Of a DNA stretch of 64,000 nucleotides, positions 1 to 64,000 are shown one piece after another. Position 1 is the stretch's first letter; every line of letters begins with the position of its first letter. The DNA is from Hirudinaria manillensis (Eukaryota; Annelida; Clitellata; Hirudinida; Hirudinidae): positions 2,060,001 to 2,124,000 of the forward strand of contig CM067537.1 in assembly GCA_034509925.1 (NCBI GenBank). The letters run 5' to 3'. The notes under the pieces are model-generated. The model was given only the letters and a program-made list of their open reading frames with translations, made no database searches and was not told the origin of the DNA. A program made the translations under genes and the position numbers.

Positions 1-200
1 AGCAAGGATAATTACAAATAACACATCAATTTATTAATTATTAAACTATATATCACATAACTTGATTATTTATTCATAAATTCACCCAAAGTCTTAATGA
101 ATATTCGTAGAACTGATTAATATTAACGAGTTTGTTTGACAGTGGAAATCATGCTTCGATTGCGACAAACCGGTGCAAAGGATTTGACCGACCGCCGTCG

Positions 201-247
201 TGACGTCATCACCACGTGACAGGAAGTGCCTCGTATTCATGCGCATG
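201..247. promoter_or_regulatory. Promoter-like motif cluster
   Basis: Within 47 bases there is a perfect cAMP-response palindrome (TGACGTCA, 201-208), a canonical E-box (CACGTG, 213-218), an ETS-like core (AGGAAGTG, 221-228) and an NRF1-like palindrome (CATGCGCATG, 238-247). The surroundings are AT-rich, so the density is notable. Such motifs are typical of broadly active promoters. The gene it serves would lie outside the window to the left, or is not recognised. This is inference from motifs only. Confidence 0.4.
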
Positions 248-500
248 TCAGATAATCACATCGGCAAATAGTTCCACGTTTTCGGCCTCAGGCTATCGAT
301 AGAATTGTTCCTTTCTATCATTATTTTTTCTCTTTTATTATTTTTATTATTATTACTATTATTATTATTATTATTTTAAATTAAATATTATTATTTTATT
401 ATCACTACTGTGTCATCGTTGTTGTTATATATAAACAATATTACCATTATTAATTTTAATTGGATTATACTTAATAAATCTACATTTTCATGTATATATA

Positions 501-634
501 ATACATATTATACAATTTATACTATTATATATATTATATAACACATATTATACATTTTATACTATTATATATATTATATAATACATATTATACATTTTAT
601 ACTATTATATATATTATATAATACATATTGTATA
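501..634. repeat. 40-bp AT-rich tandem repeat, about 3 copies
   Basis: Units starting at 501, 541 and 581 share the core ACATATTATACATTTTATAC followed by an ATATATTATATA run. The period is exactly 40 bases and the copies differ by a few substitutions. Confidence 0.8.
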
Positions 635-1047
635 ATATATTAAATAATTTATAATACTTGGTACTTACAATCCACAATACACTTGACTTTGACAAGTTTG
701 GCAACTTACTTAATTTGTATTTGTTGTGAATATTTAATATTTATTTAAAATTTTTAATGTTTAAAATTTAATTATTTAATTAAATGAATATTTAAGCTAT
801 TTAATAAACAACATTTGTTTGAAAATTAATTTTATTATCGCTCGTGAAGGGGAAGGATGAGGGTTGGGGTGAGGACTGGGGTCAATCAGGGGGACCGATC
901 ATACTGCCCTGCATATTGGTCACGCCCATTTAATTTTAAGTAGCTGTTTCTTTTCTTCCATTTTAAAACTTTATTCGAAATAATTGGAAAAATTATGATT
1001 AGAAAATTTTAATTAAATTTAAAAATACTATTATTATTTAGATTTAA

Positions 1048-1089
<42 letters not shown>

Positions 1090-1875
1090 CATTATTATTA
1101 TTAAGATTATTATTACAATATTATTAAAATAAGTTTACATTTATTTATATTTAAATGTTTTTAAATACTGAAAGTTATTGAAAGTAAAACCAAACACCTG
1201 AAAAACACCTGTCCTGGAAGTCATAATATACAATTTCCGACCGATATGAACCCATCATCGTCATCATCATCATCATCATCATCACGTCGCCTCGCGATCA
1301 CGTGATCGTGGATGATAAATTTTACGGGCACCTGTCTGAAGTTTAACCAGGTCAAGCGGAAGTAATTGTAGGTGTCCGACGTGTCTTTACTGATGATCAT
1401 TATCGTCGTCATCGTCGTCATCATCATCATCACCATCGTCATCATTGTCATCGTCGTCGTCGTCATCATCATCATCGCCATCATCGTCGTCGACATCGTC
1501 GTCATCATCATCTCCATAACCATCGTCTTCGTCGTCATCGTCATGTTTACATTTCTTTTTCTTATAAACTCATTAGGATGCAACATTGAACCATGGAGTA
1601 CGTTCAAATAAATATTAATTAATTTCTACTGACACTTCGTAACGATTGATAAATATTAATTAATCAGCTCATTAATATTCATGACTTCCACGGCAAATCG
1701 ACTCCGAATGGTGGAATGTTTACACGAACCAACCTGAAAATATTTCACGGTTCAAAGGTCAAAAGGTCACGCTGACATGCTGCTGACCTCGTGATCTGCG
1801 TGTGTGTCAAGAACGGGTTTTAAACATCTTCTAATGACGACGATGACGATGACGATGATGACAGCGACGTTGCTT

Positions 1876-1955
<80 letters not shown>
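1876..1955. repeat. (ATG)n microsatellite
   Basis: This is a nearly perfect ATG/ATC trinucleotide tract of about 80 bases, flanked by imperfect GATGAC units. It produces meaningless poly-Met and poly-Ile frames on the two strands. Similar shorter tracts lie near 1258-1285 and 1390-1520. Confidence 0.9.
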
Positions 1956-1956
<1 letters not shown>

Positions 1957-2722
1957 GTAATGATGATGAGGATTACGATGATGGTGATGATGATAATGAT
2001 GGCGACGATGGTGATGAATGGAGGCACGACGGCCCGGCCGACATAGGTGATACGTGATGATGATGATTAAGATATTGCCGGTAATTTTAATTACGTGATA
2101 TTATTGTATGAACTTATTGCGTAATAAATAAATATTTCTTGAAATTGCATTAAATTATATTTTATTTATATTAAATATATATTGATTTGAATAGAATTTA
2201 GTATAATGTAATATAATTTGACATTAAATAATACAATTTATTTAATAATTTAAAAATAAAATTATGACTTTAATCTAATTACTGGACACAAAATGCCAAT
2301 CGATTGAAGAGCGAATGAAAGTCACAAGTTGCATCAGGTCAAGGTCAAGCCCTCCTGTGTTGTTGCTATACTGTAATAATATTAATGAATTATTTATTTA
2401 TCTATTTAAATTTATTATTATCATTATTATTATTACTATTATAACTTGAATAGTTATAATTATAATATATGTACATAATATTCTATAATAATATTATAGG
2501 TGTAATTGCAATAATAATCATTTTTAATATTATAGCAATATTAATATTATTATTAATAATAATATAATATTTTATTGTTAATATGTTTATGAAATTTTTG
2601 ATGTTGATGCTCGTGTTAGCACTAAACAAGAATGATTAATATCACAAACAACCCACACACATACAAACTAGACAAAATAATAACATAATATTGTGACTAT
2701 GATTAACATAAAGTCATTGTAT

Positions 2723-2758
<36 letters not shown>

Positions 2759-2888
2759 GGTATTATAATTATATTCACCATCAAAATTGTTGTTAATATT
2801 AATATTAATTAGTTTGTTAATGATGCAGGTTGTGATTAATGCTTTTAAATCCTCTTAAATATTTAGTAAGTATTGACGTTTTATAATC

Positions 2889-2975
<87 letters not shown>
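2889..2975. repeat. (ATT)n microsatellite
   Basis: About 29 uninterrupted ATT units. It gives poly-Leu, poly-Ile and poly-Tyr frames that are not genes. Confidence 0.9.
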
Positions 2976-2977
<2 letters not shown>

Positions 2978-4356
2978 TGTTATTGTAGTTGTGTAACTGC
3001 TGTAGTAGTTTCTATTTTTAATATTTCGAGTCATAATTCAATCCGTTCATTCATAATTTCAAGACAGACACTCTCTCCCCTGTCTATCTCGACAGTATGT
3101 CAGTCCTCAGTCGGTGCTGGTGTTTGAGACCAGTAGGGTACCATGGCAAGCCCTCGGCACCCTGTGGGTTATCGGAGCCGGCACCCTGGTGGTCCAAACC
3201 GGTAGGGTACCAGGGTCTGTCCCTCGACCCTTTTTTTTTCTGTGGGAACCTCTGAGGCAATTCCTTTTGAAGTGGTGGTCGTAAAATTGTAATGAACAAC
3301 AGAAAACAAAAAGATCCTGTTGTTGATGCTCTAGTATTGCTCTGAGAACGTGTGTATGGTTGCGTGGATGAATGTGTGGATGGATGTGTGGATGAATGTG
3401 TGGATTGATGTGTGAATGGTTGGTTGGGTAGTTGAAAGTCGAGTTGTTAGACTTTTAGGGTATAGTATAAAAGATATGGGATTTGTGGAGATAGGGCAGG
3501 AGGAGGAGGACCAAGGGTGGGCCAAGGTGGATCAAGGGTGGTCCATGATGGACCAGGTGTTCAACCCGGAGAAGGGCCCCCATGATTTTACAAATAAGCT
3601 ATAGCTTTCTATGGCAGATTTATTATGTGGTTGTTGGCATAGAAAGATGAATGTTTATGGTATCTGCTTGTATATGTCTGAATTTGTGACTCCGTGTGCT
3701 TGTGTGTGTCTGTGCGTGTAAACGTACGTGAACGAACGCCGTGTGCGTGACTTTTAAACATAGCCAGGATTTTTCTCGGTCCACGGTGGTGTGAATGAAA
3801 GCAAATATTTACTGAGATCCGTCAATTCCACTTCAACTGTTTGCTTTGATGAAACTCTCGATCATGTTGTGATCATGTGCGTGTCTGTTTGTTCTCGTGT
3901 GCGTGATTGTGTCTGTGCATGTGCGTGCATATACGTCTGTAATTATCTGTGATAGTTAGATAATGTCTGTGTTATCACTCACGTCCACTTGTTTTGTAAC
4001 CGTGAACAGGTTGCAAGCGACTTGAGACTAACGTGTGATCTACGGTGTGATTCCGTCCGTGACCAAAGGCTTACGTACGTGTGGTTGTGTGTTTGTGTCT
4101 CTGTTTGCATCGTTAATCCGGGGTCTTTGAGTTCGCAACCCGCTGGGTTCGAATTAAAAAGTGAATCTCGATTCGAGTCGTCCGATTGGCTGTTATTTTT
4201 GACAACACGGTCGTGGCAATAATCCTGTTGATTTTAAATCTGGCGCTGGAAAGTGATTGGCTGGAAATTCTGGGGAACCATGAATTGGCGCAGAAGAAAA
4301 TCATAATTTTGAGTGCCTATAATTTATTTTATTTTATTATTTATTAATTTATTTAT

Positions 4357-4440
4357 TACATATAATAATGTATATATTACCTATAATAATGTATATATTA
4401 CCTATAATGATGTATATATTACCTATAATAATTTATGTAT
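4357..4440. repeat. 21-bp tandem repeat, about 4 copies
   Basis: The unit ACCTATAATAATGTATATATT recurs four times with one or two differences, in AT-rich DNA with no gene. Confidence 0.75.
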
Positions 4441-5740
4441 TATTTAATAATTTACACATTCATAAATTCATAATTTTTTTGAGTGTCTTTACTTTGCTAC
4501 TAAATAATATAATTTATAACATTGCGTATTAATTTATATATTACCTAGTAATCTAGTCATTAAGTAACAATTTTTATATTTTGTAGTAATTTATATATAT
4601 TCATAAATTCATAATTATTTGATTATATACGTATGGAGTTTATATATATATATTGTATACACTTGAGAATATGATTATAAATTGTGTATTACCTAATAGT
4701 TTAGGTATATCTTAGCAATTTATTTGTTTCATAAAACTTGTGTTAAATGTTAATTGGATAATAAGAATTGCATATAAAATTTAAAAATTATTACGGAATA
4801 AATTTATTATATTTACTAATAAAATAATTACAAATTAAATATATTTATTTCACCTGAAACACGCTCACTGACTAACTGTTATCATTATTAGAATTATTTT
4901 ATTTATATTTATCATGAATATTTATGAGCTTCTCGATATGATATCCATGATCAATCGTAGTAGAGGTCTTTTAACAACGATTATGATAATGATGATTATG
5001 ATGATGATGATGATGATGATGGTGACGGTGATGATGACGATGACTTTGAATAAGACAATCAAAGAAATGATTTTCTTAACAATTCACCGTCACCATACTT
5101 TGTGCCAATCTTCTTTTGACAAGTATTTGTTTAATAAATATTATTATTTCTTTATTAGATTTAATATTATTTTATTTTGAAATTCCTTAAATTCCTTAGT
5201 TTCTATTTGTATATTTAAGTAAATAAAACCGTGAAAATCTTGCAGTGTTGCAGCTGAAAAACGTGAAGTTTGTTGATGTTTTGTGGTTCAGAGAATCTAA
5301 AAATGTTTGCAGATCTTCAAAAGATGGCGGTATTTAGGAATCACTTGTTGGAGACGAAGTATAAAATACCTTAATTAATTAATTGTGAAATATTCTTCAC
5401 TTAAATTGGTAACTATTTATCAACTATTAATTATAATTATAATTAATTTTATTATTATTTAAAAAAATATTTTGCAATTGGACGGCTTTTTATTCAGTGT
5501 TTTATTTAGATAGTGCCAAAAAGTATTAGTAATTATTAGTATTTTAGTAAATATTTAATCTATAATTATTTAAAGGTTCGATGTTCATTTGAAAATAAAA
5601 AATTAAAATTAATTAAACACATCAAAGAATAATAATAATAATAATAATGATAATAATAATAACAATAATAATAATAAAATTAGACAAAAAATAATAATTT
5701 TCCATAACGAACACCACATCGAAATTTATTTCCTCGATTA

Positions 5741-6553
5741 TCAACATAATTCAGAATGAAAGCCGTCTTGATTTCTTAAAAAATAAAAAAAATTAAAGAA
5801 CACTTCATCAACTTCCGTCACCAAAGATGGCGATGATGTCGTCACGCTTCGTCCGTTTAATTGATGTTCCAATTTAATCTAAAAATGACAAAGAAAAACA
5901 AAAATTAAAAAAATTATTTATTTTAAAATAATTTTAATTTAAAAAAAAAAATTATTTATTGAATAATTTATATAAAGTCAAGTCTCTCTATTATGCCACC
6001 AGTCGGGACCGAGCAAAAGTTTAATAATAGCGAGGATGGCATAGTGCGAGATTTGACTGTATTTAAATATTATTATGCAAATTTAAGAAGTCAATTTTTA
6101 TAACTAGTTATATTCTTCATTTTAATATTATATTAAATTATTTATATTATATTAGTTATATTATTTAATTATAATTTATTTAATAAAATTAAAATATTCT
6201 AATAAAACTCCCAAAATATATTAGGAAGTTATGAAAAACCTTAATTCTGTTTGAGAAGCTTCTATCTAACGATGCATATATTATTATAATTAAGCTCCCG
6301 AGAAGGTCAAGGTAAATTAATAGCCTGATAAGATAATTACTTGACAGCTGACTGACTGCTCAGACTAAGCCACATGTATTTATATAAATTATTATAATTT
6401 ATGCAAATGGCCTGGGCCTTACGGGATAATTATGTAAAATGTATAACGGACTCACAGACGCTGTCGTCATTGACGACGAGAGCTTCCGGGTTCTCATCGC
6501 TAGGATTGGAGGAGGAGCCAAGAGAGGAAATCGATTCTTCGTATTTAGAGTTC
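5741..6553 (-). CDS. Candidate last two exons of the GAB/DOS-like adaptor
   Basis: Exon A is 6553..6456: acceptor TTAATCAG, then a strong donor T|GTGAGT, 98 bases. Exon B is 5878..5741: acceptor after a pyrimidine-rich run ending TTTTTAG, 138 bases to TGA. The phases fit: the preceding exon at 10076 ends in phase 1, A runs from phase 1 to phase 0, and B starts in phase 0. The joined protein would be 689 aa. However, exon A is open in two frames. The other frame, from a weaker acceptor at 6536, reads like an acidic adaptor tail (ISSLGSSSNPSDENPEALVV) and would end a few residues into the next exon. I cannot tell which is used. The alternative is that the gene ends at the TAG at 10068. Confidence 0.4.
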
Positions 6554-7105
6554 CTGATTAATAAATCATGAGCTGATAATTATTCATCGTTAATCGTTCA
6601 TATTTTCATCAAATGACGTAACTGATGACTCAGTAATTATTTGTGACTCTTTGTAGTATTAGTCAATCAGTCAATCATTAAATCAATCAATCAATCAATC
6701 GATCGATCAATCGATCAATCAATCACATAATGAAGAACTTATTTCACGTAAAGGAAGTTTATTTTTAATTAATAATATTTCCATTTAAATCTCTTTGAAA
6801 TACTCAATCAATCTCAGAAATTAATGTATTAATAACATTAATAATAATAATAAATTTTTGTACATTGATAATTATAATAATTATTTATTGTTCAAATTTG
6901 TTATCTTAATTCAGTGACACCGACCTGAATCCGACCAAAATAAGAAGACCCAATATTTCCTATTTCCTGGCAGACAATTTCAACCTAATTAATATTTGAA
7001 ATTATTTCCAAGTAAATTGCAACAACCCGAAACCGAAAGCGACGGGAAGGGCAGGATTTTCCCACGGAGAAGGAAGGAAGGAAGGAAGGAAGGTTTCTAG
7101 GAACC

Positions 7106-7286
7106 AAAGTGCAGTCTCCCATGTGCAAAGAAACCCTTTTGGAATTTCCAATTTCCAAAATGTCGAGTATCATTAAAAGTTATTACAAAGAAGCATTTAA
7201 AACCGAAAGCATCGGTGAAATGTGGGTTGTTCCACAATCGATTGATCGTCCCACCAGCAGTTCTTGGGTAGCAAGAGTGCGGAGGA
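7106..7286 (+). CDS. Possible exon, unknown protein
   Basis: The frame is open from a possible acceptor (CAAAGTGCAG) through two in-frame Met codons to a consensus donor (AAGG|GTGAGT near 7287). It encodes about 60 residues, including SKMSSIIKSYYKEAFKTESI and the end SSSWVARVRRKG. It would lie inside an intron of the adaptor on the other strand. The opposite strand is also open here, and I recognise no family, so it may be chance or the remnant of a mobile element. Confidence 0.25.
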
Positions 7287-7403
7287 AGGGTGAGTAGCTG
7301 ACAGCTGGGGTGGCATGGTATACCCACGGGGTTTGTAATGCACTAAGGAGGGTAATCGTTATGCCTGAGGACCTAATTTACTGATTTCTAAAGTGAACAT
7401 GCA

Positions 7404-7496
<93 letters not shown>
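7404..7496. repeat. (AAT)n microsatellite
   Basis: About 30 nearly perfect AAT units, continuing as a degenerate ATA-rich tail to about 7568. Confidence 0.9.
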
Positions 7497-7497
<1 letters not shown>

Positions 7498-7720
7498 TAA
7501 TAGTATAATATTATAATGTAATAATAATATTAATAGTATAATATTATAATAATAATAATAATAATAGTATCATTAGACTGGACTTTTTTGGGGTTTAAGT
7601 TGGTAATTTTAATAGCTTTTTCTGTAGACAAAATAATCGACATTTAAGAAGTCGATTTCATTTTCTGTTTTTTTTAGAGTTCTTTCGGTGCACGTTTGGT
7701 CTGAACTGACATAACATAGC

Positions 7721-7946
7721 ATCATATTGTATCATGTTGTATCATGTTGTATCATATTGTATCATGATGTATCATGATGTATCATGATGTATCATATTGT
7801 ATCATATTGTATCATGTTGTATCATGTTGTATCATATTGTATCATGTTGTATCATATTGTATCATGATGTATCATGTTGTATCATGTTGTATCATATTGT
7901 ATCATGTTGTATCATGTTGTATCATATTGTATCCTGTTGTATCATA
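7721..7946. repeat. 10-bp minisatellite, about 22 copies
   Basis: The unit ATCATRTTGT (or ATCATGATGT) repeats with an exact 10-base period. Nearly all variation is at unit positions 6 and 7. Ten is not a multiple of three, so all three forward frames stay open and give Cys/Ile/Tyr/His-rich open frames that are not genes. Confidence 0.9.
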
Positions 7947-8090
7947 TCTTTGCGATATTTATTACCACTTACGTGGTGCAATATAATTTGATTCATTTAT
8001 AATTTCCTATGGCAAAGTTGTGATAAGAATTTGTAATATAATATCGTATAGTATCATTTTGTATCGCATTCATTAAATTACATTACTTAA

Positions 8091-8250
8091 CAGCAACAAC
8101 AACAACAACAACGACAACAACACCAACAACAGCACCAACAAAAACAGCACCAACAACAGCACCAACAGCAACAACAACAGCAACAACAGCAGCAACAACA
8201 ACAACAACAGCAACAACAACAACAGCAACAACAACAACGACGACGACAAC
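8091..8250. repeat. (CAA/CAG)n microsatellite
   Basis: CAA, CAG and CAC triplets run for about 160 bases. On the minus strand this makes a poly-Val or poly-Leu frame attached to about 45 ordinary-looking residues (8394-8256). I do not treat that as coding. Confidence 0.85.
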
Positions 8251-9102
8251 AAACTTTTCATCGCTTTTCCTTTTGAAGCTCCTGGTCTTAAAAGTCATTC
8301 GAACGATTCCATCTTCACCAACGTTTGATTTCCCACCTTCCTCGGCTGAGAAGTCTGAGGCTGAATGTTGTGAATGGATTGATTTTAGAATCATTTAATC
8401 AATTTAATTCATTTAATCATGTAATCAATTATGCTTAATAATTAATATATGAATATTTAAATAATTTAATTAAATAATTTTAATAATTTAAAATATTCAT
8501 ATTGATATTGTTTTTTAAATTATTATAATCATTTTAATATAATTATTATTGCTATAAAAATAATTATTATAGTAATAATATTACTATCTTATATTAATAA
8601 TAATTATTACTTATTATTATATTATTATTTTATTTTTATTATTCCAATTCAGATAAATAAAAGCATGATAATCGTTTTTTTTGGTCTATCACAGAATCAT
8701 CAAAATATTAATTATGCCCAATTTGATTTGAAATTGATTTTCTATTTTTAACCAAATAATTCATTTAATTCCAGTTCACATTTTCCCCTATGAAGAGTTA
8801 TCATAATCAACGTCGTCATCATTATCATCATCATCTTCATCATCATCATCATCGTCATCTTCATCATCATCATCATCATCATCATCGTCGACGTCATAAT
8901 AAAATTAGAGCTAATGCAAATCTTCAGCTTCGCGTGCCTCACTAGTTGGAATGGGCGCTACATAAATGCTCCAGTGCAGAATTTAAAAGGATTTTTTTTG
9001 TTAAATTTAAAACTAGAGAGTTTCCAGATAGATTTTGTGCAAAGAATTCTTCGTCGGCAATTTGTAAAACAGGATGACGATGATTATGACGACCATATTG
9101 GT

Positions 9103-9379
<277 letters not shown>

Positions 9380-10075
9380 AATGTTTTAATTATCTTTACG
9401 ATCGTGCAGTAATTATTATAATTATTTCCAGTCATTAATAATAATATTAATTTGATGAAGTAATTGTTAAGTTTAATTTTAAAATTATTCCAAAAATTCC
9501 TCAAATCGATCCATAAGATGTTCAATTATTTTAGGGAGAAATTTGTCTTTAATAAAGATATTATCAATAATTAAGATATAAAATTATATTTCCACCTGAA
9601 TAATAATAATTTTAATAATAATTCTATTATTATTAATTAATTAATTTTGTAATTATATTGTTTAAATATTAATTTATATATATATATATATAAATAATTT
9701 AAATTATAAATTTATGCATTAAGACACTCACTAATATAGAAATTGTAATTTAGAGTTATAATTGTATTATTATTATTATTGTGAGTATTATTATTATCAA
9801 TCATCATACTAACTCGTGTCTTTTTCTTTGATATTTTCCAGTGACTTTGATTTCATTCTTATTAGCAAACGATTTCTTGCTGAGTTTAAAAATTAAATTA
9901 ATTTAAATTAAATATATTTAATAGAAATAATAATAAGCAATAATCGATAATTAATCATTAACCAATTACACATCAATAATAACAATATAATTTATAATAA
10001 TAATGACTATTTAATTGATTATTATTCGAAATAATCCTAAAATAAAAATCAAACACAAAGATTTTTTCTACTCAC

Positions 10076-13000
10076 GTAGTAATGGGTTCTTCGCCAGTTG
10101 ACTGCAAAGTTCAGCGAGTCTGGCGCCCTGGACCTTCTTCATGCCCCTGGAATTGGACAAGACGTCATCGTCGGACAACCTGTCGCTATCCTTGGCGATA
10201 CGATCGTAGATGGATTCGTCGACGGAATCGGATGACCTATCTCCTCTCGACGTTCCATGATCGAGGTCAGGGTCAGGGTCAAGGTCAGTGTCATCGAGTT
10301 TCTTTCTCTCCGGTAGAGGTGGAGGTTCAAGGTCAAGGTCGTCGCCGCCGTATCTCCTCGACGGAATGATATCGTAGTTGCCATCGCTGTCGTCGGAATC
10401 GCCATCGTCATCGTCGTCGTCAAATCCGGCTTTCTGCTGCTGCTGCTGCATCTGGAGTCTCCTGGCGAATGGGAGGACGTCGTACTCGGAATCTGAAGAA
10501 TTCCTGGAGTTCTTGTCAGGGCAGACCTTGCGTCTCTCCGGCAGAGGAGGTGGAATGCTGTCGAAGGTTCTCCTCTCCTCGATGCTCGGGCACCTGTCAT
10601 TTTCCAGTCCTTCGTCTTCTCTCTCGTCGACAACGGACAGACAGACGCCCTCGAAGCGAGCCATTCCTTCCAGCTCCATCAATCTGTCCTTGATGAAGCC
10701 GGGATCGTCGTTGTCGTCGTCGTCGCCGCCGCCTATGTAGCTGCCGTAGTTGTGCGCTGGGACGTCGTAAATGGGGCAGGTCATCGAGTTCACCTGGCAG
10801 TTGTTCTCGTCGGGAAGGCCCGAGTCCGACGAACGAACTTTCGGTGGAAGAGGCGGTGGCTCCGTGTTGGAAATCCGAGAGAGTTTGTTTTCGATTCTGA
10901 TGTTACATTTAGTTAATTTATTAATTAAAAATTTAAAAATTAATAATATTAAGTGAGATGATTGAAGTGTTGTGGTTCTGGAGTTGAATTTAGCTGAATA
11001 ATTATTTGATTAATAATAAAACAATAATAATAACAATAATAATAATAATAAAGTGAATTAGTTAATTAACTAATTAATAATATGAAATGACCTTTGAACT
11101 GCTACGGTTCTGAAGTTGTAAACTATTAAATGGAATGTTTAATTACAGATTTATGGAAACATCAATTATTGAATGTCCGTAAGTTAATCATAAATCAATA
11201 ACTTCAATAGGTTCAACGAGTTAACCTAATTCCAAACTAGGTCAACTCAGCTTTTGATTTAATACGGATTTGTAAATAAATTACCTCCATTTATAATCTA
11301 AATTAAGTGCATAATTTTCAATAATTTGTGATTACATCATTCAGGACTTGTAAAGGACTTAGACTACTTTTTGTATCCCATGAACGATTTTGAACTCGTT
11401 TAGGTAATTGAATAATTACTTAATTATTGGTAAAATAATAATTTATTCACTTCGTAATAATTTATTCCAAGCTTCACGAGTCCTTCTGGTGACTCATAAT
11501 TTCCTGCTTAAAGCAAAATCACTCTACATGGTTTATTTATCCTATTAACTTTGATTAATTTTTAATAAACATATCAGTTGATACGTATTAATAACTTGAA
11601 CTGCCATAACTTGAACTTTCAGCAGTACAAAAACATCTCAACATTACGGCGAATCTAAAGAAAACAAGCAACATAGTTGAACCTCAACGAGGTATCATTT
11701 GATTCGTACTTCTTGAGGTAAAACAGTGACGGCATCGTTGTCGGCGAAGAAATATCCGGAGTCTTGTAGTCCGAATTGAAGGAGATGACGGAACTGCCAC
11801 TGGAGCCCTGGAAGCGCGGCGTACCCTGTTTGCTGGCATTGGGCCTGAGAACGTTCGCAAGTATCGGATCGTCGCAGGGTTGGCATTGGGTCGCCAAGGG
11901 CAAGATTATGGGGCAAGAGGGTCGCCTGTGTTGTGGCTTCAGCTGCTTGATTTTGTTTAGAAACGATGGCTTGTTACGAATGTTCGTGCTCCTGGTGAGA
12001 GACGTCTCGGATTCGAAGTTGTCTCCAGCTGGAGTCGAGAAACCGTCGTTCTGAGAGACGGACAACTTCTGATATTTTCCAGCAGAACTCGGAGAAAAGT
12101 GGGGAGCTGGAGCGGGACGAGGAGTCTGTTTGCCTGCGAGGAGGTTGATGCTCGTCGAGCTTTTTGACAGCGTCGAAGAGGAGGATCTCCGAAGAGAAAC
12201 GCCCGACAATTTCGTCCTGGGTTTGTCTCTTCCTTTCGCTTTGCTTTCCGGCTTCGACCTGCAGGGGACTTTCCTGTTCTCGACTTCCTCTTTCTGATCG
12301 ATTTCAATGAATTCTGGAATAAATTTTCGACGAGTTATTTTCAAGATGAAGATGATCGTGAAATTGTTGTTCTCTGTTCGTTAATAATGGAAATAATTTC
12401 AAATGACTTCTCGATAATGAGGTCTGATTATTTTATAAATGTCGACCGAATAAATTTAAATGCTTTCTTAAATGCTAGACAGAATTCTTAATTTCGAAAT
12501 CGTCCAATCGAATTAATGAAATGGTATATCATACCGTACTTCAAAGAACTTCCTTCGAGAGGAAATAAATGGGATAAATCTAACAAGAAAACCAGACGAA
12601 GATAAAAAACGAATTTAAAAAAATAACTTATTTTGCTTTAAAAACAAGATAAATTACAAACAAAAGACCAAATAAATTTATAAACTAACAAATTTACAAA
12701 CTAACAACTTATAACAACAAGACACAAATCTTGAAACAGCCAAAACCCGCGGTCTCACCCACGGCCCAATCGCTTACCATCTCCTGAAACGTTGAGTACG
12801 TAGCTGATCCTGTCCATCCATCTGTCCAAGTCCTCTTCCGTATCGGCGGCCAAGTAATAGGTTCTCGACTGATTCCTGAAGGCGGTCTTCAGCGCCAAGA
12901 CGTTCTTGAAGTCATCAGTTTCCAGTTGGCTGATGATTTCCTCGCAGTTCTTCAGGTCGATCCGTCCGCACTCCTTGGACAGACTGTCGTTCTCGTAGTA

Positions 13001-14959
13001 GCAGAGCTGGGCATCGCAGGTGCCCGGCACGATGCACGAGTCCGGAGGTGAGTACAGGACGAAGTACCTGCGTCTCCACTTTTTCTTCAATTGAAAAATT
13101 GAAATCGAAAGTGAAATCGAAACCAACAAATTTCGAGATGATGGGAAATACTTTGTTTTTTTTTTTTGAGAGAGAGCAATGGGTTTATTTATTTCAGTTT
13201 TCTTTTCGTTTAAGTTATTAGGAATAGGTTAAATAATAATAATAATATAGTTAACAATAAGTTAAATAATATTATATAAATATTTAAATATTATAATTAT
13301 TATTACATTGTTATATTATTATTATTATTATACACATTTTTCCTTCTTCTTCTCGGTTTCATTGCCAGTGATGAATGAATGCTGAGCACTACCAGTGCTC
13401 TCAGCGATTCACCCAAGAACTTTCCGAAGAATGTGGGCAGTGCCCAGCAAGGAGATCTTCTGAATCTCCGAAGTCTTTGGTCGTCCTGGTATCAACTCTA
13501 CATACTTTATAAAGTCTTTTCTTAGCGTTATTATTATTATTATTATTATTACTATTATTATAAGTCATTAGGTTGTTGTCGGTCATTAGTTAAGTCAGAT
13601 GCAGGAATTCTTTTTTTGCCATTCTGCGCAACATTTATTTGACGTGAAATATTTATTTTAATTTTAACTGGAAATATTTAAAAAACTAATAAATGACATT
13701 TTCTTGAAGCCATCACTTAATTATTTATTTATTTGTTTATTTATTTATTTTGTCCTTAACTTGAAAGGTTAATAAATGTCTGAATCAATGATTTGGCTCG
13801 ACAAGGACATAAAAACAGCATTTTCAGCTGACGAACATATCTCAATGGTTCTTAAAAAAGATCATCACCTGAAACTGAAACAGAAATTTTGTTCAAAATC
13901 GAAAATAAACTTTAATTTGGCATTGAATTTTCGTCAAAATGCCACAGAACTCGTGAGTTTTTTCTGTAGCTGTAAAGCTGCAATCGTTGAGATCAAGTCT
14001 CCGTAAACGTAAAAATTGTGCGAAGTTTCTCAGCAATTATCATTGTTTTCGGCAAAGGATGATCTTAATTTGGCTCTGCTGTCTCGTGATTTTGAAATTG
14101 CAACGAACGGATTTGCAGCTGTTTGTTTTGTTTTGCATGACTGTAAAGTTGAAACTGCTGCTGCCAAAGCTTTTAGTAACTGTAAAGCTGTGACTGCTTT
14201 TATAGCTTTTTGTTAATGCAAAGTTGCAATTGCTCCAAAGCTTTTGGAGATGTAAAGTCGTAATTACAGTAAAGTCTTTAGTAATTGTAAAGTTACAAAT
14301 GCTGTAAAAACATTTGTAAATGTAAAGTCATAATCACAGTAAAGTCTTTAGTAATTGTAAAGTTACAAATGCTGTAAAAACATTTGTAAATGTAAAGTTA
14401 CAAATATTGTAAAAACATTTGTAATTGTAAAGTTGTAACCGTTGTAAACATTGGCAGTTGTAAGAGTTGTAAATTGTTGTAAATATTTTACAAAACATAA
14501 ATTCATAACGTTTTATCATTTTGTGCTATAATTTTAGTGTGCCATCAGATAACATTTATATGCAATATAAGATTTAATTAAAATAATTGTTTTTAAATCA
14601 TATTTAATTAAAATATTTGTTTTTAAAATTCACATTGCATTGCAAGTCTGGAGATTTCAAATGTTATGGACGAAATAGATTCATGTTCCAGCAGCACAGC
14701 AATCACAAATTGTTATAAAAGTTTATCAAACATAACTTAAATTTGATGCAAAAATAGCTTTTATTATTAATAATACTATTTTTATCATCATCATCATAAA
14801 TTCAGATGTTTAATTTTGTTATTACCATTAATTTTATATTTATTTTCAAGTATATTTTGAAAACGAAATCCAAAAAAAACCCACCAATTTAAAAATAGAG
14901 ACGTGTTTCTTCCAATCTGGAGGTGATTTCGTGAGCCAACCTTCGTGAACTTTTTCCAT
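10076..14959 (-). CDS. GAB: GAB/DOS-family PH-domain docking adaptor
   Basis: This is a scaffold that is tyrosine-phosphorylated below receptor tyrosine kinases and recruits GRB2 and SHP2-type proteins at the membrane. Exons on the minus strand: 14959..14885, 13084..12778, 12313..11683 and 10896..10076, with junction phases 0, 1 and 2 all matching. Exon 1 gives MEKVHEGWLTKSPPDWKK, the start of a GAB-type PH domain. Exon 2 completes the domain to about residue 125 (KKWRRRYFVLYS, then YYLAADTEEDLDRWMDRISY). The rest is low-complexity with adaptor motifs: PPPLPPK near 351, PPPLPERRK near 453, PPPLPERKK near 529, and candidate phosphotyrosines YDVP (381), YDVLP (476), YDIIP (512) and YDRI (568). 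Acidic runs are partly encoded by GAT repeats. The exon ends at a strong donor (C|GTGAGT), so more exons probably follow; otherwise TAG at 10068 ends it. The family assignment rests on the PH sequence plus the motif layout. Confidence 0.82.
13330..13600. mobile_element. Possible transposable-element remnant
   Basis: A GC-richer block of about 190 bases lies inside the adaptor intron, flanked by ATT microsatellites at both ends. It carries a short open frame on the minus strand (CRVDTRTTKDFGDSEDLLAG) that matches no neighbouring exon. Unique sequence bounded by ATT tails is typical of decayed non-LTR elements, but I see no reverse-transcriptase motif. Confidence 0.25.
14266..14399. repeat. 70-bp direct tandem repeat, 2 copies
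   Basis: The block beginning ACAGTAAAGTCTTTAGTAAT at 14266 is repeated almost exactly from 14336. It sits in a wider region (13970-14480) of related TGTAAAGTTGCAA-like units, inside the first intron of the adaptor gene. Confidence 0.8.
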
Positions 14960-15848
14960 TTCCCCTTTGCACTCATTCAACTATTGACCTTTTTTACATA
15001 TAGCTATTCTAATCGATCTGTAACTGGTTAACTAATAATAGTTTATTCCAAAGAATTCATTCATTCATTCACAACACTTGGCCGATCAGTCGTTCCAGTT
15101 AAGCTGTATTCCTGAGATCCAAATCAATAATATCAACAGCAACAACAATGCAAAATGTCCAAACTCCAACGTCGAACTGATTCGGACAAGGAAACAAGAA
15201 GTAGGCCGGATCTTTACGACCTATTAACTTAAACAGCTCGATTAATATTCATGTATGATAATTAAGAGAGGCATGAATATCAAGCAGCTAGTCTTGTCAG
15301 TCCTTGAAGTGAAATTATCTCCGCAAGAGCCGAAGAAGGAGAAGTGGGCGGAGCGATGAAGTAATTATTAAACAATTAGGTAATTATTGGACAATTAAGT
15401 AATTATTTGAGTGCAATACAGGAAGAAAGGAAAAAACCCCTTAACGTGTAAAACGTAGGTGAATTACCCTCATTCGGTAATTTTGGACCGGAGAGTGGGA
15501 ATTGAAATTCTAGAAATTACACAATATTTGATCGAAAATTATCAAAAAGAATCGTTATGATAACTAGATGGCAGTATAACAAAATTAATTTATAAGTAAT
15601 TATTAAAAATAATAACTAACAATTTCTAAATAACAACTCAAAGAAACGGATATGAAGTTTCAGCGACCTCCGATTTGAGTGTTTTTATGGTCCGGGATTT
15701 CCTAGAATTGAAGTAAACGTTCGTGACAAGATATTATTTGTTCATTGTAAATTTATAACATTATTATTTCTTTGTATAAACATATTATATTTACAATTAA
15801 ATGTATAATCATGTTATTTGTTTAAACATGTTATTTTGGCGATTGTTA

Positions 15849-15893
<45 letters not shown>

Positions 15894-15898
15894 CATTA

Positions 15899-15929
<31 letters not shown>

Positions 15930-16760
15930 TATTATTATTATCATTATTGTTATTATTATTAAATTACAAAAATATTATTTGTTCATTTATTCAATAAAAT
16001 TAAGACGTTAATTATTTGTTTTCTTTGAAGATTAATTTTCAAATATTTGCCATTTAACGTTTTCTATTTGAAATATATATATTTAATCACCTAAGTGAAC
16101 TAAAGTGTAAAAAATTGGATATCAACTTTAATAAATAATAAATAATAATAATAATAAAATAAGCTGAAGCCAATTATTAAATGTTTAATTATTATTATTA
16201 CTGTAAAATTATTAATAATTACTCTTAACATTAATGTTAAAATATCTATTAATTTTTATCAGTTTTTTCCAATCATTGTCAACAAATATTGTAAACAACT
16301 CATTATATTTATTAAGCAATTGCAGCATATTTATCGGCTATATAGTATTTGACTTTATTTTGATTCTCGTAAATAATTATAATATTTATTTTCAAAAAAC
16401 AAATTATTAGATAATTGAATAAAAATGACAATTTATTCACACCTATATCAGGACAAACAAATCCTTTTTGTAACAAGCAATTATTAATTCATAACTAATT
16501 TATGATAATTTATGATTATTTTATGATAATTTATGACTAATTAATGGTAGATGTGTGACAATTTCTTGATATTGATAACATGGAAACGTCATCTGCCACA
16601 CATGAAACATTCAATTGAATGAAGACCTCTACGTACATTACATATGCATGTGCGTTTGTGTGTGTACGTGTATGTGTGTGTGTGTGTGTGTGTGTACGTG
16701 TATGTGTGTGTGTGTGTGTACGTGTACGTGTGTGTATGTAAGTGTATGTGTGTGCTTCCC
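14960..16760. other. Intergenic region between adaptor and receptor genes
   Basis: The two genes are divergent. Upstream of the adaptor start there is a GC-box-like sequence (GTGGGCGGAGC, near 15341-15351), which may belong to its promoter. An ATT microsatellite occupies about 15852-15960 and a GT microsatellite about 16640-16755. I see no exon. Confidence 0.5.
16640..16755. repeat. (GT)n microsatellite
   Basis: GT repeats with interspersed TACGTG and TATGTG units lie directly upstream of the TATA-like element of the receptor gene. Confidence 0.85.
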
Positions 16761-16768
16761 TTTATAAG
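16761..16768 (+). promoter_or_regulatory. TATA-like element of the receptor gene
   Basis: TTTATAAG sits about 45-50 bases upstream of a perfect splice donor (CACAG|GTGAGTA, exon end 16813). This suggests a short untranslated first exon starting near 16790, spliced to the exon at 17328. The transcription start is inferred, not seen. Confidence 0.4.
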
Positions 16769-17360
16769 GGTTTTTGACGAGATGAGGTTCCAATCAAGAC
16801 AAAGGTGTCACAGGTGAGTACCCGCAGAAGATTGATACACTTCAAGGTAATGTTGAACTGTTGCTTCATTTATGGACAGGTCAAAGTTCGCAATCGATAA
16901 TTAAATGTTAAGTTTGTATAATAATTTTGTGGCATAATAAGATTTTTGCAAATTAATTGGCTCGAAAGAAATATTAATAATTAATAAAAAAATAATAATA
17001 ATAAATAATTATAATATTAATATATTATTATGATTATTATTATAATAAATTATTATTATTATTTATAACTTATAGTAATAATAATAATAATCATCATCAT
17101 ATTGTCATTACATCAATTAAATATTTTGATTTAATAATAATAATAATAATAGTAAAAATAATAATATCGTAGTAATAGTAATTAATTAAATTTAATGCTT
17201 TGAATATTTTGGCGAAAAAGATGTCAGTCTTGGCATTGATATATTTATATTATTAATGTTTAAAATATCAGAAAATAAAATAAATTATGAATAAATAAAA
17301 TTAATAAATTATTGTTATTATTTGCAGAGAAAGGTACAAGTTATATATCAGCTCCTGGTT

Positions 17361-18404
17361 ATGAATCCAGAAATTATCAGTCCCATCAATTTATCAGGTT
17401 GTGATGACGATGATGATGGTGATGACGATGATGATGACGATGACCTTGATGATGCCTTATCACAAATCTGATTAAATTAATTAATTAATTAGTCAGGTTT
17501 TGATGATGATGCCTTATCATAAATCTGATTCAATCGCTATTAATTATTTATTAATTATTATTATTATAATTTATTAATCATTTTTTAATTATTTCTACGA
17601 ATAGGGCGTTACTGTTAAAGTGAAATTACAATTATAATATAATATAAACTAATGAAATGTACTTGAAAATTTAATTACAGCAAATCTGTTGCCGTATAAT
17701 AGAAATAATAATAATAACAATATTTGTATCAGTGATGCAATGATACAAAGATGACACAAATAATAGATAATAATAAAAAAATAATATTACAGAATAATAT
17801 GTAATCACAATAAAATACCATTTATAACATGGATATTATGAATTCAAAATTATTGGATTAATATTAACATTTATTATAGTTATTATAATATATTTAACAT
17901 ATACATAACACATATTATTAATAATTATAGTGTTACGTACATATTGTTTGTTTTATATTATATTAAACATATTCTACATGTTTAATTTGCTATTTGATTG
18001 TATTAATTCATATATTAATTCATAATATTAGTATTATTTTTTTAATTTTTATTAATTTTTAATAATTAATTATTAATTAATACCGCTTTAATAGAAAAAC
18101 TCATAAAAACAAATTAAAGAATTATACAAACGATGTTGAAGCAAGTGTTATTGCTTTTCAATATTAATATTAATATTATTATTATAATTATGTTTTAATT
18201 TTTTAACGATAAATTTAACTTAAACTGTTATACTTTCATATTTTTTATTGACCATGAAATGGAATTATTAATATTTATCTATAATAAGTTGATAATAAAT
18301 TTTAATACAAAAACATTATATTTATTATAATTATAATAATATAATAGTTATTATTATAATAATAATAGTTATTATTATTAATAATAATAATAGTTATTAT
18401 TATA

Positions 18405-18435
<31 letters not shown>

Positions 18436-19069
18436 TAATCGAAATAGTTTTTTACGTTTTTTTGAAGAAATCGTTAAAAAGGAGATTGGATATGAATATG
18501 GAGATGGTGCGTCACCAACCATCATCTTCATCTTCGATGATCACGTGTTCTTTCGAAGCTCAGATGTTATTATGAAATTATAATAAGGAGCATTTTATTA
18601 TAAACCATAGGAAATTATGGGAAATTATGCTGAAAAGATAATTACAATCAGAAAGAAATTATTTTAAAGTTGAAATCACAATAAGGATGAGGTTATGGTA
18701 ATCTTCAAACTACAGTTTTAAAAACTCACCACGTACATTATATATTAAATATCCCAGAAATAAATAAAAAAATACTTTTATATTACTTTAACTAGTTTGT
18801 CTGATCAATTATTTTTTCCAATTAAATATTTATATTCAATAATTTTATTACTAAATAAATTATTATTGTTATTATTATTATTATTACCTTGACCTCAGCA
18901 GTTGCCCACTGGGCACTGGTACTGACCTTTGCCTACATGACGTCAGTAGTGACGTCAGTGACGGTTTGTCAAACGGGGGTTTTGGCTGTCATTTGTCGCC
19001 AGGATGAGGTCATTGTTTGGAGTTCGGCCAGGTATGGACTTAATGACAGGTTGGTAAAACAATAATAAC

Positions 19070-19113
<44 letters not shown>

Positions 19114-22100
19114 ATTGAATATAAAATTGAATTGAAAATAGAATTGAAAATAATTCAAAAATAAAAAAAAAAGATTATTATTATTATAGATATTTATTAT
19201 TGATAACATTTTATTTTTTATTGATATATTATTATAATTTAATTATTACTATAATTGAATTATTATTATTATTATTACTATTATAATATAATTATTAATG
19301 CTATTAAATTTAATAAATTATCGTCCCAATTTTCCCGCGTCCCGTTCCAGCAAATCAGCTGACGTCTGCGGCCTCCCGATGGCGACACATTGCGACATCG
19401 ACGTCCGCTTCAGTCTGAACAGAGCGTGCGCCGGAAGACGCTACTGCTTCCTTCCGGCTGCACCAGCGACATTCGGCGATCCGTGCTTTGGAATTGGATT
19501 CCTGATGGTGGAATATCGATGTATATCTGGTAGGAGTGATTTGTTTTACAGGCGTTTATCGTTATGGAATAATAATCGTAATAAATATGATACGATAATA
19601 ACAATAATAATAATATTAAATATACTTTTTAAAGGTAATATTAATAATAATAATTATTATTATTGAATTATAATTATTAACATTATAATATTGCAATTTT
19701 CTAATTTTAAATTCTATATTATAACAATTCAAGCGATATCTAATTCTATTATAATATAATATTCTATTTTAAAATATTATAATTGTATATTAAAATATGA
19801 AATTGTTTTATAAATATTAAATAAATATATAAAAATGTACCTAAAAATGACAAATATCTTTTTGTTTTCTTCCATCAGTTCACTCCATCAACAATCACTG
19901 CTACAACAACAATAACCAACGACAAGATAATGATGGCGATCTTGATAATGATAATATTGATGATGATGATGATGATGATACTTCTCTGGGAAATTCAAAT
20001 ATGGTCAGTCTGAAATTATATTAAATTTATAACAATTACTCTCACTTTTTAGCTAATTATATTGAAATTCGCATTAAATAAAGAATTCGCAAAATAATAA
20101 TTGCTAATAAATGAACTATCAATTATATCAAGAATTATTAACAGATTATCAATTAATTATATTTATTATCTGAACCTTCACCTTGTCTGCAATTCTTTTT
20201 TACTCGCACTGCTTTGAACTTTGAACTTTTCAAAAATCACCACCCAAGGTAAGAGGTCGGCACAACGGGGGAGTGACCTTGATCGACCGCGGGTTCATTT
20301 CGAGTCCGAGGTACCCCCACAAGTACAACAACAACTTGGACTGCAGGTGGCACCTTAGGGTACAGAAGGAACAGGAGATCGTCATCAGCATCTTCGACTT
20401 TGAACTTGACGTCAGAAGGTTAGCTCATGGTGGGGCTTGGATTTGAGATTGTAATTTGTGGCGTTGACTTGAAAATATAATTAATTAATTATAATGTAAT
20501 TAATGTTATGTGATTCCAGTCTGTATTTTGTTTATGATGTTTGCAGTGCTACTGTAATTATTATTTATATAATTTATAATTTATATTATTATTATAATAA
20601 TTTAATTAAATTATTATTACAAAATTAATGTCAATTTCTTTTTAAAATTTTATGGAAATTGGTGGAATTAAAACCCACAAAATAAATTGCATTATGATTG
20701 GAACAATAGCGTCTGATTGACTAATTCATTACAAATGTATCCTTAGATCAATCCCTATCAACAAATCGATTATATTAACATTAATTCTTAAGAAACTTGC
20801 TTTATTTAATTTAATAAACTCACTAATTACTTAATAAATTAATTTTATCATTTAATAAAAACCAAGTTTACGTAATAACGAAATTTATAAAAAGGTCAAT
20901 TGATAATCATTCACAACACAAACCCAACCACAAAGCGAATCCAAATTAAACTAATTACAAGGTCCTCGGGATGTCTGGAAATGGTGGTCATTTCCTCGGT
21001 CAAGGGACCCTCGGAAGAGGAGGAAATCTTCAAGGAATGCGGAGCAGTTGGCTACCAAAGCATTCAGCTGCATTCGAATGAAGCTACCGTCAGACTGGAG
21101 ACTGGATCGTCTGGCCTGGCACAGAGGGGATTTCTCCTTTATTTCGAGGGTAGATCTCGATATAAATGATAATAGTAAAAGGATTAATCGTTATTGTTAC
21201 TATGTTATTATTATTATTATTATTATTTAATTACTGATGATAGTGATGATGATTATTTGTTATTATTATCTGTTTATATATTTATATAGTAATTAATAAT
21301 TTAATTAATTAGAATGATTTCTGTTTCTTTATTATTAATAATGCCTCCTTATTAAATAAATAAATATTCCAACATAATTTAATTAAACTTAATTTCAAAA
21401 TCAATTTTAGCAATTTAACCAAATGAAACATCTTATTCCAGCTATAGGTTCGGGTTGCCCTTTGACATTTGAACCCTCGAATGCACGGGTGAAGTTTGAG
21501 TTCAAAGGCGAAACGTTATTGGCTTACGTAACCTGTCACCAAGGTTACGTCCTCTCAAGGTCAATGAACTTGACCCAGGCAGAGGTCATGTGTAGGGGTC
21601 AACAATGGAATGTCGATACATTTGATTGCATTGATGTCGTTCAAGGTGATTAATATTTTAATTAATTAGCTGGTCAGTTATTATTATTATTTTTATTATT
21701 ATTATCATTTTTATTATTATTTAGGCATTAAATGCAGTTTGAGTTTTGAATAAATTAAATGGTTTACCTGTGATTTAGCGAGTGGTAATGTTAAATGATA
21801 TTTTAATAGTCATTCAGTAATTCGTAATAATAATAATAATAATAATAATATTAACAATGATAATAACAATAATAATTCGTAAATATTTGTTCTTAATTCA
21901 TAGACAGAACGTACAATGGTATGGACAGCTTGACCAATTCAAGTACTATGCAAATGCCCTCATTTGAATATTCAAGAGTTCGTGTGGTCAAGGCGGTCTC
22001 TGTTGTTGGTTTGTGTCAGGGGAACATATTTGTATTTAAATTATAATTATTTATTCATAATTTATAATTAATAATGAGTTATTTGTAATGAATTTATTTT

Positions 22101-23146
22101 CATTATTATTGTAATATTAATAATATTAGAATATTTTAACATTTTGTTATAAATCCTCCGTCTCTAATAAAATATATTAATTAATTATATTGGAGTTAAT
22201 AATAATTTGTTGTGCCTAATTTATAATAAATTATATTAATATCTCATTACTGATACAAACAGTTGCCGGACTATTGGCCAGCATTATGTTGGGCTTCCTG
22301 CTGTCTGTTGGCTTCCTGCTCAGTTACATTATGATAAAGAGGAGGTTGTTAATTAATAATTCATTAGGTCACATGATCAAATAATTAATATTCATATATT
22401 CAGTAATGAATATTTATTGAGTTGTTATCAGTGGAAGTGATAGCAATTATAATAAACAACTTGGAAATTAATACCACTAGAAATTTTAATTTATTAAGGA
22501 TTTATATATTTATTTGTTTATATTTATTTATTATTTATATATTTACGTTTTCATTTATCGTGAATAATCTGAATAAATACAAAAATTAATGATAATATTT
22601 ATAAAATACTTGAAGTTCTAAATTGATGGAATTGAAACTAATCCTTTCAAATGTGACTGAAATCTAATTATCAACTCCTGACCTTTGAACTTTCTCCGGA
22701 AGATTGACGCGATTCCATTTGCAGCGATTATGATAATGATAGCGGTTATCGAAAGATAGAAAGTTATAAGTCGAAATTATTTTTAAAATGTTTATAATCA
22801 ATCTTTTAAAAATTGAACAAGGTAAGGACTTGAGTGCACGCTTCTTCTATCACAATGCCTATGTTACAAGTTAAGTTGACTCTTGCAAAGCCAGAAATAT
22901 CAGTATTATTTTCGAATAATTATAAATATTGTCGATTTAATTTTGAAAATATATTCGCCAATATTCATCATTTATCTACTTTCATTTTCTGTTCACTCCA
23001 CCCATTAACCCGTCAGGTGTGACAAGACCGCTTTCTGCTTAACAGACGAGGGTGAACCCAACGATGTCGTCAAGAACGAAAATCTTCCACAATCCACGAC
23101 CGAAGTATCAAACTTTTTGCAGATCGATTCCTCTTTTAAACGCTAA
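17361..23146 (+). CDS. SUEL-lectin/CUB/sushi transmembrane receptor
   Basis: Probably a cell-surface carbohydrate- and protein-binding receptor of about 455 aa. Coding exons: 17361..17397, 18902 (or 18899)..19049, 19351..19529, 19879..20003, 20249..20418, 20962..21149, 21442..21645, 21904..22008, 22263..22344 and 23017..23146; every junction phase matches. The order is: hydrophobic N-terminal signal (AHWALVLTFAYMTSVV); SUEL/rhamnose-binding lectin domain (EVIVWSSARYGLND, then CAGRRYC, FGDPCFG and VEYRC); Asp-rich linker; CUB domain (GFISSPRYPHKYNNNLDCRW, then KECG and QRGFLLYFEG); sushi/CCP domain with four Cys; and a helix VAGLLASIMLGFLLSVGFLL followed by KRR. The 43-residue tail is acidic. 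The exon at 20249 has an acceptor whose first bases (GTAAGA) also resemble a donor. The ligand is unknown; complement-like or adhesion roles are guesses. Confidence 0.85.
22725..22797 (+). CDS. Possible alternative last exon of the receptor
   Basis: After a good acceptor (GATTCCATTTGCAG) a phase-2-compatible frame encodes SDYDNDSGYRKIESYKSKLF plus a few residues to TAA. Spliced after the transmembrane exon (ending 22344), it would give a Tyr-rich tail instead of the tail encoded at 23017. A strong donor (CAAG|GTAAGG, near 22820) lies after the stop, so it could also be an internal exon that introduces a premature end. Whether it is used is not visible from sequence. Confidence 0.4.
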
Positions 23147-23149
23147 CCT

Positions 23150-23670
23150 GACCCCGTAATGGCCTGCCCTCGATGACCCCAAACGACCCCATCTCCTTGA
23201 CCCCCGACCCCACGACCTCTCCGTAAAACCCCGTTGAATACCCTAGTGACATTTGCTTCATTAAGTTGCTTCCGGACGAACTGTATTTTAAAAGAAATGA
23301 AATGTATTACATAATAACGATTTGATTATTTGCAATCAATTATCAATCTGTAAGCCTATGGCGATGCTTGAATATTCAATAATGTTTTTAACATAAAAAG
23401 ATTTTTTATTTTATCCAAGTTGAGACCACGTAAAATGAGAATGTCCTTCCAGTGAGAGAGAAAGAGAGAGAGAGAGAGGTGGGAGGAGAGACAGATAGAG
23501 ATACATTGGCAGTGCTGATCATCGTCTCGCTTGTATTTCTGCACGGAATGACAAGCTCCGTTACTAGAAGATGTATTCTGCTACTTTTAGCAGGAGGTCC
23601 CGAAGAAAACTGATGTGTGAAATCACTGTCAGCGTTCTCTCTATATTCAGACGACTCTCCAAGAATTTGG
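23150..23670. other. 3' region after the receptor gene
   Basis: This interval separates the convergent receptor and Cys-rich genes. It contains a run of CCCCGACC-like units (23150-23240), a GA-rich stretch (23455-23480) and no exon that I can support. Confidence 0.5.
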
Positions 23671-23678
23671 GCACGGTA

Positions 23679-24119
23679 TTACGTTGGCGACAGAATGAGA
23701 ATCATGGGATAACAGCAACTGTCGCAGGGCATCATGAACACCGCCGTCCGTGGGGACTCGCTGCGGGGTATCTGAGCGCCGTTGTAGTACGGCGGTTGGG
23801 GCGGTTGGGGCGGATAGGGATACGGTTGTTGTTGATGAGGTGGTTGTTGTTGTTGATAGTACGGGTCTGGAAAAGGCGAGTATTGTTGCTGTTGCTGCTG
23901 GAATTGCGGGAATTGCTGGGGCGGACAATCCGGTCCGCAACAGCTTCCACCTTGTTGTTGTTGTTCGTCCAACTCCACGATGCAGTAGTCGCTTTCCTTC
24001 TCTTGAGCCTGCTGTCTATATTTGGGCTCTTGGCACATCGGGAAATCGTCTTTGCCCTTCTGAGGTTGGTTCGCCTGACGCTTCTTGTTTTGCATGCAAC
24101 CGCATCCTTCTCTGATCAT
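23679..24119 (-). CDS. Gln/Pro/Tyr-rich Cys-containing protein, unknown
   Basis: Not recognised. A 146-aa open frame begins MIREGCGCMQNKKRQANQ, has CxxC-like and CC clusters (GGSCCGPDCPPQ), then a low-complexity Q/P/Y half (FPQFQQQQQQYSPFPDPYY) and ends with a hydrophobic Cys-containing tail. The frame stays open upstream to a possible acceptor (TTTGTAG|CAC near 24133), so an earlier exon, perhaps the frame at 24753..24523, may belong to it. It lies in a same-strand cluster with other Cys/Pro/Gln-rich genes. Codon use is GC-richer than the flanks, which argues for real coding. Parts of the Q tract are encoded by CAA/CAG repeats. Confidence 0.55.
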   Translation of the reverse strand: MIREGCGCMQNKKRQANQPQKGKDDFPMCQEPKYRQQAQEKESDYCIVELDEQQQQGGSCCGPDCPPQQFPQFQQQQQQYSPFPDPYYQQQQPPHQQQPYPYPPQPPQPPYYNGAQIPRSESPRTAVFMMPCDSCCYPMILILSPT

Positions 24120-24522
24120 CTTTTTGGATATCTTACAGTGCTACAAATACGTTCATACGTCAGTCTATATTTTTCAAGATTAACTTTTATTTAAAGTTGA
24201 TTAGAAATAATTCCTAGAGAAGGTAACTTTGTAATATTTTGTTTATGATTAAGAGCCACCTTTTGGCATAGAAATATTAACACGACAGTACACGTAAACA
24301 ATAATCTCAAACATCTAGTAACCTAGTAACAAGCTAGTAACCTAGTGAAACAAGCCTAAAACAGAAGGTAAATGTAGATAATAATATTATTTTGCCCAAT
24401 TATTTTGCTCAATTTACAAGAATCGCTGATCTTAACATAAAGTTATTTTGCAAAATGCTTATACAGCGCAACTCACTTGACGTATGATTACATTACATTA
24501 TAAGGTTGTCATTTTAAAATCG

Positions 24523-24753
24523 TCATAATAATTTGAAATAATAAAACGATATTTCTCCAACTGTTTCGTCATCGCGTCTCGGGTTCCTGCAGGGAGTGAC
24601 ACACGCGGGTTTGGTCAGAGGGAATTCTTCTTGTTTCTTGTTCCGTCCTTGGCCGCACCCCAGCTTCCCTATCGTCCCGAAGAAATCCATGGCCTCGGGA
24701 CAACATCCTCGTTTCACCCGGTTATCGGCGCATCTTCCGAGCTTGGATGGCAT
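24523..24753 (-). CDS. Small basic Cys-rich protein, unknown
   Basis: A 76-aa frame from an ATG at 24753 begins MPSKLGRCADNRVKRGCC and contains about eight Cys in the first 55 residues (including ACVTPCRNPRR), with many Lys and Arg. The last 15 residues (ISFYYFKLL) are encoded by AT-rich DNA and may be intron sequence. A splice from ACA|GTTGGA into the exon starting near 24132 would keep frame and merge it with the Q/P-rich frame. I do not recognise a family. Confidence 0.45.
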   Translation of the reverse strand: MPSKLGRCADNRVKRGCCPEAMDFFGTIGKLGCGQGRNKKQEEFPLTKPACVTPCRNPRRDDETVGEISFYYFKLL

Positions 24754-24759
24754 GGCATT

Positions 24760-26260
24760 AGATGGTCAGATGTCTGAGATTATTTGTTAAAATTGCTAAA
24801 GTTATCTGATAAAGATTTATTGCTAAAGATAACTGTACATAGATATCTGAGACGAATGGATTAAAATCGATAAATATAATTGTATATAAATGTGATTTGT
24901 TAAAATACTAAAGATAATTGCATATTATTGTATCGTGTTGTCACAGTCTGCACAATAGTTTGCGAAAGATGGATCAATTGTTTTTAATTATTTGCTTATT
25001 TATAATTTATAAATTACTAATTCATTTGTAATCTAAAGATTTCATTCTGCTATCGCAACCCGATATCGGATATTAAAGCAAATATAAATCAGTCCTGAAG
25101 TATTGAACTCCATGAGATTCATTGGTGCTTACAATAATTGATGTAATTGTTGTAAAAATTGTAAAAATTTTTAGGAAAAGCGCGCGGAATTAACGTGGAA
25201 GAAGCAGACGATTACTACATAGGCTTTCAATTCTTTACGGGTTTTTATCAAACAATCCTCAACTTGAAAATGTAAACATTTCAAACAAATCCATCCAATT
25301 ATACAAACTTTTTTAAATGAATTTTCTTGTTTTTTATTTTTAATAGTGTCAAAATCGTCTAATCAAAGCATAACAAATCTCATCATTATGACGTCAGAGC
25401 ATGGAAAAAAAATTATTTTTTAATAGAATTTTCTCCAGAAAATTTGTCTAATGCAATGTTCGGTCCTTGTGCTCCAATTTTATGTTTACAACACGTGCTG
25501 AGATGTTACAAGCGTAACTTAGTAACCTGGAAGTCAGGCTATCAACTTCTGTAAGCCGCACAGTCCCACAGGCCTCTATCGCTCCATAAAATTTGACACA
25601 ACGTTGTTATTTTGTTATAAACCATTATAAATCTTTAAATAATCTGAATGAAATGAGCTGTTTTTCGAGACTATAATGGTTTTTTTATTCACTCAGAAGT
25701 CATTACTTCTCAATATGGCCAGCCAAAGTGGTCACTGCAGTCTAAAATTAAAATTTTAAAATACATTTTAAATACAGAAAATCCAGAAAGGCTATTATAG
25801 GAGTAAAAAGAAAATTTGTGATTCTGATCCATGTCACCTAAATGCCGCCATTGTTCCTAGCTGGAATTATCCAACACTTGAAACTTCAGCTTCAGTCAAT
25901 TGACACCTAAATAATTTAATCCAAGTTTGGAAGCAAGCTATTTGTCATATCGAAGTTTATCGCTTAGCACGTGAACTTAATTCGTTGCTTGCCTCTTATA
26001 TAATACTCGGTTAATGGAAATCGTAAAAGATCAGTTTCGTTTTCTAATTTCAAGTTTTATTCAAACTTCTAGTCACTGGTCAATGGTCATTGCGAAATGA
26101 CACAACAAAAGTTTTTAAAAATAGATAAATATCAAAGTTCTTGATGGTAATCTGAAATTTTAAAATATTATTGACCCGTTATGCACTTTTTATGCACTAA
26201 AGTACTCTTAATGAAATGATCAGACTTTCGTGGCATTCATGGTTTTTGTCTCTTCTATGG
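24760..26260. other. Intergenic region in the Cys-rich cluster
   Basis: AT-rich, with no exon, RNA gene or strong repeat that I can support. Several stretches are ordinary unique sequence. Confidence 0.5.
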
Positions 26261-26269
26261 TACAGCTTC

Positions 26270-27502
26270 TCAATACGGATTGCCATAGTAGCCACCATTC
26301 CGATTTTGCATGCATCTCGAGTAGGACTGTGACGGCTGTAGGTAGGGAGACCCGTAGAATGAAGGCTGTTGGATCGGATTGTACGACGTCTGGATCGATC
26401 GTACGTAATCCTCGCACTTCCACGGAGAAATGAACCTGGCTGGAATGTAGTAGATGGAATTCTGAGACTTGTTGAGCGGACATGGAACGGGCACAGGAGG
26501 GTCAGGGGGTCTCGAGAAGAACTTGCATCTCCTGAGAGATTCTGCATTGAGGGTGACAACGTCCTGTTCCTCGACGCATGGGGGTATCGGCTTCGGCTTC
26601 TTCTTGGCCTTACACGGCGGACTCTTGAGAAATTCTTGGAGGTTTCTACATCTTATGTTCTTGCAGATGGACTTCGGACCTCCGCAGTTGTGGTATAGCG
26701 GCCGAATGCCCTTTTTGTTCCAGCAAACCTTGGGACACATGCACCCGTCTATTCGACAGAGACAGGCCGGTATCGGCACGTCTTTGGCGTCGCAGTATGG
26801 TTCGTTTTCGGAGGTTTTTTCCGAATCTTCGCTGCGGCTATTGACGTCGAAGTTGTTGTTGTGACATTGATTGTGTGCGTGACCGTGTCCGTGACCGTGC
26901 CTGTGATGCCTCATGTGACCTCTGTGTGCGTGATGAATCGGAGGAGGCATGTGCTGATGGGCCGAGCCTTGACAAGAGAACGTCTGAGAGGGGCAAATGT
27001 GATATTGGCCATGGGGCGGAAGGGGCAAGTGACACTGGTGGGGTGGAGGTTGAGCGGGAGAACCACACCCATGGGTAATTTGAGGGCCTGGGAGAGTGGG
27101 TGGATGCGGGGAAGCGTGGCTTATCGGGTGACTGAACTGCTGCTGTGGATACATGGTGGGAATGGCATTCGGACAGAGCGTTGGTGGAAGCGGATTGGGG
27201 CGCGAGTAGAGCATGACTGGCTCGTTCTTCGAGGCACATTCGCAAGTCATCTCCTCGCACGGACAGATCTTGTCTTCCGGCTTTTCGACCTTCAACTCCG
27301 GCGGACAGCACGTGTATTCTATGTCGTCTTCTTCCTTTTTCTGCTTCCGATAAACTTCGTACACTTTGCAGAATTTGGCAGGACAGAAGATAATGTGTTC
27401 CTTAAGCTCATCGTGTGCTTTCTGTAACTTCTCCTTCTTGTGTATGTCCCTGTCTGCCATGGACCTCGTGAGGAAATATTGCAAAGACTTTCTTGATGTC
27501 AT
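26270..27502 (-). CDS. 410-aa Cys/Pro/His-rich protein, unknown
   Basis: Not recognised. This single-exon frame starts at ATG 27502 (MTSRKSLQYFLTRSMADRD). Residues about 20-60 look helical and charged (DIHKKEKLQKAHDELKEH, then FCPAKFCKVYEVYRKQKK). A Cys-rich block (CCPPELKVE, CPCEEMTCEC) is followed by a Pro/His-rich middle with a His-Gly run (MRHHRHGHGHGHAHNQCH). A second Cys block (ACLCRIDGCMCPKVC) and a Tyr/Gln-rich end (PIQQPSFYGSPYLQPSQSY) complete it. No signal peptide or membrane helix is seen. The Cys spacing could bind metal, but no named zinc-finger pattern fits. It is the largest member of the minus-strand Cys-rich cluster, and its GC content is well above the flanks. Confidence 0.75.
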   Translation of the reverse strand: MTSRKSLQYFLTRSMADRDIHKKEKLQKAHDELKEHIIFCPAKFCKVYEVYRKQKKEEDDIEYTCCPPELKVEKPEDKICPCEEMTCECASKNEPVMLYSRPNPLPPTLCPNAIPTMYPQQQFSHPISHASPHPPTLPGPQITHGCGSPAQPPPHQCHLPLPPHGQYHICPSQTFSCQGSAHQHMPPPIHHAHRGHMRHHRHGHGHGHAHNQCHNNNFDVNSRSEDSEKTSENEPYCDAKDVPIPACLCRIDGCMCPKVCWNKKGIRPLYHNCGGPKSICKNIRCRNLQEFLKSPPCKAKKKPKPIPPCVEEQDVVTLNAESLRRCKFFSRPPDPPVPVPCPLNKSQNSIYYIPARFISPWKCEDYVRSIQTSYNPIQQPSFYGSPYLQPSQSYSRCMQNRNGGYYGNPY

Positions 27503-27509
27503 CTTCCTG

Positions 27510-30500
27510 ATCTTCGAAAATAGTTTTGATAAGCTTGAATCCTCAATAAAAGTTAAATTCGTACGATATTTGTTTTATCTTTTATCTCATTGAGCACTTA
27601 AAATTAGATGATATTATAAATCTTTTTGACGGAAGTCGGTGCAACGTGACGGTCTAAAACCAATTCATGTGAAATTCATGAGAAATTCATGAGAAAAATT
27701 CACTTTGGCTCTTTGACAAAAAAAAAAACATTGTAAAATCGATCTCACTTGATCTCACTTTACACAGTCGAAGTGATCTCTGCGGAGACCCGCTTACCAA
27801 CTATTTGATTACTTCAAAGACTTTCAGCCCGTCATCTGCAATGGTAATTAATATTCAGTAGCTAATAATTTATTCGGGTTTTCCAGTTTAAGTTAATTAA
27901 ACGTACAGTTTCAGTCTGATAAAATGTTAATTAAAAAGTTCAAGACCTGCTCCAATTAGCTCCTTGTTCTGTTTCTGATGTGCTTTTTGCGCTTTTTTCT
28001 CGTTCTTTTCCAGTTTCGTTTCTGTTGTTTGCAATTGTTTATGTCTTTTAAAACTTTTGGAATGGTTATTTATTTTTTAATAAAAACTGACGTCACAGGA
28101 GCATAAACACAATTGCATTACAGTGGACTGACCCAAAAAAAAGAGATTTTTCTTCTTCTTCTTCTTTGCTCCGGAATTTGGGTCAGGGCATCATTTTTAA
28201 TGCCACAAAAGGCGGGAATTAGGCAGAAAAACATATCTATAAATCCAAATAACGTTTACAATGCATAAAGAATGTAATTTTTAAATTATCAAAAGTTCAA
28301 AGCAATTGTAACAGAAAGTGCAATGACTTGAACAGATGACCACTATCAGTCACGTGATCCGTTTTTAGAATTGTCATTATGATGATGATAATGATGATGA
28401 TCTTTTGCTTCTACAAAATCGAACCCATAAATTGCTTTAGTAGCTTCAGGAAATAATTTTTTTTATAGAAAGTGGAGTAGAAATAGATTTTGTTATTCAT
28501 TTCAGAATTGCACTGAAGTCCTGAAATAATTTCACATCTTTTGCTTGTCATTTGCTCAACCGAATAACTAATGACCGAGCATTTGCTTCGAATTCTTTAC
28601 TTTTTAATTTTATTTTTCTGGAGATATTTTCAACATTAAAATCTTGACAAACACTGAAATATGAATCTTGTAGATTTAAAAATAGATTATCATCCACCAA
28701 TGAACCCAATGAACTCATCTGCAGCGTCGAATGTGGAATAGATCTTCGGATTTTTAAAAAATGGTTTTGTATGTTCATCTGTAGCTCACGCGTTCGCCGC
28801 TATATAAATGACTTATTATTATTATTATTTATCAACATTTCCATCTTCTGTTCTGCCTATCACTGGTGAAGCAGGGTAGACAAAAGAAAAGCACTTCCCT
28901 CATCTCTGCGTGTCCTCCTTTAAGTTATTGGACTCGGCATGAAAAGCAAAATAAAGCCAACGATTATGGGTCAAGGTCAAGTACAATTTTATAATAAGAT
29001 TTCATACTAGTATTTAAATTAAATAGACAAATTTCATAATATAAAATTAATATTTACGAAAGTTATGCCAAAAATGTGGTCCGCTTAAAGCTATAAAGAC
29101 GACCACTGTATGGTCTAGCTTCAACATCACAATTATTGCACTGTTTAGAAACTGGACATCTTATTCTTATAGCTGTTTTAAAAGTTACAGATCTTTGGTA
29201 AGTCCTGAAATTCGGAACCCTGCTCGTAGACAAATTTGTGTCACAAAGAGCAGAGACTATAGCATTTTGTTTTATTCAGGTAGTTTTAAATAATTATATT
29301 ATATTATATAATTAGATAATTATATTTTTTTCTCGATCAACCACTCTTCTAAACACGGAGAATGCATGAGATCCACAAAACACGTTTGATGTAACATACC
29401 AAGCGTTTCAAAATGAGCTCATCGAATGGCAGTTCCAACAAAAAATGTCATGGAAATTTCCAATAATTTTCAATTTTCATCTTTATTTATTTATTTATTT
29501 ATTTATTTCTCAACAAATTTAAGGGTCATCCAATGGCCACTAACACACTTACTAAAGAAAAAATTGTTTTGTTTCACGCCTGTTTTGGTTCTTGGAAGTT
29601 GGAAGTGGTAAAGTTGCAAGCAGATCATGTTGTAGTAGTTTCATGTGTCTTTCATGTGACTTAATGAATAGTAATAGAATTCATTGCTTGGGTTGTCCTT
29701 GTAGTTTCAAGAAAGTTAACTCGTGGTTAACAAATTAGAATGCACTGCTTGTCAATTCTTGAAATTGTTCTCATATCAGGAGCTGTACAATAGAATTTTT
29801 ATTGTCAATCTATGAAAACCACTGCTCCGAAACGATTGTAGTCAAGAACTTTTAAATCTGTCTTTTACTTATTTAAGATGTTGAGATGTGTTGAATCCTG
29901 TCTTACAAATAAAAAATATAACTTTAAAACCAGTTAATACCAGACTTGTAAATTGGCTATCGTATCATTGATCAATCGGTGATCAACCAACTGAGCCAAC
30001 CAGCTAAAGTGATCACTGATCAATCACGGCTAAACCACAGGTTCGAAGAACAGATACGTAGAAACTACAGATTCTAATGAAATAAAGCTATCGATAGAAA
30101 AGATTTTATTTATATATTTTTCTGTCCTATGTACAACATCTAAAGATTTATTGCTTCTGAGTTAGACTTGTGTTTTGTCCGGTCGTGTTTGACAGTTAAT
30201 GGACGTTTGGTTGTTTTACATTATCAAAGGTTTGGTGTCTACCTTTCCCAAATTTACGAATATTCCCGTCTTCAGCTGTTTCTGCTCTGAGACGATTTAA
30301 CAACTATTTATTTTTGACGAATTTTTTTATTTGCAGAAAAATGGATCATTGTAATTGATCTGAGATCTACCATCTGTGATACTAACATTGAAATTGTAAT
30401 CACGTAATTCACGTAAATGTTCATAAGATTTTCTTTTTAAATTTGTTTTCCAATGTTTTAAGAGTTCATAAGGAAATTAATTGCAAAAAAAAAAATTAAT

Positions 30501-30770
30501 GAAGTCTTTAGCATGAAATCTGCAAAATTGATTTTAAAAATCTGAATTCACCGGAATCGATTTCAAGAAAATTTCATTTCACGTTACGGGAACTTGAAAG
30601 AGCGTAAAGTTTGGTTTCAATTGGAGACTCAATTCTTTTCAGAAGTTTGTGTTTAAATTCATTTAAAGATATAAAAATATTGATTTTCGTTTGAGGTCAG
30701 ACAATATAATTCCTTCTTTTTTCTTCATTTTTTTTTACAACGATTCCTTGTCGGATTCACCATCCAGCCC
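27510..30770. other. Gene-free stretch within the Cys-rich cluster
   Basis: No supported gene in about 3.3 kb. It contains a SINE/LINE-tail-like sequence near 28780-28960 (listed separately), a short TTTA run (29484-29508) and otherwise unremarkable AT-rich sequence. Confidence 0.5.
28780..28960. mobile_element. Possible retroelement tail
   Basis: The sequence CGCCGCTATATAAATGAC followed by an ATT microsatellite, then a moderately GC-rich stretch, resembles the 3' ends of metazoan non-LTR elements or SINEs, which often carry a CGCTATATAAAT motif before an ATT tail. A related palindromic motif occurs near 37329-37352. No coding domain remains. Confidence 0.3.
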
Positions 30771-30785
30771 CAAGACGAACGAGGC

Positions 30786-31781
30786 TCAAGAACAGTAGCA
30801 GCACCTTCGAACGGCGTTGTCAGCCACACAGCAGCACGAAGGACAATAGTCTACGTTGTATGGCTGGACGCAAGAGTTCGAACAGCATGGTGATAGGCAG
30901 CACATCTTGGAACAGCAGGGGCTTAGGCAGGGCTTGGGGCAGCACATTTTGGTACAACAGGGACACGAATTCGGCTGACCGCAGCAAGCATTGTTCATCA
31001 TACAGGGAGGTATGCAGCATATGGCCGTTATGCTCGGCTGAGATTCCTGGACTGGCCGGTAGGGCTGGATTGGCGTCGGTCGCTTCAGGTTTAGTGGAGG
31101 CGGAAAGCGGAATTGCTGCTGTGGTGGCCGGAATGCCGGACCCGGGCCGACTGGCGAGAAGTTCGGTTGGAAACCTCCCTGCAAATTCGGCGGACCGTAA
31201 TTGGGCGAACCGCCTGATTGGCCGAAAGATGAGAAATTAGGACAGTTTAATAGCGGTGGACAGTTTGGCGGCATCGGCGGTAGTGGTCTAGGCTGGTAGC
31301 CACCCTGAGGTGGGAATGGGAACCGGGTCTGGTTGCCCATTCCGGGATTTCTCGGCATCGGCCCTTGTTGCATCGGACCCATTCCTGGAGGACCTAAGTG
31401 TTGCTGTGGCTGTTGGAAAGGAGATTGCATCTGTTGTTGTTGCTGTTGTTGCTGCTGCTGGTGTTGCTGCTGTTGCTGTAAGTGTTGTTGCTGCTGTTGT
31501 TGTAAGTGTTGCTGCTGCAGTTGTTGCTGTTGTAGCTGCTGCTGTTGCAGCTGTTGCTGTTGTTGTTGTTGCAGGGGCTGTTGTTGCAGCGCCTGCGACT
31601 GTAGCATGGACATCTGAGGAGATGACATTATGCACGGAAGGACGCAACATGGCGAAAAACAACAGGCTCCCTGGAGACCAGGCGACGAACAGAACTGGAG
31701 ATTGGGTGCCTGTGCGCTGGTGGAAAACGACGGCTGGTTCGGAAATTGGTTCGGAGTGTGGAAGCCTGGATCCGGGTTCAT
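30786..31781 (-). CDS. 331-aa Gln/Pro-rich protein with Cys-rich C-terminus
   Basis: Not recognised. The ATG is at 31781 (MNPDPGFHTPNQFPNQPSF). After a Cys patch (GACCFSPCCVLPC) there is a Gln tract from about residue 56 to 120. A Pro/Gly/Phe-rich middle (PMPRNPGMGNQTRFPFPP) and an unusually Cys-dense last 75 residues with repeated CC pairs (SPCCSKMCCLSPCCSNSC) follow, ending CCYCS. The tail is reminiscent in composition of keratin-associated or sperm structural proteins, but that is not homology. The Gln tract is encoded by mixed CAA/CAG and makes Ala/Cys/Thr shadow frames elsewhere. Single exon; same strand and character as its neighbours. Confidence 0.75.
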   Translation of the reverse strand: MNPDPGFHTPNQFPNQPSFSTSAQAPNLQFCSSPGLQGACCFSPCCVLPCIMSSPQMSMLQSQALQQQPLQQQQQQQLQQQQLQQQQLQQQHLQQQQQQHLQQQQQHQQQQQQQQQQMQSPFQQPQQHLGPPGMGPMQQGPMPRNPGMGNQTRFPFPPQGGYQPRPLPPMPPNCPPLLNCPNFSSFGQSGGSPNYGPPNLQGGFQPNFSPVGPGPAFRPPQQQFRFPPPLNLKRPTPIQPYRPVQESQPSITAICCIPPCMMNNACCGQPNSCPCCTKMCCPKPCLSPCCSKMCCLSPCCSNSCVQPYNVDYCPSCCCVADNAVRRCCYCS

Positions 31782-31789
31782 GATTTGAA

Positions 31790-33480
31790 CGCTGCTTCTG
31801 TTTGGTTAGATGGATTTCTTTCGATTGTTCCGTCAGTTCATGAATTGTAAATCAACATCGTTTGCGGAGGTTTTTTAATTAAAAAAAAAATTCTTTGCTG
31901 TTTTCTTCCGTGTTGGTTTGTTTATTTTTGCTCGATTGAAGTTGTTACGCAAAACGAAACGTCACGTTTGGAAACCTCCAGTTGCAACCAGTTTACAAAT
32001 CTCAGAGAAAGAGTTCGAATTTTGGAAATTTGGAAATTTTAATTAGTCGGTCACACTTCTTTTTAATTTGTACAAACCCTTATTTTGTCTCGTGGAAATT
32101 CCGAGCAGTAATTTCAATGAGTTCATGAAACGCATCCTTTTCTTCTGGTGATAGTTGAATCCAATCCAAAGTTACAGTTTTTAATCAGTTAGCAAAATAG
32201 TATGCTTTACAATATGTTCAAAGTTTCACAAAAATAAAAACACGGCATGATTTTGTCTGCTTTCAATATTTAATGATCACTCATAAGTATTATTAATTAG
32301 CTATCTTTTTTTTCACTTAACTATAAATTATTATTTTCAAAGAAAAATATTCTTGAACAAGTATTCAATGAAACTTTCTTGATTAATGAATATAAATTAT
32401 ATGGAACTTTAAAAATATTCTCACATTATTTGTTTGATCTAAAATTTTAAAGATATATATTTCAATATATATTTATCTAAATAAGATTATCAAATTCTTT
32501 TAAACGCAGAAAAAATTGATACACGCTCTCACCATTACTAAATCAATTTTTGGTTAAAAGTTAAGTACGATTCTTGTTTCGACCATGTTTTTACGTCTTG
32601 TAGGCTTTCGCCGAACGTGGCTTCGGACGTAAAACATGCTTACCGTAGATAGGAGATGCCGTAATAAATTATTGCAGTCAATTTCGAGAAATTTATGAAC
32701 TTGGAGGAAGTTCAATAGCTCGAAAAGATGGCGTCACGCGGACACGATATTTTGAGTGACCGCAAAGTATTTTGACAGCGAATAATCGTTGATATCGATG
32801 GATTGGAAAGTGGATCAGGTCAGGTATAACAGTTATTATCCCCTTATTACTTAATTTTTAAGACCAATTCACTTGATTTAAATTCATTATTATGTCAAAT
32901 TATTTATTTTCTCCATGTCTTTTACAAAGTCGAAGCGAACCTCTTGCAATTTTAATACGAATATTTATTGGAAAACATCACGTAATAATCTTCATTAATT
33001 TGATATTTGTTAAGACATTAACAGGATGCATGTCATCCTTCGTAGGTAATTTGGAATGAGGTTCCCTTCCGAATTGGTATAATCTCGAATCTTCAACTTT
33101 GCCGGCAGAGTGAAGCCAGCCTAATCGGATCTTTTGTGGCCAACGTGGGTTAAACGTTCGACCTTCAGAATTGATTTCTCAAGGTCAGCACCGGCATAAG
33201 GAGACTTTGCATCCCTGGGGTTTTTCTGTGCCGAAATGCCATGATGAGTTGAATAATGTGAATTTATTTATAATGAATTATATTGATTAGATCGAGTTGG
33301 ACAACAATACTAGGAACGCAGCGATCCGATTGATGATTATTGCTAATTTCACACTAATTTTCTTTACTACTTATTAAATTATTTAATTGCAATAATCAGT
33401 AAATAAGTGTCTAGGTCTGTCTATGCAAATGAATTATCATCTGGTGATCGTTTGACGATGCCAGAATGAATGAAGATGTT
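31790..33480. other. Intergenic region; possible SINE fragment
   Basis: No supported gene. A moderately GC-rich block at 33055-33235 contains an ACGTTCGACCTTC sequence resembling a tRNA B-box, as seen in tRNA-derived SINEs, but no A-box or cloverleaf can be drawn. A YY1-like core (AAAAGATGGCG) lies near 32719-32729. Confidence 0.35.
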
Positions 33481-33484
33481 CTTT

Positions 33485-34320
33485 TCATTCTGCGCGGGAC
33501 ACTGATCTCGATCTCGGCGATCCTACAAAATCACCAATCCTCGGGTCATCATCGTCGACATCGTTCGTAACGATAAGAAACCAACCTTCGCTTTCGGGGC
33601 CCGTAGGGCAGCAATTTTTCTTCTTCTTGCAGCAGCAGTTGCAGCAACAGCAACAACAGTTATTGCAACAGCAGCAGCGGTTGCAGCAGCAGCTGCAGCA
33701 GCAACTACAGCAGCGACTGTGACAGCAACAGCAGCAACAACAGCAGCAGCACTTTTTGTCTTTGGACTTTTTTTTAGGGAGTTTTATACAAAACACGAGA
33801 GGAGCCTGTTCCCTTACTGGATACCTGGTTTCATCGAAGCTTGAAAGACTGGAAGAATTGCTGGAAGGAATTAAAGGTCAAAGGTTATTCATTGATTGAT
33901 CGACTGATATAGTCAGAAGGTTAAGATTGCGTTCTTTCGACAAGATATTATTAGTTTGAGTTAAGTGCATTTTAAACACTAAATATTAGTACGCATTAGT
34001 TCACATCTAGGTTATATAATCCTCCAATTCCTATTCACTCATCAAAGTTACTTAGTACCACAACTTAGTAAATACGACAACGGGGTGAAAAGCTGCAGAA
34101 ACACAACACAACACGACCACGTAACCAAGGCAACACAAGTTGTTTACTAAAAAAAAAACAATAATCGTATACATCGTCATTGAATCACTAGGTAGTTATG
34201 TGTAGTTATATGCGAGCGAGAGTCCAACCTCATGCAGCAGCTCGGCAAGGAGTCGAGTTCGCAATCGTACTCCATCGAAGTGAATCTCGAAGGATCGAAT
34301 CGGCATCCAGGACTTTTCAT
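33485..34320 (-). CDS. Poly-cysteine protein (155 aa), unknown
   Basis: There are two exons on the minus strand: 34320..34229 (ATG, ends phase 2 at AG|GTTGGA) and 33860..33485 (acceptor CCTTCCAG, TGA). The join reads LPSCCMSNSSSLSSFDETRY in one open frame. Residues 68-115 hold 33 Cys in 48 positions, starting with ten in a row and broken only by His, Ser, Arg, Asn and a KKKKN block, flanked by Lys-rich KKKSKDKK. The end is acidic then Arg/Ser-rich (VDDDDPRIGDF, SPRSRSVSRAE). The Cys run is encoded by TGC/TGT codons, a GCA-type repeat, but the frame continues cleanly on both sides. Possible roles are metal binding or a disulphide- or lipid-anchored structure; I cannot choose. The opposite strand of exon 1 is also open. 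Confidence 0.65.
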
Positions 34321-34945
34321 ACGCCAGCCTCTGGTGACTGACCCCACGAGATCCGTTAATTTATAATCAGTTAACTAATAATCAGTAAACTGGCTACTCT
34401 TTCGTATATCGTGTTCATGAATATACATGAATGGCCGGGTTGAATGATTGAAGATTTTCTGTCGATTTCGAGATTTCGAGATTTTACGATCAATCGGAAG
34501 CCATTATTTTCATTAAATGAGTCTTTTTGTTGAACTTTTTAATACTTAAAAGTCACGATTTTGATGTGTTTTTGAAATTTTATTGTTTACGTTCTGTGTT
34601 TAATTTTTTACGTCGAATTGCGTGGTTGTGAAAAGTGAATCTCAGTTTTAATAAATTTTTTTTCGTTCGAATTAATAATTCAAATTTGAAAATTCCGTCT
34701 TAATTTTGGGGAACCTACTGTTTGCAGAAGTAACGCAAAAGAAACTTGTTAATAATATTGAAGAATTTTGAATAATAATAATAAATGTTTTAGGATTGAT
34801 AATGAATTTTATTCTGCAATCTGTCTTCTACGTGCACACTATAAAACTTGACGTGACACCAAAATTGGCACAAAACCAAAATGATTTTATTCAACAAATC
34901 AACAGATAAATAAATAAATAAATAATTGTACAAACAAAAACATTA

Positions 34946-35344
34946 TCATTTCATCATATTATGTCCGATTCCCATGGGTTTGATTCCCATGGGTTTAATT
35001 CCCATGGGTTTGTTTGCCGCGGGTTTGTTTCCCGCCGCCGGTTTTTCATCCGTCTGCTTGTCTTGACAGGCACAGCAACATATAGGACTGCAAGTCGGAC
35101 AATTGCAGAATGGAATGATGGTCGCTGGCATCGGTAAGTTACACTGGCACCGTATGATTGGCCTTTTGGGCGGAGGAACGGGAGGACAGCACGGTGGCGG
35201 GCAGTCGGGTATCACCGTGGGTACCGAGATGTAAATTGGACCCAGACATTGCGGAGGACAGCCGCAGGGCTCGATGTAGTGGACTGGTTGCTGGATGCAC
35301 TTCTCGTAGATGAAGCACGGCGGAAGCTGCTTGTCTTCTGTCAT
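34946..35344 (-). CDS. 132-aa Cys/Pro-rich protein, unknown
   Basis: ATG at 35344 (MTEDKQLPPCFIYEKC). The first 95 residues are rich in CxxC, CC and PPC patterns (DCPPPCCPPVPPPKRP, then CNCPTCSPICCCACQ). The tail carries a five-residue repeat, KPMGI three times, from a 15-base tandem DNA repeat (about 34971-35015). A possible acceptor (CTTTCAG) lies just upstream, so a non-coding first exon is likely. Not recognised; it belongs with the other Cys/Pro-rich minus-strand genes. Confidence 0.7.
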   Translation of the reverse strand: MTEDKQLPPCFIYEKCIQQPVHYIEPCGCPPQCLGPIYISVPTVIPDCPPPCCPPVPPPKRPIIRCQCNLPMPATIIPFCNCPTCSPICCCACQDKQTDEKPAAGNKPAANKPMGIKPMGIKPMGIGHNMMK

Positions 35345-35349
35345 GGTCC

Positions 35350-36440
35350 TACCCTGAAAGCCCCCTTTTCTTGTTGTTTTGGTTGTTGGTGAGTTCTGTG
35401 TTTCTTTCTGGCGAATAAATGTTTATTGATTGTTAGCTTAATACGAGAAAATCACATTGGTAATGTTTAAAGGTTTTCTAGTCATGAATATCGTAAATAG
35501 ATTTATAATTTGTTCTAAAATATATTTATTAATTAATTATAAATTATTATCTATCAGTAAATAAGTAGTGTTTATTTTTTATAAAGAACATGGTGAATGT
35601 TCAAGTCAATATCTCAACTAACTCCACAAAGTATAAGCTGGTCACCTTTCGAGTAATCAAATGACGTTATAAAAAACGGTTGGATCCTTTAGGAGTTAAT
35701 TGTTTTTAATAATTTTTTAAGATATCGATTTTATTTTTAAAACTTTTTTTTGTTAATTCATCGCCGTCTTGTCATGGCGAGTTTTAAATTCTATTTTCGA
35801 GATTGCGTCATGTCGACCCGATTTTTCCAAAAAAAGAAAAAATAAATCTTTATGTAACGCTAAATGCATTTCAGTCATCAAATATTGGAACATTAGTATA
35901 TAGGGTTAGGAATATTATACCTTTTACACCAAAATTTTCTTTATTTATATTGATGAATTAGGCAATTATTGCTTCAATTGGCAATTGATTAATCAATTAT
36001 TATTATTATTATTATTATCATATTACCATATTATGTCAGATATCATTACTATATCATTACCATATCATTACTATATCATATGTTTACTTCTCAGATTCAT
36101 ACAAACCATGTAGGAACCAATACAGAAAGATTCTTTGATGACTTTTCAGAAAGGAAATTTTCCATTTCTAAAGGACATTGAAATTAAATGAATTTCAATT
36201 ATTTCAGGGGGGTTTAAAAGTTAATTTAAATTAATTAGTTATTAAATTACTCGACGATAACATTATTAACGAATTGTTGTACCCTCTTCTCGTCCACATT
36301 TAGCCTCAATTACGTAACTTCAAAAATAGAATTCACAAAAAAAAAACACCAAAGTCCATAAACAAATAGAAATCAATAAATACCTAACAATAAAATCGAT
36401 TAACTTAATATTATGATCACGATTCTGCTGACCATTTGTG
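35350..36440. other. Intergenic, divergent promoters
   Basis: This AT-rich interval lies between the minus-strand Cys-rich cluster and the plus-strand Pro/Tyr-rich gene. There is a short ATT tract at 35998-36019 and a CATTACTATAT repeat near 36045-36080. No exon is seen. Confidence 0.5.
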
Positions 36441-36447
36441 TAGAAAA

Positions 36448-38165
36448 ATGCTTCAACTAGGAGAGGTAACGATTTGAGCTTACGTCCGTCCGTCCGTCCT
36501 TACGTTCGTCCAGAACCCAACTCTGGCCGCACCGGAACAATCATTTCTTAATCATTTTCATTCATTGATACATCTTTTACGCATTTTAATTTGTTAATTT
36601 GTTTATATTCGCCGGATTAATTGCATCGATTGTTTTTTAATTTGTTCGTTCAGCAATTGAGACCTTACCCCGTGGGCTATCCGCTACCGGGACCTCCACC
36701 GAATTACTACAACCTTTACCCCCCCTACTATGGCGGTCCCGGTGTGAACCCGGTAATTAACTAATTAATTAATCACTCATTCATTCAGAAATTAACTAAT
36801 ATTAAGGTTATAATAGTATTATAGTAGTTAATATTACTAGTCAAGCTCCATTGTTTTTTTCCATTTGAATAATGAAATCAGACAATAATCATAATAATAG
36901 TAATAGTGTTACCGCTAATATGAATTCATTGAAATAGGATCTGCTTCTTATTCAATGAAGGTTGTGAATCGTGAGAATTTCGAACGTTTCTTGATTGATT
37001 TGATTGACTTTTGATTGACTTGATTGACTCGATTGATTGACGAGTAAAGATGTTGAAATTAATTTCAGCATCCAGGCAGCTTCCACAATCATTTCCCTCC
37101 GCCGAGCTACAGCCATTTTTATTTCAACCAGGGATGTCCTCCATTACCGGTTTGTTACTGAATTTAAGCAATTTGATTCAATTAATATTAAATTCAAGTA
37201 AAATAGATTTGTTTTTAATTGTTTAAGCCTAAGAATAGCTTCATATTTATGAATTTATTCTACATAAAAGATTATTTGTTAATAACATTTATTAATAATA
37301 ATATTTTCATGGCACCGTAAGCATCAGAGGGCGCTTAGAATTTATATAGCGCCGTTTCGCAAAGGTAAATGCTAATAATGCGCTATTTATGGGTTCTGAA
37401 CAGTGAACTTGATCAGCTTTGAATGAATTTCTTCGTAATTATAAAATATTTGAAGTAATTACGTTACAATCATCATCATGATTATCACAACAGCCTCCTG
37501 AATATCGCCCGCCACTGCCGCCGTCGCTGCCACTACTACAGACGCCGCCGGCGCCGCCGCCCTCTTGCCGTCCCCCTGTTCAGATTCCGAGATCATCTAC
37601 GGTTATTATTATTACTATTACTATTGCTGTTGATATTTTTGTTATTGTTATCGTCGTCGTTATTATTATTATTATTTATATTTTATTTTTTGATACTAAA
37701 ATTCTTTACCTTCCCGACCAACTACGATGCTCTCTTGGCTATTCATTGGTCAGATCCAGAGGCCACCAACTGCGGTGATGACTTGTTTATAAATGTTTAC
37801 AGTTTTATTAAGCTTTTTAATAATAATCTACCAATTAATTAATTGAGTAATAATAATTAATCAGATATATTACTATAGTAACTAAAATCAATATTAACTA
37901 CTATAATATATAATATATAATATTATATAATGAGCTCATGTACACAGAGATGTTATTGGATTAAGTAATTTGTTACTTAATAATAATATTAATATTATTT
38001 ACAATAATGATATTATTATTATTATTATTATTAATGATAATAATAATATTATTAATATTAATTAATTTATAATTGATTAAAGCCTCCACCACCAAATCGA
38101 ACAGCAGCGAACATGGAACTGAAAACTCCTCTTCAAGAACCTCAGTCGATATCTCCATTTGTATG

Positions 38166-38198
<33 letters not shown>

Positions 38199-39184
38199 TA
38201 CAATATACAATATAATAATAATAGTAATATGATAATAATCATCATAAGAATAAGAATAATAATTACATTATTATAGTAACAATAATATTATTATTATATT
38301 AATATAATAGTAATAATATAATAATAACATTATTACTATTACCATCACTATTATTAATAATGGCATCGGTTGGCATGGTAATTGAGTGTCATTATGATTG
38401 ATTTGAAGAACATGGACAACAAGTTGGACATGTACCTGTTGGGTAAATTCCCGGTAAACAAAAAATACGACAATACCTCAGTTCACCAGGTCAAGGAGAA
38501 CGTGCGTTTTGCTTTCAATTGTATTAAGTTGCAGTATCATCACTGATACAATAGTACTGTTTTCTGCATAGTATATTTTGAATACTGTTTAGTATATCTT
38601 GAATACTTTATAGGATATTTTGAATACTATATAGGATATCTTGAATACTTTATAGGATATTTTGAATACTATATAGTATATCTTGAATACTTTATAGGAT
38701 ATTTTTAATACTATATAGGATATCTTGAATACTATATAGGATATTTTGAATGCTATATAGGATATCTTGAATACTATATAGGATATCTTGAATACTATAT
38801 AGGATATCTTGAATACTATATAGGATATTTTGAATACTGTATAGTATATCTTGAATATTGTATAGTTTATTTTGAAACTTATAAAGGATATTTGGAGTAG
38901 TATATGATATATATATCTTGAATACTGTAAAGTTTATTTTGAATCTTGTATAGTCAGATTTGACAAATCGTCATGGTTATTAATATTAATAATAATAATA
39001 ACATGCAATAATAGGCCTATTTTAATTAACATTTATTACAATCACCAGCCATTACCTTCGGTAAGTGTATCTACTGTGAAGTCTAACAAAGACAGCTATA
39101 ATATTACCAAGAATAATTTTAATTACGTGGCAGGTTATGTTTATTATAAATACCAACAAAACATTAACAGAACAACAAGACTAA
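36448..39184 (+). CDS. Pro/Tyr-rich protein made of small phase-0 exons
   Basis: Not recognised. Proposed exons: 36448..36465 (MLQLGE), 36654..36752, 37069..37149, 37494..37601, 37754..37774 (21 bases, IQRPPTA), 38083..38160, 38409..38501, 39049..39060 (12 bases, PLPS) and 39134..39184 (ends TAA). Every intron falls between codons (phase 0), so exons can be skipped freely without breaking the frame. The protein (about 186 aa) is Pro/Tyr/His-rich in the first half (RPYPVGYPLPGPPPNYYNLY, FPPPSYSHFYFNQGCPPLP) and more ordinary later (MDNKLDMYLLGKFPVNKKY). Pro-rich segments suggest SH3 or WW binding or a structural role. The first exon, the 21- and 12-base exons and the exon at 38409 (weak acceptor) are less certain than the rest. 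The frame reopens after the TAA. Confidence 0.6.
38570..38895. repeat. 21-bp minisatellite, about 15 copies
   Basis: The unit TTGAATACTATATAGGATAT plus C or T repeats through an intron of the Pro/Tyr-rich gene. Copies differ mainly by G/T or C/T changes. Confidence 0.85.
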
Positions 39185-39316
39185 CAACAAGGAGAGGTGT
39201 CAATGGAACAGACAACTCCAGAACGACTTCGTCAGTTCCAGGATGGCCTTGAGAAGCTACATGAGAAGTCACCAACTCTTCTTCAGGACTCCCTACAGAG
39301 GACTTTGCAATTATGA
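39185..39316 (+). CDS. 44-codon open frame directly after the TAA
   Basis: In the same frame as the last exon, and immediately after its TAA at 39182-39184, 43 sense codons run to TGA. They read QQGEVSMEQTTPERLRQF, then DGLEKLHEKSPTLLQ, a protein-like, helix-prone and strongly biased sequence in AT-rich DNA. It could be a C-terminal extension reached by stop readthrough, a separate exon whose acceptor I have misplaced, a tiny independent frame from its own ATG (39203), or a recently broken end. Confidence 0.35.
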   Translation, partial: QQGEVSMEQTTPERLRQFQDGLEKLHEKSPTLLQDSLQRTLQL

Positions 39317-39319
39317 TAT

Positions 39320-40360
39320 CAAATCTGGGAAGCATTTCTATCAAACTGTTTCTTAAAAGACAGAAAGGTCTTTGTAATGACGTCCAAATAGACCCTGTAA
39401 ATGATTAAGTAACTTTTAAAACTTTTGATATATGAGAAAATATGAGTACTTGGCTAACATGGCCGAAAAGATTTAATGAAAATAAGTAAAATTGTATGAA
39501 ATTTATCAAAAATTGCAATATTGATGTCCATAAAAAATATTCACGTGCAATGTCATTGTCATTAATCTACTCAAATTGCTAAGTGCAACTTGCTTGTGAA
39601 TAAACATTTTAAATGTTATTAAACAAGAGGAGTTAAATGTCAAATAGGTTTAATTAAGATTAACTTAGGAGTAACCCTTCACAAGCCGATCTTAGAAGAT
39701 CCGCCAAAGTATTAAAGTGCACGGGTGTCACTCCAAGATTTATAATGCTAAAGGGCTGCTTGATTTAAAAATCTATTTCTGTAGAGTCGTATTGGACTAG
39801 AGCTCAATTAGAAATCTAGATTCCTAACACATTGTGAGAAAGAATTGGAAGAATCATGAGAAGAAGTAACGGGCCATTTTAACTGATCAACTTTAAGTTG
39901 TAGAATTTCTATAGAATGTGAGAAATATATTTGTTTTTTTAAATACTATTTTATTGAACTCGCCTTGACTAAACATTAATCTTAATTAATGATCTTGGTT
40001 CTTTTTTTTTTTAATAATATACAGGTAGATAGTGACTTCTGGTTTTAAATAGGAACATTTTAAGTTAACTAGAATTCTGGTTTGTGTTTTTTTAATATTG
40101 TAGAAGTATCATCAATACCATGAAATGCTGTGAATCTTTTTGGAGCATGCAAAAACAAGTTATATTGAAATTAATAAATTACTAGTGCAAAAATACATAA
40201 AAAATGTTTTGAAAAATTGATTTAATTAAATTATTAATTTAAAAGTTTTCAAATTTTGATAAAATTGCATTTGGAAATATATCGTCGGAAAACCAAACTG
40301 TGACGATGTTGAAAAGTTAACTTAACAACTAAAAGGTTTGGCAAGTCGCTCTCGATAATC
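39320..40360. other. Intergenic region
   Basis: No exon, RNA gene or clear repeat is seen. The sequence is unique-looking and AT-rich. Confidence 0.5.
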
Positions 40361-40367
40361 GTTCATC

Positions 40368-40538
40368 ATGGTTATGAGAAAGAAAGACACACCGTTTATG
40401 AGTTTTATGAAAAGGAACGCCATGACACTTGTATTAGTGATCCCAACGATGGCTTTTTGCTATGGTGTTTACAATAATTTTTACGAACCTTGGATGTATA
40501 GAAGAGAAGCAGAGAGAAAAAGATTGAGCAAAGAATGA
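40368..40538 (+). CDS. 56-aa single-helix membrane protein
   Basis: A small intact frame in AT-rich DNA. Layout: basic N-terminus (MVMRKKDTPFMSFMKRNAM), one hydrophobic helix (TLVLVIPTMAFCYGVYNNF), then YEPWMYRREAERKRLSKE. Short positively charged proteins with one helix and a charged helical C-terminus are common among mitochondrial inner-membrane assembly factors. The pattern around the helix end loosely resembles SMIM20/MITRAC7 from memory, but that is a weak match. An AATAAA lies at 40674. After the TGA the frame stays open for about 21 codons (NNEIMEKVMEAFEEFQST). The start could also be the second Met. Confidence 0.55.
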   Translation: MVMRKKDTPFMSFMKRNAMTLVLVIPTMAFCYGVYNNFYEPWMYRREAERKRLSKE

Positions 40539-40673
40539 GTTCCTCGAGGCAACAATGAAATCATGGAGAAAGTCATGGAAGCATTTGAAGAATTTCAATC
40601 GACGTGATGCATTCGTGCCTGCTTAAGACATTAAGATTGGTGACCTTGAATTTTTCTTGGAAAGGTTTTTTTT

Positions 40674-40679
40674 AATAAA
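40674..40679 (+). other. Polyadenylation signal (AATAAA)
   Basis: AATAAA lies 136 bases after the stop of the 56-aa frame; a second copy is at 40948. It supports a short transcript ending here, although AATAAA is frequent by chance in such AT-rich DNA. Confidence 0.35.
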
Positions 40680-41865
40680 AAGTCACACTGTTTTGTTGAT
40701 ATTTGTTCATCTATTTCTATGATTTCTAAGATATACTGACAATCATTTTATATTGTTTTGATAAAAGAATGTTATGCGTTTCATTAAAACGATATGCATG
40801 TGTGTGCAACAAGCACCTTTGGAACTTTATTTGGTGGCCTGTTACAAATATCTCCAAACATTCTTTTCAATTCTCATGGGGACTTCAAATCAGGATGAAT
40901 ACCAGCTGTGTTTCTGTGAATAACAGCGGCTTTGCTGCAATTGTCATAATAAATGACAATATATTCACCCATGTTTAAACATTATTATTTCTCCCCTTCA
41001 TACCTGGCTTCATCTGGCTTTCAAGCGTTTAATTCCTCTATCAGCCTATTGGTCTGATAGCAAACTGCATTGTTTGATTGCCATTTTTGCTTGGCCGTAA
41101 TTTCTTATGGTTGACTTAAAAAGTTAGAATTAATTCTGATTTTCTCTTCATTTGAGTTGAATGTTGTTAAGCATAAATCGAAAATTATTGAGTATGTGTT
41201 AGAATGTTAAAATGATCTACAAAGACGTGATTATCAAACGTTTTAATCTGGCTTGTAACCCAGTTGAATGATAATTCTTCATGATAGTGGATGTTACAAT
41301 CTTTCATAATTATTAAAGAGTTGGTTTCAAAGAGTTTACCAACAAATTTCCAGTCAATAATTATCTTTGTTGTTTTGTTAATGTTTGTTACCAGTCAGGA
41401 TAGTAATTCATATGAATGAGCCACAATATGCTATTTCACAAAAAAAGCATTTATTTTGAAAACATTTCAAAATATTGTTTATACAGCAACTACTATTCAG
41501 CAACGTTTATCATATCAACACGACACACAAAGAATACGTGCAGTATTTTGCAGGTCATAACTAATTCATTCCTGGAACTACAATCCAATATGCTATGTAA
41601 CTTTGCTCTTGAGAAATTAGCCATAACTATATGCCATAAACGATGAGAATTGTTGTCCTAATTGTTACAGTAATTTTAATTTTTATAAAAAAACAAAAAT
41701 AATTAATTTGACCACAAAACTCCTACTGATTGTCAGAATACTGGTGACAGTGCTTTTGTACTTTTGCATCGCGTGCTGACAGAATATCTTGAATTGAATA
41801 AATGCATTTTAATGGTATAAAATAGCAAAAATATCGATAAAAATAATGATGGACGTGGTTCGTTG
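40680..41865. other. Intergenic region
   Basis: No supported gene. A few frames of about 70 codons here have no codon bias and no motif. Confidence 0.5.
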
Positions 41866-41870
41866 GAATC

Positions 41871-43898
41871 TCATGTTGCATCGTTCTGCTTGTTCATCCT
41901 CCTCTGGTACTCCAGTTCGTGACTCGGAATTTCCAGGTCCAAGTATTGGAAGAGGGTTTCACTTTCGACGGCATCGAAAAAACCGTGGAAATCCTTGTGT
42001 TTTGAAAGTGAAAGTTGAAAGTTTATTTTTAACAAGTAGAATATAAAGCAATTACATCTCTTAACTAGAATCTAAAATTAGTCTCTCATCAAAGTTTGAC
42101 AATTACAGATAATTTTTTTCTGACCAATTATGTATTATTATTATTATCAGCTTGAGAAGTTGCTGAGCAGTGGCCTGATAATTTGTTTGGGTCTAGACCT
42201 TTGGCTAGTTGGGTATTAATATTGGTTATTATTCAGCTGTCTTACTAAGTAACTTATTACATTAAGTAATAAGTAATACATTATCAATAAAATTGATAAC
42301 ACCACAACAATAACGTAATTAATATCACACCAATAGTAATAATAATAATTATTATTATATATTATTATATATTATAATAATTATTATTATATATTATTAT
42401 TATTAATTATTACTACTACTAAGATAAGAACAAAACACTTATTTAGCCAAATTAATTTTCTTTCAATATCGTCCAATGAATAATTATCAACGTGACTTGC
42501 AACAAAAACGACCAAAGTCTAACCCCTCTGTATCTGTCCTCGTTGAACAGTTGCGGGGGCAGGTCCCCATTGATGAGGTCCCTTTCGATGGCCATGGTAC
42601 CCCCTGGGTTGTCCCTGGGACCCAGGGACTTGAGAGTCAGGTACATGAGTTCCTTGTCCTTGGCGTGCAACGGGTCGGCAATGTCGACCTCTTCGTAGGC
42701 GATGTTCTTGCAGGACAAGATTCTCTTGATGAACTCTTGCTCCTGCTTGATCTGTTGGTGATCGATGACGATGTTGATGATGATGCTGATGACGACGATG
42801 ATGATGACGATGGCGACCAATATGACTACAGTCATGGTAAGAATGATGGTGATTATGACGATTATGATGGTGAATGTAAGGATGATGAGGACTCTGATGA
42901 CGTTGAAGATGATGCAGATGTTATGAAGACGATGATAACGACTGTGATAGTGATGCTCATGATGACGATGATAATGGAGACGATGATGTATCTCGTGATC
43001 CAACAGGTCCTTTGAACCCATGCATTAATGACGATGACGACGACGCTGAGGACGGCAGCGCTAGCATCGGTTCTCCAGATTGGCAAATAAACAATCTCCT
43101 GATTGACTTCATCGATTGAAACGTGAGCTTTTGATTGAACCAAGTCAACACAGACTGAATTTCTTCTTCTTGATCAATAAAAGCAGGTATTTATTTCTAA
43201 GGAATAAAATTATTTCTGATTTTTTTTGGTTATGGAATTTTAAGTTAATGTTCAATTCCATTCTCTGCGTTGATTGCACTCGTTAAACTCATGATGTCTT
43301 CCTTTTCAATTCTTAATTTATTTTCACAAATTTCACAAATAAATATCCGGAAATTAGAATCTTTTTCCTTATAATTATCTCTTAATTTTTAATTTAATTT
43401 CAACATATAAGTCATAACGAGTTGAAATCGTGAACTCTATATTGGGTTCAGGGTTCATTGGGTGCACGAAAAGGAGAAATTGAAACGTAAACGTCGTTGT
43501 TGGTGTTGGTGGAGCGTCTGCTTCAAATAATGTTTGCCTGCTGGAAAAATCACTCTCCCAAGACGGTGGTACGTGCTGTTGTCGATGCAGCTGGAATGGT
43601 CGGACGGACGGACTGACTGACTGACGGATGGATGGACGGACTGATGGATGGACGAACGGATGGATGGATGGGCGGACGGTGGGATTAGTGAATGAATGGA
43701 CGAATGCCAAGCTGGAAACGCGAGTACATTCCTAGGAGATACTCCCCAATTTGCTTGCGAGATTGTGTGCATGTGTGTGTGTGTGTGTGCTCAGAAGTGA
43801 TTGAAAGCGTCATTAAGCAGAGCATCTGGCCCCAAACCTCTACGATTAGCATGTGATTGTTTTAATAATGGTAATATTAATAATAAAAATGATGATGG

Positions 43899-43967
<69 letters not shown>

Positions 43968-44254
43968 GAAGAAGAAGAATATCAGTTTTAGTTTACTAGA
44001 TATAATAAATAATATCAAGATCTTGTTGCAAGGGATTCTAAGCACGTTGGAAACATGAAATAAAAATCATTTATTCCTGAAATATCATTTAATCACACTT
44101 TAAAAAAATGTAAAATGGCATAAAAATGTACTTATGGGACGTCATTATTTTCAAATGTATTATCGTTATAAAACCATAAATATTTAATAATAATAATAAC
44201 ATAGTTATTATAATAGTAATATAGTTATTATTATTAAATAATGATCCATAATGA

Positions 44255-44299
<45 letters not shown>

Positions 44300-44447
44300 A
44301 GGGTCATCAATATTAAATGAATATTAATTAATGATCATCGACAGAAATCAATAAATATTTCAATCGTTTCCCTGGCAACGGAGGATCACAATCATGACTC
44401 ACCGCTGGATTTCCAGGAGTCCTCGAGAGGTAGACTCTGATGACCAT
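41871..44447 (-). CDS. SH3BGRL: SH3BGRL-family thioredoxin-fold protein (131 aa)
   Basis: A small glutaredoxin-like protein of the SH3-domain-binding glutamic-acid-rich family, thought to act as a cytosolic adaptor rather than a redox enzyme. Exons on the minus strand: 44447..44403 (MVIRVYLSRTPGNPA), 42751..42524 (IKQEQEFIKRILSCKNIAYE ... LPPQLFNEDRYRG) and 41993..41871 (DFHGFFDAVESETLFQYLDL ... TGA). All junctions are phase 0, and donors and acceptors are good. From memory, human SH3BGRL has the same breaks after its first strand (MVIRVYISSSSGSTA) and after QYRG, so the intron positions look ancient. The motif LPPQLFNEDRYRG matches the family core LPPQIFNESQYRG. No CxxC is present at the thioredoxin active-site position, as in the vertebrate family members. 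The intron beside exon 2 contains a long GATGATGAC microsatellite that creates shadow frames. Confidence 0.92.
43590..43680. repeat. GGAC/GGAT tetranucleotide repeat
   Basis: Imperfect GGAY and CTGA units inside the first SH3BGRL intron. A similar tract lies after the LRR gene (49930-50025). Confidence 0.7.
43903..43970. repeat. (AAT)n microsatellite in SH3BGRL intron
   Basis: About 21 AAT units followed by AAG triplets. It produces poly-Asn and poly-Leu frames that are not genes. Confidence 0.85.
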
Positions 44448-44449
44448 CT

Positions 44450-45349
44450 CAACAAGATTGGATGATGACGATGATGATGATGATGATGTTGATGATGATG
44501 ATGACTGCACGGTGATGATGATGATGATCTCTTCTGTCTCGACTGCAGCAACGACAACAACTCTATTATAACCTTCTGTTTGCCTATACAACAGCAATCA
44601 ACAGTCGGACGCCACTTTCTTCGAATTATGGACGAATTTAAAGTCCAAATTGTTCCGAAATTAGACCGAAAATGTGGGAATTTAAATTCACAAAAGACGT
44701 TTCTTCGTAATTTAAAAATGCTTTTCGTAACGAATTTTCAATCTGGCCGGCGCTTTGAGTCTCACGCACGTATGTCCAATGTTGCTGGTTGCTTCCTCTT
44801 CTCGTTCCATCAATTCTCACCATTTTATTTCTCTCACTTTCCTCCATCACCATCTCACCATTCTACTCTCTCCTCCTCCTCTTCTTCCTCCTCATCTTCA
44901 TCATCTTCCTCCTTCGTCTCGTCCATCCTTCCATCCCGAGCCATCTTCGTTTGCAATAGGTTTTCCAGTCAGGTTAACAACTGCTCACGTGGTGTGCGTT
45001 ACTCGAATGCCGATTGGCTAGTCACTTCTGGACTATTTTAGAGACGAGATAATTGCGATTATGAATATTTAAGCGAAAATGTTGTTTATTTGTTGCTATA
45101 ATAAATTGTTTTTGTTATTATTTATTTATATTTTATTTATTTTATATATGTTATTTATGAATGATAAATATAAGCTCAGCATATAAATATAAGCTAATTT
45201 GAGCGTCAAGAATGTGGTCTCGTCTATCAGTAACCGACATTTTATTTATAATTCTGGGGAAACTCCCAACAATTCTTTAAAAATAGAGTGAATAATCCTT
45301 CCAATCCCAGCCATACGTTTTGCCAAACTTGGTAACACTATCTCTCGAC

Positions 45350-45382
<33 letters not shown>

Positions 45383-46600
45383 CATCGCCAGCACTATCAT
45401 CATCACCACCACCGCCTTCAAAACATCATCATCATCATCACAAGCAACATCGTCATCATCATCATCATCATCGCACGTGTGATGCTGTGGCAACTCAACA
45501 AGTTCCCATTTGAAGACTCAGCAACTGCAAGCAAAGCTTGGAAAGCCTCCATCATCCATTGTTGAGAAAAACTCTTAAAAACTATTTTTTTAATTTAAAA
45601 TCATTTAATTAATTTAAAATATTTAACATTTATTTGTTTGTTTAAAATTAATGTACCAGCTTAATAACACTTAATTTAATAAAATAATTATTTATTAAAA
45701 TAGATAATAATTTAAAAAGTTAATTATTAACCATCGATTTCTCCTTTGTTTTAAATCTATATATTCCTTAAATCAATTTCATCATTTTACCAGAATATAT
45801 TGAATTTATTTATTATTTATTAAATATTTTAAAATATATTTTATTTATTCAATTATAAAATTATAAATAATTTAATTTATGGTGGAGTTTTGTAACAAGT
45901 TCCCATCACGTTCACGATGCCATGATTGTAAACCGTGACTTCTTTATTGGACATTTCTGATGCAATAAATTGCTATTTAACTTATTAGTTAAGTCTCACA
46001 TCGTATGTTCGCATAATAGATATATGATTATTTATTATTTATTAATTTATAACAAATTAACCCATAAATATTCATAGAAGCGGGTCCCTTCTTCAAGTCC
46101 TGTAATCTTTCACGGCTCGTGGCTAATAATATGGGGAGCTTGAAGGATAGACCAACGCCCCTCGGACGTTTTTGGTGAGAAGCAAAAACAAACGTCAATG
46201 AAATCGTTCGATTCTTTGGAAAACGACTTTGCTATTAGCCTGTGGTCTGGCCCGCAAAGTCCCTCCTGGTCCGTGCTGGCAGCCACGTTTGCCCTCATTT
46301 TGAAGAGAACCTTTTGGGTTAAAAGTGACCGTAAATACGTCATTGTTTTTGTTGATGTTTACTTTTTTGTTGTATTTTTGAAAACATTTTTTGTTTCATC
46401 GATTTTTTACGAAAAAACTTCCAATTTTCTGATAAAAATTTTGTGAAATCGCAAATTTACAATCTTCAGAGTCGCACCCGTTTAAGAAATATCAGATGAA
46501 ACGATATTTAAATACTTTAACTTTATTGCTTTATTCGACTACAAGAAAGTTAATAAAAATTAACTGGATAGCGAATACACAATAGAACTTCTCCATTAAC
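44450..46600. other. Intergenic region between SH3BGRL and LRR genes
   Basis: Divergent promoters lie at the two ends. The middle holds TCC-rich (44860-44930) and CAT/CAC-rich (45350-45470) microsatellites. Open frames here are repeat translations. A GC-richer stretch at 46110-46290 just upstream of the LRR gene may be its 5' region. Confidence 0.45.
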
Positions 46601-46609
46601 CACCACACC

Positions 46610-49600
46610 ATGGCCAAGAGAAACGCCAAAGAAAAGCACGTCCCGGTCATGGGTCCGGGGAGCAAAATCAGTGCCCTTAACCCTGAACTGAAGCGATTCA
46701 TCACTTTGAAGACCTACTATTTCGATCGCAAGCCCGAACCGGGTTGCGATATTTCCATGAACACCGTGCTCATGAAGAAACTGCCGAAAGAGGTCTGGCT
46801 GAACGAGGAGCTCGCCCAAATTGCCAGGAAGCTGGAGGTTCCGAACAACTACTTCACAGAGCTGCCCAAGAAGATGGGCACCTTGACCAGACTCCAGAGA
46901 CTCGACGCGAGACACAACATGCTCAAAAACATCCCGAAGTCTCTCTGCAAACTCCAGGAGTTGTCCTACCTGGACATATCCGAAAACAGACTCAAGAAAC
47001 TTCCAAACTGCCTGAAAAAGAATCCGCTCGTCGAGTTGAGAGCCAACAACAACAAAATCAAATCCGTCCCCAACACGATAGGAGCGTCGAAAGCTTTGGA
47101 GAAGTTGGACATGTCCAACAATCTGATTAGAACCTTCAACAAAGCCTTGTACAAAAGGCCGGCCGTCATCGACTTGTCGAACAACAAGATCAAGACCATG
47201 GCACCGGCCAAAGTCAAGCCTAATCGAGTTCACGAGATCGACGTCTCCAACAACCTCATTGACAAATTTCCGAACAGCGTCGAGAGAATAAACTGCATGA
47301 CAAAATTGGACATTTCCAACAACAAGCTCACTGAACTGCCCCCGAATCTGGGCCTCACGAAATACCTGCGGTACCTGAACGTCTCGAAAAACGAGATATC
47401 CACCATGACCGAGGGTTTCTGCGAGTTGGCCTACGCCCTGTACGATTTTGACGCCTCGTACAACAATCTCACCGAGCTTCCGGAAGCGTTTTCCAAGTTC
47501 CAGAGGCTGAACAGTCTCAATCTCTCCAACAACAGCCTCGCAAAACTCCCGAACAGCTTCGGCGACTTGAAGTGGCTCGTCCATCTCGATTTGTCCTTCA
47601 ACAAGCTGACCGATGCCAATATTTTCGTAAATCTCTTGAGATGCGAGACGCTGAACATCAGCTCGAATTTGATAACGGAAATTCCGAAGAACATCGACCA
47701 AATGACTTCCCTCATTCGACTCGATGCGGCAAACAATCAGATCGATAAGATACCACGAAAACTAGGTACAGCTTTATACCTACTTTGCTTGATTTAATAT
47801 TACTGGAAATAATTAATCGACATAAAATTAAGATAAAATAATAATAATAATAAGACATAAGATTCATTAATGCTTAGATTAATTAATTAATTAATTAAAC
47901 AGAAATCCTAGACATTTTACATTATATTCGAAGGTAATTTCAAGTCATTTGGAGCCATAACACATCATAAAAATTTATAATAAATCCCAACATTTAAAAC
48001 ATTCCTTTACCACTGTTTAATTGATATAAAAAAAAACAAGAATAAAAAATAAATTCAAAATAATAAACCGTCCCCTTAAAAAACACCCCTTCAATTGATC
48101 GAATACCCAATACCCCCACAGGGCGCTGCCAGGCACTCAAAGTCCTCAACTTGTCTGGCAATCTGATCAGCCGCCTGCCTTTCAGTTTGGGTGACAAACA
48201 GTGCTTGGAAGTCCTTGACTTGTCTTTCAACAAGTTGACCAGTTTCACGAAAGACATGAAAAAGCTGAAGACGCTGACGGAGATCTCGTTAAGAGGCAAC
48301 ATGATAACAGAATTGCCAAAATCCATCGAAACCATGTTGGCCCTCAGGAAGTTGGACGTGGCTCAGAACAAGTTAACCAGGTTCGTAACTAAATCGGTTG
48401 ATGAGTTAAATCTATTCATCCATCCGTCCGTCCATCCATCCATCATCCGTAGTCATGATTAGTATGCTTATTAACAAATTAGACCGTTAAATATTCATAA
48501 TAATATTAATGACAACGTGCGTAAGTTAAATTAAATACTTTAAAAAAACAACTAAAGCTTGCTTTAAAGTGATTTAATTTAAAAATGTTAAAACATTTAA
48601 GTTAACTTAACCACAAATACGAACCCAGGGTTTACCTTCCGAGGGGCACGCTCAGACACCTTGACGTTTCTCAGAACCCTTTGTCCCTGAAGGGGTCGGG
48701 GTCGAACTTTCTCAATAACCTTTGCGAGGTCGAAATTTCAAGGTACCTCTCGATTCTCAACCTGTCCCAATTGAAGATATCCGAGCTGCCTTCCTGTCTG
48801 AGCCACGTGAAAAGTTAACGAAATTCGTTTTTTTCTTCGTCTGTTGTTTGCCTGTGTGTGTGTGTGCGCGGTTGATTTTGGTAATAATTATGTATTATTT
48901 AATATTATGACAGGCTTTAGTGGGATTTATTCTAGCGTTTATTTATTTTAAACTGATATATTTGCTTAAATCAGTCACAACGGTTCGAAATTATTTGCTC
49001 ACTGTTCCGTAACATTCATTAATTCATTTAAACTCGCGTAGATAATAACATGATTGTAATTAAAATATATAATTAGTATAATTAAAGCCCAAAATGCAAT
49101 TGACACCAATAGCTTTAAGTCACCTGGACATTTCCCACAACGAGCTGACCTCATATCCAAGCGAGATGTGCAAGCTAAAAGGCCTCCAGTACTTGGACCT
49201 ATCTTACAACAAGTTGACTTCGACCAGTGGATTTGGTTCGCTCGTCTCACTCAGATATCTCGACGTTTCTTATAACGATTTGCTCAACTTGTCCTACGAC
49301 ATGACGAAGCTAATCAATCTCTTCGATCTGAATGCCTCTCACAACGGCATCGCCTACATACCGGATTCCTTCGGTGACATGAAGAACCTCTTAAAGCTGA
49401 ACCTTTCCTACAACATACTGGAGCAGTTCATCCAAGAGAATCTGGAAAGTCTGTCCGGAGTCAAGGAGCTCGACTTGAGTCACAACAGGATGTACAACAT
49501 CCCGGAAGAACTCATGCTACTCTACAATATGAGAAAGCTCGACCTGTCACATAACTTTCTCACTCAGATGCCGCCCGACTTGTCGAAGATGAAGTACCTC

Positions 49601-49897
49601 GAAGTTCTCAATCTCAGCAACAACTACCTGACCTTCCTACCTGAATCCGTGGGTAAAATGGCCGCCCTACAGGAGTTGTACCTCGGCAACAACGCCATGG
49701 AAACGCTGCCGAACAGCCTCGCAAAGTTGGCCAAGCGCTGCAAAATCGACGGCGCCAAGGACGACCAGGACCCTGACAAGAAGCCTCCTTCGAAAAAGGC
49801 CCACGAGTTCATTTCACTGGTGCACAAGACCGACTTGGGAGTAGACGCGCACGCAGCTATCGATACGCATTCAGAAGTTAAGGTCGATTTAGGCTAG
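46610..49897 (+). CDS. Large leucine-rich-repeat protein (794 aa)
   Basis: Exons: 46610..47765, 48122..48380, 48629..48813 and 49113..49897; phases 1, 2 and 1 match. The N-terminus is basic (MAKRNAKEKHVPVMGPGSK), with no signal peptide or membrane helix, so the protein is probably intracellular. From about residue 70 to 740 it is almost entirely 22-24-residue repeats of the form LxxLxLSxNxLxxLPxxL, roughly 25-30 in all (RLDARHNMLKNIP, LDISENRLKKLP, LDLSYNKLT, LNLSNNYLTFLP). The C-terminal 55 residues are Lys/Asp/Pro-rich. The third splice was chosen by repeat spacing: donor A|GTTAAC (48813) with acceptor CAATAG (49112) gives PSCLSHVKTLSHLDIS, the exact 16-residue spacing of other repeats; the more obvious donor breaks it. 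The type resembles SHOC2/erbin-like intracellular LRR proteins, but no kinase, PDZ, GTPase or other added domain is present. Confidence 0.9.
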
Positions 49898-50223
49898 TAT
49901 GAGGATACTGATGAGTAGATATGATGGGTGCATGGATGCACTGACGGACGGATGGATGGGAGAACAGATGGATGGACGGACTGATGGATGGGTGGACAGA
50001 CTGATGGATGGATAGATGGAAGGCATCCATATCCTCAATTAGTAGAGAACAAGGACACTGGCGGATATCGCTTTTGGTGGGTTTCAATCGGAAGGATAAA
50101 TCAATGCAGTGCATGTAATATACATTGCACTTGTGTGTACAGTGTACAATCTATTTAATCTACACAACAATAACGATGACGTAATAATACATATTTGTTT
50201 TGTGAATTATGCAATTATTGCCC

Positions 50224-50249
50224 AATAAAACCATCATTATTCCAATAAA
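50224..50249 (+). other. Polyadenylation signals of the LRR gene
   Basis: Two AATAAA hexamers (50224-50229, 50244-50249) lie 327-352 bases after the LRR stop codon. They are plausible for the 3' end, though the hexamer is common here. Confidence 0.35.
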
Positions 50250-51773
50250 ATTCCGAAAATTTCAAGCCTCGCTTTACCATTACTAAGCCACTTGGCTACC
50301 TGGAGTGGTCGTAACCTGCATTTACCTGGTGTGGTTTTAACTTCAAACAGGGCAGAATGCAACTGGAAGAGTCCAAAGTTTTTTGCTGTTGAAGCATTTC
50401 AGGCAATTTTATGAAAGGCTTTTTGTGAAATAATTAATTTAATCCATTTAATAGAAAATAAGACTCCATCCTTGGACAAATGAATGTTTTCCCCACGTAT
50501 AATGATAATGATAATAACAATAATAATAATAATGATAACAATAATGATGCAAAAACAACAATAACAATAGTATGATAATAATAATAATAATAGTAACTAC
50601 AACAGTAGTAATAATAAACATGATTCAGTCACGAGCAACATCATCATTTATAATGGATAATCCACCAATAAAGACATTAAAATCACTTTTAACGACCGAA
50701 CATTTAATTATTCAAATCTATCAAAACATAATTTAACTACAGATACTCATTTAATGATAAGAGTATTAGTAATAATAACAAGTAATAATTAATTAATTAT
50801 AAGAAGGATGGTGATGATGATACTAACAACAATGCCACATCATCACCGAAAACGAAGCTCGAAATAACAGTAGCCTTGTCAACAGCAGAATTGCAAATAA
50901 ACATCACAAAAAATAATTATAAATAAATAAATAAATAACAAATTAGATATCCTTGAGTTTGTCATCAATATTAATTAACTAATTAGTCTAACACCCAAAC
51001 GATCATCATCCAGAAGTACCCAGAAGGTTCTATCGAACAACGAAGATAAATTGGAGCATCGAAATAACCTTTGATGTTGACAGACAAATCCAAATCAATC
51101 CCAGCCACAAACAAAAAGTATCTTATCTTAAACTTAAACTCAAAAAACACTCCATAATGATAGCAACAACAACAACAACGTAATCTCCACATACAAGAGT
51201 GCTATCACGAGCCGTCACGTATCAGTCGAGAGAAGATAAAGTGGCAAGTGATAAAGATACAATCGATAAAGTATGTCAAACAATCATGAGATATGATACC
51301 GGATGTTTCCGAGCCGAGAGAAGTCCCCAAATCTCCTCTGAGGACATCGGTTTCACCGGCGTCTCCAAGTCTCTTGAAGATCAGTTTCGTTTTAAGACAA
51401 GGTAGCCTTGTTAAGAACACATAAACCGTTTCATATGACAATGACAGTCTGACCTGTTTCTTCATCATCGTCTTCTTCATCATCATCATCGTCGTCGTCA
51501 TCATCATCAGGTCAGATTCGATGTCACATTGTATTCACGTCGGCACAAACGGGAATGTCAAATGAAACAACAAATTGTAAACTTAAAGTTCAGACAAAAA
51601 CTTAAGAAAATATTTCCAACAACAACAACAGTCTGAAAGAAAATACGGCGCTTGGAGGCAAAAACCCCGAACAGCAATATAATTATGTAATATATTTATA
51701 TATATAATTATTTAATATATATATGATAAATATAAAATAATTCCTAACTTAAAGGTGACTCACTGGTACCACT

Positions 51774-51805
<32 letters not shown>

Positions 51806-52680
51806 TATCTTCACAATCATCATCCTATTTGCCACAAACTGACATTCAAAACCACCAGTGTGATAATGATAATGTTAAATCTTATAAAGAGAATCTAAAT
51901 ACCATCGTTATCACCACCATTGTTTCCATCATCATCATCATCATCATCATCATCTGATAATAATTAACATTGAAGTCAGAAAATCAAGAAAAATCCATCC
52001 AGCACGGAATCGGCAACAATCCATGAATTTACAAAGCAACAAACATTTTTAAAAAAAAAAAGCAAATTAAAAGAAATATAAAATTTTAAAAAAAATGCCG
52101 ACGTTAATTACAAATTAATTAAACGCTTCTAATTGGTCGGAATAAAAAGTAAAAACAACGTCAAATGAGACTGCAATGAATTGAATTAACTTAATTTAAA
52201 ATATAAAAACGGAAAATAGAAACGGAGATTGACGGAAAAGCGGCGCCGGCGACGACGACGACGTCAGACGCGGCGGACGTCACAGAACGTCGCTCAAGCA
52301 GATCGTAAATATTATGAAAGGGTGGTAGGGAAATGATTATGATAATGATGATAATGGTGTTGATGATGATGATGATGATTCTAAATAAGATACAAAATAC
52401 CAATTCAACAAAGCAATTCACCTGCTCCCTTCATTAATTAATCAATCAATTATTCTCTAATTAATAAATTAATCAAATAAATAAATTAATTCATTCATTC
52501 ATTCTTCTCTCCATTCATAAAAAGGCCTGATGGTTCTCCGTTGACTGTTGACAATCAGGGGAAGTAATAGTCCAGGAACCTGTGCAGGCGAAAAAAAAGA
52601 ACTTCATTCATGAATTATTAATGAGCTTAATCCATGAATTATTAATGAGATTCATGAATGAATTATCAATGAATTATTAA
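50250..52680. other. Intergenic region with CpG-rich patch
   Basis: AT-rich with ATG and CAT microsatellites (51775-51805, 51930-51955, 52330-52380). Two GC-richer patches stand out. At 51290-51410, both strands are open and flanked by possible splice sites. At 52235-52300, a CpG-rich patch has two GACGTC palindromes. Neither can be assigned to a gene. Confidence 0.4.
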
Positions 52681-52689
52681 TGAGTTATC

Positions 52690-52765
52690 TATGAGAGCAG
52701 AGATTTCCATAGGTGCACTGGGGTCAGGGTCACGACCTTGGGTGACGACCTGACCTCAATCTAGA
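52690..52765 (-). pseudogene. Decayed copy of part of the galactosyltransferase last exon
   Basis: The stretch containing GTGCACTGGGGTCAGGGTCA and CACGACCTTGGGTGACGACC is a close match to 52939-53013 of the functional last exon (GCGCACTGGGGTCGGGGGTC, then CACGACCTTCGGCGACGGCC), in the same orientation about 245 bases away. On the minus strand its translation has a stop and frame shifts relative to the parent, so it is not functional. Confidence 0.7.
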
Positions 52766-52883
52766 ATATTTTAATTTAAGGTTGAACTGCTTGTTAAAAA
52801 AATATTAACATGAAACATGTTAATAATAATGATAATAATAATAACAATAATAATAATAATAATAATTTTAATATTAAATTAAA

Positions 52884-55800
52884 TCAGATAACTTCCAATG
52901 CCAAGCAACCAAGAGTAGACCATTCCACGAACCAGAGCAGAGACTCCCTCGGCGCACTGGGGTCGGGGGTCACGACCTTCGGCGACGGCCCGACCTCGAT
53001 CGAGATGTTGGTGTACAGGGCGTGTTCGGTGACCTTTACGACCCGGTACTTGTTACTCATTTCGTTCAGTCCGTCGCTCAGCCATCTCGACCTCCAGGTC
53101 AGAAAGAGTTCGTTCCTGCAGGTTAAAGGGCAAGGTCAAAGAGATTAATTGATGGGTTACTTGATAATTGATGGATTAACTTGATACTTGATTAATGACA
53201 ATTAACTGAGCCTCACCATTGACATAACAAATAATTGTGCTAACCTACTATTAGGAGGACTACTAATATCCTCATGGTCATCATCGTCATCATCATCATC
53301 ATCATCAAAATTAGTCTGAGAAAAGTTAGTAATTGATGCAATGAGAAAAGTGACAACAACTTCACCTCTTGCTGTTGTCATCATCATCATCACCATCATC
53401 ATCATCAGCATTGGTCAATCAATCATTCCCTCGGTCATTCAATCAATCAATCAATCAACCATCTAACCCAGTATTTTCTCTCCACAACTTGGCATGCCTG
53501 GCCATTTTGTATCGACCGATGTTCTGAGGAGGTCGGGTCAGCAAGAGGCCCACTTCGTTCGTTCTGCGATTATATTTTATTAGCAAATTATTATTTCATT
53601 ACTAAATTATTATTATTATTAATGATTTATTCTATGTTATTATTGTTTTATTAATAACAATATAAACTAAATGCTGTAAATGTTATTTCAAGAAATTTCA
53701 AACCGATTCAAGCAATTTGAAGACTGAAGACAAACGGTCAAAAGATACAATTCAAGACGACCGACCACGATGTTCTAAGATGATGATGATGACAATGCCG
53801 ACGATGATGGTGATGATGATGTTGATGATGATGTTGATGATGATGATGATGTTGATGATTGTGATGACGATGAAGAGGGTGATGACGTTGACTGAGGTGA
53901 TTCCATACCTGACGTTGAAGTCATCATCTTCATTGCCCCAACCCCAATAATCGTTCGAGTGACCGTTCGTTCGGAAGACGTTGTCCTTGTTGATTGAAAG
54001 TGCACCTCCGAGGTAGTTGTAGTACATGAGACTTTTTAATTTTAATGAGATCAATAAATAAATAAATAAATAAATGAATAAATAAATTATTTAATAAATA
54101 TAGCAGCAGTTTATTACAGCCACTGTAACAACAATGACAACAATACAACAGCATTCATTAAACAATAACAGCAACAACATTCCCATCGGGATAAGACAAC
54201 AAAAAACACAACATGACAAACTGATATCAATAAAACAACATCATGTTATCACCACAACAATCAAAGACTCAAACAACATTGATACAAATACGATACAAAA
54301 CTCAACTTACAAGACTTACCGGTATTAATATTAACAATGTAATACAACAGTACGCCGCCACCATAACACTCAACAACACTCGCAACAGCACAACACCGTC
54401 ACGCGATGCAAAACAAAATGCAACGAGACAAAACAAAGTACTGGTATCTCATCTCGTCTATGGCAGACAGCAGGTGATGCACCTCCTGGTCGCAGTAGTA
54501 GATGTTCCTGTCATCCTCTGGCAGGAGGTCCACGTCGTGGAAGACGAAGCAGTCAAAGTCTTCGTGCTTCAGCGACTCCACGACTCCGACGTTGAGCAGA
54601 CGCCCTCGGTTGAACTTGCTCGTCGCGTCCTGCAAAGGGCAGAGGTTCGAGCGCGAAGATGAAGACGACGACGAGTTGTTTTCGTTTTGAGATTGCAAAG
54701 AATTTTTAAATTTTTCTAATAACAATCTCGATACTTTGGTGACTGTCTACTCTTAATTAGCTGATTTACAAATGTTTAAAATTAACATTTTTTTGCCAAA
54801 AAGTCTAAAGATAACTTTTACCTCGGTGATAAATAAGTTTACTGAAATTACTAACCAAAGAATGACTAATTAAAAGGCCATGTTTGATTTTTGCACGGCC
54901 CAATCAAATGTTTACTATGTTAACATAATAATCCATAATAACCTGGTAATAACCTAGACTTTAGTTTAATAAGCCTTACGAAATAATCAAAATTAAAATT
55001 GATAACTAAAAATTAAATTAATATTAAAAGCTAAAATCAATTTGAAAAATTACATTGAATGTCAAATTTAATCAATAAAGTCACCTGTTCAACAACAAAT
55101 ATGGTATAATAAGCTTTCTGCTTCTGCAGCATGGGGTGAATTCTGTCCAGAAATTGCACGAGATGGTCATATCTGTCCCTGTAGGGCACGATTATGGCCA
55201 ATCTCTGCCAAGGGTGGCAGCCCTGGGGCTCCCAGTGACCCCCCAAAGTGACCCGAGGGTTGGAGTCAATGACTTGTTCCATAGTGGGATAGTGCTGCAT
55301 GTTCAACCTCACTGGACCTAAGAAGTTATTTAGTAGAGGTGGTGGTGGTGATGATGATGCTTAGGTGATAAAGCAATAAGAATTGGAAATATAAACTTTA
55401 TTCTAAAGTTAACTTTTACCTCAGTGATAAATAAGTTTTACTGAAATTACTAACAAATAATGACTAATTTATTCAGAACTGTTAAATGCAATGGATGAAG
55501 TGATTTAAAGAATTGATTAATCTCTATTAAATTCAATATTAGAAATAAATGAGATTCAACTAGAAGATAAAATTAAACATTCCCGATGCTTATAATCTAT
55601 CTAAAGACAGGTAAGCAAATTAATGCTATTGAACAATAACATTAAATATATTTTACTTTTAAATTAATTTATTTAAATTAATGCTATTTAATAAGAAAAT
55701 TAAATATATTTTACTATGACTTAATGGCATTCAATGGAGGCAAAGTTTTAAAAACATCAAACTGCATTTATGGCAATTTTAAGTCTAATGTGAATTCTCC

Positions 55801-56204
55801 AAACTTTGACATGAATGTTAATATTACAATATTAATAAACAGTAAAATATAAACTTATTAAAGGACAAGTAGATGAACATTTATTAGAATTGTTCTTCAA
55901 AATCATGGCTTATTCAGATAAAAAAGAACCAAACTGCATTCCTTTTTTTCAGCAAAACAAAGTCAAATTCACCTAATTCTGAGTGGTTCAAGCGGCACAA
56001 ACCCTTGCGGTTGGCTTCAAAATAATGGTGAGGATAAGTCACTCTGACCCTAGCTTTGTAGTTGAGAAGTGAAAACAAGACTAAGAAGATGTAAGTAAGT
56101 GCGAGAAAGATTAGAAAACATGATTTTAATCTGCCTGCCCCTAATCTAGCAAGTTGAGCAAGTCTCCGGAAGGGTAGTATGCTCGTTATCCAACCGCAAC
56201 CCAT
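52884..56204 (-). CDS. B4GALT: Beta-1,4-galactosyltransferase family enzyme (367 aa)
   Basis: A Golgi type II membrane enzyme that transfers a UDP-sugar (galactose or GalNAc) to GlcNAc- or Glc-type acceptors. Exons on the minus strand: 56204..55973, 55317..55085, 54629..54442, 54031..53909, 53563..53468 and 53115..52884; all phases match. Residues 1-27 are cytosolic, 28-48 the signal anchor (SCFLIFLALTYIFLVLFSLL). The catalytic domain shows LGGHWEPQGC, LAIIVPYRDRYDHL, FNRGRLLNVG, the metal-binding FHDVDLLPEDD (DVD 187-189), YNYLGGALSINKDNVFRTNG, YWGWGNEDDDF (247-256), IGRYKMARH and ALYTNISIEVG. In most family members the motif is WGWGGEDDD; here the fifth position is Asn (251). About 33 residues extend beyond the usual end. 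Sugar specificity cannot be read from this sequence. Confidence 0.93.
53410..53460. repeat. (AATC)n-type repeat in galactosyltransferase intron
   Basis: Short AATC tetranucleotide runs just downstream (minus strand) of exon 5. Neighbouring introns also carry CAT and ATG microsatellites (53278-53305, 53780-53860). Confidence 0.6.
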
Positions 56205-56209
56205 ACTCG

Positions 56210-58138
56210 CTGTCCTAGTAAACAAACATTGCCATTAAATTGCGGTCGTGCAAAAAAATTGGAAAGCGTTGGAGTTTTATTATTTATTTATTTGAGTTTT
56301 TTTGTTAACGCTTTGTTTGGTTAAATTGTATTTAGACTGAATTTAATTAACTTTAGCATTTTTTATTGGTGTTTTCTGCTATGCATTCGTTTCCATTCTA
56401 TACCTTGTCGCGAAAATGAAAATAATAATATATTTACTATAAAATAATGTAAAAGTTGTTATTATAATCATTAAATAAATTTTAACAGTTTAACTTGAGA
56501 TCTTCAAAACCTGATTTCTCAAACCAGAAAAAAAGGTTTATTTAACTAATTAGGTTAAACAGATGAAATCAACCACAAAAGTATACAGCGAACAAAATTA
56601 AAGTCATGGCTCCCTTGACAGCGCCTTTGCCTCTCTGCCTATGGTACTTCATTATTAATATAAATATTGTAAATGTTATTATTGTTATTACCACAATCAT
56701 CATTATTATTCATAGCTTTGTCTGGTGACGGCGATTATGAATTGGATTATGTTGGCCCTTGATGGCAACGGAGATAACGACGACGGCAAACAAATCAATT
56801 ACAAACGTTTTAAACTCAAGTAGCAAGGAATCGATGGACCAGTTTCACCTACTCTCCACCGCTTTAAGATGAATCAAGGAAAAAGAAAACTGGAATTCGA
56901 TTACCATTCGTTTGAAGTTCAATCTCGTAATTTCCAGCATTAATTTCCAGAATTAATTCTTTATCTTTGGGTACTCGGTCGGAAGTTCGCGAAAGCATCC
57001 CAATATGGCGGGTGGTGTTTGAACGTGAGCGTGAGAGAAATGGCCATATGTTGCTTGTTGGTTGAACTCAAGTGATGTTTTAAAATTGTTTGCTTGGCAT
57101 TTTGATTCGAAAGAATAATGAATTAGAATCACTTCTTAATGATTCTTTTATTGTACAATTTTGTTTATTTAATTTTAATTCTTATTTTATCAGTGGTTTT
57201 GAGAAATTATTTTCAGTGACATACAGAAATACAATCATTTTCAAGACATATAGAAAGACGAACATTGCATGACGAAAAGATATATTTTGTTCAAACATGG
57301 ACCAATGTTAATGGATAAATAAATCCTTACAATCAACAATCATAATTACTATTTATTGCTATCATTCAATCACAAGGTTATTATAAACTCTTCTCAATCT
57401 TCTACCGATCACATCTTAACAACCATCAACAACAACAACAACAACAACATTTTAAACAGCCCAACCAACAATCAACGATGACAATAACAACTCAGAAAAC
57501 CTACACTACAACACCACCTACGACTGCAACGACATCGCACTAAGAATATAAAGTCTACAACCTGTGATCTCAAAATCCTCTTACGACAAGGACTGCCTGA
57601 GTGTACTTTGAGAAACAGAGTCTTAAAACCTGGAGTGGCAGGTGCAACTGCCTGCCATTTTTTTTTAAATTCTTTTATAAAATTTTTCATTTTCATGCAA
57701 TTACTCAAATAGGTTTATATAAATTCATTCCCTCACTACATCAACTAAAAGCTACATTGGGGAATTTAGGGATAAACGTACATTGTTTGGTTAACAATAA
57801 AATTGGTATAATATTATAATAATTATTATATATGTCTAATTTATTATATATGTGATATGTTATAATATGTCTAATTATTTACTTATGAATAATTAAACAG
57901 AATATTGTGAGCAATAATGATCCCTTAATTTGAATTGTTCAAGATGGCAATATAAATCTAATATTTGGATGTCTTAGAATTTTTTTATATTTTTGTGATG
58001 AACTTAATTTTAGAAGTTAGAAATATTATGATAACGATAATTATTATTATTAAGCATTTTTAATAATATATAGCATAAATGGTATGCTATTGGTATGATG
58101 GTATGATAAAATACATGATATATGATGCAAATAATGTA

Positions 58139-58188
<50 letters not shown>

Positions 58189-58431
58189 CAATAACAACTA
58201 CAATAATAATAGTAATAATAATGATAATAATAAATTTACGTTTTTACAAATACGACAAATAAGCTTGGAAAGCAGCGACAACAACAACAATAACAATTGT
58301 GCCTCCAAAGTTGCATTAACGTCTGCCTTTTGTTAGCCGATGGCGGGAAAACAATCGGCCATCTCCCAGCATCCGATGGTCCGACGTGGAACTCTCTGAC
58401 ATCGATTTCCAGGTTCATGTTTGCAGAATGT

Positions 58432-58462
<31 letters not shown>

Positions 58463-60600
58463 TGTTTGTTTTGTTTTTTGGATTTCCCATTTATTTGTTC
58501 CGAGATTGTTTTGTTTGGCGTGGAAACTTCTTTATTTCTTTCATTGTTCCGTCCATTTGAAACCATTTGGTAGGTATGCAGGCTTCAATTAGCCGTTAAT
58601 GGCGGACTGTCTTTTACTTTTTTCTTTTGCGAGATTTAACTTTGCCAAATTGATTTCGTATATTCGTAAATCAAACGACGGATGTGAAATTATTTTTTAA
58701 GTTTTTTTTTTAAATTCTGTTTGACTTTCGATGAAAAGACTAGTAAAGCGTTTGTTTGTTTGTTTATTTGTTTGTTTTCTTAGAAAGGAAAATTAAATTA
58801 ACTGGAAGAAATAATAGGTTGGGAAATTTATTTCATGAATAAACATTAAAAATACATAATTATTAATAATTTAACGACATTTAATGCTGATAATAAATTT
58901 GATCATTAAGTAATCTGTATAATTTTATACTGGTTATTAATAATAACAGCAACAATTAGGAAAAAACAATTAGCGAAAGAAATATTTTTAAATGTAATAA
59001 TCAACGCTCTCTTGTAAAAGTGACAATTCGATCCAATTAGGCAGAGTTAGACTGTAAATCATGTTGCGACCGCTTTATTACATTGAATGGATTTGAGACA
59101 TTTTTCTGGATGCCTGGATCAATGGGAAGCGATTAGTGGTTCCTGTGCACTCTGCGATCACACAAAGAACGTCTTAAGTAGTTGGTTCCAGGACTGGAAA
59201 GAATGATGTTCATTTCTGAGATAGATTTGTCAATTGACAATGTTCCCACCATAAATGCTATTGTCCTTTCTTGTGAGCCATGGTAGAGGTCGCGGTTCTC
59301 AATTGCTCATTCGCTCGCAAGGTTCCACTCACTCACTCACTCACTCACTCACTCACTCACTCACTCACTCACTCACTCACTCACTCACTCACTCACTCAC
59401 TCACTCACTCACTCACTCACTCACTCACTCACTCACTCACTCACTCACTCACTCACTCACTCACTCACTCACTCACTCACTCACTCACTCACTCACTCAC
59501 TCACTCACTCACTCACTCACTCACTCACTCACTCACTCACTCACTCACTCACTCACTCACTCACTCACTCACTCACTCACTCACTCACTCACTCACTCAC
59601 TCACTCACTCACTCACTCACTCACTCACTCACTCACTCACTCACTCACTCACTCGCTCTAATCATCAGTTATCATCTTAAAGAGCTCTATTTTCATTTTT
59701 CACTGCAACAACATCTGGACGGTAATTAATGGAATGGTAATTAATTCAATTATTTTCTTCATCAGGTGGACATTGAACATCGGACATTGTTCCAACTCGG
59801 CACGTTCTTCTTTTTAATTCTCAATTGTCGGACCGGAAACGGCACAAAAGACCAGCCATTAACTTGAATCTCTTCAATTGTTTTCAAGAAGTTGATCTTG
59901 GGTCGTTGTACCTGAACTACGCTTGTTGCTAAAGTCTCAATGGAATCGGACCATCTTCTTTGGGCCTGCTACCGCATTTGTATCTTCCGCCAACCATTGC
60001 ATATCGTTTGTATGCCTCTCGTATGTTTCTCTTTACCTGCTCCACCTTTGTGTATCGTCTCACGCTTTAGATTCTTTGGAGCATTATGTACTCTACCGAA
60101 ATATCGACATAGAAATGTTACATACACGTAAAATTATCTTATTATTATTTGTCAAACTCTAATACAAATAATAATAAAAACGATAAATTGAACAATCTTT
60201 CAAATTAAAAAGTATATACCAACTAGTTTGGCTCTTTTAGCTGAGTAATAAAATGAAAGACTAAGTTATTAAATCATCTTTTACAAGTCACGCCAAGACA
60301 ATGGACGTCCTCAACTCAATAAAAACATCAAAATGCAAGTTCCAATTCCAGCCAATCGATTCAAACCTCGACTTGTAAACGATCCACATCGCGAATCTCC
60401 ATTGGAGGGCTGGACCAAACTGGAAATCACATCTCGATAATTCCGCCCATCTGACTCCGCCTATCTCTTCCACGGTTACTCCAGCGTTCAAAGTCCGTCT
60501 CTTCTTAAAAGCCCGACTATTTCTTTTCCAACTGAGTCTTAGGATTCAAAATAAAATCGAAATAAATCTTTAAAAAAAAAACAAACAAAACTACTTTCAA
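56210..60600. other. Intergenic region upstream of the homeobox gene
   Basis: No supported gene in about 4.4 kb. It holds a YY1-like CAATATGGCGGG near 57000-57011, an AAT microsatellite (58136-58186), a patch at 58296-58420 open on both strands, TTTTGT repeats (58432-58480) and the long TCAC array. A frame at 56606-56822 can be read as two short exons, but its phases give no good protein. Confidence 0.45.
59325..59655. repeat. (ACTC)n tetranucleotide array, about 82 copies
   Basis: About 330 bases of uninterrupted CACT/ACTC units; the first variant is ACTCGCTC at the right end. Three frames are fully open on each strand because four is coprime to three, giving false Leu-Thr-His-Ser frames. 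Confidence 0.95.
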
Positions 60601-60621
60601 AAACTTTCTCCACCTGGAGCC

Positions 60622-63828
<3,207 letters not shown>

Positions 63829-64000
63829 AGAATAATGAACAAATAGGACACTTTTCCGGTCGTAGAAATCTTATTTGATGATGATAAAAAAATGGTAAAA
63901 TTTGTTTCAAGTGAATCGGTGAAAATATATATAATTATTCAAGTGAGCTTGTTAGATGTCAAAATTATTAAATATTGTTATTGTAATAACATCGTTATCA
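63829..64000. other. 3' flank of the homeobox gene
   Basis: AT-rich 3' region after the stop codon; no canonical AATAAA is seen before the window ends. Confidence 0.4.

Follow-up and report, generated by a model that had tools for sequence, protein, structure and literature searches.

KRTAP and EDCRP, the Cys-rich cross-linkers of hair and feather that have a periodicity of CC, are thought to be convergent (PMC4423139). The amniote EDC contains single-coding-exon genes of extreme composition (PMC11431283). In Drosophila, the male-specific Cys-Gly-Pro genes Mst84D/87F form a cluster whose deletion disturbs the axoneme and the nebenkern derivatives, and a set of Cys-rich proteins is needed for sperm in flies (PMC10645079).

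In the current analysis we have considered a group of Cys-rich open reading frames in the annelid Hirudinaria manillensis. The window, a stretch of 64,000 nucleotides, is part of C12 in a genome of 148 Mb that has an annelid-like order of mitochondrial genes, and its gene models are derived from the sequence alone. An earlier note on this DNA had proposed a tandem cluster of six Cys-rich genes on one strand within 11.7 kb. All six minus-strand frames are present near the starts given for them, and the orphan genes of the interval number three or four and probably five. We tentatively read their products as intracellular, disordered, disulfide-cross-linked Cys/Pro structural proteins that work in the manner of KRTAP or sperm-tail proteins; such proteins have probably evolved independently of the KRTAP and sperm-tail Cys-rich proteins.

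Open reading frames of the cluster interval

The frames and exons of the interval are as follows.

26270..27502, minus strand: ORF 27502, single exon, 410 aa; Pro 14%, Cys 7%, His 6%
30786..31781, minus strand: ORF 31781, single exon, 331 aa
34946..35344, minus strand: ORF 35344, single exon, 132 aa; Pro 21%, Cys 13%
23679..24119, minus strand: ORF 24119, single exon, 146 aa; Gln 21%, Pro 17%, Cys 7%
24523..24753, minus strand: open frame 24753, 76 aa; Cys 8%
34229..34320, minus strand: proposed exon 1 of a poly-Cys gene, peptide MKSPGCRFDPSRFTSMEYDCELDSLPSCCM; donor AG/GTTGGA
33485..33860, minus strand: proposed exon 2 of the same gene, with the poly-Cys stretch and an end SPRSRSVSRAE before the stop; acceptor AATTCCTTCCAG

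Frame length, in codons from stop to stop, has been compared with second-order Markov controls, the longest among the six frames of each control being taken. Synonymous codon choice has been scored against 2,066 codons from six nearby exons. When each of these exons was left out in turn its true frame scored z 2.6-9.3, and in 5 of the 6 one antisense frame scored nearly equal or higher; because antisense frames score nearly as high in true exons, the test is weak as a discriminator of frames. Two frames are longer than expected by chance, and probably a third.

The best supported gene of the cluster, by length as well as codon use, is 27502. Its 434 codons were reached by none of 300 and none of 600 controls, its codon z is 5.9, and in the comparison of frames its profile (5.8, antisense 5.7) matches that of the reference exons. 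The protein has a His tract, HHRHGHGHGHAH, and 26 His in total. ORF 31781 is supported by its length (339 codons, 0/300 and 0/600 controls); its codon z is 2.1, rising to 2.9 without the Q tract, and the true frame scores 2.1 against 4.4 for the antisense. A Q tract in this protein is followed by a Pro/Gly linker and a Cys-rich C-terminus, CCPKPCLSPCCSKMCCLSPCC. ORF 35344 is a probable gene, with 158 codons reached by 4/300 and 9/600 controls, a codon z of 0.7 (antisense frame 3.1), the motifs CPPPCCPP and NCPTCSPICCCAC, and an AATAAA seen by eye about 55 nt past the stop. The gene status of 24119 is tentative: its 153 codons were reached by 42/600 controls and its codon z is about 0.8-0.9 with another frame at 2.1, and the plus strand of the same locus has a frame of 208 codons reached by 0/300 controls.

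The frame 24753 (81 codons, 79/300 controls; codon z 0.3) is not above chance and is to be dropped from the gene set; its Pfam match to LysC (E 2.3e-4, 21.4 bits, cut-off 27) has been judged compositional. The frame 34320 alone (65 codons) was reached by 204/300 controls, and from its splice sites it is proposed to be an exon of a two-exon gene, not a gene by itself, since it joins the poly-Cys exon 33860-33485 in phase. The first exon has a codon z of 3.0 on 27 codons. The second (130 codons, 8/300 controls) has a z of 3.0 over 33488-33877 and of 2.8 in the comparison of frames, where another frame reaches 3.6; its TGC/TGT repeat keeps an Ala/Val frame open as well. The scores of the reference exons and of the cluster frames taken together, codon use therefore backs 27502 and singles out no frame elsewhere.

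The proposal of six genes is reduced to 27502, 31781, the probable 35344 and the tentative 24119, with 24753 lost at chance level and 34320 turned into an exon of the proposed poly-Cys gene. The common orientation stands for these frames, and a proposed plus-strand Pro/Tyr-rich gene adjoins them. The density of CC, CxC and CPP claimed for the group applies to 31781 (12 CC in 331 aa), 35344 (3 CC, 4 CxC) and the poly-Cys exon (26 CC in the 155 aa of its gene), and is lower in 27502 (1 CC in 410 aa, 4 CxC) and 24119 (2 CC); 24753 has 1 CC. The GC-richness that had been pointed out is unremarkable, the six reference exons having a GC of 0.44-0.49.

A filter for Cys-rich sequence was passed by 25 of the 1,209 open stretches of at least 60 codons in 284 kb scanned, 10 kb of which are N. 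Six lie in the cluster interval, five on the minus strand and one on the plus strand that is the antisense of a CAG tract; the other 19 are, by eye, mostly simple repeats or Cys runs. These 19 include a Wnt-like exon and an unexplained stretch of 94 codons 62 kb to the left. The chance of 4/4 ORFs falling within 11.7 kb is 0.0003, and 3.5e-5 (about 0.00004) if a single strand is also required, both figures being post hoc and counting 24119 as real. Triplet repeats are abundant in the window. A plus-strand poly-Q frame at 33.5-33.7 kb has been rejected, as by eye a TGA within the repeat interrupts it.

Relationships and localisation of the cluster proteins

Composition-adjusted BLAST of 21 pairs of cluster sequences gave nothing under E 0.41, and the alignment between members expected of a tandem group has not emerged beyond composition. 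Unadjusted BLAST gave 2.6e-11 for 31781 with the poly-Cys exon and 2.8e-7 for 24119 with 31781. The low E-values reflect a composition in common, because residue shuffles equal the scores in all pairs except 31781 with the poly-Cys exon (z 2.7, 0/200); the next pair is 31781 with the 34320 frame (z 2.2, 8/200). As the composition is shared and the sequences cannot be aligned, a duplicated family is not supported, and the tandem family has been rejected on these 21 tests and shuffles.

The description of the frames as compositionally related, mostly single-exon and unrecognised has been borne out, Pfam and PDB searches of the cluster proteins giving no credible family. ORF 27502 has no PDB match at E 10, and its one Pfam match, OPA3 (E 0.14), is under the cut-off. 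All Pfam matches of 31781 are under the cut-off and its PDB matches lie mostly across the Q tract, MED15, NONO and TBP being 3 of the 5 weak ones. The Pfam matches OPA3, CLN3, EPL1, PAT1 and Peptidase_U57, all of them under the cut-off, have been judged compositional. Neither a keratin-associated Pfam family nor metallothionein is matched by cluster proteins at E 1.

Close to the start of the six cluster proteins no nine-residue segment has a hydropathy above 0.98, compared with 2.64 in a nearby transmembrane exon. By hydropathy, as distinct from a dedicated predictor, the cluster proteins have no hydrophobic N-terminus that could serve as a signal peptide, an unseen 5' exon being possible. 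Secreted roles are disfavoured because of this low hydropathy.

Other Cys/Pro-rich genes and the lamin tail domain

A DNA-pattern search of the genome (15 matches, compared with 6 in a reversed control, and including one on C1 and two on C2) has identified four further Cys/Pro-rich genes, namely two paralogues on C13, one gene on C3 and one on C5. Their Cys content is 26-34% and the hydropathy of the first 38 residues 0.22-1.39. A match on C6 (L042) has no Cys-rich frame of at least 50 codons, and a polyQ match on C6 (L007) is a different gene. Protein searches gave no paralogue, a weak result because a search of this kind with L040 from C13 missed its clear paralogue L039; low-complexity genes of this type slip past ordinary homology search.

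In C3 and C5 the exons that follow the Cys/Pro exon make up a lamin tail domain; between the two proteins its identity is 59% over 102 columns. In a profile search of the PDB 16 of 18 matches are lamins, the best being lamin A/C over columns 4-102 (E 6e-6). The Pfam LTD match of C3 (E 6.4e-4, 20.5 bits) is under the cut-off of 34.3, and C5 has none. The Cys/Pro exon of each has its own ATG behind an in-frame stop, and no rod lies in frame ahead of the lamin tail domain, upstream exons still being possible. These genes are the most novel part of the analysis, and a non-exhaustive search of the literature found no description of Cys/Pro-rich lamin-tail proteins.

The cluster proteins have no Pfam LTD match, and hhalign gave 27502, 31781 and 35344 a probability of at most 2.5% for the domain, 31781 aligning over 26 columns (E 0.018, probability 2.5%). 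Among 27 pairs of cluster and C3/C5/C13 proteins, those with a residue-shuffle z of at least 2 were reported; against dipeptide-preserving controls 31781 with C3 has a z of 2.0 (5/200), and the C-terminus of 31781 a z of at most 0.9. The cluster proteins share composition alone with each other and with these genes.

Neighbouring genes

Two genes, the first of them a proposed model, flank the interval.

36448..38160, plus strand: Pro/Tyr-rich spliced gene with exons 36448-36465, 36654-36752, 37069-37149, 37494-37601 and 38083-38160, all in phase 0; 3' end not found
19292..23146, plus strand: SUEL lectin/CUB/sushi-like/TM gene converging on 24119, TAA at about 23146; the extent excludes the 5' part

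The Pro/Tyr-rich gene has no match in a Pfam search. The other is assigned by SUEL_Lectin (E 9.5e-5, under the cut-off) and CUB (3.9e-10) in Pfam, a sushi-like exon seen by eye that has no Pfam match, and a TM exon recognised by hydropathy. Nesting of the cluster in an intron of the SUEL/CUB gene was considered because the Pro/Tyr-rich exons sit past the cluster, and is ruled out by a terminal exon with a stop at 23018-23146. The partial annotation of the window also includes SH3BGR-like, PH, glycosyltransferase and LRR genes, and within it no S100 gene was noticed near the cluster.

Possible roles of the cluster proteins

The products would be intracellular, largely disordered proteins rich in Cys and Pro, some with Gln or His, expressed in one terminally differentiating cell type. 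Disulfide bonds, and perhaps also Gln-Lys cross-links, would lock them together into a tough scaffold round a cytoskeletal filament. We infer that the proteins are disordered and cross-linked, that they associate with a filament and that their genes are expressed together in such a cell type; frame length, the codon use of 27502, clustering on one strand, starts devoid of a signal, the want of a credible family, the further Cys/Pro-rich genes of this genome, two of which have a lamin tail domain, and the precedents in fly sperm, hair and the EDC favour this reading. It is weakened by the tentative status of 24119, a likeness of composition only, the want of a lamin tail domain in 27502, 31781 and 35344, the single CC of 27502, a possible signal-peptide exon and the Cys content of the four single-exon ORFs, which at 7-13% is far under that of the C3/C5/C13 proteins.

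Sperm-specific and keratin-associated-like readings are sub-cases of this one, and we lean slightly to spermatids over a filament-rich epithelium, with little separating them. Genes active in spermatids, with products lining the axoneme or the mitochondrial midpiece, are a somewhat doubtful reading; they would resemble the fly Mst(3)CGP genes, which are clustered, male-specific, rich in repetitive Cys motifs and of service to axoneme and nebenkern (PMC10645079). The cluster ORFs are likewise rich in Cys, Pro and Gln and have no signal; however, they lack the CGP repeat that defines the fly proteins, the motif occurring once in 24119 and not in the other five cluster proteins, and the lamin-tail relatives fit filament-rich somatic cells equally. 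An epithelium rich in intermediate filaments, with KRTAP-like cluster products beside the Cys/Pro lamin-tail proteins, is a rather doubtful reading that draws on the domain in C3 and C5, on its presence in non-vertebrate cytoplasmic intermediate filaments (PMC10125929) and on a lamin-tail IF protein expressed in flatworm anchor cells (PMC9229212, PMC6745481). The compared cluster members nevertheless have no such domain, and the 26 columns of 31781 are the sole hint of one. Both sets of genes could belong to an annelid system of its own, which we consider possible though doubtful, in which stand-alone Cys/Pro cross-linkers (the C12 cluster and C13) act with linkers that use the lamin tail domain to dock on intermediate filaments (C3 and C5).

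The members might instead be functionally unrelated, a Gln-rich regulator (31781) and low-complexity orphans that are chance neighbours in a repeat-rich genome. Their want of sequence homology, the triplet repeats and the weak matches of 31781 to MED15, NONO and TBP agree with this; the post hoc positional probability of four Cys-rich ORFs on one strand argues against it, and we regard it as unlikely. The structural role that had been suggested is plausible, intracellular and sperm roles included, and its shell, cuticle and adhesive forms are disfavoured by the want of a hydrophobic start. Secreted matrix or adhesive proteins of cuticle, tube, cocoon or jaw would need a signal peptide on an unseen upstream exon, and candidate splice acceptors are seen by eye just 5' of the 35344 and 24119 ATGs; but A is at -3 in 4/4 ATG-started ORFs, 24119 among them, and we regard secretion as improbable. 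Metallothioneins are short, dense in CxC and without aromatic residues. The four single-exon ORFs, of 132-410 aa, have 5-32 aromatics, and a metallothionein or His-rich metal-binding group is very improbable despite the CxC motifs, of which 27502 has four and 35344 another four; metal might be bound by the His tract of 27502. Chance frames within GC-rich islands would account for 24753 and 34320 alone and for the borderline 24119, but not for 27502 and 31781 at 0/600 controls or the codon use of 27502, and as an account of the whole this is the most improbable.

Comparison with known systems

The KRTAPs are Cys-rich, single-exon proteins with regularly spaced CC (PMC4423139), the C3/C13 proteins being the most alike. 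They differ from the cluster in that its four single-exon ORFs have only 7-13% Cys, no homology is found, and two relatives bear their own lamin tail domain. As partners, hair keratins would not be expected in an annelid. The Mst84D and Mst87F genes are similar in their clustering and repetitive Cys motifs (PMC10645079), whereas the cluster proteins are without CGP repeats. Clustered neighbours of extreme and differing compositions are also a feature of the amniote EDC (SPRR, EDCRP, EDPCCC; PMC11431283). A non-coding exon 1 was not identified for the cluster genes, TATAWAW lies in the 400 nt ahead of two of the five ATGs tested here (24753 and 35344), and no S100 gene was noticed in the partial annotation.

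C3 and C5 share the lamin tail domain with lamins and invertebrate cytoplasmic IF proteins, but have no rod ahead in frame, and the domain was not found in 27502, 31781 and 35344. Flatworm macif1/Tmed-if1 is an invertebrate protein of the adhesive anchor cell with a C-terminal lamin tail domain; unlike C3 and C5 it has an IF domain, and the cited portion of PMC9229212 does not mention Cys/Pro repeats. If the annelid system is real, the keratin-associated proteins of hair would have an invertebrate counterpart with the cross-linker fused to a filament-type tail domain, a fusion that would suggest a testable physical link of cross-linker to filament. A lophotrochozoan Cys-rich set would add an independent case beside those of hair and feather and of fly sperm.

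Cys-rich genes on the minus strand and their neighbours

The minus-strand frames dense in Cys, named here by their start positions, differ considerably in the support they receive as genes and are listed below along with the neighbouring genes.

Cys-rich frames and neighbouring genes in the window
27502, minus strand: firm gene
31781, minus strand: gene, firm by length
35344, minus strand: probable gene
24119, minus strand: tentative gene
34320 with 33860-33485, minus strand: proposed two-exon gene, the second being the poly-Cys exon
24753, minus strand: frame to drop
36448-38160, plus strand: proposed Pro/Tyr-rich spliced gene; every exon is in phase 0 and the gene diverges from 35344
19292-23146, plus strand: SUEL lectin, CUB, sushi-like and transmembrane exons in one gene
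38395-38490, minus strand: possible short terminal exon with a CAG acceptor and the ending TCPTCCPCSSNQS

The length of 27502 and of 31781 is reached by none of 600 controls each, that of 35344 by 9 of 600 and that of the 24119 minus frame by 42 of 600; a separate control run gave a similar outcome for three of these four frames. Codon use of 27502 resembles that of six reference exons (z 5.9), and a further codon control put its own frame at z 5.8 and one antisense frame at 5.7, a pattern that true exons share. Since another frame scores higher than those of 31781, 24119, 35344 and the poly-Cys exon, codon use lends no clear support to these four. All four single-exon ORFs (24119, 27502, 31781 and 35344) have an A at -3 relative to their ATG. 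By itself the 34320 frame falls short of a gene, 204 of 300 controls reaching its length. Its donor is in phase with the acceptor at 33860, and joining them would give a protein of 155 residues that continues along the poly-Cys frame as far as a stop. The frame 24753 has been dropped as a gene (length reached by 79 of 300 controls, codon z 0.3).

The combination of domains and exons in the SUEL lectin gene at 19292-23146 looks unusual. The exon at 38395-38490 could belong to a further Cys-rich gene.

Extent and distinctness of the cluster

A Cys-rich filter, run mechanically, covered 284 kb, of which 274 kb is readable; out of 1,209 open stretches it passed 25, six of them inside the cluster interval. 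The remaining 19, judged by eye, are mostly triplet or tandem repeats or Cys runs, with one Wnt-like exon. Random placement would bring four of four ORFs within 11.7 kb with P 0.0003, and on one strand with P 0.00004, both figures being post hoc and counting 24119. The group of six genes described in the earlier note survives as a real cluster, but a smaller and less uniform one, with 27502, 31781, 35344 and 24119 in decreasing order of firmness, a proposed two-exon gene made of 34320 and 33860-33485, and 24753 left out. Its higher GC relative to the flanks, remarked on earlier, is the contrast of exons here, the six reference exons having GC of 0.44-0.49.

Among the 19 stretches, one of 94 codons with 16% Cys, on the minus strand at 62.2-61.9 kb to the left of the window, is not obviously a repeat. 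On the same strand, 20.9-12.0 kb left of the window, lie two exons that look Wnt-like by eye.

The proteins of the cluster are not detectably related to one another at the sequence level, and the proposal of a tandem gene group is not upheld: in composition-adjusted BLAST of 21 cluster pairs no E-value fell below 0.41. Without the adjustment BLAST returned low E-values, 2.6e-11 when 31781 is paired with the poly-Cys exon and 2.8e-7 when it is paired with 24119. Residue shuffles equal nearly all the unadjusted scores. The exceptions are the pair of 31781 and the poly-Cys exon (z 2.7, 0 of 200), where the excess rests on Cys runs, and to a lesser degree the pair of 31781 and the 34320 frame (z 2.2, 8 of 200).

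Searches for known families bear out the view that none fits. Pfam gave only matches below cut-off for the cluster proteins. PDB searches with 27502, 31781 and 35344 gave no match at E 10 for the first and last and five weak ones for 31781, mainly over its Q tract. A hydrophobic start is absent in all six proteins by a simple rule used in place of a signal-peptide predictor (best nine-residue hydropathy at most 0.98, as compared to 2.64 for the transmembrane exon of the neighbouring gene). It is possible that a signal sequence resides on an upstream exon.

Cys/Pro-rich genes elsewhere in the genome

The assembly searched comprises 148.4 Mb in 23 contigs, the window occupying bases 2,060,001-2,124,000 of C12. 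Protein searches of the genome listed no paralogue of 27502, 35344, 24119 or 24753; with 31781 they returned weak matches to its Gln tract, and with the poly-Cys exon weak ones that contain stops. Little weight attaches to the missing paralogues, since a gene of contig C13 used as query in the same kind of search did not bring up its obvious paralogue.

DNA patterns, run with reversed-pattern controls, outperformed protein search. CPPPCCP has five matches (control 0), one in 35344 and four on C13. CCP-(basic or polar)-PC has 15 (control 6), distributed as six on C13, three on C3, two on C2 and one each on C1, C5, C6 and in 31781. CCPPCC has ten (control 3), five on C5, three on C3 and two on C13. 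The C13 genes encode 172 and 96 residues and are paralogues of each other, scoring z 5.4 over dipeptide-preserving controls. Under the same controls full-length 31781 against the C3 gene, among the seven of 27 pairs above z 2 in residue shuffles, scored z 2.0 (5 of 200), and its C-terminus scored at most z 0.9 against the C3 gene and both C13 genes.

The two C13 paralogues (C13:2.80-2.83 Mb) have a single exon each, begin with MSC and are separated by 25 kb; close to one of them is what appears by eye to be a terminal exon of elongation factor 1-alpha.

Contig C23 (15.6 kb) is the mitochondrial genome. In its readable part the protein genes, named by eye, lie on one strand as cox1, cox2, atp8, cox3, nad6, cob and, after about 5 kb that is not readable, nad4, nad1, nad3, nad2, an order that looks annelid; tRNAs lie between genes, and by eye the nad4-nad1 gaps would fit rRNAs. 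A match to cox1 at C9:3026446-3027786, on a contig of 9.9 Mb, equals mitochondrial cox1 in score and E-value and would stem either from recent insertion into the nuclear genome or from a join made in assembly.

Association with the lamin tail domain

The most novel by-product of the analysis is a pair of genes joining Cys/Pro-rich and lamin tail regions.

Genes with lamin tail domain
C3:8589000-8590400 (L041): Cys/Pro-rich exon, phase-0 intron, lamin tail domain
C5:893200-894600 (L043): Cys/Pro-rich exon, phase-0 intron, lamin tail domain

The proposed intron leads in both genes to a mutually alignable exon, the joined stretches sharing 59% identity over 102 columns. In a PDB profile search with this pair, 16 of the 18 matches are lamin tails (best E 6e-6, columns 4-102) and the other two are pyocin L1 (E 0.06). 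The Pfam lamin tail family matches the C3 gene below cut-off (E 6.4e-4, 20.5 bits against 34.3) and does not match the C5 gene. No rod domain occurs upstream in the same frame as the lamin tail in either gene, and the domain is absent from the three cluster proteins compared with it. A lamin-tail-like match of 31781 (26 columns, E 0.018, probability 2.5%) was not counted.

Possible role and comparison with known systems

Composition and precedents suggest that Cys/Pro chains devoid of a signal sequence would remain in the cell and be cross-linked by disulphides late in differentiation. The lamin-tail relatives hint that some Cys/Pro proteins of this animal may dock on intermediate filaments; non-vertebrate cytoplasmic intermediate filaments retain that domain (PMC10125929). 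Sperm or a filament-rich epithelium may be where the cluster acts.

The cluster proteins are orphans; known Cys-rich structural proteins offer the best comparison, though the set is not classed among them. The precedents are these: the fly Mst84D/87F genes are male-specific and their deletion upsets axoneme assembly and nebenkern derivatives (PMC10645079), KRTAP and EDCRP are two convergent Cys-rich cross-linkers (PMC4423139), and EDC genes are extreme in composition (PMC11431283).
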